Source: Tsukamurella tyrosinosolvens (GTDB taxonomy: Bacteria > Actinomycetota > Actinomycetes > Mycobacteriales > Mycobacteriaceae). Taken from it: DNA of 64,000 bases. Under the pieces are notes generated by a model. It had not been told where the DNA came from. It did not search any database and saw only the letters and a program-made list of their open reading frames with translations. The stretch's first letter is position 1; every line of letters begins with the position of its first letter. Shown in pieces: positions 1 to 64,000 of the stretch. Position numbers and translations under genes: made by a program. The DNA is taken from the NCBI RefSeq assembly GCF_900104775.1, contig NZ_FNSA01000001.1:62001-126000 (forward strand), read 5' to 3'.

Positions 1-261
1 CACCCCGCCGAGCGCGAACAGCACGAGCCCCAGCGCCTGCAGCGCCCGGGCGTCGAACCGGTCCGCGAGCACGCCCGCGGCGAACATCGAGACCGCGTAG
101 CCCGCCATGTAGCAGGACAGGGTGAGCTGGATGGCGGAGACCGACGTGTGCAGGTCGATCGCCATCTGCGGCGTCGACGGATTGAGCAGGCTCAGCCCCA
201 GCTGCGGCGCGGTGACCGCGACCAGCAGCATGATCGTGGTCCACCGGCCGGGCGCGCTCAC
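1..261 (-). CDS. MFS transporter, N-terminal part (cut by window edge)
   Basis: The first 87 codons of a major facilitator superfamily carrier are present; the rest lies left of the window. The GTG start is preceded by a GGGAGGAG ribosome-binding site. Two hydrophobic helices are visible. The first carries the LLNPSTPQM segment typical of Bcr/CflA-type multidrug exporters, and the second is followed by the cytoplasmic-loop motif GVLADRFDAR (MFS signature A). It starts 34 bases after the FAD/NAD(P)-binding protein gene and is probably cotranscribed with it, so the pair may make and export a small molecule. The substrate cannot be told from this fragment. Confidence 0.85.
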   Translation of the reverse strand, partial: MSAPGRWTTIMLLVAVTAPQLGLSLLNPSTPQMAIDLHTSVSAIQLTLSCYMAGYAVSMFAAGVLADRFDARALQALGLVLFALGGV

Positions 262-295
262 GACGGTCTCCTCCCGATCGGCGACCGCACTCGCC

Positions 296-1798
296 TCAGC
301 CACCGGTCACCGCCACCGGTTCCGGCTGCGCCACCGCCGGATTCACCCGCTCCGCGATGGACCGTGCCACCGCGCGGGCCCGGCGGCGGATCTTGGCGAT
401 GCTGCTGATGTAGTACAGGTCGCCCGAAGCGATCTCGCCGAGCGCGTACAGCCCCGGCACCGATGCGCCGTCGCGGCCGACGATCGCGTTGTCGTCGACG
501 TTCACCCGCAGACCGCCGTACGGATTGCGCCGGGCCGTGCCGCCGTAGACGAGCGAGGAGACCAGGCTCGCGGCTGCGCCCGAGGGCGCCCCCGCCGGGG
601 TCCGCGTCGCGTTGACCACGTGCTGGACGGCCTCGTCACCGTCGGCGCTGCTCACCACCAGCCCCGAGGCCGACGGTGCCACGTCCCGGACGCCGTGCCG
701 GACGGTCAGTGCACCGTCGACCACCATGTCCCCGAGGACCTGCGCGCTCCGTGCGGGCAGGGGGTTGGCGAGCGCCTGGAAGGGTGCGTGCACGGTGGCG
801 ACCATGGCCGATCGCGCCGAGCGGGTCATCGCCGACCAGAGGTCGTTGGCGTAGTACTGGGCCACGCAGATCACCAGGCGCTGCACCTCGGGCGCGATCG
901 AGACGGGGCGGCCGGCGAAACCCGCGAGGCGGGGCCCGGCGGGCTCGGCGATCGCGCGGAACGCGGCACGCACCTCGGATCGGCGCAGCCCCTCGCCCAC
1001 CGCGAGGTAGTCGACGATGTTCACGACGTCCTCCCACTCGAGGCCGCCGTGCCGCTGGCGCACGCGCCGAATGAGGGCGCCCACATCGGGATCGAAGTCG
1101 AGCGGCTCGAGGTCGCTGCGCACGTCCGGAAGGATGCCCTGCCGCGAGGCCATGAGCAGGTGGCCGCCCCAGCCGCGGGAGCCCACGGCCAGCGCGACGT
1201 CGATGGCGCTGAGGCCGGTGCCGATCACGGCGGCGGAGTCGCCGGCGAGGACCGTCGGCAGCCACTCGTCGACGGGATACGGGTCCTGCGTGTAGTTCTC
1301 GGTCCCCTCGAGCCGGTACGGATCCGCGGGCGGGCTGGAACCCAGCGCGAGCACGACGACGTCGTGCCGGTAGGTCTCCGGCGTGAAGCCGGGGCGGTGC
1401 ACGACGAGCCGCCAGAGATCGCCCTCGCGCGCCGCGTCGGTGACGCGGCCGGTGATCCGCGTGAGCGAGTCGCCGAAGTCGACCGCGCGGGCCTGGGTGC
1501 ACTGCCGCAGGTAGCGGCCGTACGCCCAGCGGGGGACGAAGCTGTGGCCGCCGTCGACGAGGAGCTCCGGCTCGTTCGCCCGGCACCAGTCGACGAACTC
1601 GTCGGGTTCCTCCGCGGAGATGGACATCGCGAACGCCTGCCGGTTCAGCAGGGCCGAATCGGACTCCTCCGCGTATGCCCGACCCGGGCCGATGACCCGG
1701 TCGGCGTAGACGGAGACGGACAGATCGTCGCTCACGGGGAGCTGCCGCAGCAGGCTCACGGCCGCGGCACCCCCTCCGACGATCCCGACTGACACCAC
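296..1798 (-). CDS. FAD/NAD(P)-binding domain protein
   Basis: A 500-residue cytosolic flavoprotein. A Rossmann dinucleotide motif, GIVGGGAAAVSLL, sits at the very N-terminus, and a second nucleotide-binding segment (AAVIGTGLSAIDVA) lies near residue 195. The layout fits the FAD-NAD(P)-binding family (PF13454) of putative amine or siderophore-type monooxygenase-like enzymes. Two adjacent GTG codons could start it, behind a GGGGAG ribosome-binding site; the outer one is given. An MFS exporter follows and a 26-base operator-like palindrome sits just upstream, suggesting a repressor-controlled biosynthesis/export or detoxification unit. The substrate is unknown. Confidence 0.75.
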   Translation of the reverse strand: MVSVGIVGGGAAAVSLLRQLPVSDDLSVSVYADRVIGPGRAYAEESDSALLNRQAFAMSISAEEPDEFVDWCRANEPELLVDGGHSFVPRWAYGRYLRQCTQARAVDFGDSLTRITGRVTDAAREGDLWRLVVHRPGFTPETYRHDVVVLALGSSPPADPYRLEGTENYTQDPYPVDEWLPTVLAGDSAAVIGTGLSAIDVALAVGSRGWGGHLLMASRQGILPDVRSDLEPLDFDPDVGALIRRVRQRHGGLEWEDVVNIVDYLAVGEGLRRSEVRAAFRAIAEPAGPRLAGFAGRPVSIAPEVQRLVICVAQYYANDLWSAMTRSARSAMVATVHAPFQALANPLPARSAQVLGDMVVDGALTVRHGVRDVAPSASGLVVSSADGDEAVQHVVNATRTPAGAPSGAAASLVSSLVYGGTARRNPYGGLRVNVDDNAIVGRDGASVPGLYALGEIASGDLYYISSIAKIRRRARAVARSIAERVNPAVAQPEPVAVTGG

Positions 1799-1811
1799 GA
1801 CGCTCTCCCCT

Positions 1812-1837
1812 CGATCGTTACCTGTGCGTAACGATCG
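1812..1837. promoter_or_regulatory. Perfect inverted repeat, probable repressor operator
   Basis: Two 10-base arms, CGATCGTTAC and GTAACGATCG, match perfectly around a 6-base spacer (CTGTGC). The repeat lies 14 bases before the GTG of the FAD/NAD(P)-binding protein gene. The arm length and GTTAC...GTAAC core resemble TetR-family operators. No regulator gene is adjacent inside the window; it may lie left of the MFS gene. Confidence 0.6.
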
Positions 1838-1938
1838 TCGCGAAGGTCCGCGCCGCGGACAACCCCGGATATGTCACATCGGACAAGGGTGGACACGACG
1901 GACAAAGTCGTATATACGCCTAACGAATATCTGCGTGG

Positions 1939-3609
1939 TCACCAATAGGTGTGCCGCGTGTGCGGCAGCGGCTGCGGGTCCGGGCCCTCCGCGGGCGGGG
2001 GCTGCACCAGGTGCACCACCTGGAGGATGTGGAACTGCTCCTGGTGCACCACCGCGAGGCCGCCGTAGTCGAGCGAGACCTGCATGTCGGTGCCCATGAA
2101 CCGGAACGGGCGGAACGTCCACCACAGGTTCCCGTTCTCCTGCCGGAAGTCGTCCTCGGTGCGGTCGGCATCGGTGAGGACCCAGGCGGCGGTGCACTCG
2201 TCGGCCGCCCACGACGCCCACTGGTTGACGCCCTTCTCCTTGTCCCAGAGCCTCCCGTCGGAGCGGCGGTCGCCGTCGTTGCCCATGTCCCGCAGGCCGT
2301 CGAACACCCCGGGCAGGCCGTCGTGCGCGATCCGCAGCGAGGGCCACGCCCAGCTGGGTTGCACCTGGAAGAAGACGCAGTCGCCGGGGCGCGCGTGGTC
2401 GCGGATGTACCGCGCGGCGTAGCTGAAATCGCTGCCGCCCGGCTTCGACAGCGGGCTGTGCTGCCAGAGGTAGCCGGGGATCGCGGTCACCGTCAGCACC
2501 GCGAGCAGCGCCGCGCCGACGGCCCGCGGGCGGGGCAGGGCCCGCGCCACCGTCGTGACCGCCGCCGCGAGCACGAGCACCACGCCGGGCACCGTGAAGC
2601 TCACGTACCGCCCGACGTAGGACGGGACGACCGGCGACACCAGCAGGATCGCCGCGAGCGGCACCAGGGCGCCGGCCAGGCCGTAGCGGAGCGCGCACGT
2701 GAGGTCCCTGGGTGACGTGCCCGACGGTGCCGCATCCGCCGGTCCGTCCTTCCTCGCCCGCGCGGATCCGTTGACGCCGCGCCGCCACCACAGCAGCGCG
2801 GCGACGGCGATCACGAGCCAGGCCGCCACGGCGAAGGCCGTCGAGTGGTCGAACCACTGGTCGACCAACACGTTCTGGAAGATCCGCCACCCCGGCCATC
2901 GCAGCCAGGAGACCTGGTCGCGCTGCGTCGCCGCAAGGAACACGACGGGGCTCGCCAACGCGATCGCGGCCGCGGAGGCGATCGCCGCGGGTTTCAGCAC
3001 GGCGCGGGTGCGGGTCCGCTCATCCGCGACGAACACCGCCGCCACGGCCAGCACGAGGGTCGCGGAGTAGAGGAAGAGCACCGTCGCGAGCAGCAGCGCC
3101 GCGCCGTAGGCGAGCCAGGCCCGCCCGGCGCGGGGCCTGCCGGCCGACGATGCCGCCCGGTGCGCGGTGATCAGCACGAGCGCCGCGGAGGCGATCACCC
3201 ACGAGTAGGAGCGCGCCTCGACACCCGACCATGTGAGCCGCGGGAGGACCAGCGCGATCACCCCGGCGACCAGCGCGAAGGTCTCCCCGCCGAGCCGGCG
3301 GGCGAGGCAGTAGCAGGCCGCGGTGGCCGCGCCGACGCCGAGCGCCGAGAAGGCCCGCAGCGCGGCCTCGTCGAGCCCGAAGACGAGGGAGAAGGTGCGC
3401 ACGCCCCAGTAGTAGAGGCCGTGCACCGCGTCGATGTTGGTCAGCAGGTGCCAGAGCTCGCCGGGCGAGCGGTCGAGGGCGGAGGCGGTGGCGAGCTCGT
3501 CGAACCAGACGGACGGACGACCGCCGTGCCACAGCGATAGCAGGATGCCGAGGAGCGCGAGGACTCCGGGGACGAGCAGTGTTCGCCGCGGCCGAATTGC
3601 CCGGGCCAT
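1939..3609 (-). CDS. GT-C membrane glycosyltransferase (GT39/PMT_2-like)
   Basis: A 556-residue integral membrane protein of the GT-C fold, which transfers sugars from polyprenyl-phosphate donors outside the membrane. The first helix is followed by the acidic motif WFDELAT (near residue 34), the place where GT39-type enzymes keep their catalytic aspartate. About ten hydrophobic helices follow, then a soluble C-terminal domain of roughly 160 residues. The open frame extends upstream, but the ATG overlaps the stop of the gtrA-like gene (TGATG), so I start it there; a GTG one codon earlier is also possible. Coupling to a GtrA flippase-like protein suggests that protein helps supply or position a lipid-linked sugar. 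Acceptor unknown. Confidence 0.75.
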   Translation of the reverse strand: MARAIRPRRTLLVPGVLALLGILLSLWHGGRPSVWFDELATASALDRSPGELWHLLTNIDAVHGLYYWGVRTFSLVFGLDEAALRAFSALGVGAATAACYCLARRLGGETFALVAGVIALVLPRLTWSGVEARSYSWVIASAALVLITAHRAASSAGRPRAGRAWLAYGAALLLATVLFLYSATLVLAVAAVFVADERTRTRAVLKPAAIASAAAIALASPVVFLAATQRDQVSWLRWPGWRIFQNVLVDQWFDHSTAFAVAAWLVIAVAALLWWRRGVNGSARARKDGPADAAPSGTSPRDLTCALRYGLAGALVPLAAILLVSPVVPSYVGRYVSFTVPGVVLVLAAAVTTVARALPRPRAVGAALLAVLTVTAIPGYLWQHSPLSKPGGSDFSYAARYIRDHARPGDCVFFQVQPSWAWPSLRIAHDGLPGVFDGLRDMGNDGDRRSDGRLWDKEKGVNQWASWAADECTAAWVLTDADRTEDDFRQENGNLWWTFRPFRFMGTDMQVSLDYGGLAVVHQEQFHILQVVHLVQPPPAEGPDPQPLPHTRHTYW

Positions 3610-4046
3610 CACATCAGCTTGAAGATCACCGTGCGCTGGACGATGAAGTTGACGACCGTCGCGGTGCCCTGAGCGACGACGAAGGCGACGAGGCGGTTCA
3701 CGTAGCTGCCGATCCCGTCCTCGGGCGGCGGGAACAGCGTGTAGAAGGCCATGTAGATGCCCAGCTGCACGCCGTACATGGCGATGTACAGCGCCCACAC
3801 CGCGATCATCCGCTTGGTCGAGGGCTCGGCCTGGAACGTCCACCGCCGGTTCAGCAGGTACGCGGTGGTGGTGCCGCAGATGAAGCCGATGGTCTTGGCC
3901 AGGGCCTCGTCCAGGCCGAGGAACTTGCCGAGTAGGAGGGTGATCCCGAAGTCGACGACCGCCGAGAAGCCACCGGTCAGCACGAAGCGCACGAGCTGGG
4001 TCTTGAGATCGAGGGGTACCCGATCAGCGGCTTCGGAGGCGGTCAC
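3609..4046 (-). CDS. GtrA family membrane protein (Rv3789-like)
   Basis: A 145-residue protein with four transmembrane helices and the GtrA/DPMS family hallmarks VRFVLTGGFSAVVDFG near the start and TAYLLNRRWTF in the middle. Family members are linked to moving or presenting polyprenyl-phosphate sugars. In M. tuberculosis the related Rv3789 sits beside dprE1 and is implicated in arabinan assembly. The GTG start is chosen because a TACGCT hexamer lies 8 bases upstream, and the longer frame gives a non-hydrophobic arginine-rich N-terminus. Its stop overlaps the next gene's ATG. It lies 10 kb from dprE1, an unusual separation. Confidence 0.8.
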   Translation of the reverse strand: MTASEAADRVPLDLKTQLVRFVLTGGFSAVVDFGITLLLGKFLGLDEALAKTIGFICGTTTAYLLNRRWTFQAEPSTKRMIAVWALYIAMYGVQLGIYMAFYTLFPPPEDGIGSYVNRLVAFVVAQGTATVVNFIVQRTVIFKLM

Positions 4047-4054
4047 GAGGTCAC

Positions 4055-4060
4055 AGCGTA
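4055..4060 (-). promoter_or_regulatory. -10 element for the gtrA-like gene (leaderless)
   Basis: TACGCT on the minus strand, 8 bases before the GTG, with no Shine-Dalgarno between. This spacing places the transcript start at or next to the start codon. Confidence 0.45.
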
Positions 4061-4075
4061 CCGATGGATCCTTCG

Positions 4076-4567
4076 TTATTCGAATACGTCGTCGTCGGCG
4101 GCGGCCGCGGCGTCCCGGCGGCGCTCGGTCCGGGCCGCCAGGAACACGGCGCCCGCGGCGATCCCGGCGCCCAGGAGTCCGCCGACGGCGGCACCCGCGA
4201 GCGTGCTCGGGTCCCGGTCGAGTTGGAGCGCACACCACACCGCGAGGTACGGGATCAGGATCGCCGCCATCACGGCCTTGCGCTTCGGCGTCAGGAAGGC
4301 GCTGGTGATGGACGCCAGCGGCACGTCGTGCCTGCTGCAGTAGCGGTACGTGGCGAGCTGCGTCGCGAGCAGCAGCAGGAGCACGGCCATCGAGGTGATC
4401 CGCGCACCCTCCGCCGCCGCGATCAGGGAGCCGACGAGCGCCGCCGGCGCGGCCCAGTAGTAGCCCACCGACATGGCCCGGTAGTACTCCTCGCGATTGC
4501 GCTCGTCCCCCCAGGCGGGGTCCGACGGGGCGAGGATGAAGTCCTCGATGCGACTCTCAGCCGACAT
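4076..4567 (-). CDS. Four-helix membrane protein paired with XRE regulator
   Basis: A 163-residue protein: a soluble acidic N-terminus (about residues 1-33), two hydrophobic helices (35-70), a short basic loop with TPKRK, two more helices (95-145), then a charged tail ending in an aspartate/alanine run. I do not recognise a named function. Its ATG overlaps the last 11 bases of the upstream XRE gene, so the two are translated together. Small XRE regulator plus membrane protein pairs are common in bacteria and usually autoregulated. The membrane partner may sense a signal or sequester the regulator; that is inference. Confidence 0.7.
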   Translation of the reverse strand: MSAESRIEDFILAPSDPAWGDERNREEYYRAMSVGYYWAAPAALVGSLIAAAEGARITSMAVLLLLLATQLATYRYCSRHDVPLASITSAFLTPKRKAVMAAILIPYLAVWCALQLDRDPSTLAGAAVGGLLGAGIAAGAVFLAARTERRRDAAAAADDDVFE

Positions 4568-4775
4568 GATCGTCCTCCTTCAGGGGAAACAGTTCTTCGA
4601 CGGTGGAGCCGAGAGCCCGCGCCACCTTCAGCGCGAGGTACACGCTGGGGGCGTAGTCACCCTTCTCCACCGAGACCACCGTCTGCCGGCTCACGCCGAC
4701 CGCGGCGGCCAGTTCAGCCTGGGTGATGCGCTGGTCGCGTCGCCGCGACCGCACCGGGTTCTCGTCGTCCTCCAC
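4557..4775 (-). CDS. Small XRE-family transcriptional regulator
   Basis: A 72-residue single-domain repressor-like protein. The helix-turn-helix spans ITQAELAAAVGVSRQTVVSVEKG, continuing into SVYLALKVARALG, the usual Cro/C1-type helices 3-5. The GTG start is placed at VEDDENP; the frame extends upstream but would run through the operator repeats, and a second GTG six codons later is also possible. The gene overlaps its membrane partner by 11 bases. Tandem GTCAAG...CTTGAC repeats lie immediately upstream, so autoregulation is likely. Confidence 0.8.
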   Translation of the reverse strand: MEDDENPVRSRRRDQRITQAELAAAVGVSRQTVVSVEKGDYAPSVYLALKVARALGSTVEELFPLKEDDHVG

Positions 4776-4782
4776 GGTTCGA

Positions 4783-4823
4783 GTCAAGCATCCTTGACAT
4801 ATGATGTCAAGCATTCTTGTCAT
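4783..4823. promoter_or_regulatory. Tandem operator repeats upstream of the XRE gene
   Basis: Two copies of an 18-base unit, GTCAAGCATCCTTGACAT (4783-4800) and GTCAAGCATTCTTGTCAT (4806-4823), match at 16 of 18 positions with a 23-base period. Each is itself a GTCAAG-N4-CTTGAC inverted repeat, the second with one mismatch. They start 8 bases upstream of the XRE start codon and are the likely binding sites of the XRE dimer. The small conserved gene at 4925 reads away on the other side. Confidence 0.6.
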
Positions 4824-4924
4824 CAGAGGTCTCCATCGCTCGATTCGGGCGGAATCGGTCTCAGTTCTGCCCGATTGCGGGCAGATAATTGACACGGCAT
4901 CGTCGGGCCCGGAAGATCGAAGCC

Positions 4925-5185
4925 GTGCCGGACAGCGAGCTCGTGGATCACATCGCGCGGACCACGGGGCTCTCCGCCACCGAGGCCGTGCGTGTCATCG
5001 ACGACGTCACGGCCTACTACCGGGAACCGGTCGAGGAGTTCGTCCGCCGCCGCCACCGCGACCTGCAGGGGCGCGGCGCCAAGAACGCGGAGATCTTCGC
5101 GACCCTCGCCGACGAGTTGAGCAGCCGGCTCGTCGCCGCACCCGATCTCACCGAGCGGCAGCTGCGCCGCCTCATCTACAGCTAG
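4925..5185 (+). CDS. Small conserved hypothetical protein
   Basis: An 86-residue soluble, helix-rich, charged protein. The C-terminal block (KNAEIFATLADELSSRLVAA, then LTERQLRRLIYS) resembles a widespread family of about 80-residue conserved proteins of unknown function. The GTG start has a GGAAG ribosome-binding site about 9 bases upstream; an in-frame TTG at 4889 is an alternative but has no such site. It ends 14 bases before glmS, whose Shine-Dalgarno overlaps its stop codon, so the two are probably cotranscribed. Confidence 0.65.
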   Translation: MPDSELVDHIARTTGLSATEAVRVIDDVTAYYREPVEEFVRRRHRDLQGRGAKNAEIFATLADELSSRLVAAPDLTERQLRRLIYS

Positions 5186-5199
5186 GAGCCTTCCGAAGC

Positions 5200-7035
5200 A
5201 TGTGCGGAATCGTCGGATACATCGGTGGCCAGACGGCCGTGGACATCCTCGTCGACGGGCTCACCCAGCTCGAGTACCGCGGGTACGACTCGGCGGGCAT
5301 CGCCGTCCTCGGCCCGTCGGGCGCGAAGCGCGTCCGCAGCGTCGGCCGCGTGCGCGACCTGGAGGCCGCGCTGCCGAAGCGGCTCGCGGGCAAGACGGGC
5401 ATCGGCCACACGCGCTGGGCCACGCACGGCGCCCCGTCCGAGGCCAACGCGCACCCGCACACCTCAGCCCCCGACGCCGAGGGCCACGAGCGGATCTTCA
5501 TCGTGCACAACGGCATCATCGACAACGCCCGGGACCTGCGGCTCGAGCTCGAGGCCGACGGGGTGGAGCTCACCTCCGACACCGACACCGAGGCCGTGGC
5601 GCACCTCATCGCCCGCAGCGGCGCCGAGACCCTCGAGGACGCCGTGCGCCAGACGCTGCACCGGCTCAGCGGCACCTACGCCCTGGCCGTCATCGACACC
5701 GAGCACCCCGACCGGATCGTCGTGGCCCGCAACGGCTCCCCGCTCATCATCGGCGTCGGGGACAAGGAGATGTTCGTCGCCTCGGACATCTCCGCCGTGG
5801 TGCGGCACACCAGCCAGGTCGTACACCTCGACGACGGCGAGTGCGCCACCGTCACCGCGTCCGGCTTCCGCATGTTCAGCGCCGACGACAATCGCGCCGT
5901 CGCGAAGTCCGCCACCACCGTGGACATCTCGCCCGACGATCTGGAGCTGGGCAACCACAGCCACTTCATGCTCAAGGAGATCGCGGAGCAGCCGAGCTCG
6001 CTCGAGCGCATGCTCTCCGGCCGGCTCGACGAGCGGTTCGCCACCGCCCGCCTCGACGGCCTGAACCTGGACGCGCAGGCCATGCGCCGGTTCAAGCGCG
6101 TCAAGATCCTCGGCTGCGGCAGCGCCTATTACATGGGCCAGCTGGGCGCCTCCGTCATCGAGGAGCTCGCCCGCATCCCCGCGGACGCCGAGCCCGCCAG
6201 CGAGTTCCGCTACCGCAACCCGATCGTGGAGCCCGACACCCTCTACGTCGCGGTGAGCCAGTCGGGCGAGACCGCCGACACCGCGTTCGCCGTGCAGGAG
6301 GTCAAGCGCAAGGGCGGCACCATCGTCGGCCTGGTCAACGTGGTCGGCTCGACCATCGCGCGCGAGGTCTCGGGCGGCATCTACCTGCACGCCGGCCCCG
6401 AGGTCTCCGTGGCCTCCACCAAGGCCAACACCCACATGGCGGTCGGTTTCGCGCTGCTCGCGCTCGCGCTGGGCCGGGTGCGTGACCTCTCGATCACCGA
6501 CGGGACGCGGATCGTCAAGGGTCTCAAGGCCCTGCCCGCCCAGATCGGCGAGATCATCGAGTCCCCCGGCGACGTCGAGGACGCGGCGAAGCTGCTGGCC
6601 GAGGCGCCCAGCCTGTTCTACATCGGCCGCGTGCGGGGCTACCCGACCGCCCGCGAGGGTGCGCAGAAGTTCAAGGAGATCAGCTACCGCCACGCCGAGG
6701 CGTACCAGGCCTCCGAGCTCAAGCACGGCCCGCTCGCGCTGATCAGCCCGGAGATGCCGACCGTGGCGATCGTCCCCGACGACGAGCTGCTGGACCGCAA
6801 CATCGGTGCGCTGCACGAGATCGCGGCCCGCGGCGGCGACATCGTGGCGATCACCAATCCGGGCGTCGAGCTGCCCGAGGCCAAGGTGACGCTCACGGTG
6901 CCGAAGAACGAGCCCGAGCTGGACCCGATCCTGCTGATGATCCCGACCCAGCTCCTCGCCTACTACGCGGCGCTGAGCCTGGGCCTCAACATCGACCGGC
7001 CCCGCAACCTGGCGAAGTCGGTCACCGTCGAGTAG
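5200..7035 (+). CDS. glmS: Glutamine-fructose-6-phosphate aminotransferase (isomerizing)
   Basis: A 611-residue enzyme that makes glucosamine-6-phosphate from fructose-6-phosphate and glutamine, the first step to UDP-GlcNAc for peptidoglycan and other cell-wall sugars. The start codon is fixed by the family: Cys2 of MCGIVGYIGG is the N-terminal nucleophile of the glutaminase (Ntn) domain, residues 1-240. Two SIS sugar-isomerase domains follow (GCGSAYYMG near 307, SQSGETADT near 353, EISYRHAEAYQASELKHGP near 490), and the C-terminus ends in the typical PRNLAKSVTVE. An AGGAG ribosome-binding site overlaps the upstream stop. Its stop codon abuts the convergent aldehyde dehydrogenase stop with no spacer. 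Confidence 0.97.
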   Translation: MCGIVGYIGGQTAVDILVDGLTQLEYRGYDSAGIAVLGPSGAKRVRSVGRVRDLEAALPKRLAGKTGIGHTRWATHGAPSEANAHPHTSAPDAEGHERIFIVHNGIIDNARDLRLELEADGVELTSDTDTEAVAHLIARSGAETLEDAVRQTLHRLSGTYALAVIDTEHPDRIVVARNGSPLIIGVGDKEMFVASDISAVVRHTSQVVHLDDGECATVTASGFRMFSADDNRAVAKSATTVDISPDDLELGNHSHFMLKEIAEQPSSLERMLSGRLDERFATARLDGLNLDAQAMRRFKRVKILGCGSAYYMGQLGASVIEELARIPADAEPASEFRYRNPIVEPDTLYVAVSQSGETADTAFAVQEVKRKGGTIVGLVNVVGSTIAREVSGGIYLHAGPEVSVASTKANTHMAVGFALLALALGRVRDLSITDGTRIVKGLKALPAQIGEIIESPGDVEDAAKLLAEAPSLFYIGRVRGYPTAREGAQKFKEISYRHAEAYQASELKHGPLALISPEMPTVAIVPDDELLDRNIGALHEIAARGGDIVAITNPGVELPEAKVTLTVPKNEPELDPILLMIPTQLLAYYAALSLGLNIDRPRNLAKSVTVE

Positions 7036-8415
7036 TCAGTCCCGCTTCGGCCCGACCCAGACCTGCTGGGCGTTGACGAACTCGTGGATGCCGGCGCGGC
7101 CCAGCTCGCGGCCGTAGCCGGACCGCTTGATGCCGCCGCTCGGCAGCCGCGGGTCCGTCTTGACGATGCCGTTGACGCTGACCTGCCCGGCCTCGAGCTC
7201 CCGCGCGATGGCCTCGCCGCGCGCCGCGTCGGTCCAGACGCTCGCGGCTAGGCCGTACGGGGTGGCGTTCGCGAGGTCGACGGCGTGGTCGGCGTCGACG
7301 GCCGTCATCACCGCAGCGACGGGGCCGAAGGTCTCCTCCGCGCACGCCGCCATCCCCGGGCGCACCCCGGTGAGCAGAGTGGGCGGATAGAAGAACCCCG
7401 GGCCGTCCGGCACCGTCCCGCCCAACAGGCACGTGGCGCCGGCGGTGACGGTCTCCGTGACCTGGCGATGCAGGTTGTCCCGCAGGTCTTCCCGTGCGAT
7501 CGGGCCGACCTGGGTGTCGTCCTGCCGGGGATCGCCCATCCGCAGGGCGGCGAGCCGGGCACGCAGGGCCTCGACGAGCTCGTCGTGCACGGACCGCTCG
7601 ACGATGATGCGCTTCGCCGCGATGCAGGACTGCCCGGCGTTGATGATCCGGGACAGGGCGAGCACCTCCGCGGCGGCCTCGATGTCGGCGTCCGCCAACA
7701 CGATCGACGGGTCCGAGCCGCCCAGTTCGAGCACAGCTGGTTTGATCTCCGACGCCGCCACGGACGCGACCGCGGCGCCCGCGCGGTCGGAGCCGGTGAA
7801 GGAGACGGCGCGGATCCGGCGGTCGCGGATCACTCCCGCCACGTCGGGCGTCGCCGCCGGGAGCGAGGCGAAGACCCCGTCGGGCGCCCCGACGGCGCGG
7901 AAGGCGCCGGCGATCGCGGCGGCGCACCCCGGGACGTGCGGATCGTGCTTCATGACCGCGGTGTTGCCCGCCATGAGCGCGGGCGCGCAGAACCGGAAGG
8001 CCAACCAGAAGGGCGCGTTCCACGGCAGCACGCCGAGCACCGGGCCGATCGGCAGGTACTGCACGTAACTGGAGGTGGCGTCGGATTCGACGGTCTCCGC
8101 GGCCAGGTACTGCTCGCCGTGGTCGGCGTAGTGTTCGGCTGCCCACGCCGCCTTGATCACCTCGCCCCGCGCCTCGGTGATGGGCTTGCCCATCTCCTCG
8201 GTCATCACGTAGGCGTAATCCTCGACGCCGCGGCGCAGTTCGGCCCCCACCGCGCGCAGCAGCTGCGCCCGCTCGGCGAAGCCCGCCCGCCGCCAGTCGT
8301 GGTACGCCGTCTCGGCGCGCTCGAGCGTCGTCTCGATCTCGACGGGGCCCGCGGCGGGCACCTCCCGCACGGGTTGCCCGGTCGACGGGTCGATCGCGGT
8401 CAGCATCGTGGTCAT
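7036..8415 (-). CDS. Aldehyde dehydrogenase, likely ectoine-catabolic (DoeC-like)
   Basis: A 459-residue NAD(P)-dependent aldehyde dehydrogenase. Visible are the coenzyme segment VSFTGSDRAG, the general-base region LELGGSDP, and the nucleophile Cys264 in INAGQSCIAAKR, which is the form seen in succinate-semialdehyde dehydrogenases. It is the last gene of a four-gene operon and overlaps the ectoine hydrolase stop by four bases (ATGA). In known ectoine pathways an aldehyde dehydrogenase oxidises L-aspartate-4-semialdehyde to aspartate after the transaminase step. That role is inferred from context; by sequence alone succinate semialdehyde is equally possible. Confidence 0.85.
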   Translation of the reverse strand: MTTMLTAIDPSTGQPVREVPAAGPVEIETTLERAETAYHDWRRAGFAERAQLLRAVGAELRRGVEDYAYVMTEEMGKPITEARGEVIKAAWAAEHYADHGEQYLAAETVESDATSSYVQYLPIGPVLGVLPWNAPFWLAFRFCAPALMAGNTAVMKHDPHVPGCAAAIAGAFRAVGAPDGVFASLPAATPDVAGVIRDRRIRAVSFTGSDRAGAAVASVAASEIKPAVLELGGSDPSIVLADADIEAAAEVLALSRIINAGQSCIAAKRIIVERSVHDELVEALRARLAALRMGDPRQDDTQVGPIAREDLRDNLHRQVTETVTAGATCLLGGTVPDGPGFFYPPTLLTGVRPGMAACAEETFGPVAAVMTAVDADHAVDLANATPYGLAASVWTDAARGEAIARELEAGQVSVNGIVKTDPRLPSGGIKRSGYGRELGRAGIHEFVNAQQVWVGPKRD

Positions 8416-9665
8416 GGCAGCACCTCCGCCTCATTCGTCTCCTGCTGTGGCCCGTCGCCGGCCGCGATGCCGTTCACCGCGGGGGCGGCCGGGGCGCCGG
8501 CCCCGTCGTGCACCGTGAAGTCCTCGTCGAGCGTGAAGAAGGACTCGCAGCCGTCGTCGGTGATCCGGATCGTGTCCGAGATACCGACGGTCTTGTCGCC
8601 GTCGACGCCCCACATCCACGGGATCACGTGGAAGGTCATGCCCGGCTCCAGCGCGGTGAAGTCGCCGGGGTTGAGGCTGAGGATGTAGCCCTCGTCCCAC
8701 GACGGCGGGAAGGCGATCCCGATCGAGTAGCCCGACCGGGTGACCAGGCGCGCGCCCACGGTGTTGTCGGAGATGATCCGCCGCACCAGGGAGTCGGCGT
8801 CCGAGACCGTCATCCCCGGCCGCATCAGCGATTTCAGCTCGGAGAGGGCCAGCTTCATGCGCTCCTGCGCCTCGTACATCGTGGGCGAGAGCTCGCCGTT
8901 GACAGCGGTGCGCATGAGGGCCGCGTGGTACCGGCGGTAGCAGCCGCCCACCTCCAGGAAGACGTGCTCGCCCGGCTCGATGGTGCGGCCCTCCCACGTC
9001 GCGTGGCCGATCATCGACCGCGGTCCCGAGGCGACGTACGGCATGACGGAGGGGAACTCGCCCCCGGCGCGGAACATCGCGGAACTGATCGCGGCCGCCA
9101 CGTCGTTCTCCGTGTTGCCGGGGACCGCCGCCTCGAGGCCCGCCGCCATGCCCGCCTCCGCGGCGCGGGCGGCCTTGCGCATCACAGCGATCTCGGCGTC
9201 GGACTTGGTGGCGCGGCCGGCCTCGACGATCCCGAAGCAGTCCATGAGCACGCCCTGCTGGAACGAGGTGTGCACGCGGTCCTGCTGGTAGGCGGGGAAG
9301 AAGTAGCTGTTGCGCTCGTAGCCGACGCGTTTCGTCCCGAGGCCGCCCTCCTTGAGGGTGAGCACCAGTTCCTGGATGGCGTCGCCGGTGTCGGGGTAGG
9401 GCCGAGTGCGTTCCACCCAGGTCCGCGCGATCACGTTGGACTCCTCCATCGCGCGGGTGATCATCACCGGCTCGTCGTCGAGCGGCACCACCAGCGCCTG
9501 GAAGAAGGAGTAGCCGGTGGTCTGGTAATCGGTGAGGTACATCAGGTTCTCGGGATCGGTGATCACCACGGCGTCGAGCCCGCGCTTGTCCATCCGCTCC
9601 CGGAGCTCCGTGAGCCGCCGCTCGTACTCCTCCGGCGGGAAGGTCATGTCGTCGCGCCGCTTCAT
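8412..9665 (-). CDS. doeA: Ectoine hydrolase (DoeA/EutD-like, M24 creatinase fold)
   Basis: A 417-residue protein with an N-terminal creatinase domain (ITDPENLMYLTDYQTTGYSF near residue 40) and a C-terminal pita-bread M24 domain. The segments LEVGGCYRRYH (Glu238) and GIAFPPSWDEGYILSLNPGD, followed by LEPGMTFHVIPWMW, match ectoine hydrolases much better than Xaa-Pro peptidases. The enzyme opens the ectoine ring to N-acetyl-2,4-diaminobutyrate. The frame runs upstream but the ATG overlapping the preceding stop (ATGA) is the evident start. It overlaps genes on both sides by four bases. A proline- and alanine-rich tail of about 30 residues is extra. Exact isomer preference is not readable. Confidence 0.82.
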   Translation of the reverse strand: MKRRDDMTFPPEEYERRLTELRERMDKRGLDAVVITDPENLMYLTDYQTTGYSFFQALVVPLDDEPVMITRAMEESNVIARTWVERTRPYPDTGDAIQELVLTLKEGGLGTKRVGYERNSYFFPAYQQDRVHTSFQQGVLMDCFGIVEAGRATKSDAEIAVMRKAARAAEAGMAAGLEAAVPGNTENDVAAAISSAMFRAGGEFPSVMPYVASGPRSMIGHATWEGRTIEPGEHVFLEVGGCYRRYHAALMRTAVNGELSPTMYEAQERMKLALSELKSLMRPGMTVSDADSLVRRIISDNTVGARLVTRSGYSIGIAFPPSWDEGYILSLNPGDFTALEPGMTFHVIPWMWGVDGDKTVGISDTIRITDDGCESFFTLDEDFTVHDGAGAPAAPAVNGIAAGDGPQQETNEAEVLP

Positions 9666-10915
9666 CGCGCCACCTCCGTCACGGCCCGCTCGAGGATGTC
9701 CAGGCCCGCGACGAGGTCCTCGTCGGGGATCGTCAGCGGCGGGATGAGTTTCAGCACGCGGCCGCCGCTGCCGCAGGGCCCGATGAGGAGACCGGCGTCG
9801 AAACACGCGGTCTGCACGGCCTTGGCGAAGGCACCGTCGCCGGTGTCCAGGGCCTGCATCATGCCCTTGCCGCGCACCTCCCAGTCGCGGTCGGGGTGCG
9901 CCGCGGCGAGCGCGGCGAGCCGCTCGCGCATGGCCTCGCCCTTCGCGGCGACGGCCGTCATCAACTCGTCGTCGGCGAAGTAGTCCAGGGCGACGGTGCC
10001 GGCCACCATCGACAGGCCCTGGCCGCGGAAGGTGCCGGTGTGCGCGCCGGGCGACCAGTGCGCGTCGACGGCGGGCTTGTTGAGGTTCATGGCGATCGGC
10101 GTGCCGTAGCCGCCGAGGCCCTTGGCGAGGGTGATGACATCGGGGTCGAGGTCGTAGCCGTCGAAGCTGAAGTAGCTTCCGGTGCGCCCGCAGCCGGCCT
10201 GGATGTCGTCGATGATGAACAACGCCCCGGTCTCCCGGGCGAGATCCTGCACCGCGTGCAGCCAGTCGGCGCTCGCGACGTTGACGCCGCCCTCGGCCTG
10301 CACGGCCTCCACGAGGAAGGCGGCGGGCGGGGTGTGGCCGCTGGACGGGTCCGCCAGGGCGGCGGCGTAATCCGAGAGCGCGGTCTTCCCGCCGGGAGCG
10401 GTCTCGAAGGGCAGGCGCACCACGTCGCGCAGGGGCACGCCCGCCCACTGCCGGAAGGCGTGGTTGGCGGTGGCGGCGAGCGCCCCGAGCGTCATGCCGT
10501 GGAAGCCGTGGCTGAAGGCCACGACCTCGCGACGGCCGGTGGCGAGGCGGGCCAGCTTGAGGGCGGCCTCCACCGCGTTCGTGCCGGTCGGGCCGGTGAA
10601 CTGCATGCGATGGTCCATGCCGCGCGGCGCGAGGATCACGTCGTGGAAGCGGGTGAGGAAGTCGCGCTTGGTGGTGGTGTAGGTGTCGAGGCTGTGGGCC
10701 ACGCCGTCGGCCTCGAGGAAATCGATCATGGCGCGCTTCATGTTCGGGTTGTTGTGCCCGAAGTTGAGCACACCCGCGCCCGCGAAGAAGTCGATGTAGC
10801 TCTTCCCGGCCTCGTCCACCTGCCGTGCGTTGGACGCGGAGGCGAAGACGGTGGGGAAGTTCCTGCAGTACCCACGGACTTCCGATTCCCAGTTCTCGAA
10901 CGCAGCAGTGTCCAT
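9662..10915 (-). CDS. Diaminobutyrate-type aminotransferase (EctB/DoeD-like)
   Basis: A 417-residue class-III PLP aminotransferase. The N-terminus (FENWESEVRGYCRNFP, then FFAGAGVLNFGHNNP) and the block TGPTGTNAVEAALKLAR followed by FSHGFHGMTLGAL are those of EctB, the diaminobutyrate-2-oxoglutarate transaminase. The PLP lysine is Lys265 in TLAKGLGGYG, with the cofactor aspartate in IIDDIQAGCGR. In ectoine synthesis EctB makes diaminobutyrate. Here it lies between ectoine hydrolase and a deacetylase, so it most likely runs in reverse to aspartate semialdehyde, as DoeD does. Ribosome-binding site AAAGGAA; overlaps the next gene by four bases. Confidence 0.85.
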   Translation of the reverse strand: MDTAAFENWESEVRGYCRNFPTVFASASNARQVDEAGKSYIDFFAGAGVLNFGHNNPNMKRAMIDFLEADGVAHSLDTYTTTKRDFLTRFHDVILAPRGMDHRMQFTGPTGTNAVEAALKLARLATGRREVVAFSHGFHGMTLGALAATANHAFRQWAGVPLRDVVRLPFETAPGGKTALSDYAAALADPSSGHTPPAAFLVEAVQAEGGVNVASADWLHAVQDLARETGALFIIDDIQAGCGRTGSYFSFDGYDLDPDVITLAKGLGGYGTPIAMNLNKPAVDAHWSPGAHTGTFRGQGLSMVAGTVALDYFADDELMTAVAAKGEAMRERLAALAAAHPDRDWEVRGKGMMQALDTGDGAFAKAVQTACFDAGLLIGPCGSGGRVLKLIPPLTIPDEDLVAGLDILERAVTEVAR

Positions 10916-10949
10916 GCGAATTCCTTTCGTTCCGTGCGGCTCTCTTCGG

Positions 10950-12095
10950 TCAGGGCGGCTCCGGCGCCCCTGCGAGACCCACCAGCAGGCGCGCGGCGGG
11001 ATCGAGCAGGGCATCGTCGAAGTCGTATTCGGCGCTGTGCAGCGGCGCCGTGGTGCCGGAGCCGAGGAGCGCGAAGGCCCCCGGGATCCGGTGCAGGTAG
11101 TAGCTGAAGTCCTCCGAGGCGAGAACGGGTGTCGCGGCGGGCACGGCCCAGTCCGCGCCGAGCACCGTCGACAGGCGGTCCCGCAGTTCGGCCGCCGGGC
11201 CGGGGTGGTTGACGGTGGCCCCGTAGCGCACGGTGGTCCGGACGTCGGCGCGCACGCCGTGGGCGGCGGCGGTGCCGCCGGCGATCTCGTCGATGAGAGC
11301 GAAGACCCGCGCTCGGGCGTCGTCGTCGGCGGCGCGCACGCTCCCCGCGATCAGCGCCGTGTCCGGGGTGACGGTGGCGGCGCTCTCGGCGCGCAGCGAG
11401 GTGACGGCCACGACGGCGGCCTGCTGCGGCGACGTGCGGCGCGCGACGATCTGCTGCAGCGCGACCACGACCGCGGCCGCGGCGAGCACCGGGTCACGGG
11501 TGGCCTCGGGCTGGGAAGCGTGGCCGCCGCGGCCGACGAGCTCGACCTCGAACGTGCCGTTGGCGGACATCACGGGGCCGTCGGGGCAGAGGGCTCGGCC
11601 GAACGGCTGGCCCGGCCAGTTGTGCCAGCCGAAGACCGCCTCCACACCGTCGAGCGCACCGTCGGCGATCATGCCGCGCGCGCCGTGCCCGCCCTCCTCG
11701 GCGGGCTGGAACAGCAGGGTGACGGGACCGGGGAGGCTCGATTCGTGGGCGCGGAGCCACCGGGCGGCGGCGAGCAGGGCGGCGGTGTGGCCGTCGTGCC
11801 CGCACGCGTGCATGACCCCGTCGGTCGCGGAGGCGTACGGCAGGCCCGTGGCCTCGCGGATCGGCATGGCGTCGAGGTCGGCGCGCAGCGCCACGTGCCG
11901 CCCGGGCGCGTGCGGGGCGAGGCGGACGACGGTGCCCGTGTCCGCGCAGGGCCGCCACGCGAGGCCGATCGCGTCGAGTTCGGCGCGCACGGCCGCGGCG
12001 GTGGCGTGCTCCGCCCAGGCGAGCTCGGGGCGGCGATGAAGTTCGCGTCGGAGTTCGGTGGCCCGGGCAACGGTCTCGGCCCAAGAATCGATCAT
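10950..12095 (-). CDS. M20-family amidohydrolase, probable N-acetyl-diaminobutyrate deacetylase (DoeB2-like)
   Basis: A 381-residue metallo-amidohydrolase of the M20D type. Metal-site landmarks are MHACGHDGHTA (near residue 95), LFQPAEEGGHGARGM (near 133) and VLASEDFSYYL near the C-terminus, with the dimerisation domain between. M20D enzymes remove acyl groups from amino acids. In some ectoine-degradation clusters this type, called DoeB2, converts N2-acetyl-diaminobutyrate to diaminobutyrate, which fits its place as first gene of this operon. An AGGAGG ribosome-binding site precedes the ATG; the next gene follows after 34 bases. A general N-acyl-amino-acid hydrolase remains possible. Confidence 0.78.
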   Translation of the reverse strand: MIDSWAETVARATELRRELHRRPELAWAEHATAAAVRAELDAIGLAWRPCADTGTVVRLAPHAPGRHVALRADLDAMPIREATGLPYASATDGVMHACGHDGHTAALLAAARWLRAHESSLPGPVTLLFQPAEEGGHGARGMIADGALDGVEAVFGWHNWPGQPFGRALCPDGPVMSANGTFEVELVGRGGHASQPEATRDPVLAAAAVVVALQQIVARRTSPQQAAVVAVTSLRAESAATVTPDTALIAGSVRAADDDARARVFALIDEIAGGTAAAHGVRADVRTTVRYGATVNHPGPAAELRDRLSTVLGADWAVPAATPVLASEDFSYYLHRIPGAFALLGSGTTAPLHSAEYDFDDALLDPAARLLVGLAGAPEPP

Positions 12096-12205
12096 CGGAC
12101 CTCCTCGGATGGGTGTCCGTTTCGGTCCCTTTCAACGTACCGCGATCCGACGAAAGGCGAGCGGACATCACCCGAACGGCGGATGTGCGCGGGGTCACAG
12201 CTGCC

Positions 12206-12211
12206 TACCGT
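12206..12211 (+). promoter_or_regulatory. -10 element for the sigma-region-4-like gene (leaderless)
   Basis: TACCGT, 8 bases before the ATG at 12220. No purine-rich ribosome-binding site is present between the two (TGAATCCCC). Confidence 0.4.
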
Positions 12212-12219
12212 GAATCCCC

Positions 12220-12435
12220 ATGGGGCGAAGGACAGGGACGACCGACGCGCGGCTGCGCGCGGCGTTGCCGCCCGAGCTCTACCGCGTGCTGCAGCTGCGC
12301 GTCGTCCAGGGGCGCACCGTCGACGAGACGGCCGCGCTGCTGCGGATCACGCCCCAGGCGGTGCAACTGCGGCAGCACCGCGCGCTGGAGCGGATCCGCT
12401 GCGGCCTCGCGCGTTCCGGCGCGGAAGCCGGATAG
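12220..12435 (+). CDS. Orphan sigma-70 region-4-like DNA-binding protein
   Basis: A 71-residue basic protein that is essentially one helix-turn-helix of the sigma factor region 4 type: LPPELYRVLQLRVVQGRTV, then DETAALLRITPQAVQLRQHRALERIR. There is no region 2, so it cannot act as a full sigma factor. It diverges from the ectoine-type operon across 124 bases and ends 5 bases before the convergent acyl-CoA dehydrogenase stop. It may regulate the operon, but position is the only evidence. Coding potential is supported by the conserved-looking fold and a leaderless-type promoter. Confidence 0.65.
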   Translation: MGRRTGTTDARLRAALPPELYRVLQLRVVQGRTVDETAALLRITPQAVQLRQHRALERIRCGLARSGAEAG

Positions 12436-12440
12436 CGCCG

Positions 12441-13601
12441 TCAAAGGCTCCGCGCGATCAGCTCCTTCATGATCTCGTTGGTGCCGCCGTAGATCTTCTG
12501 CACCCGCGCGCCCGCGTAGAGCTGGGCGATCGGGTACTCCATCATGTAGCCGTAGCCGCCGAAGAGCTGCAGCACGTTATCGACGACGCGGCACTGCATA
12601 TCGGTGGCCCACAGCTTCGCCATGGACGCGGTCGCCGCATCGAGCGTGCCGTCGATGGCGCGGCCGATGCAGTGATCGATCAGCGTGCGGCCCGCGAAGA
12701 CCTCGGTCTTGGCCTCGGCGAGCACGAACTTGGTGTTCTGGAAATCCGCGATGGGCCGGCCGAAGGCCTTGCGCTCCTTGGTGTACGCGATGGCCTCGAC
12801 CACCGCCTTCTCGGCCGCGTCGACGCCGCCGATCGCGATGCTCAGCCGCTCCCGCGGCAGCTGCCGCATCAGCTGGTAGAAGCCCTGGCCCTCGACCCCA
12901 CCGAGCAGGTTCGCCGCGGGGACCCGCATATCGGTGAAGGCGAGCTCGCGCGTGTCCTGCCCGTGCTGGCCGATCTTCTTGAGCACGCGCCCGCGCTCGA
13001 AGCCGGGCAGGTCCTTCGTCTCCGCGACGATGAGGGAGATGCCCTTGGCGCCCTGGCTCGGGTCGGTCTTCGCCACGATGATGAGCAGATCGCAGTGGCT
13101 GCCGTTGGAGATGAAGGTCTTGCTGCCGTTGATCACGTACTCGTCGCCCTCGCGGACGGCGGTGGTGCGCACGGCCTGCAGGTCGGAGCCCGTGCCCGGC
13201 TCCGTCATGGCGACGGCCAGCACGGCCTCGCCCGACGCGGCCTTCGGCAGCCAGCGCGCCTTCTGCTCCTCGGTGCCGCAGTCGTCGATGTAGTGCGCGC
13301 AGATGGTGGAGTGCACGCCGTAACCGAAGGCACCGTCGCCGGAGAAGACGAGCTCCTCGAGCACGACGGTGTCGTGCCCGAAGTCGCCGCCGGCGCCGCC
13401 GAGGGCCTCGGGGAGCTCGGTGCAGAGCAGCCCCGCCGCGCCCGCCTTGTTCCAGAACTCGCGGTCCACCTGGTGCTGCTCGGCCCACCGCTCCTGGTTC
13501 GGGGTGGCCTCGCGGCGGAAGAACTCGGCGGCGTGCTTGCGGAGTTCCGTGTGCTCGGGGGTCTCCCAGGCGGGGCGGTAGTCGGGGAACAGTGCGGTCA
13601 T
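12441..13601 (-). CDS. Acyl-CoA dehydrogenase, long-chain type
   Basis: A 386-residue flavoenzyme of the acyl-CoA dehydrogenase family, which introduces the alpha-beta double bond in acyl-CoA. FAD-binding motifs AMTEPGTGSDL and FISNGSHCD are present. The C-terminal YGGTNEIMKELIARSL lacks the glutamate used by medium-chain enzymes and matches the long-chain type, whose base is an earlier glutamate; here that is Glu251 in LPRERL. The longer frame upstream is noncoding; the ATG has GAGAAGAG upstream. A TetR regulator diverges across 97 bases and probably controls it. Substrate chain not determinable. Confidence 0.9.
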   Translation of the reverse strand: MTALFPDYRPAWETPEHTELRKHAAEFFRREATPNQERWAEQHQVDREFWNKAGAAGLLCTELPEALGGAGGDFGHDTVVLEELVFSGDGAFGYGVHSTICAHYIDDCGTEEQKARWLPKAASGEAVLAVAMTEPGTGSDLQAVRTTAVREGDEYVINGSKTFISNGSHCDLLIIVAKTDPSQGAKGISLIVAETKDLPGFERGRVLKKIGQHGQDTRELAFTDMRVPAANLLGGVEGQGFYQLMRQLPRERLSIAIGGVDAAEKAVVEAIAYTKERKAFGRPIADFQNTKFVLAEAKTEVFAGRTLIDHCIGRAIDGTLDAATASMAKLWATDMQCRVVDNVLQLFGGYGYMMEYPIAQLYAGARVQKIYGGTNEIMKELIARSL

Positions 13602-13685
13602 GGGCGGTCTCTTCTCGTCAGCGCGGAGCGGGCAATACAGTCGTATAGTCCACGATGCGTGTGTACAGCGCAAGGGCGCGCCCGC

Positions 13686-13691
13686 TAGGAT
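13686..13691 (+). promoter_or_regulatory. -10 element for the TetR gene (leaderless)
   Basis: TAGGAT, 7 bases before the GTG at 13699, with no ribosome-binding site between (CACCCAG). Confidence 0.4.
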
Positions 13692-13698
13692 CACCCAG

Positions 13699-14325
13699 GT
13701 GGAAGGGACCCCCGAGACCGGCCTCCCCGCGACGAACGACGACCTCACCGCGAAGGCCCGGATCCGCAACGCGGCGCTCGAGCTCTTCGCCGCGCACGGC
13801 GCGAGCGCCGTCTCGCTGCGCGCCGTCGCCGCGAAGGCCGGGGTGACCGTCGGCCTCGTGCAGCACCACTTCACGACCAAGGACGGACTCCAGGGCGCCG
13901 TCGAGGAGCAGATCGTCGAGTACCACGCTCGGGCGATCGCCCGCGTGCCCGATGAGGGGCCGCCCGCGGACGTCGCCGCGGCCCGGGACGCCTCCGTCCG
14001 CGCGATGCTCGCCCGGCACCCCGCCGTCGTCGACTACCTCCGGCGGTCCTTCCTCGACCCCTCCGGCTCGCAGCTCCTCGTCCGGCTCACCGAACTGGGG
14101 CGCAGCGAGGTGGTCCGCCTGCGCGCCGCACACCTCGCGTCCACCGACCGGCCGGAGTCCGACCAGGTGATCGCCATGATGGTGCGGCAGATGGGCACCC
14201 TGTTCCTGCAGCCCCTCGTCGACGCGATGTGGGAGCACCTGCGCGAGCCGGGGGCACCGTCGGACGACAAACCGCGACTGTCGGTGAGCACCGAGCCCGC
14301 GGGGCGGCACGGCCCCGACGTGTGA
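13699..14325 (+). CDS. TetR-family regulator
   Basis: A 208-residue repressor. The TetR N-terminal helix-turn-helix is clear: IRNAALELFAAHGASAVSLR, then AVAAKAGVTVGLVQHHFTTKDGL (about residues 20-62). The ligand-binding half is helical and not assignable. It is divergent from the acyl-CoA dehydrogenase gene and likely responds to an acyl-CoA or related lipid. The GTG start fits the -10 spacing; longer frames begin inside the promoter. Confidence 0.85.
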   Translation: MEGTPETGLPATNDDLTAKARIRNAALELFAAHGASAVSLRAVAAKAGVTVGLVQHHFTTKDGLQGAVEEQIVEYHARAIARVPDEGPPADVAAARDASVRAMLARHPAVVDYLRRSFLDPSGSQLLVRLTELGRSEVVRLRAAHLASTDRPESDQVIAMMVRQMGTLFLQPLVDAMWEHLREPGAPSDDKPRLSVSTEPAGRHGPDV

Positions 14326-14348
14326 CCAAGACGAGGTCACAGCAGCTT

Positions 14349-14385
14349 CAACCTCAGCATCGACTCAGGTTGGGCGCGGTAATCT
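14349..14385. promoter_or_regulatory. dprE1 promoter with inverted repeat
   Basis: TAATCT at 14380-14385 lies 8 bases before the dprE1 ATG, so the message is probably leaderless. A perfect 6-base inverted repeat, CAACCT-N12-AGGTTG (14349-14372), covers the -35 area and may be an operator. The factor is unknown. Confidence 0.4.
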
Positions 14386-14393
14386 GATGGGCG

Positions 14394-15824
14394 ATGTCCG
14401 AGACAACTCTTCCCTATCTGCCCATCTCGACGCGCAAGCTGGTGGGCTGGTCGCGCACCACGCCGATCGAGGGCCACGTGCTGTCCACGCCCGACGTGGA
14501 CCAGATCGCCAAGGCCGTCGCCGTCGTGGCGGACGCCGAGGCCGACAAGCCCGCCTACCTGCGACGCGGCGTGATCGCGCGCGGCCTGGGCCGCTCGTAC
14601 AACGAGTCGGCGCAGAACACCGGCGGCCTCACCATCGACATGACGCCGCTCAGTGCGATCCACGACATCGACGCCGAGTCCGGCATCGTCGACGTGGACG
14701 CCGGCGTCGATCTCGACACCCTGATGCAGGCGGCCCTGCCGTACGGCCTCTGGGTCCCCGTCCTTCCCGGCACCCGCCAGGTGACGATCGGCGGCGCCAT
14801 CGCGCACGACATCCACGGCAAGAACCACCACAGCCAGGGCTCGTTCGGCAACCACATCACCGAGATGTCGCTGCTCACAGCCGACGGCAAGGTGCTCACC
14901 CTGACCCCGAAGGGCTCGTCCGACGACCCCGAGGGCGAGCTGTTCTGGGCGACCGTCGCCGGCGTCGGCATGACCGGCATCATCCTGCGCGCGAAGATCC
15001 AGATGAAGCGCACCGAGAGCGCCTACTTCATCGCCGATACCGAGCGCACCAACTCGCTGCAGGAGACCATCGACCTGCACCTGCAGGACGGCTTCGAGGA
15101 CGGCTACGAGTACGCGTCCGGCTGGTTCGACGCGATCAGCGCGCCGCCGAAGCTGGGCCGCGGCACCTTCTCCCGCGGCAACCTCGCGACGCTCGACGAG
15201 CTGCCGGAGAAGTACCGCAAGGATCCGCTGAGCTTCAACAACAAGCCGCTGATCAGCTTCCCCAACATCTTCCCCAACGGGCTGGCGAACAAGTTCGACT
15301 TCTCGCTCGTCGGCGAGGCCTACTGGCGCGCCGGGCCGCCCAGCCAGGGCAAGGTGAAGAACCTCGCCGGCTTCTACCACATGCTCGACGTGTTCGGCGG
15401 CTGGAACAACGCGTACGGACGCACCGGCGGCTTCTGCCAGTACCAGTTCATCGTGCCCACCGGTAACGAGCCCGAGTTCATCAAGCTCATCGAGGACATC
15501 CAGGCCTCCGGGCACGTCAGCTTCCTCAACGTGATCAAGCTGTTCGGCGACGGCAACCAGGCCCCGCTCAGCTTCCCGTTCAAGGGCTGGAACGTGTGCC
15601 TCGACTTCCCCGTCAAGCGGGGCCTCGCCGAGTTCCTCAACGAGCTCGACAAGCGCATCATGGCCATGGGCGGCCGCCTGTACACGGCGAAGGACTCCCG
15701 CACCACCGCGGAGCGGTTCCACGCCATGTACCCGCAGATCGATCAGTGGATCGCCACGCGCCGGCGCATCGATCCCACCGGGGTCTTCATCTCCGACCTG
15801 GGCCGCCGCCTCGAACTCGCCTGA
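14394..15824 (+). CDS. dprE1: Decaprenyl-phosphoryl-beta-D-ribose 2'-oxidase
   Basis: A 476-residue FAD enzyme that oxidises decaprenyl-phosphoryl-ribose to the 2'-keto form, the first half of the epimerisation giving decaprenyl-phosphoryl-arabinose, the only donor for cell-wall arabinan. The FAD-binding landmarks [16 protein letters not shown] (near residue 62) and [22 protein letters not shown] (near 123) are intact. Cys402 in GWNVCLDFP corresponds to the cysteine attacked by benzothiazinones in M. tuberculosis (Cys387 there). dprE2 follows after 28 bases. Length and motifs are as expected for the family. Confidence 0.97.
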
Positions 15825-15852
15825 GCCTCACGACAGCAAGGAACGAACAGAA

Positions 15853-16614
15853 ATGAAGAACGCCGTAGGCGTCCCCCAGTCCATCCTGCTGCTCGGCGGC
15901 ACCTCCGAGATCGGCCTGTCCATCGTCGAGGAGTACCTCGCCAAGGGCACACAGCGCGTCGTGCTCGCCGCGCTGCCGAACGACCCGCTGCGCGAGCAGG
16001 CCGTCGCCCAGGTCGAGGCCGCCGGCGCCACGTCGGTCGAGGTCATCGACTTCGACGCGACCGACTTCGACGGTCACGCCAAGACCATCGACGCCGCCTT
16101 CTCCGGCGGCGACATCGACGTCGCGATCGTGGCCTTCGCGCTCGACTTCGACGCCGAGGAGCTGTGGCAGAACCAGCGCAAGGCGGTGCTCCTCGCGCAG
16201 GTCAACTACACGGGCGCCGTGTCCGTCGGCGTGCTCCTGGGCCAGAAGATCAAGGAACAGGGCCACGGCCAGATCATCGCGATGAGCTCGGTCGCCGGCC
16301 TGCGCCCGCGCCGCAGCAACTTCGTCTACGGCTCCTCCAAGGCCGGTTTCGACGGCTTCTACCTCAACCTGGGCCAGGCCCTGGAGCCCTTCGGCGGCTC
16401 CGTCCTCGTCGTCCGCCCGGGCATGGTGCGCACGAAGTTCTCCGCGCACGTCAAGGAGGCGCCGCTGACGATCGACAAGGACGTCATCGGCACGCTCGCC
16501 GTCGACGCCGCGATCAAGGGCAAGTCGCTGGTGTACGCGCCCGCCCCGTGGGGCTTCGTCAGTTTCGGCCTGAAGAACATCCCGCAGCCGATCTTCAAGA
16601 AGCTCCCGATCTAG
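15853..16614 (+). CDS. dprE2: Decaprenylphospho-beta-D-erythro-pentofuranosid-2-ulose 2-reductase
   Basis: A 253-residue short-chain dehydrogenase that reduces the DprE1 product to decaprenyl-phosphoryl-arabinose. The nucleotide motif is [13 protein letters not shown] at the N-terminus; the catalytic Ser and Tyr-x3-Lys are in SSVAG and VYGSSKAGF. The C-terminus is extended and hydrophobic or basic, as in the family. It follows dprE1 with an AAGGAA ribosome-binding site, and aftA begins 43 bases downstream, so the three form the same functional set as in mycobacteria. Confidence 0.96.
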
Positions 16615-16644
16615 GGGGCGCGTCCGATTCTCGGAACCACCGTT

Positions 16645-16650
16645 TACGCT
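16645..16650 (+). promoter_or_regulatory. -10 element for aftA (leaderless)
   Basis: TACGCT, 7 bases before the GTG at 16658. This suggests aftA has its own promoter in addition to any read-through from dprE2. Confidence 0.4.
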
Positions 16651-16657
16651 GGCCCGC

Positions 16658-18544
16658 GTGACTGACACGCGCACCGTCGACGCCCCCGAGGCCCCCGCCC
16701 GGGGGCGGGACCTGGCCCTCGACCTCGCCGCCGCCGCGATCCTCGCGGCGGCGGTCGGCGTCGTCGGGTGGTTCGCCATCAGCTCCGTCGAGTGGCCCGC
16801 GTACAGCAGCTCCAACGTCACCCGCGCGTTCTCGACCGTCTTCCAGGTGATCGCGATCGTCGTGCTCGCCGGCTGCGCCGTGCTCCTGTCGCGGTCCGTC
16901 CCGGCCTGGCAGGCCCGCGCCGCCCGGTTGCTCTCCTTCGCCACGGTGGCGGGTTTCGTCACGGTCACCCTGGCCCTGCCGCTCGGCGGCACCAAGCTCT
17001 ACCTCGGCGGCATCTCCGTCGACCAGCAGTTCCGCACCGAGTACCTGACCCGGTTCACCTCGTCACCGCGGCTGGCGGACATGACCTACATCGACATGCC
17101 GCCGCTGTACTCCCCCGGCTGGTTCTGGCTCGGCGGGCGCTTCGCGAAACTCTTCGGCCTCGAGGGCTGGGCCGCCTTCCAGCCCTGGTCGATCATCTCC
17201 CTGGCCGTCGCCGCCGCGATCGCGCTGGCCCTGTGGCTCACCGTCGTCGGGCCCGCGCGCGCGATCGCCGCCACCCTCGCCACGACCGTCGCGATGCTGC
17301 TCTACGGCTCCGCCGAGCCCTACGGCGCGGCGGTCGCGATCCTGCTGCCGCCCGCCCTCGTCGTCGCATGGTCCGCCATCCTCCGCGGGCGGCGCGGCGC
17401 GATCGCGCTCGTCGGCGTCTACCTCGGCGTCGCGGTGTGGTTCTACACGCTGTACCTGGGCGTCGCGGCGTTCACCATCGTCCTGATGGGCGTGGTCGCG
17501 CTCGCCGCCACCTGGATCCGCGACCGCCGGTTCGAGTGGCGCTACCCCGCGCGCGTGGTGGCGATGGGCGCGATCGCCATCGCGATCGGGCTGCCGGCGT
17601 ACGGGCCGTACCTGTGGCGGGCGTACCGCGACGGCACCGACTCCAAGGGCTCCGCCTTCCACTACCTGCCCGAGCAGGGCTCCGTGTTGTCCCTGCCGAT
17701 GCTGCACTTCACGCTGCTCGGCGCGCTCGGCATGATCGGCGTCGTGTGGATCCTGGTGAAGGCCCGATCCACCGGGCCCGCACAGGCACTCGGCCTGGGC
17801 ATCGCCGGGGCGTACCTGTGGGCCCTCCTCTCGATGACCGTCTCCCCGATCGGCACCACGCTCCTCGGCTTCCGCACCGAGCCGGTCCTGCACATCCTGC
17901 TCGCCGCCGCGGGCGCGCTCGGCGCGGTCACCATGGTCGGCGCGCTCGGCGACGGCTATCCGCGCTACCGCGACGCCGGCGTCGCGCTCGGCGTGCTGGC
18001 CGCCATCGGTGTGGCGCAGACGATCCCGGCGCAGCTGGCCGGGGAGATCGCCGTCGCCTACTCGGACACCGACGGCCACGGCGAGCGCGGCGACCGCCGG
18101 CCCGCGGGCGCGGAATCGTCGTACAAGGACGTCGACGCGGCCATCCTCGCCGCGACGGGCAGGCCGCGGACCGACACCGTCGTGCTCACGGCCGACTACG
18201 GCTTCCTCGCGATCTACCCGTACTGGGGCTTCCAGAACCTCACGTCGAACTACGCGAACCCCCTGGCGCACTTCACCGCCCGGTCCGCGGCGATCGAATC
18301 GTGGGCGAAGCTGGAGACGCCGGACGAGCTGGTGAAGGCGCTCGGCGAGACGCCGTGGCGCGCCCCGGACGCCTTCGTCTTCCGACGGTCCGCCGACGGC
18401 CTCTCGCTGCGCCTCGCCGAGGACGTGTACCCCAACGACCCGAACGTGCGCCGGTACACGGTCGTCTTCCCCGAGAAGCTCTTCGAGGACCCGAGATTCG
18501 CCGTCACCGAGACGGGCCCGTTCGTCGTGATCGTGAGGAAGTGA
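16658..18544 (+). CDS. aftA: Galactan 5-O-arabinofuranosyltransferase
   Basis: A 628-residue GT-C membrane enzyme that adds the first arabinofuranose from decaprenyl-phosphoryl-arabinose to the galactan of arabinogalactan. About eleven transmembrane helices fill the first 430 residues. The extracytoplasmic loop DQQFRTEYLTRFTSSP, then MPPLYSPGWFW (near 125-150), is the conserved acceptor-donor region, and a soluble C-terminal domain (about 460-628) follows. Length is close to the mycobacterial enzyme. It directly follows dprE2, and an SDR gene begins 2 bases after its stop. In M. tuberculosis embC would come next; here it is 8.9 kb away. Confidence 0.93.
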   Translation: MTDTRTVDAPEAPARGRDLALDLAAAAILAAAVGVVGWFAISSVEWPAYSSSNVTRAFSTVFQVIAIVVLAGCAVLLSRSVPAWQARAARLLSFATVAGFVTVTLALPLGGTKLYLGGISVDQQFRTEYLTRFTSSPRLADMTYIDMPPLYSPGWFWLGGRFAKLFGLEGWAAFQPWSIISLAVAAAIALALWLTVVGPARAIAATLATTVAMLLYGSAEPYGAAVAILLPPALVVAWSAILRGRRGAIALVGVYLGVAVWFYTLYLGVAAFTIVLMGVVALAATWIRDRRFEWRYPARVVAMGAIAIAIGLPAYGPYLWRAYRDGTDSKGSAFHYLPEQGSVLSLPMLHFTLLGALGMIGVVWILVKARSTGPAQALGLGIAGAYLWALLSMTVSPIGTTLLGFRTEPVLHILLAAAGALGAVTMVGALGDGYPRYRDAGVALGVLAAIGVAQTIPAQLAGEIAVAYSDTDGHGERGDRRPAGAESSYKDVDAAILAATGRPRTDTVVLTADYGFLAIYPYWGFQNLTSNYANPLAHFTARSAAIESWAKLETPDELVKALGETPWRAPDAFVFRRSADGLSLRLAEDVYPNDPNVRRYTVVFPEKLFEDPRFAVTETGPFVVIVRK

Positions 18545-18546
18545 CC

Positions 18547-19374
18547 ATGTCCCTGTCCCGTTCCGTGCGCGACCTCATGCAGCGCCGCAGCCTGCTCCCC
18601 GACTCGATCGACGCCGCGCTCGCCGGGAAGGGGCGGACGGTGCGCGGCCTGCGGATCGTCGTGACCGGGGCGTCGGCGGGCATCGGCCGCGAGGCGGCGC
18701 TCCAACTGGCCGCTCGCGGCGCCCACGTGATCGCGGTGGCCCGGCGCGAGGAGGAGCTCGAGGAACTCACCGCGCTCACCGGCGGCGAGTACCGCGTGTG
18801 CGACCTCACCGACACCGACTCGATCGACGGGCTGCTCACGAGCCTGGGCGAGGTCGACGTGCTGATCAACAACGCCGGCCACTCCATCCGGCGGACGATC
18901 GCCGATTCCACCGAGCGCTTCCACGACTACCAGCGCACGATGAATCTCAACTACTTCTCCGCCGTCCAGCTCTCGCTCGGCGTGCTGCCGGGGATGATCG
19001 AGCGCGGCCGCGGGCAGATCGTCAACGTCTGCACGTGGGGCCTGCTCGCCAACACCTTCCCCAAGTTCTCCGCCTACGCGGCGTCCAAGAGCGCGCTCGC
19101 GATCTTCGGGCGCAGCCTGAACGCGGAGCGCCCGCACCCGGGCGTGCACGCCACGAACGTCTACTTCCCGCTGGTCCGCACCGAGATGATCGCGCCCACG
19201 GCCGAGTACTCCGGCGCCTCGGCGCTCGAGCCCGACGAGGCGGGCCGCTGGCTCGTCCGCGCGGTCACGCACCAGCCCGTGGAGGTCTCGCCCGCGGCGC
19301 TGCGTGCCCTGCTGCCCGTCGTCGATCTCCTCTCCCCCGCGACCTCGGACCGGACGATCTCGTCGCTGACCTGA
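18547..19374 (+). CDS. SDR-family oxidoreductase, acyl-reductase-like
   Basis: A 275-residue short-chain dehydrogenase with the cofactor motif VVTGASAGIGREAAL near residue 38, the segment INNAGHSIRRTI and the catalytic YAASKSA. The stretches NNAGHSIRR and NVYFPLVRTEMIAPT resemble the reductase domain of fatty acyl-CoA reductases of mycolic-acid bacteria, so an acyl or lipid substrate is plausible. An N-terminal basic segment of about 30 residues precedes the Rossmann fold. It starts 2 bases after aftA and is surely cotranscribed. A link to arabinan or its lipid carrier is suggested only by position. Confidence 0.85.
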   Translation: MSLSRSVRDLMQRRSLLPDSIDAALAGKGRTVRGLRIVVTGASAGIGREAALQLAARGAHVIAVARREEELEELTALTGGEYRVCDLTDTDSIDGLLTSLGEVDVLINNAGHSIRRTIADSTERFHDYQRTMNLNYFSAVQLSLGVLPGMIERGRGQIVNVCTWGLLANTFPKFSAYAASKSALAIFGRSLNAERPHPGVHATNVYFPLVRTEMIAPTAEYSGASALEPDEAGRWLVRAVTHQPVEVSPAALRALLPVVDLLSPATSDRTISSLT

Positions 19375-19425
19375 GCCGGGGCGGCCGGGGCGGCCGTCGG
19401 GATCGCACCCCTTACCCGACGTAAC

Positions 19426-19444
19426 TTTGATTTGCCTCACCTAA
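19426..19444 (-). promoter_or_regulatory. IdeR/DtxR-type iron box
   Basis: On the minus strand the 19 bases read TTAGGTGAGGCAAATCAAA, matching the IdeR/DtxR consensus TTAGGTTAGGCTAACCTAA at 15 of 19 positions. It ends 10 bases before a TACGCT -10 element, over the -35 region of the iron-siderophore binding protein gene, the position for iron-dependent repression. Confidence 0.7.
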
Positions 19445-19453
19445 CGTGCGGGG

Positions 19454-19459
19454 TACGCT
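19454..19459 (+). promoter_or_regulatory. -10 element for the siderophore-binding protein gene (leaderless)
   Basis: TACGCT, 7 bases before the GTG at 19467 and directly downstream of the IdeR-like box. Confidence 0.45.
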
Positions 19460-19466
19460 TCGGCGC

Positions 19467-20492
19467 GTGATGAAACGATCCCTCGCCCGCCGGCTCGCGC
19501 CCGCGGTCGTCCTGCTGGCCGCCACCGTCGGCCTGAGCGCCTGCTCGAATTCGAACGACGACGCCAAGACCCCGGGCAACACCGAGGTCGCCACCGGCGG
19601 CGAGCGGTTCGGCACGGCCGACGCCGAGACCGCCAAGCTCGGCACCGACGCGGCGCCCGGCGTCTTCCCCCGCACGATCAAGCACGCGCGCGGCGCGACC
19701 GAGATCCCGAAGAAGCCCGAGCGCGTCGTCGTGCTGGACAGCGGCGAACTCGACTCCGTCCTCACCCTCGGCATCACGCCCGTCGGCCTGGTGGTCACCG
19801 ATGGTGCCAGCCCGATCCCGACCTACCTCGCCGACAAGGTGCAGGGCGTCGAGACCGTCGGCAAGAACACGAGCCTGAACCTCGAGGCCATCGCCAAGCT
19901 CAAGCCGGACCTCATCCTCGGCAGCCAGCTGCGCGTCGACAAGCAGTACGACCAGCTCTCCGCGATCGCGCCGACCGTCTTCTCCATCCGTCCCGGCTTC
20001 CCGTGGAAGGAGAACTTCCGCCTGATCGGCGCAGCCCTCGGCGAGGAGACGAAGGCCGTCGACGCGCTCAACTCCTATGCGGACAACGCGAAGGCGCTCA
20101 GCGCGAAGTTCACCGGCCAGAAGCCCGCCATCTCGCTCGTGCGGTTCATGCCGAACCGGCTGCGCCTCTACGGCAACAAGTCGCTCATCGGCGTGATCCT
20201 GCAGGACGCGGGCCTCCCCCGCGCCGGCAACCAGGGGGTCGACGAGCTGGCCACCGAGATCTCGCTGGAGAACATCTCGCAGGCCGACGGCGACTACATC
20301 TTCTACTCCAGCTACGGCAAGCCCGAGAACACCGGTGAGACCGCGGCGCTGGCGAACCCCGCGTGGTCGCAGCTCAGCGGCGTGCAGAAGGGCAAGGCCT
20401 TCCGCGTGGATGACGACGTCTGGTACCTGGGCCTCGGCCCGACCGGCGCCAACCTCATCGTCAAGCAGCTGGGCGAGTACCTGGCGAAGTAG
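19467..20492 (+). CDS. Iron(III)-siderophore ABC transporter substrate-binding lipoprotein
   Basis: A 341-residue exported lipoprotein: a basic N-terminus, a hydrophobic helix and the lipobox LSAC with Cys26. The mature part is a periplasmic-binding-protein fold of the FecB/FhuD type: KKPERVVVLDSGELDSVLTL near residue 90, ETVGKNTSLNLEAIAKLKPDLIL near 130, and a C-terminal WYLGLGPTGANLI. It should capture ferric siderophores for an ABC importer. No permease or ATPase gene is adjacent, so it must work with one encoded elsewhere. An IdeR-type box covers its promoter. GTG at 19467 is favoured by -10 spacing; ATG is the next codon. A hairpin terminator follows. Confidence 0.92.
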   Translation: MMKRSLARRLAPAVVLLAATVGLSACSNSNDDAKTPGNTEVATGGERFGTADAETAKLGTDAAPGVFPRTIKHARGATEIPKKPERVVVLDSGELDSVLTLGITPVGLVVTDGASPIPTYLADKVQGVETVGKNTSLNLEAIAKLKPDLILGSQLRVDKQYDQLSAIAPTVFSIRPGFPWKENFRLIGAALGEETKAVDALNSYADNAKALSAKFTGQKPAISLVRFMPNRLRLYGNKSLIGVILQDAGLPRAGNQGVDELATEISLENISQADGDYIFYSSYGKPENTGETAALANPAWSQLSGVQKGKAFRVDDDVWYLGLGPTGANLIVKQLGEYLAK

Positions 20493-20504
20493 CGCACGAC
20501 GCGG

Positions 20505-20528
20505 CGCCCGGGTGGCACCACCCGGGCG
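20505..20528 (+). terminator. Hairpin terminator after the siderophore-binding protein gene
   Basis: A perfect 11-base stem, CGCCCGGGTGG / CCACCCGGGCG, with a 2-base centre, 13 bases after the stop codon. There is no U-tract, as is common for actinobacterial terminators. Confidence 0.65.
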
Positions 20529-20586
20529 TCACCCGTCGGTCAACGATGTTACGCGTGTTGTTCATGTGTCTCATGGGACTTGTGGT

Positions 20587-20592
20587 TAGGGT
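20587..20592 (+). promoter_or_regulatory. -10 element for the phosphoesterase gene (leaderless)
   Basis: TAGGGT, 8 bases before the ATG at 20601, with no ribosome-binding site between (CTCTACTC). Confidence 0.4.
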
Positions 20593-20600
20593 CTCTACTC

Positions 20601-22265
20601 ATGACCACACGCCGGGGATTCCTGCGCGCGGGCGCCGTCGCCGCGCTCGCCACCGCCAGCGCCGCCGCCACCGGCCGCATCGCCCACGCCCTGCCCGGGA
20701 ACACCGTCGCCGGGACCATCGCCGGCACCACCCTCGAGCGGGTCAGCGTGCCGGGACAGCCCCGCGCCGGCGGCTACCGGCCGCTCGTCGACGGTGCCGG
20801 CTGGCCCCTGTACGTGCGGCAGGAGCTCGCGACCGCCGGCGGCACCCGCGAGGCCGTCCGCGCGCCGCTCGCCTCCTTCGTGCAGCTCACCGACATGCAC
20901 ATCGTCGACGCGCAGAGCCCCGCGCGGTTCGAGTTCGTCCACCCGTTCCAGGCGCCCGCCTTCCGCCCGCAGGAGACGCTGACCACGCAGGGCGCGGTCT
21001 CGCTCGTCGAGCGGATCAACGCGATCGCCGCAGGCCCGTTCACCGGACGCGCCTTCGACTGCGTCATCACCACCGGCGACAACACCGACAACCGCGAGTT
21101 CGCCGAGCTCAACTGGTTCCAGACGGTGCTCTCGGGCGGCACCGTCGTGCCCAACACCGGCGCCCCCGACCGCTTCGAGGGCCTGCAGGCGCACGGGGCA
21201 GCCCTGTACTGGCAGCCCGAATCCCCGTACTGGGACATGTACAAGGACAAGGGCTTCCAGCAGATCCCCGGCTTCCTCCGCGCCGCCATCGGCGCCCACA
21301 CCAGCCCCGGCCTGCGGATGCCCTGGTACGCGGTGGTCGGCAACCACGACGACAGCCTGCTCGGCACGCTGCCCAACGGCATCGCCGACTGGCTCTACCT
21401 CTCGCCCGTCAAGCTCGACATCCCGCACACCGATCCCGCGGCGCTCGCCATCGCGCGCGCGCTCACGACGGACCCGTCGCAGGTGGGGCCGATGCTCACG
21501 AAGCTCAAGCTCTCCGGCCCGGTGATCCCCGTGACCGTCGACGCCAAGCGCGCCCCGTTCAGCCCCCGCGACTTCGTGCGCCGCCACTTCGACCCGGCCG
21601 TCACCGGGCCCGGCCCCGTCGGGCACGGCTTCTCCAGCCCGGACGGCCCCACCTGGTACACGTTCCAGATCGCCCCCGGCGTGCTCGGCATCGCCCTCGA
21701 CACCACCAACAACCTCGGCATCGCCGAGGGCACCATCGGCGAGAAGCAGCTCGCCTGGCTCGTCGCGCAGCTGAAGGCCCACCCGGACCAGCTGGTGATC
21801 GTCTTCAGTCACCACACGTCGAAGTCGATGACCGCCAAGCTCCCCGACCCCGAGGAGCCCGGCGAGAAGCAGTACGAGGGCGGCGTGGTCGTGAAGACGC
21901 TCACCGACCACCCGAACGTGATCGCCTGGGTGAACGGCCACACCCACAAGAACGAGATGATCCCCCACACCGGCCCCACGCCGAAGCAGAGCTTCTGGGA
22001 GATCAACACCGCCAGCCACGTCGACTTCCCGCAGTTGGCCCGCATCATCGAGGTCGCCGACAACCGCGACGGCACGATCAGCCTGTTCACGCCGCTCATC
22101 GAGGCAGCGAGCCCCGCGACCGCGAACCCGTCGGACCTCAGCGCGAAGGGCCTCGCCAGCCTCTACCGCGAGCTCGCGTACAACGACATCCACCGCGACG
22201 ACGACCTCCTCGGCGCCGCCGCCGACCGCAACTGCGAGCTGCTCCTCACCCACCCGCTGCGCTGA
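20601..22265 (+). CDS. Tat-exported metallophosphoesterase (TIGR03767-like)
   Basis: A 554-residue secreted calcineurin-like phosphoesterase. The N-terminus TTRRGFLRAG followed by an alanine-rich helix and an AHA-type cleavage site is a twin-arginine signal. Metal-binding motifs appear in family order: QLTDMHIVD (near residue 97), TTGDNTDN (near 160), VVGNHDDS (near 250), FSHHTSKSM (near 403) and VNGHTHKNE (near 447). This matches the actinobacterial TIGR03767 family, whose physiological substrate is not known; phosphate scavenging or lipid-phosphate hydrolysis are possibilities. A frame extending upstream is excluded by the signal peptide and -10 position. Confidence 0.88.
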   Translation: MTTRRGFLRAGAVAALATASAAATGRIAHALPGNTVAGTIAGTTLERVSVPGQPRAGGYRPLVDGAGWPLYVRQELATAGGTREAVRAPLASFVQLTDMHIVDAQSPARFEFVHPFQAPAFRPQETLTTQGAVSLVERINAIAAGPFTGRAFDCVITTGDNTDNREFAELNWFQTVLSGGTVVPNTGAPDRFEGLQAHGAALYWQPESPYWDMYKDKGFQQIPGFLRAAIGAHTSPGLRMPWYAVVGNHDDSLLGTLPNGIADWLYLSPVKLDIPHTDPAALAIARALTTDPSQVGPMLTKLKLSGPVIPVTVDAKRAPFSPRDFVRRHFDPAVTGPGPVGHGFSSPDGPTWYTFQIAPGVLGIALDTTNNLGIAEGTIGEKQLAWLVAQLKAHPDQLVIVFSHHTSKSMTAKLPDPEEPGEKQYEGGVVVKTLTDHPNVIAWVNGHTHKNEMIPHTGPTPKQSFWEINTASHVDFPQLARIIEVADNRDGTISLFTPLIEAASPATANPSDLSAKGLASLYRELAYNDIHRDDDLLGAAADRNCELLLTHPLR

Positions 22266-22283
22266 CGCGGGCGCCGCGGCGGG

Positions 22284-22859
22284 CTAGAGGCCGCGGGCGG
22301 CGAGGGCCTCGCCGAGGAGGTCGGCGTCGCGGATCAGGCGGACCAGCACCGTCGGGAGGACGCGGACTAGGGAGGCGCGCTGCCCCCGCGCCCACGCGGC
22401 CTCGCGGGTCTCCCGGACGACGGCGATCACCGTCGGGATGGAACGGATCGTCAGCGCGACGAGCAGTTCCACGCGCCAGCCGAGGACCCGCCCGGCGAGC
22501 GCCGCGAGGTCCGTCGCACGGGTGGTGAAGACCAGCAGGTTGCCGGCGAGCACGCCCACCACGAGCTGCCCGACGGGGCCGACGGCCGCGCGCGCACCGT
22601 CGGACACTCCCTGGCTGAGCAGGTAGAACACGGTGAGGACCACCGCGAAGAGCAGTGCGGGGCGCAGGGCCCGCCACAGGTGCACCGGGCGCAGCCGGGC
22701 CACCGGGAAGAGCGCGGCCACGACGAGCGCCGCGACCGCGAGCGGCACCGGCCGCGGGAGGATCGCCAGGAACGTGACGAGCGCGAGCATCGCGACCAGC
22801 TTCGCGGCGGCGGGCGCGCGGTGCAGCGGGGAGTCGCGCGGGACGTAGCGGCCCAGCAT
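22284..22859 (-). CDS. bioN: ECF transporter transmembrane component BioN
   Basis: A 191-residue membrane protein of the EcfT/CbiQ family, the coupling subunit of energy-coupling-factor vitamin importers. It has about five hydrophobic helices and the two short coupling motifs with Ala-Arg-Gly signatures near the C-terminus (REAAWARGQRA, then EALAARGL at the end). Its ATG overlaps the bioM stop (TGATG). Gene order bioY-bioM-bioN matches corynebacterial biotin importers. Confidence 0.9.
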   Translation of the reverse strand: MLGRYVPRDSPLHRAPAAAKLVAMLALVTFLAILPRPVPLAVAALVVAALFPVARLRPVHLWRALRPALLFAVVLTVFYLLSQGVSDGARAAVGPVGQLVVGVLAGNLLVFTTRATDLAALAGRVLGWRVELLVALTIRSIPTVIAVVRETREAAWARGQRASLVRVLPTVLVRLIRDADLLGEALAARGL

Positions 22860-23542
22860 CAGCGGGCCGCCAGCTCGCGGTAGAAGGCGATCGACTCGGC
22901 GGGCGGGCCGTCGTGGACGAGGGCACCGTCGTCCATGACCAGCACGCGGTCGAAGTCGTCGAGCATGTCCAGGTGGTGGGTGAGCAGGACGACCTGCTGC
23001 TCCAGCGCGGCGAGCCGGTCGCGGACCTTGAGCACGTTGCGCAGGTCGAGCAGGGTCGTCGGCTCGTCGCAGACGAGGATCTCCGGGTCCGTGACCAGGA
23101 CCGACGCGAACGCGAGCATCTGCTTCTGCCCGGAGCTCAGCAGCTGCGCCGGAGCGTCGGCGTGGTCGGCCAGGCCGAACTCGGCGAGCACCGCCGACAC
23201 CCGCTCCGTATCGACGGGGGGCTTCCGGCCGCGGCCCGGCGGGCGCAGCGACAGCGCGACGTCCTCGGCGGGTGTCGGCATGACGATCTGCGCGGAGGCG
23301 TCGGCGAACATGAAGCCCACCCGCCGGCGCACCTCGGACCTCTTCTTCCGCACGTCGAGGCCCAAGGTCTCGACGGCGCCGCCGTCCGGCACGACGAGGC
23401 CGTTGAACGTGCGGGCGAGCGTCGACTTGCCGGAGCCGTTGGCGCCGATGATGCCGATCCGCCGCTCCGACAGCTCCGCCGTGATGCCGCGCAGCACGGG
23501 GCGGTCGTCGTAGGCGTGCGTGACACCGTCGAGGCGGATCAT
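22859..23542 (-). CDS. bioM: ECF transporter ATPase BioM
   Basis: A 227-residue ABC ATPase powering the biotin ECF importer. Walker A is GANGSGKST (near residue 34), the Q-loop region is MFADASAQIVMPT, the signature is LLSSGQKQML, Walker B is ILVCDEPTTLLD, and the switch histidine is in LLTHHLDM. The long upstream frame is not coding; the ATG overlaps the bioY stop (ATGA) and starts the conserved MIRLDGVTHAY. Confidence 0.93.
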   Translation of the reverse strand: MIRLDGVTHAYDDRPVLRGITAELSERRIGIIGANGSGKSTLARTFNGLVVPDGGAVETLGLDVRKKRSEVRRRVGFMFADASAQIVMPTPAEDVALSLRPPGRGRKPPVDTERVSAVLAEFGLADHADAPAQLLSSGQKQMLAFASVLVTDPEILVCDEPTTLLDLRNVLKVRDRLAALEQQVVLLTHHLDMLDDFDRVLVMDDGALVHDGPPAESIAFYRELAAR

Positions 23543-24141
23543 GCTCTCTTCTCGGAGACGGCCTTCTCCGCGGCGGCGGAGCCCCGCCGCGCGATGGGCG
23601 GGTAGGCCCGCGCCACCATCACCACCACGAGCGACGTGATGACCACCTTGATCAGGTCGCCCGGGACGAACTGGAAACCCAGCGTGAGCTTGGCGAACAG
23701 GCCCGAGCCGGTGCGCCAGCCCAGCCACGGCAGGCCGATGGCGTAGACGATGAGCACGAGCCCGATGATGTTGGCCAGGCCCACGGTGAACGGGTTCGTG
23801 CGGCCCCACTTGTCGACGAGCCAGCCGGTCACCAGGGCCCCGACGATGCCGCCGAGGAGGAAGCCGCCCGTCGGGCCGGTGAGCACCGCGAGGCCGCCGC
23901 GACCGCCCGCGCCGATCGGCAGCCCCACGACGATGAGCAGCACGTACAGCGCCACCGACGCCCCGCCCCACGGGTAACCGAGCAGCGACGCGGCGAGCAT
24001 GAACCCCAGGGTCTGCAGGGTGATGGGCGCGATGCCGCTGATCGTGATGGTGGGCATCGCCAGCACCGCCGTCAGGGCGGTGAAGACGGCGACGAGGGCG
24101 AGATCGCGCGGCGTGGCACGATACGTGGCGGCGTTGAACAC
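23539..24141 (-). CDS. bioY: Biotin ECF transporter S component BioY
   Basis: A 200-residue biotin-specific substrate-binding membrane protein with six hydrophobic helices and the family segment LLGYPWGGASVALYVLLIVVG, plus GGRGGLAVLTGPTGGFLLGG, the conserved BioY biotin-site loop. The GTG start lies inside a perfect TTGAAC-N3-GTTCAA palindrome, with a possible -10 (TACTTC) 7 bases upstream, so the message is probably leaderless and directly repressed. The C-terminus is basic. It is the first gene of bioYMN. Confidence 0.93.
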   Translation of the reverse strand: MFNAATYRATPRDLALVAVFTALTAVLAMPTITISGIAPITLQTLGFMLAASLLGYPWGGASVALYVLLIVVGLPIGAGGRGGLAVLTGPTGGFLLGGIVGALVTGWLVDKWGRTNPFTVGLANIIGLVLIVYAIGLPWLGWRTGSGLFAKLTLGFQFVPGDLIKVVITSLVVVMVARAYPPIARRGSAAAEKAVSEKRA

Positions 24142-24148
24142 GGTTCAA
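24134..24148. promoter_or_regulatory. BioQ-type operator between bioY and the TetR gene
   Basis: TTGAACACGGTTCAA is a perfect 6-base inverted repeat with a 3-base centre. It closely resembles the BioQ box known from corynebacteria and mycobacteria (a TGAAC-N3-GTTxx palindrome). It covers the bioY start and lies just upstream of the divergent regulator's promoter, so one site could repress both. Confidence 0.72.
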
Positions 24149-24168
24149 GAAGTAACGGGGCGCTCGGC

Positions 24169-24174
24169 TAGAGT
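24169..24174 (+). promoter_or_regulatory. -10 element for the BioQ-like gene (leaderless)
   Basis: TAGAGT, 7 bases before the GTG at 24182; no ribosome-binding site between. Confidence 0.45.
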
Positions 24175-24181
24175 CAAGTCC

Positions 24182-24766
24182 GTGGCCATCAACCGCTCCG
24201 ACGTGCTGACCTCCGCGATCGGCGTCCTCGACCGGTCGGGCCTGCCGGACCTGACGATGCGCCGCGTCGCCGCCGACCTGGGTGTCGCGCCGGGCGCCCT
24301 GTACTGGCACATCCCCAACAAGCAGTCGCTGCTCGCCGCGATCGCCGACACGATCCTCGCCGACCCCTCGCTCGCCGCGGCCGCGTCGAAGTCGCGGATG
24401 CGGTGGGACCGCCAGCTCACCGGGTACGCGCACGCCCTGCGCGCGGTGCTGCGCAAGCACCGCGACGGGGCCGAGGTGGTCTCCGCGTCCCTCGCCTCGC
24501 AACTCGGCACCAGCAACCTGCAGTCGCAGATCGCCGAGATCGCGGCCGCGGCGGGCGCCGGGCCCGCCGACGCGAACGCCGTCGCGCTGACGCTGACGCA
24601 CTTCGTCGTGGGCTTCACCTTCGAGGAGCAGACCCGCGAGGCGATGGCCCGTGCGGGCGCCGCCGCCGGCGACCTCGACCAGACCGCCACCGACCGCGCC
24701 TTCGCCGGCGGCGTCGACCTCATCGTCGACGGCCTACGGGCGCGCACCGCCGCCGCCCCGGCCTGA
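24182..24766 (+). CDS. bioQ: TetR-family regulator, probable biotin repressor BioQ
   Basis: A 194-residue TetR-type repressor: NRSDVLTSAIGVLDRSG, then LTMRRVAADLGVAPGALYWHIPNKQSLL (residues 5-50) is the DNA-binding domain. It diverges from bioYMN across 40 bases that hold a BioQ-like palindrome. BioQ is the known TetR-family regulator of biotin uptake and synthesis in corynebacteria and mycobacteria, so assignment rests on family, position and operator together. The GTG start agrees with the -10 spacing. Confidence 0.8.
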   Translation: MAINRSDVLTSAIGVLDRSGLPDLTMRRVAADLGVAPGALYWHIPNKQSLLAAIADTILADPSLAAAASKSRMRWDRQLTGYAHALRAVLRKHRDGAEVVSASLASQLGTSNLQSQIAEIAAAAGAGPADANAVALTLTHFVVGFTFEEQTREAMARAGAAAGDLDQTATDRAFAGGVDLIVDGLRARTAAAPA

Positions 24767-24803
24767 GGGCCGGCCGCGGACCGTCGAACAGGGAGGGCTT
24801 CGG

Positions 24804-25244
24804 TCAGGACAGCTCGACGGCCCGATCCACGGCGTAGCCGTACCCGGCGATCCCGAAACCGGCGATCACGCCGGACGCGATCGGGGAGACGTAGGAGTGG
24901 TGCCGGAACGCCTCGCGCGCGTGCACGTTGGAGATGTGCACCTCGATGATCGGCACCTCCGGAATGACGAGTGCATCGGCGAGAGCCACTGAAGTATGCG
25001 TCCACGCTGCCGGATTGATCACGATCGCGGAGAAATTACGCGCGCGTGCGACATCGTGGATCCACCCCAGCAGCTCGGCCTCGTCATTGGTCTGCCGGAC
25101 GTCCACCTCGGCGTCCCGCGCAGCGGCCGCGCGACGGCAAACGTCGACGACGTCGGCGTACGAATTCTCCCCGTAGACCTGCGGTTGCCGCACGCCCAGC
25201 ATGTTCAGATTCGGTCCGTTCAGCACCAGAATGCGGGCTCCCAT
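24804..25244 (-). CDS. aroQ: Type II 3-dehydroquinate dehydratase
   Basis: A 146-residue type II dehydroquinase. The N-terminal LVLNGPNLNMLGVRQPQVYG carries the catalytic tyrosine and active-site loop; INPAAWTHTSVALADAL and IIEVHISNVHAREAFRHHS give the other conserved residues including the catalytic histidine. It catalyses dehydroquinate to dehydroshikimate in aromatic amino acid synthesis or, in reverse context, quinate use. No shikimate genes are adjacent, so it may be a second copy with a catabolic role. ACAATA read on the minus strand as TATTGT (25251-25256) lies 6 bases before the ATG. Confidence 0.92.
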   Translation of the reverse strand: MGARILVLNGPNLNMLGVRQPQVYGENSYADVVDVCRRAAAARDAEVDVRQTNDEAELLGWIHDVARARNFSAIVINPAAWTHTSVALADALVIPEVPIIEVHISNVHAREAFRHHSYVSPIASGVIAGFGIAGYGYAVDRAVELS

Positions 25245-25362
25245 ACGGTCACAATAGCCGTCCCCGGAACCACGGAATTGGGATACTTGTCCCACGCCGT
25301 GCGCATCCGCCTCGGCGATCATGTAATCTCCCAGTATTCGCAATCTGGAAGGGAGGGCCTCA

Positions 25363-25764
25363 ATGACTACGTTCGCGGCCAAGCTGAACCGACTTTTCGA
25401 GGTCGTGCACCCCGCAGACCGGGGGCCCTACACCTCGTCGGAGTTCTGCAGGATGGTCGAGGAGAGCGGCGGCAAGCTGTCCGTTCCCTATCTGTCGCAG
25501 CTGCGGTCGGGCCGGAGCTCGCGCCCCGCGTACGACATGGTGGCTTCCATCGCTCAGACCTTCGGCGTCCGCGCCGAGTACTTCTCGGACCCGCTGTACG
25601 AGCGTGAGGTCCTGGGCGACCTCGAGCTGACGCGCGAGCTGCGCGAGTCGGGCATGCTCGAGATGGCTCGCCGCTCGACGAAGCTGTCGGCGGACCGTCG
25701 GGCAGCGCTCGCCGGTCTCCTCGCCGAGCTCGAGGCGGAGGACGGCAAGGAGGGCACGGCCTAG
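25363..25764 (+). CDS. EspR-like XRE-family DNA-binding protein
   Basis: A 133-residue protein with the size and layout of M. tuberculosis EspR: the opening TTFAAKLNRLFEVVHP, then GPYTSSEFCRMVEESGGKLSVPYLSQLRSG (helix-turn-helix, residues 20-52), a middle helix with AEYFSDPLY, and a C-terminal dimerisation helix region. EspR is an architectural regulator of virulence-related and lipid genes. Start ATG has GGGAGG upstream. It converges on the membrane protein gene at 25820, which is coupled to an ImmA/IrrE-like protease. Whether it is the orthologue or a local regulator of that pair is open. Confidence 0.82.
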   Translation: MTTFAAKLNRLFEVVHPADRGPYTSSEFCRMVEESGGKLSVPYLSQLRSGRSSRPAYDMVASIAQTFGVRAEYFSDPLYEREVLGDLELTRELRESGMLEMARRSTKLSADRRAALAGLLAELEAEDGKEGTA

Positions 25765-25778
25765 GCCGTGTTCCTCTC

Positions 25779-25793
25779 CGGGCCTCTGGCCCG
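25779..25793. terminator. Hairpin between convergent genes
   Basis: CGGGCC-TCT-GGCCCG forms a perfect 6-base stem with a 3-base loop in the 55-base gap between the EspR-like gene and the convergent membrane protein gene. It could serve both directions. No U-tract. Confidence 0.4.
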
Positions 25794-25819
25794 CAGGGCC
25801 GGCAGCGGCCCACCGGGGC

Positions 25820-26872
25820 TCAGCGCACCCGCTCCAACAGGGGCGACGGGGTGTGCTGGGCCCTTTTCGTGACTGCGGCCGTCCAGCGCGAGGTCCGCCA
25901 GCCCGACGGGGGCTCCAGGTCGACGGCGTGCACCGAACCGTAGGGCGCGTCGCGGTCGAGCCACCGGGCCACCGCCTCCGCGCGGTCCGTCGGCGAGGCG
26001 TCGGCGAGTCTCCCGTCGCCCGGACTGGCGAGCATCGCCCAGCCGTCGAGCACGACGACGGCGCGCGCCTCCGCCGTCTCCACCCAGCCGCCGCCCTGCC
26101 GGACGACGGCCTCGAGGTCGGGGAAGAGATCCTTGACCTGCTCGTACGCGGGCCGGAAGTGGAGCCACTCCCGCGAGGAGATCAGGATCGACGTGGCCCA
26201 CGACGCCATCAGCACGAGCGTCCAGCTGGCGAACGCGGCATCCAGCATGAACCGGTTCAACCGCAGCACCCACACACCCACTTGCAACTGCTGCAGCAGG
26301 ACGCCGCCCGCGATGACGTTCGCGACCGCGACGATCGCGAGCAGGACCCCGCCCAGCGCCAGGAGTCGCAGCTGCGCCCGGTGCACGCGGCTGCGCTTGG
26401 ACACCCGCCACGTCGACACCGCCACGACGAGGGCGGTGGCCCCGAGGCACGTGTAGACCAGCGCCGTCTCCACCGCCAGCCCGAAGTCGCCGCCGAAGCC
26501 GAATCCCGTCGGGTCGCCGGTGCGGCCGAGGACGGCCCCCGTCACGATGACCACGCCGACCAGGACGAGCGGCGGAGACCACACCATGAGCCTGGCCCGG
26601 CTGAGCCGCCCGTCGAGCGCGAAGGCGAACACGAGGGCCCCGTAGCAGGCCACGAGCAGCAGGACCCGCTCGACGGTCACGACCTCGTACTCCGACAGGC
26701 CCAGTCGCCCCAGCGCCTCGATGGACACCGGGGTATCGATCGTCACCATCAGCGCCAGCGCGACCGCGGTGAGGAGGGCACCGCCGGCCGGGGGGTTCCT
26801 ATTGGTCTGCCACCGGCTGAACCTCTCCAGCGCACCGAGCCAGAGGATCGGTGCGACGAGCGACGCGATCAT
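25820..26872 (-). CDS. Seven-helix membrane protein with soluble tail (DUF6545/MAB_1171c-like)
   Basis: A 350-residue protein. Seven hydrophobic helices fill residues 1-215, then a soluble domain of about 130 residues begins around LISSREWLHFRPAYEQVKDLFPDLEAVV. This arrangement matches the MAB_1171c family of putative transporters carrying DUF6545, found in actinobacteria next to XRE regulators and ImmA/IrrE-like proteases. Function is not known; the soluble tail suggests signalling rather than transport. Its ATG overlaps the protease stop by four bases (ATGA). The long upstream frame is not coding. Confidence 0.75.
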   Translation of the reverse strand: MIASLVAPILWLGALERFSRWQTNRNPPAGGALLTAVALALMVTIDTPVSIEALGRLGLSEYEVVTVERVLLLVACYGALVFAFALDGRLSRARLMVWSPPLVLVGVVIVTGAVLGRTGDPTGFGFGGDFGLAVETALVYTCLGATALVVAVSTWRVSKRSRVHRAQLRLLALGGVLLAIVAVANVIAGGVLLQQLQVGVWVLRLNRFMLDAAFASWTLVLMASWATSILISSREWLHFRPAYEQVKDLFPDLEAVVRQGGGWVETAEARAVVVLDGWAMLASPGDGRLADASPTDRAEAVARWLDRDAPYGSVHAVDLEPPSGWRTSRWTAAVTKRAQHTPSPLLERVR

Positions 26873-27294
26873 CCGAGCAGTTCGTCGACCACCGAGTCGA
26901 CGCGCGTGATCGTGTGGCCGGCCTTGACGCGGCGCACGAGCAGCGTGGCGAAGGACTCCGCCTCCTCCTCGCACCGCGCCGCCCTGCCGCTGTCGGGATC
27001 GGAGGAGCACCCCTGCTCGTGGCCGAGGACCAGGTGGCCCAGTTCGTGCGCGAGGGTCTGCTCGAACGTGGCGACACCGCTGGAGACCACGAGGAGGTCC
27101 CGCTCGTCGGAGTGCAGCCACATGCCGAAGACGCCGACCGGCAGCGTCATGCGCCGCACCTCGATGCGCCGGCCCAGATGATCGGCGTACGCGGCGACCA
27201 CTTCGGCGACGGTGCCGGGACCCGATCCGGCCCGCGGGGTGACCGCACGCACGACCGCGCGCACTGCGCGTGTCGGCCGGTCGGATCCCCTCAT
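26869..27294 (-). CDS. ImmA/IrrE-type metallopeptidase (M78)
   Basis: A 141-residue zinc protease-like protein. HELGH at residues 83-87 gives two histidine ligands and the catalytic glutamate; the third ligand is in the acidic helix CEEEAESFATLLVRR about 30 residues later. M78 enzymes such as ImmA cleave partner XRE repressors to release gene expression. It is translationally coupled to a membrane protein, and an EspR-like regulator lies opposite. The ATG at 27294 is preferred because TATCGT lies 7 bases upstream; a longer frame begins at 27345. CSSDPDSGRAARC between the motif blocks holds two cysteines. Confidence 0.82.
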   Translation of the reverse strand: MRGSDRPTRAVRAVVRAVTPRAGSGPGTVAEVVAAYADHLGRRIEVRRMTLPVGVFGMWLHSDERDLLVVSSGVATFEQTLAHELGHLVLGHEQGCSSDPDSGRAARCEEEAESFATLLVRRVKAGHTITRVDSVVDELLG

Positions 27295-27301
27295 GCCCGA
27301 A

Positions 27302-27307
27302 ACGATA
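27302..27307 (-). promoter_or_regulatory. -10 element for the ImmA/IrrE-like gene (leaderless)
   Basis: TATCGT on the minus strand, 7 bases before the ATG at 27294; it selects this start over the longer frame. It is divergent from the embC promoter across about 100 bases. Confidence 0.4.
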
Positions 27308-27383
27308 CGTCGGTTCGTCGGCTCGTTGTACACCAAGCCGCGCATCGAACCGGTTCGCCCGGATTCCGCCAGGTCGCGGCGTC

Positions 27384-27389
27384 TAGACT
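27384..27389 (+). promoter_or_regulatory. -10 element for embC (leaderless)
   Basis: TAGACT, 6 bases before the embC GTG; the short gap (CGCGGG) is too small for a functional Shine-Dalgarno leader. Confidence 0.45.
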
Positions 27390-27395
27390 CGCGGG

Positions 27396-30300
27396 GTGCC
27401 CGAACCGTCCGACGCTGCCCGCACCGTCCGCACCACGGCCCGGACCGCCGCTCTGACCGGCGTGCTCGGGGTACTGTTCGCGCTGCTCACGCCCTTCATG
27501 CCGGTCCAGCAGTCGACCGCGGCGCTGGACTGGCCGCAGCGCGGCTCGCTCGAGGCCGTCACGGCGCCGCTGCTGTCCTACGTGCCCGATAGGGTCGACG
27601 TCACAGTCCCCTGTTCCGCTGTCAGCGGACTCCCCGGGGGTTCCGGGACCCTGGTCGCGACGGGGCCCGTCGACTCGCCGGACACGGTCCGACGGGGCAT
27701 GACGATCGGGGTCACCACACTCCCCGACCAGCGCCGCATGCTGGAAGTCGTCGTCCGCAACACGCCCCTGCTCTCCGTCGACGTCGCGGCGCTGGCCGCC
27801 CCGGGCTGTGGGGCGATCGTCTTCTCGGGAGATTCGAAGACGGTGAAGGCCGAGGTCAGGGGCATCACCGGCCCGGACGGCAAGCCCATCGCCGGCGGTA
27901 AGGACAACGGCTTCGACTACCGACCGCAGGTCGTCGGGGTGTTCACAGAACTTCATGGCACAGTCACGGACAGCACGAGGATTCAGTTCCGTGCAGATAT
28001 CGACACGCGCTACTCGACGGTTCCGGCCGCGGCGCGCTGGGTCGTCATCGTCCTCGCGATCGCGCTGATCCTCGCGAGCCTCGTCGCACTGCACCGGCTC
28101 GACGCCGCGGCCGACGGCCGGCGGCACCGTCGGATCCTGCCCGAGGGCTGGTGGCGCCCGACCAAGCTCGACAGCACCGTCATCGCCCTGCTGGTGACCT
28201 GGCACGTCATCGGCGCGAACACCTCCGACGACGGCTACATCCTCACCATGGCGCGCACCGCCGAGGCCGCGGGCTACACCGCGAACTACTACCGCTGGTA
28301 CGGCGCGCCCGAGACCCCGTTCGGCTGGTACTACCAGGCCTTCGCGTGGCTCTCGCACCTCTCGACGGCGAGCCCCTGGGTCCGCCTGCCCGCCCTGATC
28401 TGCGGCATCGCGACCTGGCTCATCATCAGCCGCGAGGTGGTGCCCCGGCTGGGCCGCGCCGCGCGCTCCCGGTACGCGCTCTGGGCCGCGGCCGGTGTCT
28501 TCCTGGTCTACTGGTTCGCCTTCAACAACGGCCTGCGGCCCGAGCCCGTGATCGCGCTGGGCGCCCTGCTGACCTGGTGCTCGGTGGAGCGGGCGATCGC
28601 GACGGGCCGGGTCCTGCCGTTCGCGGCCGCGGCGGTCTTCGCGGGGTGGACGGTGGCGGCCGGGCCGACGGGCATCATGACCGTGGCCGCGCTGCTCGCG
28701 GGGGTGCGGCCGGTGGGCAAACGGATCCTCGCCCGCGCCCGCACGAGCCCGGCCGGGTTCCGGCTGACGGTGGCCGCCTACGTCGCCCCGGTGCTGGCCG
28801 CCGGGGTGCTGCTGGTGCCGATCATCTTCTCCAAGCTCACCGCGTCCGCGTTCGTCCAGAAGACGCTCATGCAGTCCGACGTGGGCACGGTCGTCGACAC
28901 CAAGAAGTGGTACAACGAGATCGACCGTTACTCGGCCCTCTTCACGTTCACGGCCGACGGCGGCGTCGCCCGACGGTTCGCGGTCATCGTCACGATCGCC
29001 TGCCTGCTGTTCGCGGGCGCCGTGCTGCTGCGCAAGGGCCGGATCCCCGGCGCGAGCCTCGGCCCCAGCCGCCGCCTCGTCGCGGTCGTCCTCGGCGGCC
29101 TCCTGCTGCTCATGTTCACCCCCACCAAGTGGACGCACCAGTTCGGCGCCTTCGCGGGCCTGGCCGGCGCCCTGGCCGCGCTCGCCGCGATTGCCCTCGC
29201 GCCCGCCGCGCTGCGCAGCGCCCGCAACCGCGCGCTGAGCGCCGCGGTGGTCCTGCTGGTGCTCGGGCTGTCCTTCAGCGGCCCCAACGGCTGGTGGTAC
29301 GCCAGCAACTACGGCGTCCCGTGGGGCGAGTCGTCGGTGCTGGCGCTGGGCACGGTCTTCTTCGCCGGGGCCGGCATCGCGCTGCTGGTCGCGGGGTGGC
29401 TGCACTTCCACGAGCCCGATCCGGCGCCGGTCCACCCGCGGGCGAAGCGCGTCGTCGACGTCGTCGGCCGGCAGTCGTCGATCACGTGGGCGGCGTGGGC
29501 CGTGGTCGTGCTGTGCATCGGCTCGATGCTCGCGACGACGGGCATCACCCAGTTCTCCTCCTTCTCCAACGGCAAGGCGAACCTGCGCGCGCTCGGCGGC
29601 CACGGCTGCAACCTCGCCGACTACGTGCTCACCGAGCCGGACCCCACGTCGGGCCTCCTGCTGCCGCTCGACGGGAACATCCGCGACGGCCTCGCAGGGC
29701 CGGGCACCACCGGTGTCTCGCCCGACGGGGTGCCGACCATCATCAACGCCACCACCAGCTCGAACACGGACGATTCGAGCACGTCGCTCGACGCGATGGC
29801 GCGGCTGCCGCAGGACACGACGTCGGGCCGCACGTCGACGGCAGGCATCAACGGCTCGCACATGCGCCTGCCCTACGGCCTGGATCCGGCGCGCACCCCC
29901 GTGCTCGGCTCGTACTCGCAGGAGGCGCAGCTCAAGGCGCAGGTCGTCTCGAAGTGGTACCCGCTGCCCGCGCGGGCCGCGGACCGCTCGCTCATCACGC
30001 TCTCCGCCGCCGGCAAGTTCACCGACGACGAGCTCTACCTCGAGTACTCCACCGACGCCCCCGCCGCCGGCGCGGAGCCGAAGGTCGCCGGGAAGAAGTC
30101 CTTCATCGACATCGGGCCGAAGCCCGCCTGGCGGAACCTGCGCCTGCCGCGCACCGACCTCCCCGCCGACGCGACGGCGATCCGCGTGGTCGCGGTCGAC
30201 GACGACCTGGCGATCGACCACTGGCTGGCCGTCACCCCGCCGCGGGTGTCGAAGCTGGTCACGGCGCAGGAGCTGATCGGCTCCACCGAGCCGGTGCTGC

Positions 30301-30647
30301 TCGACTGGACGTCCGGGCTGGCCTTCCCGTGCCAGCGGCCGTTCAGCCACAGCAACGGCGTCGCGGAGGTCCCGCAGTGGCGGATCACGCCCGACCAGAA
30401 CCTCTCCCCCGTCACGACGGAGTGGGAGGGCACCCTCGGCGGCGGACCGCTCGGCTGGACGCAGATGCTGCTCCAGCAGGAGAAGATCCCCGGCTACCTC
30501 CAGGGTGATCTCGGGCAGGACTTCGGCGACGTGATGCGGCTCGTGCCGTACTCCCAGGCACGTGCGGCGGATCTCACACTCGGCACGCGCACCGTCTGGG
30601 GGACGCACGTCGAGGCGCCGATCCGCAAGGACCGGACCGATTCCTGA
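27396..30647 (+). CDS. embC: Arabinosyltransferase EmbC
   Basis: A 1083-residue GT-C membrane arabinosyltransferase using decaprenyl-phosphoryl-arabinose; in mycobacteria EmbC extends lipoarabinomannan. After one N-terminal helix comes a periplasmic lectin-like domain (about 40-205), then a multi-helix core with the catalytic loop SDDGYILTMARTAEAAGYTA and FGWYY, and a large C-terminal carbohydrate-binding domain (from about 720) ending in DLTLGTRTVWGTH. The assignment as EmbC rests on ISREVVPRLG, then NNGLRPEPVIALGALLTWCS, GPTGI, and FPCQRPFSHSNGV, which fit mycobacterial EmbC best, and on gene order C-A-B. First gene of the cluster. Confidence 0.93.
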   Translation: MPEPSDAARTVRTTARTAALTGVLGVLFALLTPFMPVQQSTAALDWPQRGSLEAVTAPLLSYVPDRVDVTVPCSAVSGLPGGSGTLVATGPVDSPDTVRRGMTIGVTTLPDQRRMLEVVVRNTPLLSVDVAALAAPGCGAIVFSGDSKTVKAEVRGITGPDGKPIAGGKDNGFDYRPQVVGVFTELHGTVTDSTRIQFRADIDTRYSTVPAAARWVVIVLAIALILASLVALHRLDAAADGRRHRRILPEGWWRPTKLDSTVIALLVTWHVIGANTSDDGYILTMARTAEAAGYTANYYRWYGAPETPFGWYYQAFAWLSHLSTASPWVRLPALICGIATWLIISREVVPRLGRAARSRYALWAAAGVFLVYWFAFNNGLRPEPVIALGALLTWCSVERAIATGRVLPFAAAAVFAGWTVAAGPTGIMTVAALLAGVRPVGKRILARARTSPAGFRLTVAAYVAPVLAAGVLLVPIIFSKLTASAFVQKTLMQSDVGTVVDTKKWYNEIDRYSALFTFTADGGVARRFAVIVTIACLLFAGAVLLRKGRIPGASLGPSRRLVAVVLGGLLLLMFTPTKWTHQFGAFAGLAGALAALAAIALAPAALRSARNRALSAAVVLLVLGLSFSGPNGWWYASNYGVPWGESSVLALGTVFFAGAGIALLVAGWLHFHEPDPAPVHPRAKRVVDVVGRQSSITWAAWAVVVLCIGSMLATTGITQFSSFSNGKANLRALGGHGCNLADYVLTEPDPTSGLLLPLDGNIRDGLAGPGTTGVSPDGVPTIINATTSSNTDDSSTSLDAMARLPQDTTSGRTSTAGINGSHMRLPYGLDPARTPVLGSYSQEAQLKAQVVSKWYPLPARAADRSLITLSAAGKFTDDELYLEYSTDAPAAGAEPKVAGKKSFIDIGPKPAWRNLRLPRTDLPADATAIRVVAVDDDLAIDHWLAVTPPRVSKLVTAQELIGSTEPVLLDWTSGLAFPCQRPFSHSNGVAEVPQWRITPDQNLSPVTTEWEGTLGGGPLGWTQMLLQQEKIPGYLQGDLGQDFGDVMRLVPYSQARAADLTLGTRTVWGTHVEAPIRKDRTDS

Positions 30648-30743
30648 CGGGGTTTCCTGACCTGCGGCATCGCACGGACTGAGAATCCCTTAAGCGATCC
30701 GGCCTTCCCCGGACGGCGAATCGGTTCTCGCAGCTGACTCGCA

Positions 30744-30749
30744 TACCAT
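30744..30749 (+). promoter_or_regulatory. -10 element for embA (leaderless)
   Basis: TACCAT, 8 bases before the embA GTG at 30758. The 110-base embC-embA gap therefore probably holds a second promoter for embAB. Confidence 0.4.
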
Positions 30750-30757
30750 GAGCATCC

Positions 30758-33700
30758 GTGTCCGTGCCTACGTCCCGCTCCGAGTCGGAGCCCGGCCCCC
30801 AGCGTCGAGCCGCTGCCGCAGCTCCGTCGCGAGCCGCCGGCATCGCCCGCCTCGCCGCGGTCGTCGCCGGTGCCGTCGGCCTCCTGCTCTGCCTGCTGAC
30901 CCCCCTGCTGCCGGTGCAGCAGGCCACCGCCTCGCTCGACTGGCCGCAACTGCGGCCGGGGGCCGAGAGCGCGGAGGTCACGGCCTCCCTCGTCACGCAG
31001 TCGCCCGCCGACCTCACGGCGACGGTGCCGTGCTCGGCGATCGCCCGTGCCGCCGGCTCCGGCGGCACGGTCCTCTCGACGCTGCCCGTGGGGTCCGGCG
31101 CGGCCCGGGAGCTGGGCCTGAACGTCACCGTCGGGCCGCCCGGACCGGGCCAGGCGGTCACCGTCTCCTCCCGCAACACCGTCATCGCCGCGGCGCCGGT
31201 GGACCGGCTGCGGGGCTGCTCGCAGCTGCAGCTGTGGTCCAACGCCGCCGAGGTCGGCGCGCGGTTCGAGGGCATCGACGTGGCGGGCTCGATCCCGACG
31301 GAGAACCGGCCCGTCATGGGCGGCGTCTTCACCTCGCTGACGGCCGCCGACGTCGCGGCCGCGGGCCCGGGCCTGCGCCTGCACGCGGACCTCGACACCC
31401 GGTTCGAGCTCTCCCCGTCGCCGCTCAAGGCGGCCGCGATCGGCGTCGGCCTCCTCAGTGTGCTCGCCTCGCTGGTCGCGCTGTGGCTGCTGGACCGGAC
31501 CTTCGGCCACCATCGCCGGGCGCCGCACCGGAGCCTCGGGCAGCTCCTGCGCCCCCGCCCGGTCGACGTGGCCGTGCTCGGCGGCCTCGCCCTGTGGACC
31601 GTGCTCGGCGCGGGCAGCTCGGACGACGGCTACATCCTGTCGATGGGCAAGGTCGCGCCCGAGGCCGGCTACACGGCGAACTACTACCGCTTCTTCGGCG
31701 CCCCGGAGGCCCCGTTCGACTGGTACTACACCTTCCTCTCGCACTGGGGCTCGGTCAGCGCGAACGCGATCTGGATGCGCCTGCCCATGCTGGCCGCGGG
31801 CGTCGTGGTGTGGCTGCTGCTCAGCCGCGTGCTACTGCCCCGCCTCGGGCCCGGTATCCGCCGGTACCCGCTGGCCGTGTGGGCCGCCGGCGCGATGCTG
31901 CTGGCCTTCTGGTTCCCGCTCGCCTCGGGCCTGCGCTCGGAGCCGATCATCGTGCTCGGCACCATCGTCACCTGGGCCGCCGTCGAGCGCTCCGTCGCGA
32001 CGCACCGCGCGCTGCCCGCGGCGATCGCCGCGATGGCCGCGGGCCTGACGCTGGGCCTCGCGCCGCAGGGCGTCATCGCCGCGGCGCTGCTGCTGGCCTC
32101 GTCGGCCGCGGTGCTCCGCGTGCTCGTCGCGCGCCGGCGGGAGGCCGGACTGGCCGCGCTCGTGCTGCCCGTGCTGGCCGCGGCCGCCGTGATCGTGCCG
32201 ATCGCCTTCCGCGATCAGTCGCTGGCGTCGGTCGCCGAGGCCATCCGCATCCGCCTCGAGGTGGGGCCGGCCGCGCCCTGGACGCAGGAGTACCTGCGCT
32301 TCTTCTTCCTCACGGTCGAGACCACCGACGGTTCGCTGGTCCGCCGCGTGCCCGTCTACCTTTTCGTGATGTGCCTGTTCGTGGCGCTGTTCGTCATGCT
32401 CCGCGGCCGCCGCATCGCGCGGATCGCACCCGGCCCCGTGTGGCGGCTCGTGGGCGCGGTCTTCATCGCCGCGGCCCTGCTCTCGCTCACGCCCACCAAG
32501 TGGACCGTGCACTTCGGGGTGTACGCCGGGCTCGCCGCCGCCCTCGCCGCGGTGACGACGGTGGCGGTGGTCGAGGCGGCCCGCACGTCCGTCCGGAACT
32601 TCACGTTCTTCCTCTGCGGGATGCTCTTCGCGCTCGCCGCGGCGTTCGCGGGCTTCAACCTGTGGTCCTGGCCCTACCTGTGGGGCGTGCCCTGGTTCGA
32701 TCGGGCGCCCGAGGTCGCCGGCATCACCTTCAGCAAGGCGTTCCTGATCCTGGCCGGCCTGGCCGGAGCGCTCGCCGCGTGGCAGCACTTCCGGATCGAC
32801 TTCCGCGGCCGGGGCGAGGGCGGCCTGGTCGAGGAGGGCACCGTCGACGACACCGCCCTGGAGGACACCGAGCTCGCGACCCACACCCGGGCCGACCGGG
32901 ACCAGGCCCTACGCAGCCGGCGCCGGCTGCAGCTGGCCTCGCTGCCGCTGGTCGTGGTCCTCGGCATGCTCGTGCTGGGCGAGGGCGCGATCTTCGCGAA
33001 GGCCTACGTCTCGAACCCGGCCACGTACACGGTCGCCAAGGGCAACCTGGACGCGCTCCGCGGCAAGAGCTGCGGGATGGCGCGCTCGGTGCTGGTGGAG
33101 ACCGACCCCAACGCCGACATGCTGACCTCGGCCGAGGGCCGCTCGGCCGCGCAGGCGCTCGTCGGCCCCGGCTCGACGGGCTTCACGCCCGACGGCATCC
33201 CGAACGAGCTCAAGCCGCTGGCGATCAGCTCGGCGCCCGGCCAGATCAACATGGCCTCCCCCATCACCTCGCCGTTCACGTCCACCGCGGCGACTGCGGG
33301 CACCGGCGGCGGCACCGGGCCCCGCACGATCAACGGCAGCACCGCCGCCCTGCCCTTCGGACTCGACCCGGCGCGCACCCCCGTCGTCGGCTCGTACGGC
33401 CAGAACACCGTGCCCGCGGAGCTGTTCAGCGACTGGTACGGCCTGCCCGCGCGGTCGGCGGACCGCCCGCTGGTGGCCTTCGCGGCCTCCGGCGCCATCT
33501 CCTCGGTCGGCCCGACCGGCAAGAAGGAGTACGGCCAGCCCGTGACGCTGGAATGGGCCGAGCGCCGCGCCGACGGCTCGATCGGCGCCCGCGGCGTCGT
33601 CGACCCGATCGACCCGGGCCCGAACAAGCCGTGGCGCAACCTGCGCGTGCCGATGGAGGCGATCCCGCCCGCGGCGAACGTCGTCCGCATCCACGTGCGC

Positions 33701-34165
33701 GACCCGAACCTCGGCGCGCAGCAGTGGGTGGCCGTGACGCCGCCCCGCGTGCCGCGCCTGCGCACCCTGCAGGACGTGGTGGGCGAGACGGACCCCGTGC
33801 TGCTCGACCTGCTCGTGGGCCAGCAGTTCCCGTGCCAGCGCCCGCTGGCGATCCGCAACGGCACCTACGAGGTACCCAAGTGGCGCATCCTGCCCACGCG
33901 CAAGGACGCGCTCTCCACGTCCTCGACATGGCAGGCCCGCGAGGCCGGCGGCCCGCTGACGGTGCCGGACACGCTGCTCAAGACGACGACGCTGCCCACG
34001 TACATGACCGGGGACCTCACCCGGGACTGGGGCGAACTGCAGCAGTACGCGCCCCTCGCCGACGACGCCCCCGCGGCGAACCTGACGGTCGGTGTCCAGA
34101 CGCGGTCGGGATGGTGGCGCCAGGGCCCCATCCGCGCGCTGACCAACCAGACGGTGAAGAACTAG
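30758..34165 (+). CDS. embA: Arabinosyltransferase EmbA
   Basis: A 1135-residue member of the Emb family. EmbA works as a heterodimer with EmbB to build the hexaarabinoside ends of arabinogalactan. The catalytic loop is SSDDGYILSMGKVAPEAGYT, with PEAPFDWYY and IWMRLPML typical of EmbA; the C-terminal binding domain carries RPLAIRNGTYEVPKWRI. It is longer than its neighbours mainly through an acidic cytoplasmic-type insert at about residues 685-725 (GEGGLVEEGTVDDT and onward) and a polar N-terminal tail. The GTG start is chosen by the -10 spacing. embB begins 6 bases after its stop. Confidence 0.93.
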   Translation: MSVPTSRSESEPGPQRRAAAAAPSRAAGIARLAAVVAGAVGLLLCLLTPLLPVQQATASLDWPQLRPGAESAEVTASLVTQSPADLTATVPCSAIARAAGSGGTVLSTLPVGSGAARELGLNVTVGPPGPGQAVTVSSRNTVIAAAPVDRLRGCSQLQLWSNAAEVGARFEGIDVAGSIPTENRPVMGGVFTSLTAADVAAAGPGLRLHADLDTRFELSPSPLKAAAIGVGLLSVLASLVALWLLDRTFGHHRRAPHRSLGQLLRPRPVDVAVLGGLALWTVLGAGSSDDGYILSMGKVAPEAGYTANYYRFFGAPEAPFDWYYTFLSHWGSVSANAIWMRLPMLAAGVVVWLLLSRVLLPRLGPGIRRYPLAVWAAGAMLLAFWFPLASGLRSEPIIVLGTIVTWAAVERSVATHRALPAAIAAMAAGLTLGLAPQGVIAAALLLASSAAVLRVLVARRREAGLAALVLPVLAAAAVIVPIAFRDQSLASVAEAIRIRLEVGPAAPWTQEYLRFFFLTVETTDGSLVRRVPVYLFVMCLFVALFVMLRGRRIARIAPGPVWRLVGAVFIAAALLSLTPTKWTVHFGVYAGLAAALAAVTTVAVVEAARTSVRNFTFFLCGMLFALAAAFAGFNLWSWPYLWGVPWFDRAPEVAGITFSKAFLILAGLAGALAAWQHFRIDFRGRGEGGLVEEGTVDDTALEDTELATHTRADRDQALRSRRRLQLASLPLVVVLGMLVLGEGAIFAKAYVSNPATYTVAKGNLDALRGKSCGMARSVLVETDPNADMLTSAEGRSAAQALVGPGSTGFTPDGIPNELKPLAISSAPGQINMASPITSPFTSTAATAGTGGGTGPRTINGSTAALPFGLDPARTPVVGSYGQNTVPAELFSDWYGLPARSADRPLVAFAASGAISSVGPTGKKEYGQPVTLEWAERRADGSIGARGVVDPIDPGPNKPWRNLRVPMEAIPPAANVVRIHVRDPNLGAQQWVAVTPPRVPRLRTLQDVVGETDPVLLDLLVGQQFPCQRPLAIRNGTYEVPKWRILPTRKDALSTSSTWQAREAGGPLTVPDTLLKTTTLPTYMTGDLTRDWGELQQYAPLADDAPAANLTVGVQTRSGWWRQGPIRALTNQTVKN

Positions 34166-34171
34166 GAATCG

Positions 34172-37100
34172 ATGATGACCAGCGATAACTCGACCGCAGC
34201 CGCGACGGTGCCGCCGGAGCAGCGCTACGGGAAGTGGCGGATCGTCGCCGCCGTGGCGGGCCTGCTCGGCTTCGTCCTGGCGATCCTCACGCCCTTCCTG
34301 CCGGTCAAGGAGACCACCACCGCGCTGCACTGGCCGCAGAACGGCAAGGTCTCGAACGTCGAGGCGCCGCTCGTCTCGTACACCCCGATCCGGCTCGACG
34401 TCTCGCTGCCGTGCTCGGTGGTCGACGAGCTGCCCGCCGCGGGCGGCACCCTGCTGCGCACGCTCCCCGAGGACGGGCCGCGCCCGGGCCTGCAGGGCCT
34501 GGTGATCCGCGCCGACGCCAAGAACGTCATCATCGCCGACCGCGACGTCGCGCTGGCGACCGCGAGCCGCGCCGACGTGGCACGCGCGGGCGCAGGCTGC
34601 GCCATCCGCTTCGTCTCCACCCCCGAGGCGACGACGGCGGAGTTCACCGGGATGCCGCAGGGCGCGCAGACCTCGAACCAGCTGTCGAACACCGTCGCCG
34701 ATCCCAACCTGCGGCCGCAGATCGCCGGCTTCTACACCGATCTCCCCGCCTCGACGCCCGTCGCCGGGATCGACGTCTCGACGCAGGTGGACACCCGGTT
34801 CGTCACCACCCCGTCGACCATCAAGCTGATCGCCATCGTCGTGGGCATCGCCTCCACGATCCTCGCGCTGATCGCGCTGGGCTTCGTGGACATGCGCGAC
34901 GGCCGCGGCCACATCCGCTTCATGCCGCAGGGCTGGCTGCGCCCGCGGCCCGTGGACTTCACCGTGATCGGCGTGCTCGGGATCTGGTGGCTGATCGGGC
35001 CGAACACGTCCGACGACGGCTACCAGATCACGATGGCCACGCAGACGAAGTTCAGCGGCTACATGATCAACTACTTCCGCAGCTTCGGCGTGCCGGAGAA
35101 CCCCGTCGGCTGGAACGACTACCTGTTCACCGCGATCTCGCACGTCACGACCGCGGCGCCCGCGATGCGGGTGCCCGGGCTGATCTTCGGTCTGCTGACC
35201 TGGCTCGTGATCTCGCGCGAGATGATCCCGCGACTCGGCCGCGCCGTGCGCAACAACCCCGCCGCCCTGTGGGCCGGCGCGGGCGGCTTCCTGCTGATCT
35301 GGCTGCCGCTCAACAACGGCCTGCGTCCCGAGCCCGCGGTGGTCTTCTTCTCCCTGCTGACCTGGGTCTCGGTGGAGCGCGCCATCGCGACCGGCCGCAT
35401 GCTGCCCGTGGCGATCGCCGTCCCGTGCGCGGCGCTCTGCGTGGGCGCCGCGCCCGGCGGCCTCATCGCCGTCGCCGCGCTGCTCGCCGCGTCGCGCCAG
35501 ATCATCACGCGCATCGTCAAGCGCCGGGGGCGCGACGGGCTGCTGCCGCTGATCGCGCCGATCCTCGCCTCGGGCATGGCGTACCTGTTCTACGCCTTCT
35601 TCACACCCACCGCGGCGGCGCTGCGCGAGGCCATCACGGTCAAGGGCGTCACCGGGCCCACCCTGGACTGGTACGAGGAGGGCGTCCGCTACTACTACCT
35701 CATGCTCGAGACGGAGGACGGCTCCGCCGTGCGCCGGATCGGCGTGCTCACCGCCTTCCTCTGCCTGCTGACGGTGCTGACCTTCATGCTGCGCCGCAAG
35801 CGCCCGGCCGGCATCTCCTCGGGCCCCGTGTGGCGCCTCATGGCGGTCTTCTTCGCCACCGTGGTGCTGCTGGCCTTCACCCCGACCAAGTGGACGCACC
35901 ACCTGGGCCTGTTCGCCGGCTACGCCGCGGGCATCGCCGCCGTGGCCGCGACGCTGACCATGGCGCCGATGATGCGGTCCAAGCGCAACCGCGTCTTCTT
36001 CGCCGCCGCGGCGCTGTTCATCGCCGCGATCTCCTTCGCCGCCCGCGTCGGCTACTACTGGGTGGGCACCTACGGCATCCCGTGGAACACCATGCCGCCG
36101 CAGCTCTTCGGGCTCGAGATCTCCTGGATGCTGTTCTTCGCCTCCGTCCTCACGGCCCTCTACGGCCTGTGGCTGCACTACCGGCGCGACTACGCCCCGG
36201 AGCCGACCAAGACCCGCGGCCGGACCCTCCCGACGCTGGCGATCCTCACCATGCTCATGGTCCTGTTCGACGTGGGCACCATGGCGAAGGGCGCCTACGC
36301 GCAGCGCGGCAGCTTCTCCTGGACCGCGTCGAACGTCCGTGCGCTGCAGGGCGACACGTGCTCGATGGCGGACTACGTCCTGATGGAGACCGACCCCAAC
36401 GCCGGGCAGCTCAAGCCCGCCCCGCGGCCCGACGGTTCCGTGCCGAGCGCGACTCAGGCCCTCGCCGGTAAGTCGACGGGCTTCTCCCCCACCGGGATCC
36501 CCGGGTGGCTGTCGCCCGTGAAGTCGAACCCGGGCCACAACACCGACGTGACCAACTCCGACGTGCCGGAGACGGTGGGCGGCAAGCGGAACCCCGACCC
36601 GAAGACCGACGGGGTGCCGCTGCCCTTCGGCCTCAACCCGGCGACCACGCCGGTGCTGGGCTCCTCGGGCGCGACGGGCCTGGCGAACCTCACCACGGAC
36701 TGGTACACGCTCGGCGCGATCGACGAGTCGACCCCGCTCGTCACGCTGTCCGTAGCAGGGCCCGTCGCCGCGACGGGCATCAACGGCGTTGCGCGCGACG
36801 GCCGGACGCTGTTCCTCGAGGCCGGGCACCGGTCCGAGAACGGCGCGGTGCAGCCGCTGGGCCGCCTGGCCCCGCTGGACGCGTGGACGAACAACAACTG
36901 GCGCAACCTGCGTTTCCCGACGGCCGACCTGCCGCGCGGCACGAACACCGTGCGCGTGGTGATCGACGACAAGGTGCCCGCCGCCGACGCCATCGTCGTG
37001 ACCCCGCCGCGGATGACGCCCATGAAGACGCTGCAGGAGTTCCTGGGCCGTGACACCGTCGTGGCGTTGGACTTCATGGTCGCCTTCGCCTTCCCGTGCC

Positions 37101-37411
37101 AGCACCAGGTGCGCGCGGTCAACGGCCTGTTCGAGCGGCCCGAGTACCGGATCTCGCCCGATTACATGGCGACGGTGCTCACCTCGAACACGTGGCAGGG
37201 GTGGAAGACCGGCGGCCCGCTCGGCGTGACCGATGCGTTGTACCACGAGCAGATCGTGCCCACGTACCTCAAGGGCAAGTGGGCGATGGACTGGGGCACG
37301 CTGACGAAGTTCACGCCGTGGACGGCGGCGGAGCCCGCGCAGCTGGAGCTCGGCACCGCCACCCGCTCGGGCTGGTACACGCCGGGGCCGATGCGCTCCG
37401 CGCCGTACTGA
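34172..37411 (+). CDS. embB: Arabinosyltransferase EmbB
   Basis: A 1079-residue Emb-family enzyme, partner of EmbA and the main target of ethambutol in mycobacteria. The catalytic loop reads SDDGYQITMATQTKFSGYMI; Met298 in GYMINYFRSFG is the counterpart of M. tuberculosis Met306, the commonest resistance position, and is wild type here. The C-terminus PAQLELGTATRSGWYTPGPM matches EmbB and not EmbC or EmbA. Two adjacent ATG codons could start it; the first is given. A hairpin follows the stop. Confidence 0.94.
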   Translation: MMTSDNSTAAATVPPEQRYGKWRIVAAVAGLLGFVLAILTPFLPVKETTTALHWPQNGKVSNVEAPLVSYTPIRLDVSLPCSVVDELPAAGGTLLRTLPEDGPRPGLQGLVIRADAKNVIIADRDVALATASRADVARAGAGCAIRFVSTPEATTAEFTGMPQGAQTSNQLSNTVADPNLRPQIAGFYTDLPASTPVAGIDVSTQVDTRFVTTPSTIKLIAIVVGIASTILALIALGFVDMRDGRGHIRFMPQGWLRPRPVDFTVIGVLGIWWLIGPNTSDDGYQITMATQTKFSGYMINYFRSFGVPENPVGWNDYLFTAISHVTTAAPAMRVPGLIFGLLTWLVISREMIPRLGRAVRNNPAALWAGAGGFLLIWLPLNNGLRPEPAVVFFSLLTWVSVERAIATGRMLPVAIAVPCAALCVGAAPGGLIAVAALLAASRQIITRIVKRRGRDGLLPLIAPILASGMAYLFYAFFTPTAAALREAITVKGVTGPTLDWYEEGVRYYYLMLETEDGSAVRRIGVLTAFLCLLTVLTFMLRRKRPAGISSGPVWRLMAVFFATVVLLAFTPTKWTHHLGLFAGYAAGIAAVAATLTMAPMMRSKRNRVFFAAAALFIAAISFAARVGYYWVGTYGIPWNTMPPQLFGLEISWMLFFASVLTALYGLWLHYRRDYAPEPTKTRGRTLPTLAILTMLMVLFDVGTMAKGAYAQRGSFSWTASNVRALQGDTCSMADYVLMETDPNAGQLKPAPRPDGSVPSATQALAGKSTGFSPTGIPGWLSPVKSNPGHNTDVTNSDVPETVGGKRNPDPKTDGVPLPFGLNPATTPVLGSSGATGLANLTTDWYTLGAIDESTPLVTLSVAGPVAATGINGVARDGRTLFLEAGHRSENGAVQPLGRLAPLDAWTNNNWRNLRFPTADLPRGTNTVRVVIDDKVPAADAIVVTPPRMTPMKTLQEFLGRDTVVALDFMVAFAFPCQHQVRAVNGLFERPEYRISPDYMATVLTSNTWQGWKTGGPLGVTDALYHEQIVPTYLKGKWAMDWGTLTKFTPWTAAEPAQLELGTATRSGWYTPGPMRSAPY

Positions 37412-37415
37412 TCCC

Positions 37416-37442
37416 CGGCGGGCCCGGCGGCACCGCCCGCCG
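37416..37442 (+). terminator. Hairpin after embB
   Basis: CGGCGGGC and GCCCGCCG pair perfectly over 8 bases around an 11-base loop, 4 bases after the embB stop; a tighter inner stem GGCGG-CA-CCGCC is an alternative. No U-tract. Confidence 0.5.
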
Positions 37443-37457
37443 CGCCCGCCGCGGGCG

Positions 37458-37463
37458 TACCGT
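37458..37463 (+). promoter_or_regulatory. -10 element for the acetyltransferase gene (leaderless)
   Basis: TACCGT, 6 bases before the ATG at 37470. Confidence 0.4.
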
Positions 37464-37469
37464 CGAAGC

Positions 37470-38054
37470 ATGGAACCGGTCACCCGGCACCGCATCGAGG
37501 ACGTCACGCCGCGCACGCTGTGGGCGTCGTTCGGGGTGCTCGCCCGCGCCTTCGCCGACGATCCCGTGATCCGGTGGGTCCAGCCCTCCCCGCGGCTCGA
37601 CCGCGTCACCTTCGCGGGCATCCACGTGGCCTCGCACGGGGCCCCGGGGGCGAGCCACCTGCTGTTCGACGGTGCCGAGCCCGTCGCCGCGGCGTCCTGG
37701 GACCCGCCGGGCCACGCGCCGCACCCGCTGCGGCAGGTCGCGTCGCTGCCGCTGCTGGCCGCGGGGATCAGCACCGGGTTCGGGCGGGGCGCCGCCCTGG
37801 TGGCCGCGCTCGAGGACCGCCGGCCGACGGAGCCGCACTGGTACCTCGCCACGATCGGATCGGCCGTTCCGGGCCGCGGCTTCGGCTCGGCGTTACTGCG
37901 GTACGGCCTCGAGCGGGTCACCGGCACGGCCTACCTCGAGTCGAGCAACCCCCGCAACGTGCCCCTGTACCAGCGGTTCGGGTTCGAGCCGCTGGCCCCG
38001 ATCCGCCTGCCCCGCGGCCCCGAGCTCATCCCGATGCTGCGGCCCGCGCGGTAG
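37470..38054 (+). CDS. GNAT-family N-acetyltransferase
   Basis: A 194-residue acetyl-CoA-dependent acetyltransferase. The family's pyrophosphate-binding segment is ATIGSAVPGRGFGSALLRYG (residues 129-148), followed by AYLESSNPRNVPLYQRFGFE, the usual beta6-helix4 end. The N-terminal half includes ARAFADDPVIRWVQP, common in GNAT proteins annotated from actinobacteria. Substrate unknown. It is separated from embB by a hairpin and has its own promoter-like element; it converges on the carboxylesterase gene 8 bases away. Confidence 0.85.
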   Translation: MEPVTRHRIEDVTPRTLWASFGVLARAFADDPVIRWVQPSPRLDRVTFAGIHVASHGAPGASHLLFDGAEPVAAASWDPPGHAPHPLRQVASLPLLAAGISTGFGRGAALVAALEDRRPTEPHWYLATIGSAVPGRGFGSALLRYGLERVTGTAYLESSNPRNVPLYQRFGFEPLAPIRLPRGPELIPMLRPAR

Positions 38055-38061
38055 ACCGCGC

Positions 38062-39555
38062 TCAGCGCACCCCGTCCCAGAGCGCCCGCAGCTCGGGCGC
38101 CGGGTCGACGACGGTGCCGCCCTCGCCGCCGAACACCCGCACGGTGCGGGCGGGAAGGTAGGGCGCCCAGCCGGGGTCCTCACCGCGGGTGAAACGCACC
38201 CAGGCGCCGTGGGTCTCGTCGGCGACGGCCTGCGCGGGGGCGGGCCCCGTCAGGTTGGTGACGCCCTCGGCGTGGAGGTTGTCGAAGGCGAAGGCCAGCT
38301 CGACGGCGTGGCACGCGCCGAGGCGGCCGCCGAGCGCGGTGGACGGCTCGTCGAAGCGGTAGAAGAAGGTGGCGGCGGGCGCCTCCGCGCGCGCCTCGGC
38401 GATCCGCACCGCGGGGATGCCGAAGAACCAGTCGGCCATGATGCGGCAGAACAGGTCCCCGGGCGAGGCGGCGGGCTCGGCCGCACGGTAGGCGGCGACC
38501 GCGGCCGCCGGGTCGGGCAGGCCGTACTTCGCCGCGGTGGGGGCCAGCGCCGCCTCGGGCAGCAGATCGATGAGCCCGCCGGGCACGATGAAGAAGCGGG
38601 CCTCGTCGGCGTTGGCGCCCACCAGGACCCGTACCCCGGCGCCCGAGCCGGCGCGGATCGCGTCGATCGGCAGCTGCGGCAGGACGTCGCCGTCGATCAC
38701 GGGCTCGAAGATCATCACGTTCCGCGAGAGCTCGCCCCAGGCAGTGGGGTCCGGATTCGCCTGGATCTCCGCGTCGAGCGCCGTCGTGGCGTCGACGAGC
38801 GCGGCGGGGTCGACCGCCGCGAAGCCCGCGCGGGTGGGTTCGACGCCGAGGCGCTCGGCGAGGGCGCGGGTGACCTGCTGTGCGGTCTCCCGGGTGATGG
38901 CGTGGTGACCCGCGCCGCTCTGCAGCACGGCCTGCGCGAACAGACCCTGCGCCCGAGGGGATCCGAGCAGCGAGCCGACGCTCATGCCGCCCGCGGACTC
39001 CCCGGCGACGGTGACCCGCGCCGGGTCGCCGCCGAAGGCGGCGATGTTGTCGCGCACCCATTCCAGCGCCATGATCTGGTCGCGCAGGCCGAGGTTGGTG
39101 TGCTCGTCCCCGGTGTCGAGGAAGCCGAGCGCGCCGAGGCGGTAGTTGATCGTCACGCACACGACGCCGTCGCGGGCGAAGGCCGCGCCGTCGTAGTAGC
39201 CGCTGCGGCCGCTGCCGTTGCGGAAGGCGCCGCCGTGGATCCACACGAACACGGGCAGCGCGTCGGCGCCCTCGGGCGCCCACACGTTGAGGTTGAGGCA
39301 CTCCGGCCCGGGGAAGTCGGGCTCGGCGGTGAGGATCTCCGCGACCGGCCCCTGGTAGCCCGGCTTGGGCACCGTCGGGCCGAAGGCGGAGGCGTCGCGC
39401 TCGCCCGCCCACGGCGCCGGCGACGCGGCCGGCAGGAGCCAGCCGGCACCGTCGAGCGGGGCGGCGTAGGGCAGGCCCAGGAAGCGGGCCACACCCTGCT
39501 CGACGGTGCCGCGGACGCGGCCGGAACGGGTCTCGGCGGTGACGGAGGAGGTCAT
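38062..39555 (-). CDS. Type B carboxylesterase
   Basis: A 497-residue alpha/beta hydrolase of the carboxylesterase/lipase family. The oxyanion loop is VFVWIHGGAFRNGSG (near residue 105), the nucleophile serine is in VTVAGESAGGMSVG (near 185), and the DEA-type acid and AVELAFAF/HGAWVRFTRGEDPGW segments near the end match the family. No signal peptide. It follows the BCCT transporter gene in the same direction after 10 bases, so cotranscription is likely. Natural substrate unknown. Confidence 0.9.
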   Translation of the reverse strand: MTSSVTAETRSGRVRGTVEQGVARFLGLPYAAPLDGAGWLLPAASPAPWAGERDASAFGPTVPKPGYQGPVAEILTAEPDFPGPECLNLNVWAPEGADALPVFVWIHGGAFRNGSGRSGYYDGAAFARDGVVCVTINYRLGALGFLDTGDEHTNLGLRDQIMALEWVRDNIAAFGGDPARVTVAGESAGGMSVGSLLGSPRAQGLFAQAVLQSGAGHHAITRETAQQVTRALAERLGVEPTRAGFAAVDPAALVDATTALDAEIQANPDPTAWGELSRNVMIFEPVIDGDVLPQLPIDAIRAGSGAGVRVLVGANADEARFFIVPGGLIDLLPEAALAPTAAKYGLPDPAAAVAAYRAAEPAASPGDLFCRIMADWFFGIPAVRIAEARAEAPAATFFYRFDEPSTALGGRLGACHAVELAFAFDNLHAEGVTNLTGPAPAQAVADETHGAWVRFTRGEDPGWAPYLPARTVRVFGGEGGTVVDPAPELRALWDGVR

Positions 39556-39565
39556 GCCTCCCTGT

Positions 39566-41332
39566 CTACCGGGAGGCGTCGTCCTTCGGATCGATTTCGA
39601 TCGGCCCGGAGTGATCGGCGTCGTAGACCTCGATCGTGACCAGCTCGCCGGTGTGCGGCGGGTGGTAGAGGTCCTCCGGGACCTCGCCGTCGGAGTAGAC
39701 CGGCAGGTCGGCCGACGGGAGCACGTCCGTACTGTCGTCGGTCACCGCGAGCGTATTGGCGTGCCAGCGCATGCGCTCGCCGAGCTCGTCGCGGTGCGCC
39801 CGCTCGGCCACGATCAGCGGATCGTGCCAGAGGTCCATCATCAGGCCCACACACATGCCGATCATCACCACGAGGAACGGCGCGGCGGCGATGATCGCCA
39901 TCTGTTTGATACCGGTCAGCGCGTCGTCACCGCTCACCCAGAGCAGCAGTGCCGCAACGCTACCGGTGAGCACGCCCCAGAAGATGGTGATGAGCCGGTT
40001 CGGTTCCTCGGCGCCGCGCTGCGACAGGGTGCCCATCACGATGGACGCAGAGTCCGCGCCGGAGACGAAGAAGATGCCGACCAGCAGCACCACGAGGAAG
40101 GCGGTGATCGTGGGCCAGGGCAGGTTGCCGAGGACGTCGAAGAGCAGGACCTCCTCGTTCGCCGCCTTGCTCACTTCGAGGCCCGCCTGCTCCTGGTGGA
40201 TCGCGGTGCCGCCGAAGACGGCGAACCACACCAGCGAGACCAGGGTGGGCACGGCCATGACGCCGATCACGAACTCGCGGATGGTGCGGCCGCGGGAGAT
40301 CTTCGCGAGGAACAGGCCCACGAACGGGGTCCAGCTGACCCACCAGGCCCAGTAGAAGATGCTCCAGGTGGCGAGCCACTCGCCGGCCTCGGGCTCGTTG
40401 GCCGCGGACCGGGCGGACATGTCCATGAAGTCGGCCGCGTACGCGCCCATCGACGTGGGCAGCAGGTTCAGGATGAACACGGTGGGGCCGACCACGAAGA
40501 CGAAGAGCGCGAGCACGAGGGCGAGCACCATGTTGGTGTTCGAGAGCCACTGGATGCCCTTGGCGACGCCCGAGACCGCGGAGGCCACGAAGGCCAGCGT
40601 CAGGACGGCGATGATCGCGACGAGCAGCAGCTTGCTGGAGCCGTCGTCCGCCCAGCCGAGCCGCTCGAGGCCGGCACCGACCTGCGCGGCACCCAGTCCC
40701 AGCGAGGCCGTGGTGCCGAAGAGCGTGGCGAAGATGGCGAGGATGTCGATCACCCGGCCGCCCACGCCGTGCCCGCCGGTGCGGTTGAAGATCGGCGCGA
40801 ACACCGAGCTGATCAGCTGGCTGCGCCCGCACCGGTAGGTGCTGTAGGCGATCGCGAGGCCGACCACCGCGTAGATGGCCCACGGGTGGAAGCCCCAGTG
40901 GAACATGGTGGTCGCCATCGCGACGGCCACGTCGTGGCCGTTCATGCCGGGAGGCGCGCCCACGTAGTGGGCGATCGGCTCGGCGGCGCCGAAGAACATC
41001 AGGCCGATGCCCATGCCCGCGCTGAACATCATCGCGATCCACGACACGGTCTTGAACTCGGGCCGTTCCCCGTCGCGCCCCAGGGGGATGCGACCGAAGC
41101 GGGAGAAGGCCAGAAAAGCTGCGAAAAGGACGAAGAAGCTGGCTGAGATGAGGAACAGCCAACCCAAATCGGTGATGATCCAATTGAGGACATCGGAGGT
41201 CGTCTGCTTCAACCCGTCCGAATCCAGGAAACCCCAGAGGACGAACGCCAGGACCACGGCGGCCGTCACACCGAAAACGACCCAGTCGGTCGTCCGGCGA
41301 TGGTCTCCTGTCTTATTAGTTACAGTAGCCAT
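39566..41332 (-). CDS. BCCT-family betaine/choline/ectoine carrier
   Basis: A 588-residue secondary transporter with about twelve helices. The glycine-rich unwound stretch FSAGMGIGLMFFGAAEP (near residue 105) and the tryptophan-rich MFHWGFHPWAIYAVVGLAIAY (near 145) are the betaine-carnitine-choline transporter hallmarks; GADSASIVMGTLSQRG lies near 440. The glycine-rich stretch has the GMGIG form of sodium-coupled BetP, so Na+-driven uptake of a compatible solute is expected. The C-terminal tail is short and acidic. With the ectoine-type operon and the OpuC importer it forms a second compatible-solute entry point in this window. Confidence 0.9.
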   Translation of the reverse strand: MATVTNKTGDHRRTTDWVVFGVTAAVVLAFVLWGFLDSDGLKQTTSDVLNWIITDLGWLFLISASFFVLFAAFLAFSRFGRIPLGRDGERPEFKTVSWIAMMFSAGMGIGLMFFGAAEPIAHYVGAPPGMNGHDVAVAMATTMFHWGFHPWAIYAVVGLAIAYSTYRCGRSQLISSVFAPIFNRTGGHGVGGRVIDILAIFATLFGTTASLGLGAAQVGAGLERLGWADDGSSKLLLVAIIAVLTLAFVASAVSGVAKGIQWLSNTNMVLALVLALFVFVVGPTVFILNLLPTSMGAYAADFMDMSARSAANEPEAGEWLATWSIFYWAWWVSWTPFVGLFLAKISRGRTIREFVIGVMAVPTLVSLVWFAVFGGTAIHQEQAGLEVSKAANEEVLLFDVLGNLPWPTITAFLVVLLVGIFFVSGADSASIVMGTLSQRGAEEPNRLITIFWGVLTGSVAALLLWVSGDDALTGIKQMAIIAAAPFLVVMIGMCVGLMMDLWHDPLIVAERAHRDELGERMRWHANTLAVTDDSTDVLPSADLPVYSDGEVPEDLYHPPHTGELVTIEVYDADHSGPIEIDPKDDASR

Positions 41333-41453
41333 GATCCCACTAGATCACAGTGGTCATGGCACTGGTCAAATCTCCGGGGAAGTCCCCCGGGCCCGATCGC
41401 GCCGAACTAGACTGCCCGACCTGCAGGTTCGTGCGCTGCAGGAATCCGTCCGG

Positions 41454-42134
41454 TCAGGCAGACGGCGCCACCGACCGGATCCAGCTCTCGAGGCCCCGCG
41501 GGTTGCGGGTCTGCAGCAGCACCCGGCCGGGGCCGGTGAATTCGAAGACCATGCCCTCGCCGGACTTCATCGACTGGATCCACTTCCCCTGCACGGCGCG
41601 GCGCATGGAGAACTGCATGTTCAGGTCGTAGGCCACCACGTGGCCGGTGTCGATCACCACCTGCTCGCCCGGGTGGAGGTCGATGACGTCGATGGCCCCG
41701 TAGCAGGCGACGAGCACCTCGCCCTGGCCCGCGGCCTGCAGGCCGAAGGCGCCCTCGCCGCCGAAGAAGGTCTTCGCGCCGCCGAACTGCGTGGTGGTCT
41801 GCACGCCGTGGGAGCTGGCGAGCCAGCCGCCGCGCGTCACGTAGTAGGGCCGGTCCGGCTGGATCTGCAGCACGGCGACGTCGCCGGGCAGCGTGCCCGC
41901 GATGTCCACCCAGCCGCCCTGCTGCGGCGCGGTGAAGGTGGAGACGAAGAAGGACTCGCCCGAGAGCAGGCTGCGCTTGAGGCCCTGCATGATGCCGCCC
42001 TGCGCCTGCGACTGCAGGTTCATCCCGGCGGAGTGCGCCACCATGGCGCCCGATTCCACGGTCATCGGCTCGTTCGGCGCCAGCTGGCACCGGGCCATGG
42101 TGAACGACGGGTTGTGACGGAGCTGTACCTGCAT
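41454..42134 (-). CDS. AIM24/TIGR00266 family protein
   Basis: A 226-residue soluble beta-rich protein of the AIM24 family: PSFTMARCQLAPNEPMTVESGAM near the start, GGIMQGLKRSLLSGESFFVSTF (residues 46-67) and GKWIQSMKSGEGMVFEFTGPG near the end are characteristic. The molecular role of bacterial members is unknown. It stands alone between the BCCT and desaturase genes, on the same strand. AATCTA (42141-42146), TAGATT on the minus strand, is 6 bases from the ATG, so the transcript is probably leaderless. Confidence 0.88.
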   Translation of the reverse strand: MQVQLRHNPSFTMARCQLAPNEPMTVESGAMVAHSAGMNLQSQAQGGIMQGLKRSLLSGESFFVSTFTAPQQGGWVDIAGTLPGDVAVLQIQPDRPYYVTRGGWLASSHGVQTTTQFGGAKTFFGGEGAFGLQAAGQGEVLVACYGAIDVIDLHPGEQVVIDTGHVVAYDLNMQFSMRRAVQGKWIQSMKSGEGMVFEFTGPGRVLLQTRNPRGLESWIRSVAPSA

Positions 42135-42157
42135 GCCGCCAATCTAGCCGAATCCGG

Positions 42158-43102
42158 TCACCCGGCGACACGCTCCCGGCGGCGGGCGTCGCGCTCGAGG
42201 GCGCGGTCCCGGGCGGCCTCGAACTTCGCCGCCCGGACGTCCAACTCGTCGACGAAGTCGCCGATCAGGTCGCGCATCCGCGCGGCCTCGCCCGACAGGT
42301 CGGTGCGCTCGAGCAACCCCCAGTGGCGCAGCACCGGCACCACCACTGCGTCGCGGTGCTGGCGCAGGTCGTAGATGCCGCTCTTGGCCATGAGGACGGC
42401 GTCGCGCCGGAAGTGCGGCAGCGCCGCGCCGGGCATCTGGAAGTTGGTGAGCACGGCATGGATCGCGGCCAGGGCCTGCGCCGGCGCGACCTCGATCGCG
42501 GCGCCGAGGATGTTGCGATAGAAGAGCATGTGCAGGTTCTCGTCGGCGGCGACGCGGGCCAGCATCCGGTCGGCGACGGGGTCGTCGCAGACCGCGGCGG
42601 TGTTGCGGTGGCTGATCCTGGTCGCGAGCTCCTGGAACGTCACGTAGCTCACCGACAGCAGCATCGAGTTCATCCCGGGCGCGAAGCCGTGCTGCATCTG
42701 CGTCATCCGCAGGTCCTCGAGTTCGACGGGATCCACCCCACGGGTCACGGTGAGGTAGTCGCGCAGCACGATCGAGTGCCGTGCCTCCTCGGCGGTCCAC
42801 CGGTGCACCCAGTAGCCCCAGGCCCCGTCGAGCGTGAAGTTCTCGGCGATCTCGCGGTGGTAGCTCGGCAGGTTGTCCTCGGTGAGCAGGTTCATCACCA
42901 GCGCGGCCCGCGCGACCGGCGACAGCGCGGAGTCGTTCTCCTGGAAGTCCTCGCCGCCGAGCGCCGCGAAGTCGCGGCCGCGGCTCCACGGCACGTAGTC
43001 GTGCGGGTGCCAGTCGACCGCCTGCCGCAGGTGCCGGTCGACCTCCCGCTCGGCGGTCTCCGAGAGCTCGTACAGCAGTTCCAGGTCGGTCAGATCACTC
43101 AT
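42158..43102 (-). CDS. Acyl-[acyl-carrier-protein] desaturase (DesA-like)
   Basis: A 314-residue soluble diiron desaturase related to stearoyl-ACP desaturases and mycobacterial DesA1/DesA2. Diiron ligands are recognisable as LTEDNLPSYHREI (near residue 72), WTAEEARHSIVLRD (near 103) and the late helix RVAADENLHMLFYRN (near 188), each contributing Glu or Glu-x-x-His. It would introduce a double bond into an ACP-bound acyl chain, possibly for mycolic or membrane fatty acids. The long upstream frame is not coding. It is divergent from devR across 195 bases that hold DosR-type boxes, so it may be hypoxia-responsive. Confidence 0.88.
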   Translation of the reverse strand: MSDLTDLELLYELSETAEREVDRHLRQAVDWHPHDYVPWSRGRDFAALGGEDFQENDSALSPVARAALVMNLLTEDNLPSYHREIAENFTLDGAWGYWVHRWTAEEARHSIVLRDYLTVTRGVDPVELEDLRMTQMQHGFAPGMNSMLLSVSYVTFQELATRISHRNTAAVCDDPVADRMLARVAADENLHMLFYRNILGAAIEVAPAQALAAIHAVLTNFQMPGAALPHFRRDAVLMAKSGIYDLRQHRDAVVVPVLRHWGLLERTDLSGEAARMRDLIGDFVDELDVRAAKFEAARDRALERDARRRERVAG

Positions 43103-43197
43103 GGTTCCCAGCCTGGTCCGCCGCCGCCGGAACGGGCAGTGGCGATGGTCCCCGACGGCGTCCCGCATCCGGGCCCGGTACTGCGTCACCCCTGGTG

Positions 43198-43234
43198 AGG
43201 ACGTGCGTACCGGTGCGCCCGGGACGTATGTCCC
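43198..43234. promoter_or_regulatory. DosR-type binding boxes between desaturase and devR
   Basis: GGGACGTATGTCCC (43221-43234) is a GGGAC-N4-GTCCC palindrome with the spacing of the DosR/DevR consensus core GGGACTWWAGTCCC. A weaker copy, AGGACGTGCGTACC, lies 23 bases upstream (43198-43211). The pair precedes devR and the divergent desaturase gene. Confidence 0.6.
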
Positions 43235-43285
43235 GTCCTCGTCCGCCGACGGTCCGCCGAGGACGAACCCCGCCCCGGACGGGCC

Positions 43286-43291
43286 TACGCT
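43286..43291 (+). promoter_or_regulatory. -10 element for devR (leaderless)
   Basis: TACGCT, 6 bases before the ATG. The DosR-type box ends 51 bases upstream, within activation distance. Confidence 0.4.
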
Positions 43292-43297
43292 GGGAGC

Positions 43298-43945
43298 ATG
43301 TCCTCGGTATTCCTCGTCGACGACCACGAGATCGTCCGGCGCGGCCTGGCCGACCTCCTCGCCTCCGACGGCAGCCACGCCGTGGTGGGCGAGGCGTCGA
43401 CGGTCCGCGAGGCCCTCGCCCGCATCCCCGCCGTGCGCCCGGACGTCGCGGTGGTCGACGTTCGCCTGCCCGACGGGTCGGGCATCGACCTCGTCCGCGC
43501 GCTCCGCGACCAGCTGCCCGACCTGCCCTGCCTCGTGCTCACGTCGTACTCCGACGACGAGGCCCTGCTCGACGCGATCACCGCGGGCGCACAGGGCTAC
43601 GTGCTCAAGCAGATCCGGGGGACCGAACTGGTGTCGGCGATCCGGACCGTCGCGGCCGGCGGTTCGCTGCTCGATTCCGCGAGCACCGCCCGGGTCCTGC
43701 AGCGCATCCGCCGCGGCCAGGAGGCGCCGCCCGCCCCGACGGGCCTGACCGGACAGGAGGAGGCGGTGCTCGAGCTGCTCGCCGAGGGACTGACCAACAA
43801 GCAGATCGCGGAGCGGATGTTCCTGGCGGAGAAGACCGTCCGCAACCACGTCACCGGCATCCTGGCCAAGCTGGGCGTGGAGAACCGGGTGCAGGCGGCC
43901 CTGCGCGCCGCACAGTGGCGCGACGCGGGCGGGGCACGACGATGA
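43298..43945 (+). CDS. devR: NarL/DevR-type response regulator
   Basis: A 215-residue two-domain regulator. The receiver domain has the acidic pair VDDHE, phospho-acceptor Asp54 in [11 protein letters not shown], the conserved Thr/Ser in LVLTSY and Lys104 in GYVLKQI. The LuxR-type C-terminal helix-turn-helix is [20 protein letters not shown], then [21 protein letters not shown]. Spacing, Asp54 and the KQIRG segment match mycobacterial DevR/DosR, the hypoxia/NO regulator. DosR-type boxes lie upstream of it and of the kinase gene. A small gene on the opposite strand separates it from the kinase. Confidence 0.88.
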
Positions 43946-43950
43946 GCGGC

Positions 43951-44199
43951 TCAGGCCAGCGCCGCGCGGGCCTGCCGCCACGCGTCGACGGCGGGGGTGC
44001 CGCGCTGCACCGCGCGTTCGGCGAGCAGTCGGCCCAGGAGCCTGCACACCAGGTACTCCCAGTCGAGGTCGTCGAGGGCCGCGGTCGTGCGCACCTCGTT
44101 CCAGCGGGAGAGCCGGCCCTCGTAGGCCGCCTCGGCGAGGTCCACGACGAGAGTGCGCACGTCGGACCGGTCCAGCGGGTCGATGTCGATTCCGTTCAC
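43951..44199 (-). CDS. Small protein of unknown function between devR and the kinase
   Basis: An 82-residue acidic, helix-rich protein with a GTG start: RTLVVDLAEAAYEGRLSRWNEV, then LDDLDWEYLVCRLLGRLLAE. I do not recognise the family. It reads opposite to devR and the kinase, fills the gap between them without overlapping either, and starts 37 bases from a DosR-type box shared with the kinase promoter. Its composition is protein-like and the opposite frames lack alternatives, so I consider it real, but evidence is moderate. Confidence 0.6.
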   Translation of the reverse strand: MNGIDIDPLDRSDVRTLVVDLAEAAYEGRLSRWNEVRTTAALDDLDWEYLVCRLLGRLLAERAVQRGTPAVDAWRQARAALA

Positions 44200-44235
44200 A
44201 CCACCCAGCGTGGCGCCGAGAGGAGCTCCGCGCCA

Positions 44236-44249
44236 GGGACGTCCGTCCC
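44236..44249. promoter_or_regulatory. DosR-type binding box before the kinase gene
   Basis: GGGACGTCCGTCCC, a perfect GGGAC-N4-GTCCC palindrome, lies 33 bases before the histidine kinase start and 36 bases before the divergent small gene. It is the same motif as the box upstream of devR. Confidence 0.6.
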
Positions 44250-44282
44250 GACGGTGCTCCCCTGTCCGAGGAGGGCGATCCG

Positions 44283-45449
44283 GTGACCGCGGAGCACGAC
44301 ACCGGCGCGGAGCGGCCGGACGCCGACCTGCAGGACATCCTGAGCGCGGTGATGGTCGTGGCTCAGGGGCTGGACCTGCCCGCGACGGTGCGCCGCATCG
44401 TCACCTCCGCGATGGCGCTGGTGGACGCCCGGTACGGCGCCGTGGGCGTGAGCAACGACGACGGCTCGCTCCAGGAGTTCATCTACGTCGGCGTGGACGC
44501 TGAGACGGCGGCGCGCATCGGCGATCCCCCGTGCGGCCGCGGCCTCCTGGGGTACCTCCTGCAGGTGCAGCAACCGGTCCGGATCGCGGAGCTCTCCGAG
44601 CACCCGTCCTCGGTCGGCTTCCCGCCGAACCATCCTCCGATGCACAGCTTCCTGGGCGCGCCGATCATGGTCGGCGGGAACCTGTTCGGGTGCATCTACC
44701 TGGCGGAGAAGGCCGACGGTGTCGCGTTCACGGCCGGCGACGCGAAGGCGATCGAGATCTTCGCCGCCGCCACGGCCGTCGCGATCGACAACGCCCAGAT
44801 GCACGCGGAGACGCTGCGTCAGCAGCAGAGGCTCGGCGAGCTGCAGGTGATCGAGGAGCGCGAACGCATCGGGCGCGACCTGCACGACCACGTGATCCAG
44901 CGGATCTTCGCCGCGGGCCTCGGCCTGCAGGTGGCGCGCTCCGCCGCGGCCGACGAGCCCGTCCGCGAGCGGCTCGACGCCGCGATCGGGGAGCTCGACC
45001 GCACCATCGCCGACATCCGCTCGACCATCTTCGAGCTGTCCACGGACGGGAGCGGGCTCCGGAGCCGCCTGGTGCGGGCGGTCCGCGCGGTCGCGCACGG
45101 GGGCGGGACGTCCGTCGACGTCGGATTCTCGGGGCCGGTCGAGAGCGCGGTCGCCGACGACGGGCTCGCCCGCGATCTGGAGGCCGTGGTCACGGAGAGC
45201 GTCTCCAACGCGGTGCGCCACGCGGGCGGCACCCGCGTCACCGTCACCGTCATCGCGAGCGGCGAGGCCGTGACGGTCGAGGTGGCCGACGACGGAAAGG
45301 GTATTCCCGACGGTGGCCGGCGCAGCGGACTCCGGAACCTGGCTACCCGCGCGGAGCTGCGGGGCGGCGCCGTCGAACTGCTGCCCGCGGACCCGGGTGC
45401 CGAGCGGCCCGGCACCGTCGTGCGGTGGTCCGTCCCGCGGCGGTCCTAG
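44283..45449 (+). CDS. devS: DevS/DosS-type sensor histidine kinase with one GAF domain
   Basis: A 388-residue soluble kinase. One GAF domain (about 22-175) resembles GAF-A of mycobacterial DevS: LVDARYGAVGV, HPSSVGFPPNHPPMHSFLGAP with His117 in the place of the haem ligand, and the distal-side tyrosine in CIYLAEK. The HisKA_3 dimerisation helix carries His201 in RDLHDHVIQRIF; the ATPase domain has VTESVSNAVRHAGG and DDGKGIPDGG. Mycobacterial DevS and DosT have two GAFs; the second is missing here. GAGGAGG precedes the GTG. The stop overlaps the convergent gene in a shared CTAG. Confidence 0.85.
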   Translation: MTAEHDTGAERPDADLQDILSAVMVVAQGLDLPATVRRIVTSAMALVDARYGAVGVSNDDGSLQEFIYVGVDAETAARIGDPPCGRGLLGYLLQVQQPVRIAELSEHPSSVGFPPNHPPMHSFLGAPIMVGGNLFGCIYLAEKADGVAFTAGDAKAIEIFAAATAVAIDNAQMHAETLRQQQRLGELQVIEERERIGRDLHDHVIQRIFAAGLGLQVARSAAADEPVRERLDAAIGELDRTIADIRSTIFELSTDGSGLRSRLVRAVRAVAHGGGTSVDVGFSGPVESAVADDGLARDLEAVVTESVSNAVRHAGGTRVTVTVIASGEAVTVEVADDGKGIPDGGRRSGLRNLATRAELRGGAVELLPADPGAERPGTVVRWSVPRRS

Positions 45450-46327
45450 CCGGCGGTGGGCGCGACGAGCGTGAGCGCCTTGTACCCGCCCGCGAGGTCG
45501 GCGGCGCGGTGCAGCCCGATGTCGCGCAGCGCGGCCGCGGCCAGGGAGCTCGAGTAGCCCTCCTGGCACATCACGATCCACCGCACGTCCCAGCCGGTGG
45601 CCTCGGCGATGCGGGCGTCGGACGACGGGTCGAGTCGCCACTCCAGCACGTTCCGCTCGATGATCAGAGCGCCGTCGACCTCGCCCTCGGCGGCGCGCTG
45701 CGCCGCGGGCCGGGTGTCGACGAGGATCGCGCCGGCGTCGAGCTCGGCGCGCAGATCCTCCGCCTCGACCCGGTCGATGCGGTCCCGCGCACCCGCCAGG
45801 AGCTCGTCGATGCCGCGCCCGCCGGTGGGGCCCTCGGGTTCGTCGGTCAGTTCGCTGCGCACGCGACGGAGCCTACCGCCGGGCGTCACCTCGTAGTAGG
45901 ACATCGCGGTGAGCGGCGGGGAGTAGGCGTGCACCGAGAGGGTGGGCGTGGCGGCCTCCCCGGTCGCGGCGTCGTGGGCGTCGGCGTGCCTGGTCACGTC
46001 GTGCACCCAGCCGCGGTCGAAGGACGCCTGTCCGCCCGCGTCGATCCGCCGCTCCCGCAGGGCCTCCCCGTCCCAGCTGCGCTCCGCCAGCGCGCCCGAG
46101 ACGACGGTGAGCGCGCCCAGCGAGCCGGCGTGGTCGTGCAGCTCGGTCGAGCGCTCGGGCACCCAGCTGATGAGCCAGACGTCCACGTCGTCGTCGCCCC
46201 ACAGGCGGGTCGACCACCGCTCCCCCACCGGCCAATCGGTGGGGATCACGCGGTCGTAGTCGCCGGCACACACCTTGGCGGCCTCGGTCGCGGTGAGCGC
46301 CAGCAGGTCCGGTGCGTTCTCGGTCAT
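45446..46327 (-). CDS. Cysteine dioxygenase-like cupin fused to a rhodanese
   Basis: A 293-residue two-domain protein. Residues 1-155 are a bacterial cysteine/thiol dioxygenase cupin: STELHDHAGSLGALTVVSG supplies two iron-binding histidines and GWVHDVTRHAD the third; as in other bacterial enzymes a glycine replaces the crosslinking cysteine. Residues 165-293 are a single rhodanese domain with DTRPAAQR and catalytic Cys254 in VMCQEGYSSSLAA. Fusion suggests coupling of thiol or persulfide oxidation to sulfur transfer, with persulfide on Cys254 passed or oxidised. Substrate (cysteine, 3-mercaptopropionate, or a persulfide) is open. It converges on the kinase gene, sharing a CTAG for both stops. 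Confidence 0.85.
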   Translation of the reverse strand: MTENAPDLLALTATEAAKVCAGDYDRVIPTDWPVGERWSTRLWGDDDVDVWLISWVPERSTELHDHAGSLGALTVVSGALAERSWDGEALRERRIDAGGQASFDRGWVHDVTRHADAHDAATGEAATPTLSVHAYSPPLTAMSYYEVTPGGRLRRVRSELTDEPEGPTGGRGIDELLAGARDRIDRVEAEDLRAELDAGAILVDTRPAAQRAAEGEVDGALIIERNVLEWRLDPSSDARIAEATGWDVRWIVMCQEGYSSSLAAAALRDIGLHRAADLAGGYKALTLVAPTAG

Positions 46328-46413
46328 GCGGTTCAGTGTCGGACGGTGGGAGCGGCGGGTGAACCCTTCCGCTCACCGCGACGGAAAGCGCACGCGCCCG
46401 GTCGAGCCGGGGC

Positions 46414-47403
46414 TCAGCGGACGAGCCCCACCTTCTTGAGCCAGGTCGCCGCCACGTCCGCGGGATCGCGGCCCTCGATGTCGATCTGCCCGTTGAGCTC
46501 CTGCATGGTCTCGTTGGTGAGCAGGCGGCTGACCTTCGCCAGTACGTCCTTGATCGCGGGGTACTTCGCCAGCGCATCCGTGCGCACCTCGGGCACACCG
46601 TCGTAGGGCAGGAAGAACTTCCGGTCGTCCTCGAGCAGCTGCAGGCCGAGCTTCCGGATCCGCCCGTCGGTGGCGTAGACATCGCCGGCGAGGCAGGTGT
46701 TGCCGGAGATCGCGGAGTAGATGACGCCCGCGTCCATCGTGGTGACGGTGTTCGCCGGGGTCCCGCTGCCGAGCGGCACCTCGTACTTCTCCAACAGCCG
46801 GCCGAGACCGTCGGGGCGCGATTGGAACTCCGGGTCCACGCACAGCGAGCGCTGCGCCGGCGGAAGCCGGAACAACTCGCTGAGGGTGTTCACGTTCAGC
46901 TGCGCCTTCTGCGCCGGCGTCACCGCGAAGGCGTACGTGTTGTTGAACGGGGCCGGGGTGAGCACCTCGATGCCGTTGGCCCGCTCGGCGTCGCGGACGC
47001 GGGTCCACAGCGCCGTCGAATCGCTGATGGTCTCGGTCTGCCCCAAGTAGCTGACCCAGATGGTGCCCGTGTACTCCCAGGAGACGTCGGCGGCGCCGCT
47101 CGTCATCGCCTGCCGCGACGACATCGAGCCCGGCGCGTTGGTGAGGTCGGTGATCTCGGCGCCCGCGGCCTGCAGGATCGTGGTGCTGATCTTGCCGAGC
47201 AGGATGCCCTCGGAGAAGGACTTCGAGGTCACCGAGATCTTCGCGCCCGCCAGCGGGGTCTGTCCGTCCGCGGGTTCGGCGTGCACGAAGTGGCCCGACG
47301 AGCTCTCCAGCCCACAGCCGGCGAGCACCAGCGACAGAGCCGCCACCACGGGCAGCACCGCGCGCCGCACCCGCGCCCGGGCGGTCCCGCGCGCCGCCGT
47401 CAT
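46414..47403 (-). CDS. Osmoprotectant ABC transporter substrate-binding lipoprotein (OpuCC-like)
   Basis: A 329-residue exported lipoprotein; the signal ends in LVLAGCG with lipidated Cys30. The mature protein is an OpuAC-type binding fold: ISVTSKSFSEGILLGKI, APGSMSSRQAMTSGAADVSWEYTG with the aromatic cage region, and SLCVDPEFQSRPDG. It should bind quaternary amines such as glycine betaine or choline, or possibly ectoine. It is the fourth gene of a permease-ATPase-permease-receptor operon with four-base overlaps throughout; the frame upstream of the ATG is not coding. Confidence 0.9.
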   Translation of the reverse strand: MTAARGTARARVRRAVLPVVAALSLVLAGCGLESSSGHFVHAEPADGQTPLAGAKISVTSKSFSEGILLGKISTTILQAAGAEITDLTNAPGSMSSRQAMTSGAADVSWEYTGTIWVSYLGQTETISDSTALWTRVRDAERANGIEVLTPAPFNNTYAFAVTPAQKAQLNVNTLSELFRLPPAQRSLCVDPEFQSRPDGLGRLLEKYEVPLGSGTPANTVTTMDAGVIYSAISGNTCLAGDVYATDGRIRKLGLQLLEDDRKFFLPYDGVPEVRTDALAKYPAIKDVLAKVSRLLTNETMQELNGQIDIEGRDPADVAATWLKKVGLVR

Positions 47404-48197
47404 GCGGTCACCCCGCGCAGGCCGCGCGGCGCCAGCAGGTACTCGGCGAGCCTGGCCAGCCAGTCGATGGCGAGGGCGAGCAGCGCGACCAGGAGCGCGC
47501 CGGAGAACAGCAGCGGCGGCAGGTACAGCGTGACGCCGGTGGTGATGAGCACACCCAACCCGCCGGCACCGATGAAGGTGCCGAGCGTCGCGGTGCCGAC
47601 GAGGATGACGAGCGCGGTGCGCACGCCGTGCAGGATCACCGGCACCGACAGCGGCAGCTCCACCCGGAGCAGGGTCTGGAAGGCCGAGAAGCCCTGGCCG
47701 CGGGCGGCTTCGATGACGCGGTCGTCCACCTGGCGCAGGCCGGTGACGGTGTTCTGCAGGATCGGCAGCACAGCGTAGACGACGAGCGCCGCGACGGCGG
47801 TGCGGAATCCGGTGCCGAACCACATGGCGAACAGCACGACCATGCCGAGCACGGGCGCGGCCTGACCGACGTTGGCGAGGGCCACGATGATCGGCGCGAC
47901 GCGGGCGAACCGCTTGCGCGTCACCAGGATCCCCAGTGGGATCGCGATGAGCACGACCAACACGGCGGAGACCACGGTCAGCTGGATGTGTTCCCACACC
48001 GATTCGCCGAGCGCCGACCACTGCAGCTGCACGGCCTCCGTCTCGGAGAAGGTCTGGGTGGCGTGCCAGATCAGGTACCCGGCGAAGCCGACGACCACGA
48101 GCAGCGGTTCGAGGATCAGATCGATCGGCACGCCGCCGGCGAACCGGGGCGTGGGCCCGACGCGCGCCGTCTTCGGCGCCTTGGCGGCGGCGGTCAC
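47400..48197 (-). CDS. Osmoprotectant ABC transporter permease (OpuCD-like)
   Basis: A 265-residue inner-membrane permease with about six helices and the EAA-type coupling loop VIEAARGQGFSAFQTLLRVELP (near residue 165). IGAGGLGVLITTGVTLY and an N-terminal extra helix fit the OpuC family. GTG start overlaps the ATPase stop (GTGA), and its own stop overlaps the receptor gene ATG. Confidence 0.9.
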   Translation of the reverse strand: MTAAAKAPKTARVGPTPRFAGGVPIDLILEPLLVVVGFAGYLIWHATQTFSETEAVQLQWSALGESVWEHIQLTVVSAVLVVLIAIPLGILVTRKRFARVAPIIVALANVGQAAPVLGMVVLFAMWFGTGFRTAVAALVVYAVLPILQNTVTGLRQVDDRVIEAARGQGFSAFQTLLRVELPLSVPVILHGVRTALVILVGTATLGTFIGAGGLGVLITTGVTLYLPPLLFSGALLVALLALAIDWLARLAEYLLAPRGLRGVTA

Positions 48198-49366
48198 GAC
48201 GGGGCCGCCCGGTAGGTGTCGGCGGCCTGTTCCGGGTTCGCGATGGCCTGCCGCTCCCGGATGCGCTGCGCGACCTGCTCGATGGTGAGCGCGCCGATGA
48301 CCTTGCCGCGCTGGGTGACCAGCACGCCGCCCTGACTGGAGGCCAGCATCACGTCGAGCGCATCGGCGAGGGTCGCGGTGCGTTCCGCGACCGGCAGCCG
48401 CTGGTCGACGTAGGTCGAGACGACGGGCTTGCTCAGCACCTCGGACACGGACGGCCAGGCCCGCGGCCGGTCGTTCTCGTCGACGACCACGACCCAGCTG
48501 AGCTTCGCCTCCTTGGCCCGCGCGGCGACCTCCTCCGACGGGTCGCCCGGGCGGGCCAGGACGACGGGGGCGCTGGGAATCTCGCCGACGGAGCTGAGCG
48601 ACAGGTGCTTGAGGGTTGCACCCGATCCGACGAACTCCTCGACGAAGGCGTTGGCCGGCGACGTGAGGATCTCCTCGGGTGTGCCGAACTGCTCGATCTG
48701 GCCGCCCTCGGAGAGGATCAGCACGCGGTCGCCGAGCTTGATCGCCTCGTCGACGTCGTGCGTGACGATGACGATGGTCTTGTGCAGCTCCTCCTGGATC
48801 GCGAGGAGCTGGTCCTGCAGCCGCACGCGGGTGATGGGGTCCACCGCGCCGAAGGGCTCGTCCATGAGCAGGACGGGCGGGTCGGCCGCCAGCGCGCGGG
48901 CGACGCCGACGCGCTGCTGCTGGCCGCCGGACATCTCCTTGGGGAACCGGCTCCGGAAGGTGTCCGGGTCCAGCCCGACGAGTTCCAGCAGCTCGGTGAC
49001 CCGGGCGCGGGTGCGGGCCTTGTCCCAGCCGAGGAGGCCCGGCACCGCGCCGATGTTCTTCTCCACCGTCCAGTGCGGGAACAGGCCGCCCGCCTGGACG
49101 ACGTAGCCGATGCCCTGGCGGAGGTCGTCGGCGTCGGCCTTGGTCACGTCGGTCCCGCCGATGAGCACCCGCCCGGAGGTGGGCTCGATCAGCCGGTTGA
49201 TCATCTTCAGCGTGGTGGTCTTGCCGCAGCCCGAGGGCCCGACGATGGCCACCGTCTCGCCCGCCTCGATGGCGATCGTCAGCTCCTTGACCGCCGGCCT
49301 CTCCTGCCCGCGGTAGCGCTTGATCACCTTCTCCAGCTCGATGGCAACGCCTGTCGTCCGAGTCAT
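48194..49366 (-). CDS. Osmoprotectant ABC transporter ATPase with CBS domains (OpuCA-like)
   Basis: A 390-residue ATPase. Walker A is GPSGCGKTTT (near residue 44), the signature EMSGGQQQRVGVARAL, Walker B LLMDEPFGAVDP and the switch in IVTHDVDEAIKLGDR. Beyond residue 255 lie two CBS units (SWVVVVDENDRPRAW, then GGVLVTQRGKVIGALTIEQ), the ionic-strength sensing module of OpuA/OpuC importers. The ATG overlaps the upstream permease stop (ATGA). Confidence 0.93.
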   Translation of the reverse strand: MTRTTGVAIELEKVIKRYRGQERPAVKELTIAIEAGETVAIVGPSGCGKTTTLKMINRLIEPTSGRVLIGGTDVTKADADDLRQGIGYVVQAGGLFPHWTVEKNIGAVPGLLGWDKARTRARVTELLELVGLDPDTFRSRFPKEMSGGQQQRVGVARALAADPPVLLMDEPFGAVDPITRVRLQDQLLAIQEELHKTIVIVTHDVDEAIKLGDRVLILSEGGQIEQFGTPEEILTSPANAFVEEFVGSGATLKHLSLSSVGEIPSAPVVLARPGDPSEEVAARAKEAKLSWVVVVDENDRPRAWPSVSEVLSKPVVSTYVDQRLPVAERTATLADALDVMLASSQGGVLVTQRGKVIGALTIEQVAQRIRERQAIANPEQAADTYRAAPS

Positions 49367-50007
49367 CGCAGTCCCTTCGAGACGGTGAGGCGGCCCAGGA
49401 GCACGAGCAGACCGTCGAGTACGAGCGCGACGGCCACCACGAGAACGGTGCCCACCAGCGCGGATTCGAGTGCACCGGCGCCGCCGAGGCGGGCGAGGCC
49501 GGAGAAGATCAGGGAGCCGAGCCCCGGGCCCAGCACGTAGGCGACGACCGTCGCGACGCCGACCACGAGCTGCGTACTCACCCGGATACCGGTGAGGATC
49601 ACGGGCCAGGCGTTCGGCAGCTCGACGGTGGCCAGCACCCGCCACCGCGGCATCCCCAGCCCCCGGGCGGCCTCGACCAGCGCCGGCGGCACCGCCTGCA
49701 GCCCGACGATCGCGCTGGTCAGGATCGGCAGCGTCGCGTAGAAGGCGAGCATCGTGACCGACGGGGTGACGCCCAGCCCGAAGACGATGAGCAGCAGCGC
49801 GAGGAGCGCGAGGGACGGCACCGTCATACCGACGGACGCGACGGCGGTGGCGAACGCGGCACCCGCGCGCGAGCGGTACACCAGGGCGGCGATCGCCAGC
49901 GCGATCACCACCCCGATCACCACGCACTGGATCACCAACGAGGCGTGTTGATAGGTGAGGAAGCCGAGCTGACCCCCACGACCGTCGAGGAATCTTCGGA
50001 GGTCCAC
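49363..50007 (-). CDS. Osmoprotectant ABC transporter permease (OpuCB-like)
   Basis: A 214-residue permease and first gene of the osmolyte importer operon. Five to six helices are visible with the coupling loop LVEAARGLGMPRWRVLATVELP (near residue 120) and AYVLGPGLGSLIFSGLARLGG. The GTG start, VDLRRFLDG, is chosen because TAGGTT (minus strand, 50015-50020) lies 7 bases upstream; a longer frame exists but is arginine-rich and not hydrophobic. Confidence 0.88.
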   Translation of the reverse strand: MDLRRFLDGRGGQLGFLTYQHASLVIQCVVIGVVIALAIAALVYRSRAGAAFATAVASVGMTVPSLALLALLLIVFGLGVTPSVTMLAFYATLPILTSAIVGLQAVPPALVEAARGLGMPRWRVLATVELPNAWPVILTGIRVSTQLVVGVATVVAYVLGPGLGSLIFSGLARLGGAGALESALVGTVLVVAVALVLDGLLVLLGRLTVSKGLR

Positions 50008-50014
50008 TCGTCCG

Positions 50015-50020
50015 AACCTA
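50015..50020 (-). promoter_or_regulatory. -10 element for the osmolyte importer operon (leaderless)
   Basis: TAGGTT on the minus strand, 7 bases before the GTG at 50007. Confidence 0.4.
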
Positions 50021-50131
50021 CAGACGATGCGGGTTTCGCGCGCGGTTCGCGTCAGAGTGGGCGGAATCCGGGGCAGGTGATCACCCGGAGCGAGGCGCGC
50101 CAGAACGCGGAACCTCTCTCCCACTTCAATG

Positions 50132-50163
50132 TATAACGCACCCCGGGCCTTGCCGCAAGGCCC
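50132..50163 (+). promoter_or_regulatory. helR promoter with rifamycin-associated element
   Basis: TATAAC (50132-50137) is a good -10 hexamer. Immediately downstream, 50145-50163 read GGGCCTTGCCGCAAGGCCC, a perfect palindrome around its centre that matches the rifamycin-associated element GGGGCTTGCGGCAAGGCCC at 17 of 19 positions. The RAE is known to mediate induction of rifamycin-resistance genes in actinobacteria. It would lie in the transcribed leader, about 53 bases before the ATG. Confidence 0.78.
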
Positions 50164-50215
50164 CGTCGGGGGCGCATACTCGCTGGCCGGATCCGATTTC
50201 TGTCGAGGTGGGTGC

Positions 50216-52399
50216 ATGTCTGAATACGAGAACGAGCTGGCATCGGAGCGCGCGTACGTGGCGGGTTTGTACGCCCGGTTGGACGCCGAGCGCGACCGGG
50301 CGCGTCGCAGGTACGCGGACGCCCTGCGCGACCACGAGGGCCGGGCGGTGGACCGGGAGGGCGATGTGATGACCTCCGCGCGGGAGGTGCGGCGGCTGAG
50401 CGTCGCCGAGGAGGGGCTGGCCTTCGGCCGGCTCGACGGAGAGCCGAACGGCACCGTCGGGACGCGGTACGTGGGGCGCCTGGGCCTCTTCGACGACGAG
50501 GACGGGGACGACGAGCTGCTGTTGGATTGGCGGGCACCGGCGTCGCGACCGTTCTACACGGCGACGGGCGCGCACCCCGAGGGCGTGCACCGGCGGCGGC
50601 AGTTCCTCAGCGAGGGACGGGAGCTGACCGCGTTCACCGACGAGATGCTCGGCCGCCCGGGTGCGGACGCGCGCGGCGACGCCGCCCTGCTGGCCGCGGT
50701 GAACGCCCCGCGCGGCGAGGGGATGCGCGACATCGTCGCGACCATCCAGGCCGATCAGGACCGGATCATCCGGTCCGACAACCCGGGCGTCACGGTCATC
50801 GAGGGCGGGCCCGGCACCGGCAAGACGGTAGTGGCGCTGCACCGGGTGGCGTACCTGCTGTACACGCAGCGGGCGCGGTTCGAGCGGCACGGCGTGCTGG
50901 TGGTGGGGCCGAACACGTCCTTCCTGCAGCACATCGGGCGGGTGCTGCCCTCGCTCGGCGAGTCCGACGTGGTCTTCGCGACCCCGGCGACGCTGTACCC
51001 CGGCATCGCGGCGCGCGCCGAGGACGTGCCCTCGATGGCGCGGATCAAGGGCGCGGCCGCGATGGCCGACGTGCTCGCCGCCGCGGTCGCGGACCGCCGC
51101 ACCCTGCCGGAGACTCCCGTCTCCATCGGGCTCGGCGACGCGACCGTGCGGATCGAGGCCGACGTGGTCGGCTGGGCCCGCGACGAGGCGCGAGACAGCG
51201 GGCAGCCGCACAACCAGGCGCGCACCGTCTTCCTCGACGTGCTGACCTGGGCGATCACCGAGCGGGCGCTGGGCCGGATCGGGAAGCAGTGGCTGCGCCG
51301 CGAGGACACGCGGGCCTGGGAGGAGATGCGCGGCAGCATGCTCGCGGACCTCGCGGTGGACGGGACGTTCCGGCGCACCGTCGACGCGCTGTGGCCCGTG
51401 CTGTCCCCCGAGGTCCTGCTCGCGGACCTGCTGAGCTCGCCCGAGCGGCTCGCCGCGGCGGGGGCGGACCCGTCGCTGCTGCGGTCCGACGGTGCCGCCT
51501 GGACCGTGTCCGACGTGCCCCTGCTGGACGAGCTCGCGGAGCTGCTCGGCCCGCACGAGGCGCAGGACGACGCGGCCGCCGCCGCGGCCCGGAAGGAGCA
51601 GGCGGAGTTCGCGGAGGGCGTGCTGGATTCGCTGGTGTCCCGGTCGGATTCGATGGACGACGAGGACCACCTCTTCGCGACCGACCTGCTGTACGCCGAC
51701 GACCTGGCCGGGCGGTTCGAGGAGCGGGACACCCGCGACCTGGTGGAGCGGGCCGCGGCGGACCGGACCTGGGCGTACCGGCACGTGGTGGTGGACGAGG
51801 CGCAGGAGTTGTCGGCGATGGACTGGCGGGTCCTGATGCGGCGGTGCCCGTCCCGGTCGTTCACGGTGGTCGGCGACCTGACGCAGCGCAGCGCACCCGC
51901 GGGCGCCCGCTCGTGGGGCGAGATGCTGGACCCGTACGTCGCGGGCCGGTGGGCGTACACCGCGCTCACGGTGAACTACCGCACCCCGTCGGAGATCATG
52001 GCGGTGGCCGCGGACGTGCTGGCGGAGTTCGCGCCCGGCGCCGTACCGCCGGAGTCGGTGCGCGCCTCCGGGATCCGGCCGTGGGCCCGGCCCGTGACCG
52101 ACGACGGGGTGGCCGGCGCGATCGACGCCTTCGTCCGGGACGAGGCGGGCCGGGAGGGTACGTCCGTCGTCATCGGGCCCGACGGTACGCCGGGCGCGGT
52201 GCCGCCGGCGCAGACGAAGGGGCTCGAGTTCGACGCGGTGCTGGTGGTGGACCCCGAGGCGATCCTCGCGGACGGCGAGCGCGGCGCGGCGGAACTCTAC
52301 GTGGCGCTCACCCGCGCGACGCAGCGGCTCGGCGTGCTGCACCGCGCGCCGCTGCCGGCGTGCCTGTCCGGGCTCGAGAGCCCCGTCGCGGCGTCCTGA
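50216..52399 (+). CDS. helR: RNA polymerase recycling motor ATPase HelR
   Basis: A 727-residue superfamily-1 helicase-like protein of the HelD/HelR class, which displaces rifamycin-stalled RNA polymerase. The N-terminal charged coiled-coil (about 1-60: EYENELASERAYVAGLYARL onward) is the arm that enters the polymerase channel. Walker A is GGPGTGKT (197-204), Walker B VVVDEAQELS (Asp527), with GDLTQRSAP, NYRTPSEIM and the late LYVALTRATQRLGVLH motifs. The ATG at 50216 starts the conserved arm; the longer frame would run through the RAE. The RAE and strong -10 upstream support rifamycin-inducible expression. Not an UvrD: the long insert between motifs is HelR-like. Confidence 0.9.
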   Translation: MSEYENELASERAYVAGLYARLDAERDRARRRYADALRDHEGRAVDREGDVMTSAREVRRLSVAEEGLAFGRLDGEPNGTVGTRYVGRLGLFDDEDGDDELLLDWRAPASRPFYTATGAHPEGVHRRRQFLSEGRELTAFTDEMLGRPGADARGDAALLAAVNAPRGEGMRDIVATIQADQDRIIRSDNPGVTVIEGGPGTGKTVVALHRVAYLLYTQRARFERHGVLVVGPNTSFLQHIGRVLPSLGESDVVFATPATLYPGIAARAEDVPSMARIKGAAAMADVLAAAVADRRTLPETPVSIGLGDATVRIEADVVGWARDEARDSGQPHNQARTVFLDVLTWAITERALGRIGKQWLRREDTRAWEEMRGSMLADLAVDGTFRRTVDALWPVLSPEVLLADLLSSPERLAAAGADPSLLRSDGAAWTVSDVPLLDELAELLGPHEAQDDAAAAAARKEQAEFAEGVLDSLVSRSDSMDDEDHLFATDLLYADDLAGRFEERDTRDLVERAAADRTWAYRHVVVDEAQELSAMDWRVLMRRCPSRSFTVVGDLTQRSAPAGARSWGEMLDPYVAGRWAYTALTVNYRTPSEIMAVAADVLAEFAPGAVPPESVRASGIRPWARPVTDDGVAGAIDAFVRDEAGREGTSVVIGPDGTPGAVPPAQTKGLEFDAVLVVDPEAILADGERGAAELYVALTRATQRLGVLHRAPLPACLSGLESPVAAS

Positions 52400-52417
52400 C
52401 GCCCGCGCACGGCGTGC

Positions 52418-53032
52418 TCAGCCTCCGCTCTTGATCCAGTCCAGCGCGATCGCCACGACGGCCGCGTTGAAGAAGAAGCTGAGCACGCTGTGCACGATCA
52501 CCAGGCGGCGGGTGGAACGCCGCGTGACGGTCACGTCCGAGACCGCGAAGGACGTGCCGATGGTGATGGAGAAGTAGACGAACTCCGTGAGCTGTGGGCG
52601 CTCGCAGTCCGGGAACTGCAGGCCGCCGGCGGTGAAGTAGTCGCGGGCGTAGATCTGCGCGAACGCGGTGTGCAGGAGCAGCCACGAGAGGAGGACCGTG
52701 GCCGCGGCGACGGGCTGGAGCGCGGGATCCGGCTCGTCGCCGCGGGTGGCGATCATGAGCAGACCGCCTACCAGGCCGGAGCCACTGACCACGACCGCGA
52801 ACAGCGTGGTCTGCCAGCGCGGCGCGGCCATCAGGTCCGCATCGTCCTCGCCCGCGGGGATGCGGCGGCGCAACAGGAACCAGCCGGCGATCACGTAGGC
52901 GACGGCGGCCAGGTTCCACACGACGAGCAGCGGCACCGCGGAACTGCCGAACACCAGGACCGCGGCCAGCCAGGCCAGGCCCAACAGGGTGAGCACCGTC
53001 TCGAGCAGGGGGACCAGGACCGACCGTCGCAT
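52418..53032 (-). CDS. DUF1345 membrane protein
   Basis: A 204-residue protein with five to six hydrophobic helices and the DUF1345 segments LLHTAFAQIYARDYF (near residue 120) and TEFVYFSITIGTSFAVSDV (near 148). Function unknown. It diverges from a TetR regulator across 48 bases, which suggests that regulator controls it. It converges on helR. Confidence 0.82.
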   Translation of the reverse strand: MRRSVLVPLLETVLTLLGLAWLAAVLVFGSSAVPLLVVWNLAAVAYVIAGWFLLRRRIPAGEDDADLMAAPRWQTTLFAVVVSGSGLVGGLLMIATRGDEPDPALQPVAAATVLLSWLLLHTAFAQIYARDYFTAGGLQFPDCERPQLTEFVYFSITIGTSFAVSDVTVTRRSTRRLVIVHSVLSFFFNAAVVAIALDWIKSGG

Positions 53033-53068
53033 GCGGTCAGCTTTCCACGGCGCCGGCTCCGCGGCGGA

Positions 53069-53074
53069 TACCAT
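53069..53074 (+). promoter_or_regulatory. -10 element for the TetR gene at 53081 (leaderless)
   Basis: TACCAT, 6 bases before the ATG. Confidence 0.4.
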
Positions 53075-53080
53075 CGCCGC

Positions 53081-53650
53081 ATGCCCCCCGCCCGCTCCAG
53101 CCCGTCGCGCTACGTCCAGCTGCGGTTCCTGGAGGCGGGTCTGGCGGTGTTGGCCGAGCGGGGGCACGCGTCGCTCAAGCTGGCAGCGGTGTGCGAGCAG
53201 GCCGGATCGTCGACCGGGAGCTTCTACCACGCCTATCCGAGCTGGCCGGAGTTCACGTCGGCGCTCATCGCGTACTGGCGGCAGACCAAGAGCGACCGGC
53301 TGATCGAGGCGGCGCGCCAGGTGCCCGACGCCTACGACCGGCTGATGTCGCTCACTCACGTCGGCCTGACGCTGCCGCACGCGACCGAGGCCGCGATCCG
53401 GGTGTGGGCGGCGCACGATCCGGAGGTGGCCCGCCATCAGGCGGAGGTCGACCTCGAGCGGCGCGATGTGATCGCGGAGACCTACGCCGAGGTGATCGGC
53501 GACCGCGAGCTCGCGGAGAAGTACGCGACCACCGCGCTGTACCTGCTGGTGGGCTACGAGAGCGGCACGCTGCAATCGCTCGACACGCTCGCCTTCGCCT
53601 TCCGCACCTTCACCGACGGCGCGCTCGGCGGGCCGCCCGAGGCCGACTGA
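53081..53650 (+). CDS. TetR-family regulator
   Basis: A 189-residue TetR protein with a helix-turn-helix at residues 10-50 (LRFLEAGLAVLAERGHASLK, then LAAVCEQAGSSTGSFYHAYPSW). The effector domain is helical and unassigned. Divergent from the DUF1345 gene, its probable target. The longer frame through the promoter is noncoding. Confidence 0.82.
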   Translation: MPPARSSPSRYVQLRFLEAGLAVLAERGHASLKLAAVCEQAGSSTGSFYHAYPSWPEFTSALIAYWRQTKSDRLIEAARQVPDAYDRLMSLTHVGLTLPHATEAAIRVWAAHDPEVARHQAEVDLERRDVIAETYAEVIGDRELAEKYATTALYLLVGYESGTLQSLDTLAFAFRTFTDGALGGPPEAD

Positions 53651-53694
53651 ACGCGGGGCCGGGACGAGGAGGCGCGGCCGCCTGCGGGCGGGCG

Positions 53695-54345
53695 TCAGCG
53701 GCTCGCGCGGACCACGAGGGCGTCGAGCAGATCGAAGACCTGCGCGGTGAGGACGGCGCCGGCGCTCTCGTCACCGAGGACGCGGCGACGGACGGCGCGC
53801 TCGAAGGGCCCGTCGAGCGCGGCGTACGTGCCCGCGGCGTCGAGGAGCGGCGTGCCGCCCGCGAGCTCCGCGTAGCGGCTCACGACCCGCCAGATCATCG
53901 CCTCGAGCGAGCCGTCGATCTCGCGCACGTCGTCGGTGAGCGCCGCCTCGAACATGGCCTGCGAGCGCAGGTCGTACCAGAGCTTGTGGGTCGGGAGGTC
54001 GTGCTCCATGGTGGCGGCCAGCCGCTCCGCGAACCGCAGGCGCAGCGCGGCCGCGTCGTCGTCGGGACGGAGCACGTCGTCGTAGGAGGCGATGCACTCG
54101 GCCTTGTAGAGGTGCACGCAGTGCGCGATCAGCTCGAGCCGGTCGGCGAAGTAGTAGTGCAGCACGCCGTGGCTGTACTCCGAGTTCGCGGCGATCTCGC
54201 GGAGGCTGGTGCGGGCGTAGCCGAGCTCCGAGAGGGTCTTGAGCGCCGCACGGGCCAGCTCGTCGCGCTTGGCCGCGACCTTCGTGGCGTGCTTGGTAGC
54301 GCCCACCGCAGCGGGCGCGGTCGCCGACGCGATCACCTCGGTCAC
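53695..54345 (-). CDS. TetR-family regulator of the SDR/DUF5938/acyl-CoA synthetase operon
   Basis: A 216-residue TetR protein. The DNA-binding part is RDELARAALKTLSELGYART, then SLREIAANSEYSHGVLHYYFADRLEL (about 27-73), preceded by an alanine-rich tail. The GTG start has GGGAG upstream. It diverges from the SDR gene; a 13-base palindrome and paired TCTTGAC repeats lie between them, so it probably represses the SDR operon and itself. Confidence 0.85.
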   Translation of the reverse strand: MTEVIASATAPAAVGATKHATKVAAKRDELARAALKTLSELGYARTSLREIAANSEYSHGVLHYYFADRLELIAHCVHLYKAECIASYDDVLRPDDDAAALRLRFAERLAATMEHDLPTHKLWYDLRSQAMFEAALTDDVREIDGSLEAMIWRVVSRYAELAGGTPLLDAAGTYAALDGPFERAVRRRVLGDESAGAVLTAQVFDLLDALVVRASR

Positions 54346-54436
54346 CCCGCACTCCCTTCCTCCGGCCGACGGCGCGTCGGCATCGTCCCAGGATAGCCCC
54401 TGTGCCGCGCCCCGGGGCGGCGCCCCGAGCGAAAAG

Positions 54437-54466
54437 TCTTGACGAATGTCCAACATTTTTCTTGAC
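54437..54466. promoter_or_regulatory. Promoter/operator region of the SDR operon
   Basis: A locally AT-rich stretch. AATGT-CCA-ACATT (54445-54457) is a perfect short palindrome. It is flanked by two copies of TCTTGAC (54437-54443 and 54460-54466) 23 bases apart, the second forming a TTGACA -35 hexamer. A TetR-family operator is likely. Confidence 0.5.
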
Positions 54467-54546
54467 AGTCGTCTAGATTCTGGAATGTGACGGCCGCCAC
54501 AGGCGGTACCCACGAAGTCCGATCCACCTCGATCAAGGGAGTAGTC

Positions 54547-55341
54547 GTGAGCGCATTCGATCTGACCGGCCGGCGGGTCCTGGTCACCGGCGGGGCACAG
54601 GGGCTCGGTGAGGGCATGGCCCGTGCGCTGACCGCAGCCGGCGCCCGGGTGATGCTGGGCGACCTGCAGGCGGACCGCGCCGCCACCGTCGCGTCCGAGC
54701 TGGGAGCCGGCAACGGCTCGGTCCACCTCGACGTCACCTCCGAGGAGAGCTGGGCCGCCGCGATCGACGCCACCGTCGCGCAGCTCGGTGGGCTCGACGT
54801 GGTGGTCAACAACGCCGGCGTCGAGATCACGGGGCTGCTCACCGAGATCTCCGTCGACGACGTGCGGCGCCAGCTCGACGTGAACGTGCTCGGCACGGCC
54901 CTCGGCCTCAAGCACGGGCTGCGGGCCCTGCGTCCGGGCGGGGCGGCCGGTGGCGGCGGCGCCATCATCAACGTCGCCTCCGTGGCGGCGACCATCGCCT
55001 TCCCCGGCATCGCGATCTACTCCGCCACCAAGTCGGCCATCGACCGGATGACCCGCGTGGCGGCGATGGAGGCCGGGAAGCTCGGCTACGGCGTGCGCGT
55101 CAACTGCATCTACCCGGGCCTCGTGCCCACCGAGATGGGCACGGGCCTCGCGGTCGACATGGCGAACATCGGGCTGTTCGGCTCCCCCGAGGAGGCGGTC
55201 GAGGCGGTCGTGGGACTCACGCCCAGCGGCCGGCTCGGCGAGGTCCAGGACATGGCGGACGCCGTCGTCTTCCTCGCCTCCGACGCCTCCCGCTTCGTCA
55301 ACGGGGCCGGGCTGCCCGTCGACGGCGGCATGGGCATGTGA
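54547..55341 (+). CDS. SDR-family oxidoreductase
   Basis: A 264-residue classical short-chain dehydrogenase: VLVTGGAQGLGEGMA (cofactor), VVNNAGVEITG, and catalytic Ser and Tyr-Lys in NVASVAA and IYSATKSA; C-terminal FVNGAGLPVDGGMGM is typical. GTG at 54547 has AAGGGA upstream; an in-frame GTG at 54487 would add a polar 20-residue tail. First gene of an operon with a DUF5938 protein and an acyl-CoA synthetase; a hydroxyl/keto lipid or terpenoid substrate is plausible. It keeps the glycine-rich NAD-type motif; cofactor preference not certain. Confidence 0.88.
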   Translation: MSAFDLTGRRVLVTGGAQGLGEGMARALTAAGARVMLGDLQADRAATVASELGAGNGSVHLDVTSEESWAAAIDATVAQLGGLDVVVNNAGVEITGLLTEISVDDVRRQLDVNVLGTALGLKHGLRALRPGGAAGGGGAIINVASVAATIAFPGIAIYSATKSAIDRMTRVAAMEAGKLGYGVRVNCIYPGLVPTEMGTGLAVDMANIGLFGSPEEAVEAVVGLTPSGRLGEVQDMADAVVFLASDASRFVNGAGLPVDGGMGM

Positions 55342-55369
55342 CGGAAACATCCACAGGACAAGGAGAATC

Positions 55370-56497
55370 ATGAGCAACAAGCCGGTAGTGGTGTACGGGG
55401 CCTCGGGGTACACGGGACGCCTCATCTGCGAGTACCTGCGCGAGTACAACGTGCCCTTCACCGCGGCGGGCCGCGACGAGGGCAAGCTGACCGCGTCGAT
55501 GGAGAAGAACGTCGCGGGCATCGAGACCGCCGACTACGAGGTCGTGCAGGTCGATCACGACGTCGACTCCCTCACCGAGCTCTTCCGCGGCAGCTCCGTC
55601 GTGCTGAACACGGTGGGGCCGTTCATCAAGTTCGGCGACACGGTGGTCCAGGCCAGCTTGAACGCCGGTGCGCACTACAGCGACACCAACGGTGAGCAGG
55701 ACTGGATGATCCACTGCGACGACACGTTCCATCAGCAGTACGCGGACGCAGGCCTGCTGCTGGCGCCCGGTATCGCGCACATGTACACCACGGGCGAGAT
55801 CGCGGCCCAGATCGCTCTGGAGACACCGGGTCTCGACACCCTCGACATCGCGGTCTTCTGGGGCGGCAGCCCCACCATCGCGTCCACCCGCACGATCCTC
55901 GTGAACGCCGCGGGCGGCGACGCCTTCTACCTGGAGCAGAACGAGTACACGTCGTTCGACCCGATGCAGGGGCTGGTCCCGCTCGTGGTGCCCGGGCAGC
56001 ACGAGCTGGCGCAGTCGCTGCCGTGGGGCGGCACCTCGCATCCCGTGTGGTTCAAGCGCGATCCCCGCGTGGCGAACTGCAAGGCGCAGGGCGGCGTCTT
56101 CAACGCCGCGCTGATGAACAACGTGCCGGTGATCGTGGCCGACGCGCTGGAGGCCACGAAGGACATGTCGCCCGAGGACCGCGCCGACGCGCTCGACGCC
56201 GTCGCCGCGCAGGTGATGAATTCGATGCCGCCGCGCGAGAACCCGCGTGTGAACAAGTCGCTCGACTCGGTCCACGCCTCGGGCCCGCTGGGCCGCTCGC
56301 ACGTGGTGATCCACGGCAACAGCAACTACAAGCAGACGGGCCTGCTGCAGGCCTACGCCGCGTACTCGCTGCTGCAGCAGCCGCCGCGGCGCGTCGGCCT
56401 GGCGTCGGGCTGCCAGGCCTTCGGGCACCGCGAACTCGAGGGCGTGCTGCGGACTTTCGGCCTCATCTCCGAGCCGATCGTCACGGTGCACCGATGA
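55370..56497 (+). CDS. Saccharopine dehydrogenase-like protein (DUF5938)
   Basis: A 375-residue protein with an N-terminal NAD(P) Rossmann fold (VVVYGASGYTGRLICEYL) and LNTVGPFIKFGDTVVQASL, then GAHYSDTNGEQDW, as in saccharopine dehydrogenase-like reductases of the trans-acting/DUF5938 type. The true lysine-pathway function is unlikely because the C-terminal domain differs. Ribosome-binding site AAGGAG. It lies between an SDR and an acyl-CoA synthetase (ATGA overlap), so it probably acts in the same uncharacterised catabolic route. Confidence 0.8.
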   Translation: MSNKPVVVYGASGYTGRLICEYLREYNVPFTAAGRDEGKLTASMEKNVAGIETADYEVVQVDHDVDSLTELFRGSSVVLNTVGPFIKFGDTVVQASLNAGAHYSDTNGEQDWMIHCDDTFHQQYADAGLLLAPGIAHMYTTGEIAAQIALETPGLDTLDIAVFWGGSPTIASTRTILVNAAGGDAFYLEQNEYTSFDPMQGLVPLVVPGQHELAQSLPWGGTSHPVWFKRDPRVANCKAQGGVFNAALMNNVPVIVADALEATKDMSPEDRADALDAVAAQVMNSMPPRENPRVNKSLDSVHASGPLGRSHVVIHGNSNYKQTGLLQAYAAYSLLQQPPRRVGLASGCQAFGHRELEGVLRTFGLISEPIVTVHR

Positions 56498-57969
56498 CGG
56501 TGCGCGACCTGCCCGAGGTGCCCGCCCTCCCGGAGACCCGGGCGGCGCGGGCACCGCAGGACCCGGCCGTCGCCGACGACCGGCTGGACCTGTCGAACGC
56601 CGAGTTCGCCGCGGCCGTCCGCACCGCCGCGACCCGGCTCGCGGAGTTCGGCGTCGAGCGCGGCGACGTCGTGGGACTGCTGCTGCCCAATCGGGTGGAG
56701 CTGGTGGTCGCGGTGTTCGCGGCCTGGCGTCTGGGCGCGGCGGTCACGCCGATCAATCCCGCGCTCGCGCCGCCCGAGATCGCCTATCAGGCAGCCGATG
56801 CGGGCGCCCGGGTGCTGGTGACCGAGTCCGGGGCGCAGACCCCGGACGGCGTCGCCGCGATCGCGTGCCACGAGCTCCTCGCGGAGTCCGACGACGAGGC
56901 GGCGGCGCCCGAACCGGTGTCGACCGGTGACCTCGCACTGCTCATCTACACCGCCGGCACCACCGGCAAGCCCAAGGGCGTGATGATCACCCACGGGAAC
57001 ATCGCGGCCATGACGGCGTCGTTCATCGAGCACTTCGCGTTCACCGAGCGCGACCACAGCCTCCTGGTCCTGCCGCTCTTCCACGCCAACGGCGTCGTCC
57101 TCGGCACGCTCACGCCGCTCCGGGCGGGCGGGCGCACGACGATCGTCGGCCGGTTCCGGCCGGATGATTTCTTCCCGGCGGTGGAGCGGCACCGGCCCAC
57201 CTACTTCTCCGCGGTGCCGGCGATCTACGCGATGCTCACGGCGCTGCCGGAGGAGGTGCGTCCGGATTCGTCGTCGCTGCGGTTCGGGATCTGCGGCGCC
57301 GCACCGATGCCCGTCGACCTCATCGAGCGGTTCGAGTCCCGGTTCGGCGTACCGATCGTCGAGGGCTACGGGCTGTCCGAGACGACCACCGCATCGGCCA
57401 TCAACCCGCTCGACGGTCCGCGCAAGCCCGGCACCGTCGGGCCCGCGCTGCCGGGCCAGCGGATCCGCATCGTCGACGGTGCCCTCCGCGACGTCCCCCG
57501 CGGCGAGACGGGCGAGGTACTCATCGCCGGGAAGGTGGTGATGGCCGGGTACCTGAACCGGCCCGACGCCACCGCCGAGACGATCGTGGACGGGTGGCTG
57601 CGCACCGGCGACGTCGGCCTGCTCGACGAGGACGGCTACCTGCGGCTGGTGGATCGGGTGAAGGACATGGTGATCCGCGGCGGCGAGAACATCTACCCCA
57701 AGGAGATCGAGGCACAGCTGTACCGGAATCCTCAGGTCTTCGAGGCCGCGGTGATCGGCCGGCCGCACGACGTGCTCGGCGAGGTGCCCGTCGCGTACGT
57801 GTCGCTCCGCGCGGGCGCGACGGTGACCGCTGCCGGGCTCCTCGACGGCCTGCGCGGCGAGCTGGCGAAGGTGAAGGTCCCCGTGGACCTGATCCTGCTC
57901 GACGAGGTCCCGAAGAACCCCGTCGGGAAGATCGACAAACCCACGCTCCGGCAGCGGGACCGGGCGTAG
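56494..57969 (+). CDS. Acyl-CoA synthetase (AMP-forming)
   Basis: A 491-residue adenylate-forming ligase. The P-loop is LIYTAGTTGKPKGVMITH (near residue 150); YGLSETT (near 293), GWLRTGDVGLLDEDGYL (near 368) and RVKDMVIRGGENIYPKEIE (near 385), and the catalytic lysine in PKNPVGKIDK near the end are all present. It activates a carboxylic acid to CoA thioester. The ATG overlaps the preceding stop (ATGA). The N-terminus is short compared with long-chain enzymes, more like medium-chain or aryl ligases. Substrate undetermined. Confidence 0.92.
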   Translation: MTVRDLPEVPALPETRAARAPQDPAVADDRLDLSNAEFAAAVRTAATRLAEFGVERGDVVGLLLPNRVELVVAVFAAWRLGAAVTPINPALAPPEIAYQAADAGARVLVTESGAQTPDGVAAIACHELLAESDDEAAAPEPVSTGDLALLIYTAGTTGKPKGVMITHGNIAAMTASFIEHFAFTERDHSLLVLPLFHANGVVLGTLTPLRAGGRTTIVGRFRPDDFFPAVERHRPTYFSAVPAIYAMLTALPEEVRPDSSSLRFGICGAAPMPVDLIERFESRFGVPIVEGYGLSETTTASAINPLDGPRKPGTVGPALPGQRIRIVDGALRDVPRGETGEVLIAGKVVMAGYLNRPDATAETIVDGWLRTGDVGLLDEDGYLRLVDRVKDMVIRGGENIYPKEIEAQLYRNPQVFEAAVIGRPHDVLGEVPVAYVSLRAGATVTAAGLLDGLRGELAKVKVPVDLILLDEVPKNPVGKIDKPTLRQRDRA

Positions 57970-57989
57970 GGGTTCCGGGCGCCGGGGAC

Positions 57990-58694
57990 TCAGGCGGACC
58001 GGGCGACCTTGTCGACCGCCGCGGCGACGAGCCGGTCGAACTGCGCGCGGTCGACGGGCTCGCCCTGGAAGGCGCGCAGCCGCACCCACACGGCGTGCTC
58101 GCCGACCCGCGCGTAGGCCACGAGAGCGCGCTGCTTCGAGTTCGGATCGTCCGGGGTCTCCTCGACGACGAGCAGCTGGTCCGCCCGGCCCCGTTCCCCG
58201 TCGCGGATCGCGTACGTGGTGGTCAGCGGGGTTCCCCCGTCGTTCTGCACCACGATCCGGCACCGCTGGAAGTAGGCCGCGACCGCGGCGATGTCGGGAC
58301 GGCGGGCGACGACGGCCTCCGTGAAGGCCGACCGTCCGCCTCCCTCGCCCGCGGCGACCCCGGCGAGCGAGGGGGCGGGTTGGTCGACTCCGCCGAACAT
58401 CGACACGGGCGCGCACGCGGACGGCGAGTACGTGGTTCCCGTGGGCCGCTGTCCCGTCAACGGGTCGAGGACGGCGCGGACGACGTCGGCGTCCATCGCG
58501 AAGTCCGCCATCGACATACCCGGCGGCAGCTCGGCCGCGGTCAGCACGAGCTGGCGCGCCGATGCCGGCGCGCCCGCGCCGGACGATGCCGCGGCGGAAC
58601 TCGGCGGCCCGTCTGCGTCCGGTCCACTCCCGCAGCCCGCCAGGACCACCGCCCCGACTGCGACGATCGCGCTGAACCCCCGTGCCCGTGCCAT
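57990..58694 (-). CDS. Lipoprotein of unknown function
   Basis: A 234-residue exported lipoprotein: signal helix then lipobox VLAGCG with Cys21, followed by a Ser/Ala/Gly/Pro-rich linker (about 22-48). The mature domain has two cysteines (SACAPVS and QRCRIVV) that could form a disulfide, and alternating beta-type segments ending in RLVAAAVDKVA, reminiscent of mycobacterial small sensor-type lipoproteins. I cannot name it. ACACTA (58701-58706; TAGTGT on the minus strand) lies 6 bases before the ATG. Confidence 0.8.
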   Translation of the reverse strand: MARARGFSAIVAVGAVVLAGCGSGPDADGPPSSAAASSGAGAPASARQLVLTAAELPPGMSMADFAMDADVVRAVLDPLTGQRPTGTTYSPSACAPVSMFGGVDQPAPSLAGVAAGEGGGRSAFTEAVVARRPDIAAVAAYFQRCRIVVQNDGGTPLTTTYAIRDGERGRADQLLVVEETPDDPNSKQRALVAYARVGEHAVWVRLRAFQGEPVDRAQFDRLVAAAVDKVARSA

Positions 58695-58703
58695 GCACCG
58701 ACA

Positions 58704-60053
58704 CTAGCCCGCGACGAGGTCCTCCGTCGTGGACCGGCGGCGGGCCGCGACGCTCGCCGCCCAGTACAGGCCCGCGCTCACCAGGAACGTCGGGACGGTG
58801 GCGCCGACGGGGCTCACCCACAGGTAGGTGACCGCGGACGAGAAGGCGACGCCCACGATCCACACCACCACCGCCACCGGGTTCCAGCCGCCGCGGTACC
58901 AGTAGTCGCGCGAGCCGGCCTCGGCGAGCGACGCCGCGTACCGCCCGCGGCGCAGCACGTAGAAGTCCACGACGATGATCGCGAAGACGGGGATGAAGAC
59001 GATGCCGATGGCGGTGAGGAACGAGGTGAACTTGTCGAGCAGCGCCAGCCACGCCGATCCCGCGATGGAGACGACGCCGAGTCCCAGTGCGGCGGGCAGG
59101 AATCGGATGCGACCCGGCTCGGCGTTCACCAGCGAGGTGACCATGCCGTAGACGGCCATCGAGTTGGTCGCCATGACGGAGAAGAAGACCACGCCGGCGA
59201 GTGGGACGCCGAACTCGGCCACGATCACCGTCGGGTCGAAGGGCGGTGCGTCCTTGCCGTTCGCGAGCAACCACGCGATCGCGGTGGCGCCCAGGGCCAT
59301 CGCGGCCACCGTCGAGGCGACGTAGCCGAGCCCGGAGCCGATCGCCCCGCCCCGCTCGCTCCGCGCGAACCGGTTGATGTCGGCCGAGAGCACCGTCCAC
59401 GAGATCGCGGTGGCGACCACGATGTCGAAGATGCCCAGCCCGCTGAGGCCCTCGGGGTCGCGGGGCAGCGCGTTCAGGCGGGCGAAGCCGTCGCCGAACA
59501 TGTCGATGAAGAGGTAGGCCATGATCGCCAGGATCACCACGGCCAGAATCGGTTCCACCTTGGCGATGCCGGCGTGGCCGAAGATCGCCAGCGACACCAC
59601 GATCACCTCGCACAGCACGGAGAACAGCGCGGGGTTCGAATACCCGGTCTGCTGCTCGATCACGTAGTTCACGGTGACGCCGGCGAGCATCGCCTGCACC
59701 CAGCTCCACCCCATGAGCACGGCGATGTTGGCGGCCACGGGGATCCGGCTGCCCCGCACGCCGAACGAGGCGCGGGTGAGCGCCATCGTCGGCAGGCCGG
59801 TGCGGGTGCCGACGTTGCCGACCGCCACGAGCACCAGCGCGCCGACGACCGTGCCGGCGAGGATCAGCACCAGGGCGCTGCTGAGCGAGACCGACGGCAC
59901 GAACAGCGTGCCGGTCAGCATGGTGGTCACCACGAGGTTGGCGGCGAGCCAGATGGCGAAGATCCGGCGGCCGCTGAGGTCGCCGCGCACGGGCGTGCCG
60001 TCGTCGGCGCCGGCGTGCAGGTGCGCGTCGAGGCGGCGGTAGTAGCGCAGCAT
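58704..60053 (-). CDS. NCS1-family nucleobase/cytosine permease
   Basis: A 449-residue secondary transporter with about twelve helices. Family features are the N-terminal AIWLAANLVVTTMLTG, GLPTMALTRASFGVRGSRIP (near residue 75) and DINRFARSERGGAIGS (near 220), close to CodB/PucI-type carriers; expected cargo is a pyrimidine, purine, hydantoin or thiamine precursor. The ATG overlaps the SnoaL-like gene's stop (TGATG). The frame extends upstream but this start is required by the overlap and by the polar N-tail seen in the family. An AsnC regulator lies divergent. Confidence 0.88.
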   Translation of the reverse strand: MLRYYRRLDAHLHAGADDGTPVRGDLSGRRIFAIWLAANLVVTTMLTGTLFVPSVSLSSALVLILAGTVVGALVLVAVGNVGTRTGLPTMALTRASFGVRGSRIPVAANIAVLMGWSWVQAMLAGVTVNYVIEQQTGYSNPALFSVLCEVIVVSLAIFGHAGIAKVEPILAVVILAIMAYLFIDMFGDGFARLNALPRDPEGLSGLGIFDIVVATAISWTVLSADINRFARSERGGAIGSGLGYVASTVAAMALGATAIAWLLANGKDAPPFDPTVIVAEFGVPLAGVVFFSVMATNSMAVYGMVTSLVNAEPGRIRFLPAALGLGVVSIAGSAWLALLDKFTSFLTAIGIVFIPVFAIIVVDFYVLRRGRYAASLAEAGSRDYWYRGGWNPVAVVVWIVGVAFSSAVTYLWVSPVGATVPTFLVSAGLYWAASVAARRRSTTEDLVAG

Positions 60054-60448
60054 CAGGCGGCCGAGAGGTGCTCGTGGACGGCGACGAGCGCACCGTCGGG
60101 CGCCGTGGTGAAGACGATCGACTCGCGCTCCCGCGTCGCGGTGCGCGTCCCGTCGCCGTCCTGCGTCACGGTGTGCACGGCGTGGCTGAAGACGGCGGTG
60201 GCTCCCACTGCCGTCACGAGGCGCTGGCTGCTCTCGCAGGAGACCACGCGCCAACCGGAGTCGACCCAGCCGGCCCACAGCCGCTCGTACTCCGCGCGGT
60301 CGGCCAGCGTCCGCGGCTCGGTGTGGAAGACGAAGGTCGCCGCCGGATGGAAGCCGGCGAAGTAGCCCTCGGTGTTCGTCGCGGCGAAGGCCTCGATGAT
60401 GCGATCGGCTGCCGCGAGCACCTCGCCCTCGGGGATCGTGTGCTGCAT
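60053..60448 (-). CDS. SnoaL/NTF2-like protein
   Basis: A 131-residue single-domain protein of the SnoaL/DUF4440 NTF2-like fold: ADRIIEAFAATNTEGYFAGFHP then TFVFHTEPRTL at the start, and the C-terminal VFTTAPDGALVAVHEHLS. Such proteins act as small isomerases, hydrolases or detoxifying pockets. AGGAGA ribosome-binding site. It is coupled to the NCS1 permease, so it may act on the imported nucleobase-like compound. Confidence 0.82.
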   Translation of the reverse strand: MQHTIPEGEVLAAADRIIEAFAATNTEGYFAGFHPAATFVFHTEPRTLADRAEYERLWAGWVDSGWRVVSCESSQRLVTAVGATAVFSHAVHTVTQDGDGTRTATRERESIVFTTAPDGALVAVHEHLSAA

Positions 60449-60671
60449 TTCCAGTCTCCTGACCTGCGGTTCTCCGCTTCGGATCGGCCAACTGTAAGGC
60501 CGATCACAGGGCTCCGCAAGCAGTTCACTTCGCTCGGGAACACCGTGGCGCAGCATCTGCTCGATGGAGGCGACAGAAGATCGCCATTCACTGCGTGCAG
60601 TCGGGCATTGGTGCATCATCGGTACGGCGGCTCAATCCGAAACCGCGATGGGCGAAACGCCGGGAGGAGCC

Positions 60672-61601
60672 ATGGACGAGATCGACCGGACCCTGGTGGC
60701 GCTGCTCGGCGACGACGGCCGGCTGAGCCACAGGGAGCTCGCCAAGGCCGCGGGCGTCACCCGCGCGACGGTGGCGGTACGGCTGCGCCGCCTCCTCGAC
60801 AGCGGGGCGTTCACCGTGCAGGGGGTCGTCCATCCGGCGGTGCTCGGCCGGGGATCGGTCTGCTACGCCCGGATCGAGGTCGACGGTGCCGCCGCCCCCG
60901 TCGCGGATGCGGTCGCCGACCTCCCGGAGGTGGTCTACGTGTCGATCACCACCGGCCGGTTCGCCGTGGCGGCCGAGATCCGCACAGGATCCGGCGACGC
61001 CGCCGACGCCGTTCTGGCCCGACTCCGCGGCCTCCCCGGCGTGGTGCGGGCCGAGACCCTCGCGTACCGCGAGGTGATCCGGGACGCCGTCGGCCCGGTG
61101 GGCGAGGCGACGGCGCAGCTCGACGCGACCGACATCGCGCTCCTGCAGGCCCTCGAGCGGGACGGCCGCGCCTCGTACGTGGAGCTCGCCGCCGAGGCCG
61201 GGCTGTCGGCGGCCGCCGCCCGGCGGCGGGTGCTCCGCCTGGTCGAGGGGTCCGTGGTGCGGATCGGGCCCATCGTCAGCCGCGGCTCGGAGCACGCGAT
61301 GGGCGTGGGCATCCACGTCCGCGGCGCCGCGCGGGAGGCCGCGCGCGAGGTGGACGCCGTCGACGGGGTCGGCTTCCTCGCCCGCACCGTCGGATCCTTC
61401 GACCTGCTCGCGACGGTCCGCGCACCGTCGGCCGTAGGGCTGGCGGAGACCGTCGACGCGGTGCGGTCGCTGTCCGCCGTCGCCGGCGTGGAGACGTGGT
61501 CGCACCTGCGGTTCGTCAAGGAGTCGTACGCGTCGCTGGGTGCGGCCGGCTGGGGTCAGCCGGCTCCGGATTCGATCAGGTCGAGGTCGCGGACGCAGTA
61601 G
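60672..61601 (+). CDS. Two-unit Lrp/AsnC-family regulator
   Basis: A 309-residue protein holding two AsnC-type units in tandem: helix-turn-helix DEIDRTLVALLGDDGRLSHR, then ELAKAAGVTRATVAVRLRRL with its ligand domain, and again DATDIALLQALERDGRASYV, then ELAAEAGLSAAAARRRVLRL. Start ATG has GGAGGAG; an in-frame ATG 8 codons earlier is possible. It diverges from the SnoaL-NCS1 pair across 223 bases and probably regulates it in response to an amino acid or nucleobase catabolite. Its last 46 bases overlap the convergent DinB-like gene. Confidence 0.88.
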   Translation: MDEIDRTLVALLGDDGRLSHRELAKAAGVTRATVAVRLRRLLDSGAFTVQGVVHPAVLGRGSVCYARIEVDGAAAPVADAVADLPEVVYVSITTGRFAVAAEIRTGSGDAADAVLARLRGLPGVVRAETLAYREVIRDAVGPVGEATAQLDATDIALLQALERDGRASYVELAAEAGLSAAAARRRVLRLVEGSVVRIGPIVSRGSEHAMGVGIHVRGAAREAAREVDAVDGVGFLARTVGSFDLLATVRAPSAVGLAETVDAVRSLSAVAGVETWSHLRFVKESYASLGAAGWGQPAPDSIRSRSRTQ

Positions 61602-62281
61602 CGGTGGTGCTCGAAGGTCTCGGTGAGCACCGTGCGCAGGCACTGCCCCACGGAGCGGCCGCGGGCGTAGGGCGGCCAGACGTCGTCGCCGGGGACCGGC
61701 GCGGCGACCGCGAGCCGTTCCGGGGTGATGCCGTCGAGCCAGGCCTCGAGTTCCGTGGCCTGGGCGGTGCGCACCGCCACGACCTCGTCGAGGGGCGGAT
61801 CGGCGGCGAGATCCAACCCGTGCGCGCCCCGGTAGGGCGCGACGTCCGGCCCGAGGCCCATCGGCGTGAACGTCTCCACCGCGCCCAGGCAGCAGCGCCG
61901 GAACCACGAATCGTGCACGAAGACCAGGTGCCGCAGGGTCTGCGCCGCCGACCACTCGCCGTTCACGGTGCGGCTCTCGATGCCCGGGGCGCGGCGGACG
62001 CGGGCGACGGTGGCGTCCCAGTCGGCGTGGAGCGTCGCCGCCGCGCGGCGCAGATCGGAGGGGTCCTCGGACCGGAGCAGCGCGCGCACCGGGTACCTCC
62101 GGTCGAGCTCGGCCTCCACGTACCCGCTGACGTCGACGCCGTTCACCACCAGTCCGGAGACGAGACCGTCGATCACGACGTCCTGCATCACCGCGCCGAC
62201 GAAGCGCGCTCCGGACAGGTCGCACTCGCGGAACTCCGCCCCGCGCAGATCCTCGTCGACGTACCGGACCATGTTTCGCAT
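61556..62281 (-). CDS. DinB-like protein with N-terminal pentapeptide repeats
   Basis: A 241-residue protein. Residues 9-38 are pentapeptide repeats (DLRGAEFRECDLSGARFVGA), and residues 70-235 are a DinB/YfiT four-helix bundle with metal-type histidines in LRHLVFVHDSWFRR and FEHHRYCVRD. DinB proteins are often thiol-dependent transferases or of unknown role. The fused repeat segment is notable. Its 3' end overlaps the AsnC gene by 46 bases on the opposite strand. Confidence 0.78.
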   Translation of the reverse strand: MRNMVRYVDEDLRGAEFRECDLSGARFVGAVMQDVVIDGLVSGLVVNGVDVSGYVEAELDRRYPVRALLRSEDPSDLRRAAATLHADWDATVARVRRAPGIESRTVNGEWSAAQTLRHLVFVHDSWFRRCCLGAVETFTPMGLGPDVAPYRGAHGLDLAADPPLDEVVAVRTAQATELEAWLDGITPERLAVAAPVPGDDVWPPYARGRSVGQCLRTVLTETFEHHRYCVRDLDLIESGAG

Positions 62282-62319
62282 CGTAGGCGCGCGGCAGGCC
62301 TCTCCGCGAGCGTCTGGAA

Positions 62320-62754
62320 TCAGGCGAGCCCGTCGAGGTTCGCCGACAGCCCCTCGGCCCCGTCGACGAACAGCTTGTCCACGGCGAGGGTGAGCACGGG
62401 CTCCAGGAAGCGGAGGAGGCCGTGAAAGGTGAACTCCACTGCATAGGTCACGGCGCTGCCCGCTCCCTCGGGCGCGATGGTGATCGTGTCGACCGCGGTC
62501 AGCGAGCTCTTGTGCCCCCTCAGCCGGATCAGCGACGTGGGCTCGAGATCGGTGAGTTCATAGTCGAGGTCGGTCTTCGCGCCGGCGAACCTGCTCGTGA
62601 CCCGGTAGGTCGACCCCACGCCACCGTTCCCCAGGAGGCGTGCGACTTTCACGGCGTTGGGGTCCCACTCCTGAGCGTTGGTGAAGTCGGCGAGGTAGGT
62701 GAACACGACGCCCACGGGCGCCGAGGTGTGCACGGTGTGCTGCTTGGTGATCAC
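62320..62754 (-). CDS. SRPBCC-family protein
   Basis: A 144-residue START-like domain (PF10604 type): ITKQHTVHTSAPVGVVFTYL at the N-terminus, FTNAQEWDPNAV and the long C-terminal helix VLTLAVDKLFVDGAEGL, which closes a hydrophobic pocket for a lipid or polyketide-like ligand. The GTG at 62754 is preferred: GGAAGGA lies 6 bases upstream, whereas the ATG at 62769 has none. It lies 52 bases after an SDR gene in the same direction. Confidence 0.82.
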   Translation of the reverse strand: MITKQHTVHTSAPVGVVFTYLADFTNAQEWDPNAVKVARLLGNGGVGSTYRVTSRFAGAKTDLDYELTDLEPTSLIRLRGHKSSLTAVDTITIAPEGAGSAVTYAVEFTFHGLLRFLEPVLTLAVDKLFVDGAEGLSANLDGLA

Positions 62755-62806
62755 GCTGTGTCCTTCCATCGGTGTGCGAGCTTGGATCGGCGGGCGGCTG
62801 CGCCGG

Positions 62807-63754
62807 TCAGGGAGCCATCCCTGCGAAGGAGCACACATCGCTCCAGACGGCGCGGCGATCGCTCTCACTGAACTCGGTGCGCCGCAGGTAATGCTCGGGA
62901 CGTTCTGCACGATCGTGCCAGAATCTGCCGTTGGCCGGCTTCGGAGCCGTCGCCGCCAGCCACACCGCCGTATCGGAGCCCTGCTCCGCGTTCCGCAGCA
63001 GCGGGCCCGCCACCTTGTTGAAGCCGGGGAGCGAATCGGCGACGCCGGGGGTGGCCACCCAGCCGGGGTGCATCCCCGCCACGGTCACCTCTGCCGACTC
63101 CCACCGCTGCGCCAGGATCGGCACCATCGCCACCTGGACGCGTTTGCTCCGCGCGTACGCGACGGCTCCCTTGTACTCACCGGTGCGGTAGTCGAGATCG
63201 TCCATCGGGAGCTCGGCTGTGTACATGCCTCCGGACGACATGAAGATCACGCGGGCGTCCTCGGCGGCCGCCAGCTGCGGTTCCAGCAGGTCCGTCAGGA
63301 GGATCGGCCCCAGCACGTGCGTCGCGAGAGAGAGCTCGTGACCGTTGCTCGCGGCCGTCCACGCCGGCGGCATCACGCCCGCGTTGTGCACGATCACATC
63401 GACGCCGTGCATCGCGAGCCGCTCAGCCACATCGGGTAACGCGTCGAGATCGGAGACGTCACCGAGCTCGACGGTGACCGTCGCGCCGGGGCGGCGACGG
63501 GCGATGTGGTCGCGAACCTCCTCGGCGCGCACGCTGTTGCGTCCCATGATCACGACCTTCGCGCCCAGGCCCGCGACCTGCTCCGCGATCGCGGCTCCGA
63601 TGCCCGATGTCGCTCCCGTGACGACGACGGTGCGCCCGGCCAGCGATCCGGGGCGCGGATCGCCGCCGTCCCACCGAGAACTGCGCAGCGCGTAGCCGAT
63701 GTTCGTGTATCCGAACACGATCGACCGGTCCAGTGCCGTATCGAACGAACTCAT
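62807..63754 (-). CDS. SDR-family oxidoreductase
   Basis: A 315-residue short-chain dehydrogenase resembling retinol dehydrogenase-like members: VVVTGATSGIGAAIAEQ (near residue 43), VHNAGVMPP, the catalytic serine in FMSSGGM and YARSKRVQ. About 40 extra N-terminal residues precede the fold. AGGAGG ribosome-binding site. The next gene downstream is an SRPBCC protein, so the two may process a hydrophobic ligand together. Confidence 0.88.
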   Translation of the reverse strand: MSSFDTALDRSIVFGYTNIGYALRSSRWDGGDPRPGSLAGRTVVVTGATSGIGAAIAEQVAGLGAKVVIMGRNSVRAEEVRDHIARRRPGATVTVELGDVSDLDALPDVAERLAMHGVDVIVHNAGVMPPAWTAASNGHELSLATHVLGPILLTDLLEPQLAAAEDARVIFMSSGGMYTAELPMDDLDYRTGEYKGAVAYARSKRVQVAMVPILAQRWESAEVTVAGMHPGWVATPGVADSLPGFNKVAGPLLRNAEQGSDTAVWLAATAPKPANGRFWHDRAERPEHYLRRTEFSESDRRAVWSDVCSFAGMAP

Positions 63755-63805
63755 TGTCGAGCCTCCTAAATCCGCCCCAGGGCCGCCCGTCGTAGGGGAA
63801 CCGAT

Positions 63806-64000
63806 CTATTGCGGCATCAGCACGGTGTCGATCAGGTAGACGGTCGCGTTGGCGGTCTTGACCCCGCCGCACACCACAGAGGCGTCGTCGACCTTGACCG
63901 TCGATTCGGGGGTGCCCGTCACGTCCACCTCACTGCCCTCGACGGTCTTGTGCGCGCCCGCCACCTGACTGGGGGCCAGCTGCCCCGGAACGACGTGGTA
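63806..64000 (-). CDS. Fasciclin-domain protein, C-terminal part (cut by window edge)
   Basis: The last 64 codons of a FAS1-domain protein. YHVVPGQLAPSQV is the conserved H2-box region, and the end, VCGGVKTANATVYLIDTVLMPQ, is the usual C-terminal strand. This resembles the secreted MPT70/MPT83 adhesion lipoproteins of mycobacteria. The signal and N-terminal part lie beyond the window. Confidence 0.85.
   Translation of the reverse strand, partial: YHVVPGQLAPSQVAGAHKTVEGSEVDVTGTPESTVKVDDASVVCGGVKTANATVYLIDTVLMPQ

What the first reader, a model, noticed from the sequence alone, without database searches (positions are those of the whole stretch)
25363..27294. EspR-like regulator, seven-helix DUF6545 protein and ImmA/IrrE protease as a candidate signalling module
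The protease and the membrane protein are translationally coupled (ATGA), and an EspR-sized XRE protein converges on them. ImmA proteases relieve repression by cutting XRE partners. A membrane protein with a cytosolic tail could gate this, giving a transmembrane signal to proteolysis to derepression. I know of no described function for the DUF6545 family. It sits directly against embC, divergently, so it may sense envelope state.
Basis: partly seen in the sequence, partly recalled or inferred. Interest (0 to 1): 0.72.

Follow-up and report, generated by a model that had tools for sequence, protein, structure and literature searches.

The report
Membrane-linked protease controlling EspR-like regulators
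A gene regulator related to EspR, a well-known tuberculosis-family regulator, travels through many actinobacteria beside a metal-dependent protease and a seven-helix membrane protein, and mycobacteria that lost those two partners also let the regulator's probable protease-target loop change, which suggests that EspR began as the target of a membrane-controlled protease.

Summary
Confirmed: a 133-aa EspR-like XRE protein (25363-25764 +) converges on an M78 protease gene (26869-27294 -) that overlaps, by ATGA, a seven-helix membrane-protein gene (25820-26872 -); the protease is divergent from an emb gene. Genus: Tsukamurella. The three genes stay together in different contexts: 12 of 13 other genus loci; convergent with EspR itself in 113 of 118 Mycobacterium genomes having the membrane gene; 21 of 30 class-wide MAB_1171c-family loci; a Rhodococcus plasmid and phage Adler. 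New evidence for XRE as the protease's target: a C-terminal loop (I-A-A-R-T-V-G-L-S) is nearly invariant in 65 mycobacterial EspRs with the protease pair and altered in all 35 without it (two independent losses). Changes at residues 111-115: 4 against 42, versus 99 against 35 in the DNA-binding domain (Fisher p=2.5e-15). IrrE cuts DdrO in a comparable loop. Gating by the membrane protein is inferred, untested. The embC link is not supported: the neighbourhood is genus-specific and no shared operator was found. Most likely a membrane-linked variant of the ImmR-ImmA/DdrO-IrrE/CapH-CapP kind; EspR of pair-less mycobacteria is probably an orphaned substrate.

The parts
25279..25294 (.). Palindrome TGRGAY-N4-RTCYCA upstream of the XRE gene, candidate autoregulatory operator
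   Evidence: Alignment of 14 genus loci, window included (exact in 11 of 14 by eye, 1-2 mismatches in the other three; the pattern was drawn from this alignment); 2 exact sites in the 5.28 Mb genome, 0 for the reversed control
25363..25764 (+). EspR-like XRE regulator, 133 aa
   Evidence: PDB EspR match E about 3e-22; PADLOC capH 1.2e-4
25663..25689 (+). C-terminal loop of the XRE protein (residues 101-109, M-A-R-R-S-T-K-L-S), proposed protease recognition/cleavage segment; Arg104 corresponds to Arg112 of the mycobacterial (L066) numbering
25820..26872 (-). Seven-helix membrane protein with cytosolic tail, 350 aa, remote relative of the MAB_1171c/DUF6545 family (proposed sensor/gate)
26869..26872 (-). 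ATGA overlap of protease stop and membrane-protein start
   Evidence: Sequence; overlap at the same offset in 72 of 86 module loci
26869..27294 (-). M78 (ImmA/IrrE) metalloprotease, 141 aa
   Evidence: PF06114; PADLOC capP 4.3e-7; annotated start in T. tyrosinosolvens
27034..27048 (-). HELGH zinc-binding motif of the protease
   Evidence: HExxH in 112 of 113 distinct family members

Best explanation
A three-protein regulatory switch. The XRE protein is an EspR-type dimeric DNA-binding regulator that probably controls its own promoter. The M78 metalloprotease cuts it in the short loop of its C-terminal dimerisation domain (window residues about 101-109, conserved Arg104), which would destroy the dimer and lift or end its action. 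The seven-helix membrane protein, translated together with the protease, holds or switches the protease through its cytosolic domain in response to a membrane or envelope signal. Shown: the three genes travel together, the protease's zinc motif is kept, the mycobacterial XRE loop is conserved only where the protease pair is present, and the regulator can outlive the pair. Inferred: the cut itself, its exact bond, the gating by the membrane protein, the signal and the regulon.
For: Association: 12 of 13 genus loci; Mycobacterium EspR in 196 of 198 genomes and the membrane gene in 118 of 198, with EspR adjacent and convergent in 113 of 118; 22 of 23 loci of a scan of named genomes, the other cut by a contig end; class-wide, M78 within 1.5 kb of 29 of 30 MAB_1171c-family genes and an XRE of this family in 21 of 30; phage Adler and Rhodococcus plasmid pUSK13_1. 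Protease-XRE link: EspR residues 111-115 (L066 numbering) A 65/65, R 65/65, T 64/65, V 62/65, G 65/65 with the pair, against 0/35, 26/35, 5/35, 12/35, 28/35 without. Parsimony on a tree built without EspR: 4 changes on pair-bearing branches against 42 on pair-less ones, HTH 99 against 35, p=2.5e-15, little changed without the stem branches or without L184; 111-115 scores highest of all five-residue windows; the independent loser L184 has 4 EspR changes, two of them at 111 and 113. Over the whole XRE set, the loop Arg is kept in 119 of 125 with a protease within 3.5 kb against 29 of 39 without. [quoted passage not shown] Weak matches of the window proteins to capH and capP.
Against: No cleavage or interaction was tested. 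Only two independent losses underlie the Mycobacterium contrast, 34 of the 35 pair-less sequences being one clade, so a clade-specific change of EspR function could mimic relaxed constraint. The acceleration is not confined to the loop: residues 98-108 also changed 18 times against 46, and 88-97 17 against 23. In the Rhodococcus-like set the site was Ser/Ala in 17 of 17 loci with the pair, but also in 5 of 12 without it. In Tsukamurella G014 the pair has decayed but the loop is unchanged, and the Tsukamurella loop has Arg, not Ala, before the conserved Arg. No EspR consensus upstream of the mycobacterial protease gene (1 in 6,895 bp, 1.6 expected), so the pair does not look like an EspR target. 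Nothing tests the membrane protein's role; its model is poor.
Confidence: 0.6

Rival explanations
1. Same protease-XRE pair, but the membrane protein is an output (a transporter or effector made when the XRE protein is removed) and not the sensor.
For: NCBI calls the family 'putative transporter'; the mutant of M. abscessus MAB_1171c had about 50% less biofilm (PMC8707978, passages read). Copies carry further cargo: a cytochrome P450 gene next to the phage Adler trio, and a PAP2-like membrane gene near the membrane gene in 13 loci and fused to it in one.
Against: The membrane gene is coupled to the protease (overlap in 72 of 86 loci), not to the XRE gene; in the convergent layout no EspR site was seen upstream of the pair. 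In the passages read, the transporter label rests on annotation and not on a transport assay.
Confidence: 0.2
2. A toxin-antitoxin-like or immunity element (XRE as antitoxin/repressor, protease or membrane protein as the toxic or released part).
For: XRE plus COG2856 was proposed as a predicted toxin-antitoxin pair by Makarova et al. 2009 (PMC2701414, passages read); the module occurs on a phage and a plasmid.
Against: The XRE gene is the slowest-changing and most persistent part (94-99% identity within the genus, against 67-94% for the membrane protein); its position is stable in the genus; an ImmR-ImmA pair tested by others did not behave as toxin-antitoxin (PMC10233336, passages read).
Confidence: 0.12
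3. The genes are neighbours by inheritance only; EspR's C-terminal loop changed in one mycobacterial clade because EspR took on new architectural and ESX-1 roles.
For: One clade makes up 34 of the 35 pair-less sequences; the faster change reaches beyond the loop to residues 88-108; EspR dimerises through this domain (PMC3315491, passages read).
Against: The association recurs in different genomic contexts and gene orders; the independent loser L184 changed at the same two loop residues as the stem of the 34-member clade; the changes are many and scattered (14 at residue 111, 13 at residue 114), as for lost constraint and not for one new fixed state.
Confidence: 0.08

Closest known systems
EspR of Mycobacterium tuberculosis (nucleoid-associated regulator, PMC3315491)
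   Same: XRE protein of the same length and two-domain layout; 36% identity to a mycobacterial EspR (L066); E about 3e-22 to EspR structures; an upstream palindrome suggests self-control.
   Different: Here, and in 113 of 118 Mycobacterium genomes with the membrane gene, it stands beside a protease and a membrane protein. M. tuberculosis EspR has no such partners (recalled, not fetched) and its chain as printed has the altered loop.
IrrE/PprI-DdrO of Deinococcus
   Same: M78-type metalloprotease and XRE repressor of similar size; target in a loop of the C-terminal dimerisation domain next to an Arg.
   Different: IrrE has extra domains and responds to ssDNA; here the protease is a bare 141-aa domain coupled to a membrane protein. 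XRE profile and DdrO match only in the HTH.
ImmR-ImmA of ICEBs1/TnSmu1 and CapH-CapP of CBASS
   Same: XRE gene beside an M78 gene, also on mobile elements; PADLOC capH 1.2e-4 and capP 4.3e-7 for the window proteins.
   Different: No membrane protein belongs to those pairs in the passages read.
MAB_1171c family (NF042915; DUF6545 PF20182)
   Same: Membrane protein with a C-terminal cytosolic domain; family genes have M78 within 1.5 kb in 29 of 30 loci.
   Different: The window protein is a remote relative, far below the family cut-off (25.7 of 100 bits), with the XRE gene convergent and not upstream.

Membership tests
EspR-type XRE regulators | Full-length similarity to EspR including the C-terminal dimerisation domain | tested here: met
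   phmmer of the window protein alone, E about 3e-22 over residues 2-127; the family profile gives E 5e-54, but it contains two mycobacterial EspRs
EspR-type XRE regulators | Orthology with mycobacterial espR (same locus) | tested here: not met
   Window locus is aroQ-XRE-pair-emb; espR lies among Rv3847/Rv3848/Rv3850-like genes. It falls on the side of the convergent-type XREs in a tree, but the exact position is weakly supported
XRE plus M78 protease derepression pairs (ImmR-ImmA, DdrO-IrrE, CapH-CapP) | XRE gene consistently beside an M78 gene with intact HExxH | tested here: met
   (HExxH in 112 of 113 distinct; a strict downstream E-x-A-x-F-A pattern in 92 of 113)
XRE plus M78 protease derepression pairs (ImmR-ImmA, DdrO-IrrE, CapH-CapP) | Protease cuts the XRE protein in its C-terminal domain | not testable with these tools
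   Only indirect: loop constraint lost with the protease
XRE plus M78 protease derepression pairs (ImmR-ImmA, DdrO-IrrE, CapH-CapP) | XRE acts as repressor relieved by cleavage | not testable with these tools
   Upstream palindrome consistent with self-control; EspR acts positively and negatively (PMC3315491, abstract and passages)
MAB_1171c / DUF6545 membrane proteins | Score over the curated cut-off | tested here: not met
   NF042915 25.7 bits of 100; no Pfam DUF6545 hit at 1e-3; the other copy in this genome is over the cut-off
MAB_1171c / DUF6545 membrane proteins | Several TM helices, cytosolic C-terminal domain, gene directly after M78 | tested here: met
Type II toxin-antitoxin system | Toxic component neutralised by the XRE protein | not tested
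   No toxicity data; persistence of XRE without the pair is compatible with either view

The most novel reading that the evidence does not exclude
EspR is by origin the substrate of a membrane-gated M78 protease. A mycobacterial lineage (by inference the slow growers with M. tuberculosis) lost the protease and its membrane gate, kept the regulator, let its cleavage loop drift, and so turned a proteolytically switched regulator into a constitutive nucleoid protein and virulence regulator. The MAB_1171c/DUF6545 proteins are the sensors of such switches across actinobacteria and their phages and plasmids.
Probability: 0.45. Interest if true: 0.9.

Novelty: new variant of a known kind. Interest (0 to 1): 0.77.

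Why it matters
It gives a first testable role to a large family of unknown membrane proteins (MAB_1171c/DUF6545). It adds a membrane-linked version to the M78-protease/XRE switches, whose inputs named in the papers seen are DNA damage, redox/zinc or a signalling peptide pathway. It also offers an origin for EspR, a much-studied mycobacterial regulator, with a specific loop and a specific protease to test in harmless relatives.

Tried and rejected
Envelope/embC sensing because of the neighbourhood: rejected as evidence, since the neighbourhood is genus-specific and neither the XRE palindrome nor the EspR consensus appears between the protease and emb genes. EspR control of the pair in Mycobacterium: the EspR consensus is upstream of espR (11 in 2,700 bp, 0.9 expected, in the 9 of 23 loci whose start my pattern found) but not upstream of the protease gene (1 in 6,895 bp, 1.6 expected, 23 loci). 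Solved structures for protease and membrane profiles: nothing meaningful. Structure of the membrane protein: one low-confidence model; no fold search ran, and the second structure job was not used. Papers: nine searches (one slot unused). One search returned off-topic hits, and one search was badly posed (whole-word on a word stem). In the 40 of 151 papers listed none held EspR together with ImmA, IrrE, DdrO or ImmR; 111 were not listed. DUF6545 and PF20182 were in no held paper, and MAB_1171c in one. So 'not in print' holds only for those searches of open papers.

Rows dropped: L296 (another subtype) before the Rhodococcus-like count (30 loci, 17 with the pair, 12 without); L167 (no EspR in the cut contig), one locus with too little neighbour sequence and two duplicates before the tree (104 loci given, 103 labelled, 102 in the tree, 100 distinct; near-duplicates may remain); duplicate proteins before the counts; XRE loci without a protease and with under 2.6 kb on either side were not counted. 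The 91 loci hold two loci twice (L066/L092, L085/L133).
Full report
What is there. The window lies in a 5.28 Mb genome. Its XRE protein is identical to that of Tsukamurella tyrosinosolvens NCTC13231, whose record shows the same gene order and calls the XRE and membrane genes 'hypothetical protein' and the third 'ImmA/IrrE family metallo-endopeptidase', so the genus is Tsukamurella. The order is aroQ (-), XRE 25363-25764 (+), membrane protein 25820-26872 (-), M78 protease 26869-27294 (-), then emb 27396 onward (+), the first of three tandem emb genes. Protease and membrane gene overlap by ATGA at 26869-26872.

Parts. The XRE protein has no Pfam or NCBIfam hit at 1e-3 but matches the EspR crystal structures end to end (E about 3e-22), and weakly PADLOC's capH (1.2e-4); the protease matches PF06114 and capP (4.3e-7). 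The membrane protein reaches only 25.7 bits against the MAB_1171c model (cut-off 100). Its AlphaFold model is of low confidence (mean pLDDT 60.8) but shows seven long helices, the last running on into a C-terminal domain. Loop charges fit N-outside, C-inside. The same genome has a second module of the canonical order XRE, M78, MAB_1171c member on another contig (G000:C3:159651-161754).

Conservation in the genus. With single-protein queries the membrane protein was found in 14 of 151 genomes (own included), all in the genus and one as a fragment; the XRE protein in 74 of 151. In the 13 other genus loci fetched, 12 keep XRE, pair and emb in the same order. In the thirteenth, G014, the pair is reduced to remnants (XRE start to emb start 789 bp against 1,971-2,107 in the others) while the XRE protein is 95% identical to the window's. 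Two further genus members, G006 and G007, have neither a close XRE nor the membrane gene; in G006 neither the XRE gene nor the pair was detected between the TetR and emb genes. The XRE protein (94-99% identity) changes more slowly than the membrane protein (67-94%).

Association beyond the genus. Of 18 XRE-homologue loci fetched from other genera (L052-L069; 34-42% identity; three from one genome), 13 have M78 and a membrane gene beside the XRE gene and 5 do not; two paralogous loci in genus members G011 and G013 (L070, L071) have them too. One of the 13, L066, is a mycobacterial espR locus: espR is flanked by Rv3847-, Rv3848- and Rv3850-like genes (names recalled), and the M78-membrane pair lies between Rv3850-like and espR, convergent with espR. 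In that genus EspR was found in 196 of 198 genomes and the membrane protein in 118 of 198. In 113 of the 118 the EspR gene is adjacent and convergent, with a median gap of 65 bp. Of the other five, G217 and G294 have espR in the same stretch, G167 has an espR interrupted by an insertion with the pair intact, G285 ends at a contig edge, and G273 was not followed. A scan of named genomes returned 23 loci, from named Mycolicibacterium and Mycobacterium (novocastrense, tusciae, lehmannii, bacteremicum, wolinskyi and others) and some metagenome assemblies. All 23 have the pair; 22 have EspR convergent and one is cut. Class-wide, the MAB_1171c model hit 50 of 246 genomes, 34 over the cut-off, and none of 14 control genomes. 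Of the 30 loci returned (one per genome, the best-scoring; one is the second copy of the window's genome), 29 have M78 within 1.5 kb and 21 an XRE of this family, 20 of these in the same direction as the protease. Over 91 M78 loci, my script found the membrane gene in 86, and 72 of these overlap the protease at the ATGA offset. Mycobacterium phage Adler F1725 carries XRE, M78 and a MAB_1171c member (110 bits, over the cut-off) followed by a P450 gene. A Rhodococcus plasmid carries the convergent version with a PAP2-like gene. Not every relative fits: a Mycolicibacterium plasmid has an XRE of this family with no protease annotated nearby.

The pair can be lost and the regulator kept. Twenty-one mycobacterial loci without the pair have the same flanking genes (Rv3848-like not detected in one) with the pair absent between espR and Rv3850-like. 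A tree with EspR-like outgroups puts 20 of them in one clade (support 100) and L184 elsewhere, beside a pair-bearing genome (support 99), so at least two losses are the simplest reading, although the root is weakly supported. A larger tree built without EspR (100 distinct loci, 65 with and 35 without the pair) again gives one clade of 34 and L184 alone. The genomes of these clades are unnamed; that the clade of 34 is the slow growers is my inference.

The loop test. If the protease cuts EspR, the cut site should be constrained only where the protease is present. In the 65 pair-bearing EspRs, residues 109-117 (L066 numbering, about seven more than in M. tuberculosis) read I-A-A-R-T-V-G-L-S almost without change: A111 65/65, R112 65/65, T113 64/65, V114 62/65 with 3 I, G115 65/65. 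In the 35 without the pair: A111 0/35, R112 26/35, T113 5/35, V114 12/35, G115 28/35. Parsimony on the EspR-free tree counts 4 changes at 111-115 on pair-bearing branches (length 13.0) and 42 on pair-less ones (length 6.4). For the DNA-binding domain (10-87) it is 99 and 35, for the tail (118-138) 114 and 69; loop against DNA-binding domain p=2.5e-15. The stretch before the loop is also faster without the pair (98-108: 18 and 46; 88-97: 17 and 23), so the relaxed surface is wider than the loop. The result holds without the stem branches (p=3.4e-14) and without L184 (p=1.1e-14), and 111-115 scores highest of all five-residue windows. L184 has only four EspR changes, two of them at 111 and 113, the two loop residues that also changed on the stem of the big clade. 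These p-values treat changes as independent, and there are only two losses. In the Rhodococcus-like set the matching residue is Ser or Ala in 17 of 17 loci with the pair and in 5 of 12 without; two of those five are in a genome, G078, that has the pair at another locus. A search of nine genomes with a protease of this subtype found only distant matches in G041 and G050 (26-32%) and none in G053, G071, G087 and G024; G069 and G079 were not searched. Across the whole XRE set the loop Arg is present in 119 of 125 distinct proteins with a protease within 3.5 kb (3 gaps, 2 His, 1 Glu) and 29 of 39 without. In G014, by the remnants a recent loss, the loop is unchanged.

How it most likely works. [quoted passage not shown] radiodurans, in a stretch strictly conserved among DdrO proteins (PMC4374696, passages). 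CapP cuts CapH in a system of the same kind (PMC10904395 and PMC10233336, passages). EspR dimerises through its C-terminal domain, and removing ten C-terminal residues abolishes dimerisation (PMC3315491, passages). The simplest reading is that M78 here cuts the XRE protein in the loop at window residues 101-109. The coupling of protease and membrane gene makes the membrane protein the natural gate; this is inference. A PAP2-like gene lies near the membrane gene in 13 loci (in one of them, L086, on the other strand) and is fused to it in L071, a hint toward a lipid-phosphate signal in those branches; the window module has none. Upstream of the XRE gene a palindrome (25279-25294) is conserved in the genus and occurs exactly at only two places in the genome, which suggests narrow self-control. 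With one mismatch allowed, the window alone has 2 matches against 1.1 expected, so looser copies mean little. Nothing similar lies before the protease or emb genes.

Against. No cleavage was shown; the membrane role is untested; the embC idea has no support; the pair does not carry EspR sites upstream in Mycobacterium. The M. tuberculosis EspR chain printed has an altered loop; that this species lacks the pair beside espR is recalled, not fetched. The one paper found on the membrane family reports a biofilm defect of an M. abscessus MAB_1171c mutant, read by its authors as transport (PMC8707978, passages).

Noticed in passing
G000:C3:159651-161754 (L085 6595-8791): Second module of the canonical order XRE, M78, MAB_1171c/DUF6545 member in the same genome.
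   Followed up: partly
L226 2959-6327 (Mycobacterium phage Adler F1725, record 6125-9738): A phage carries the whole trio followed by a cytochrome P450 gene.
   Followed up: partly
L227 3501-6023 (Rhodococcus plasmid pUSK13_1): Plasmid copy: M78, membrane protein and PAP2-like gene convergent with the XRE gene.
   Followed up: partly
L067, L070, L086, L090, L136, L141, L142, L143, L144, L149, L151, L152, L155; fused in L071 5464-7125; L087 beside an XRE gene only: A small PAP2-like membrane protein accompanies the membrane protein in many modules (fused in L071). Only one of the four separate copies scanned (L067) passes the Pfam PAP2 cut-off.
   Followed up: partly
L240 5242-7132 (G167): espR is interrupted by about 1.4 kb holding ORFs that look like a transposase (judged from memory), with the M78-membrane pair intact.
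   Followed up: partly
G000:C3:848354-848369 (L183 4355-4370): The only other exact copy of the XRE-promoter palindrome in the genome lies 65 bp before a 174-aa ORF that looks like an exported lipoprotein; possible second target.
   Followed up: no
L084 5121-5506 (G014): Decayed remnants of the protease and membrane genes between an intact XRE gene and emb.
   Followed up: partly
L052, L054, L055, L057, L059, L063: In several relatives the XRE gene sits beside genes that look like fadA5 and cyp125 (names recalled from the protein sequences, not scanned).
   Followed up: no
L059, L060, L061 (G041): Three EspR-like XRE paralogs in one genome, none with the protease pair nearby.
   Followed up: partly
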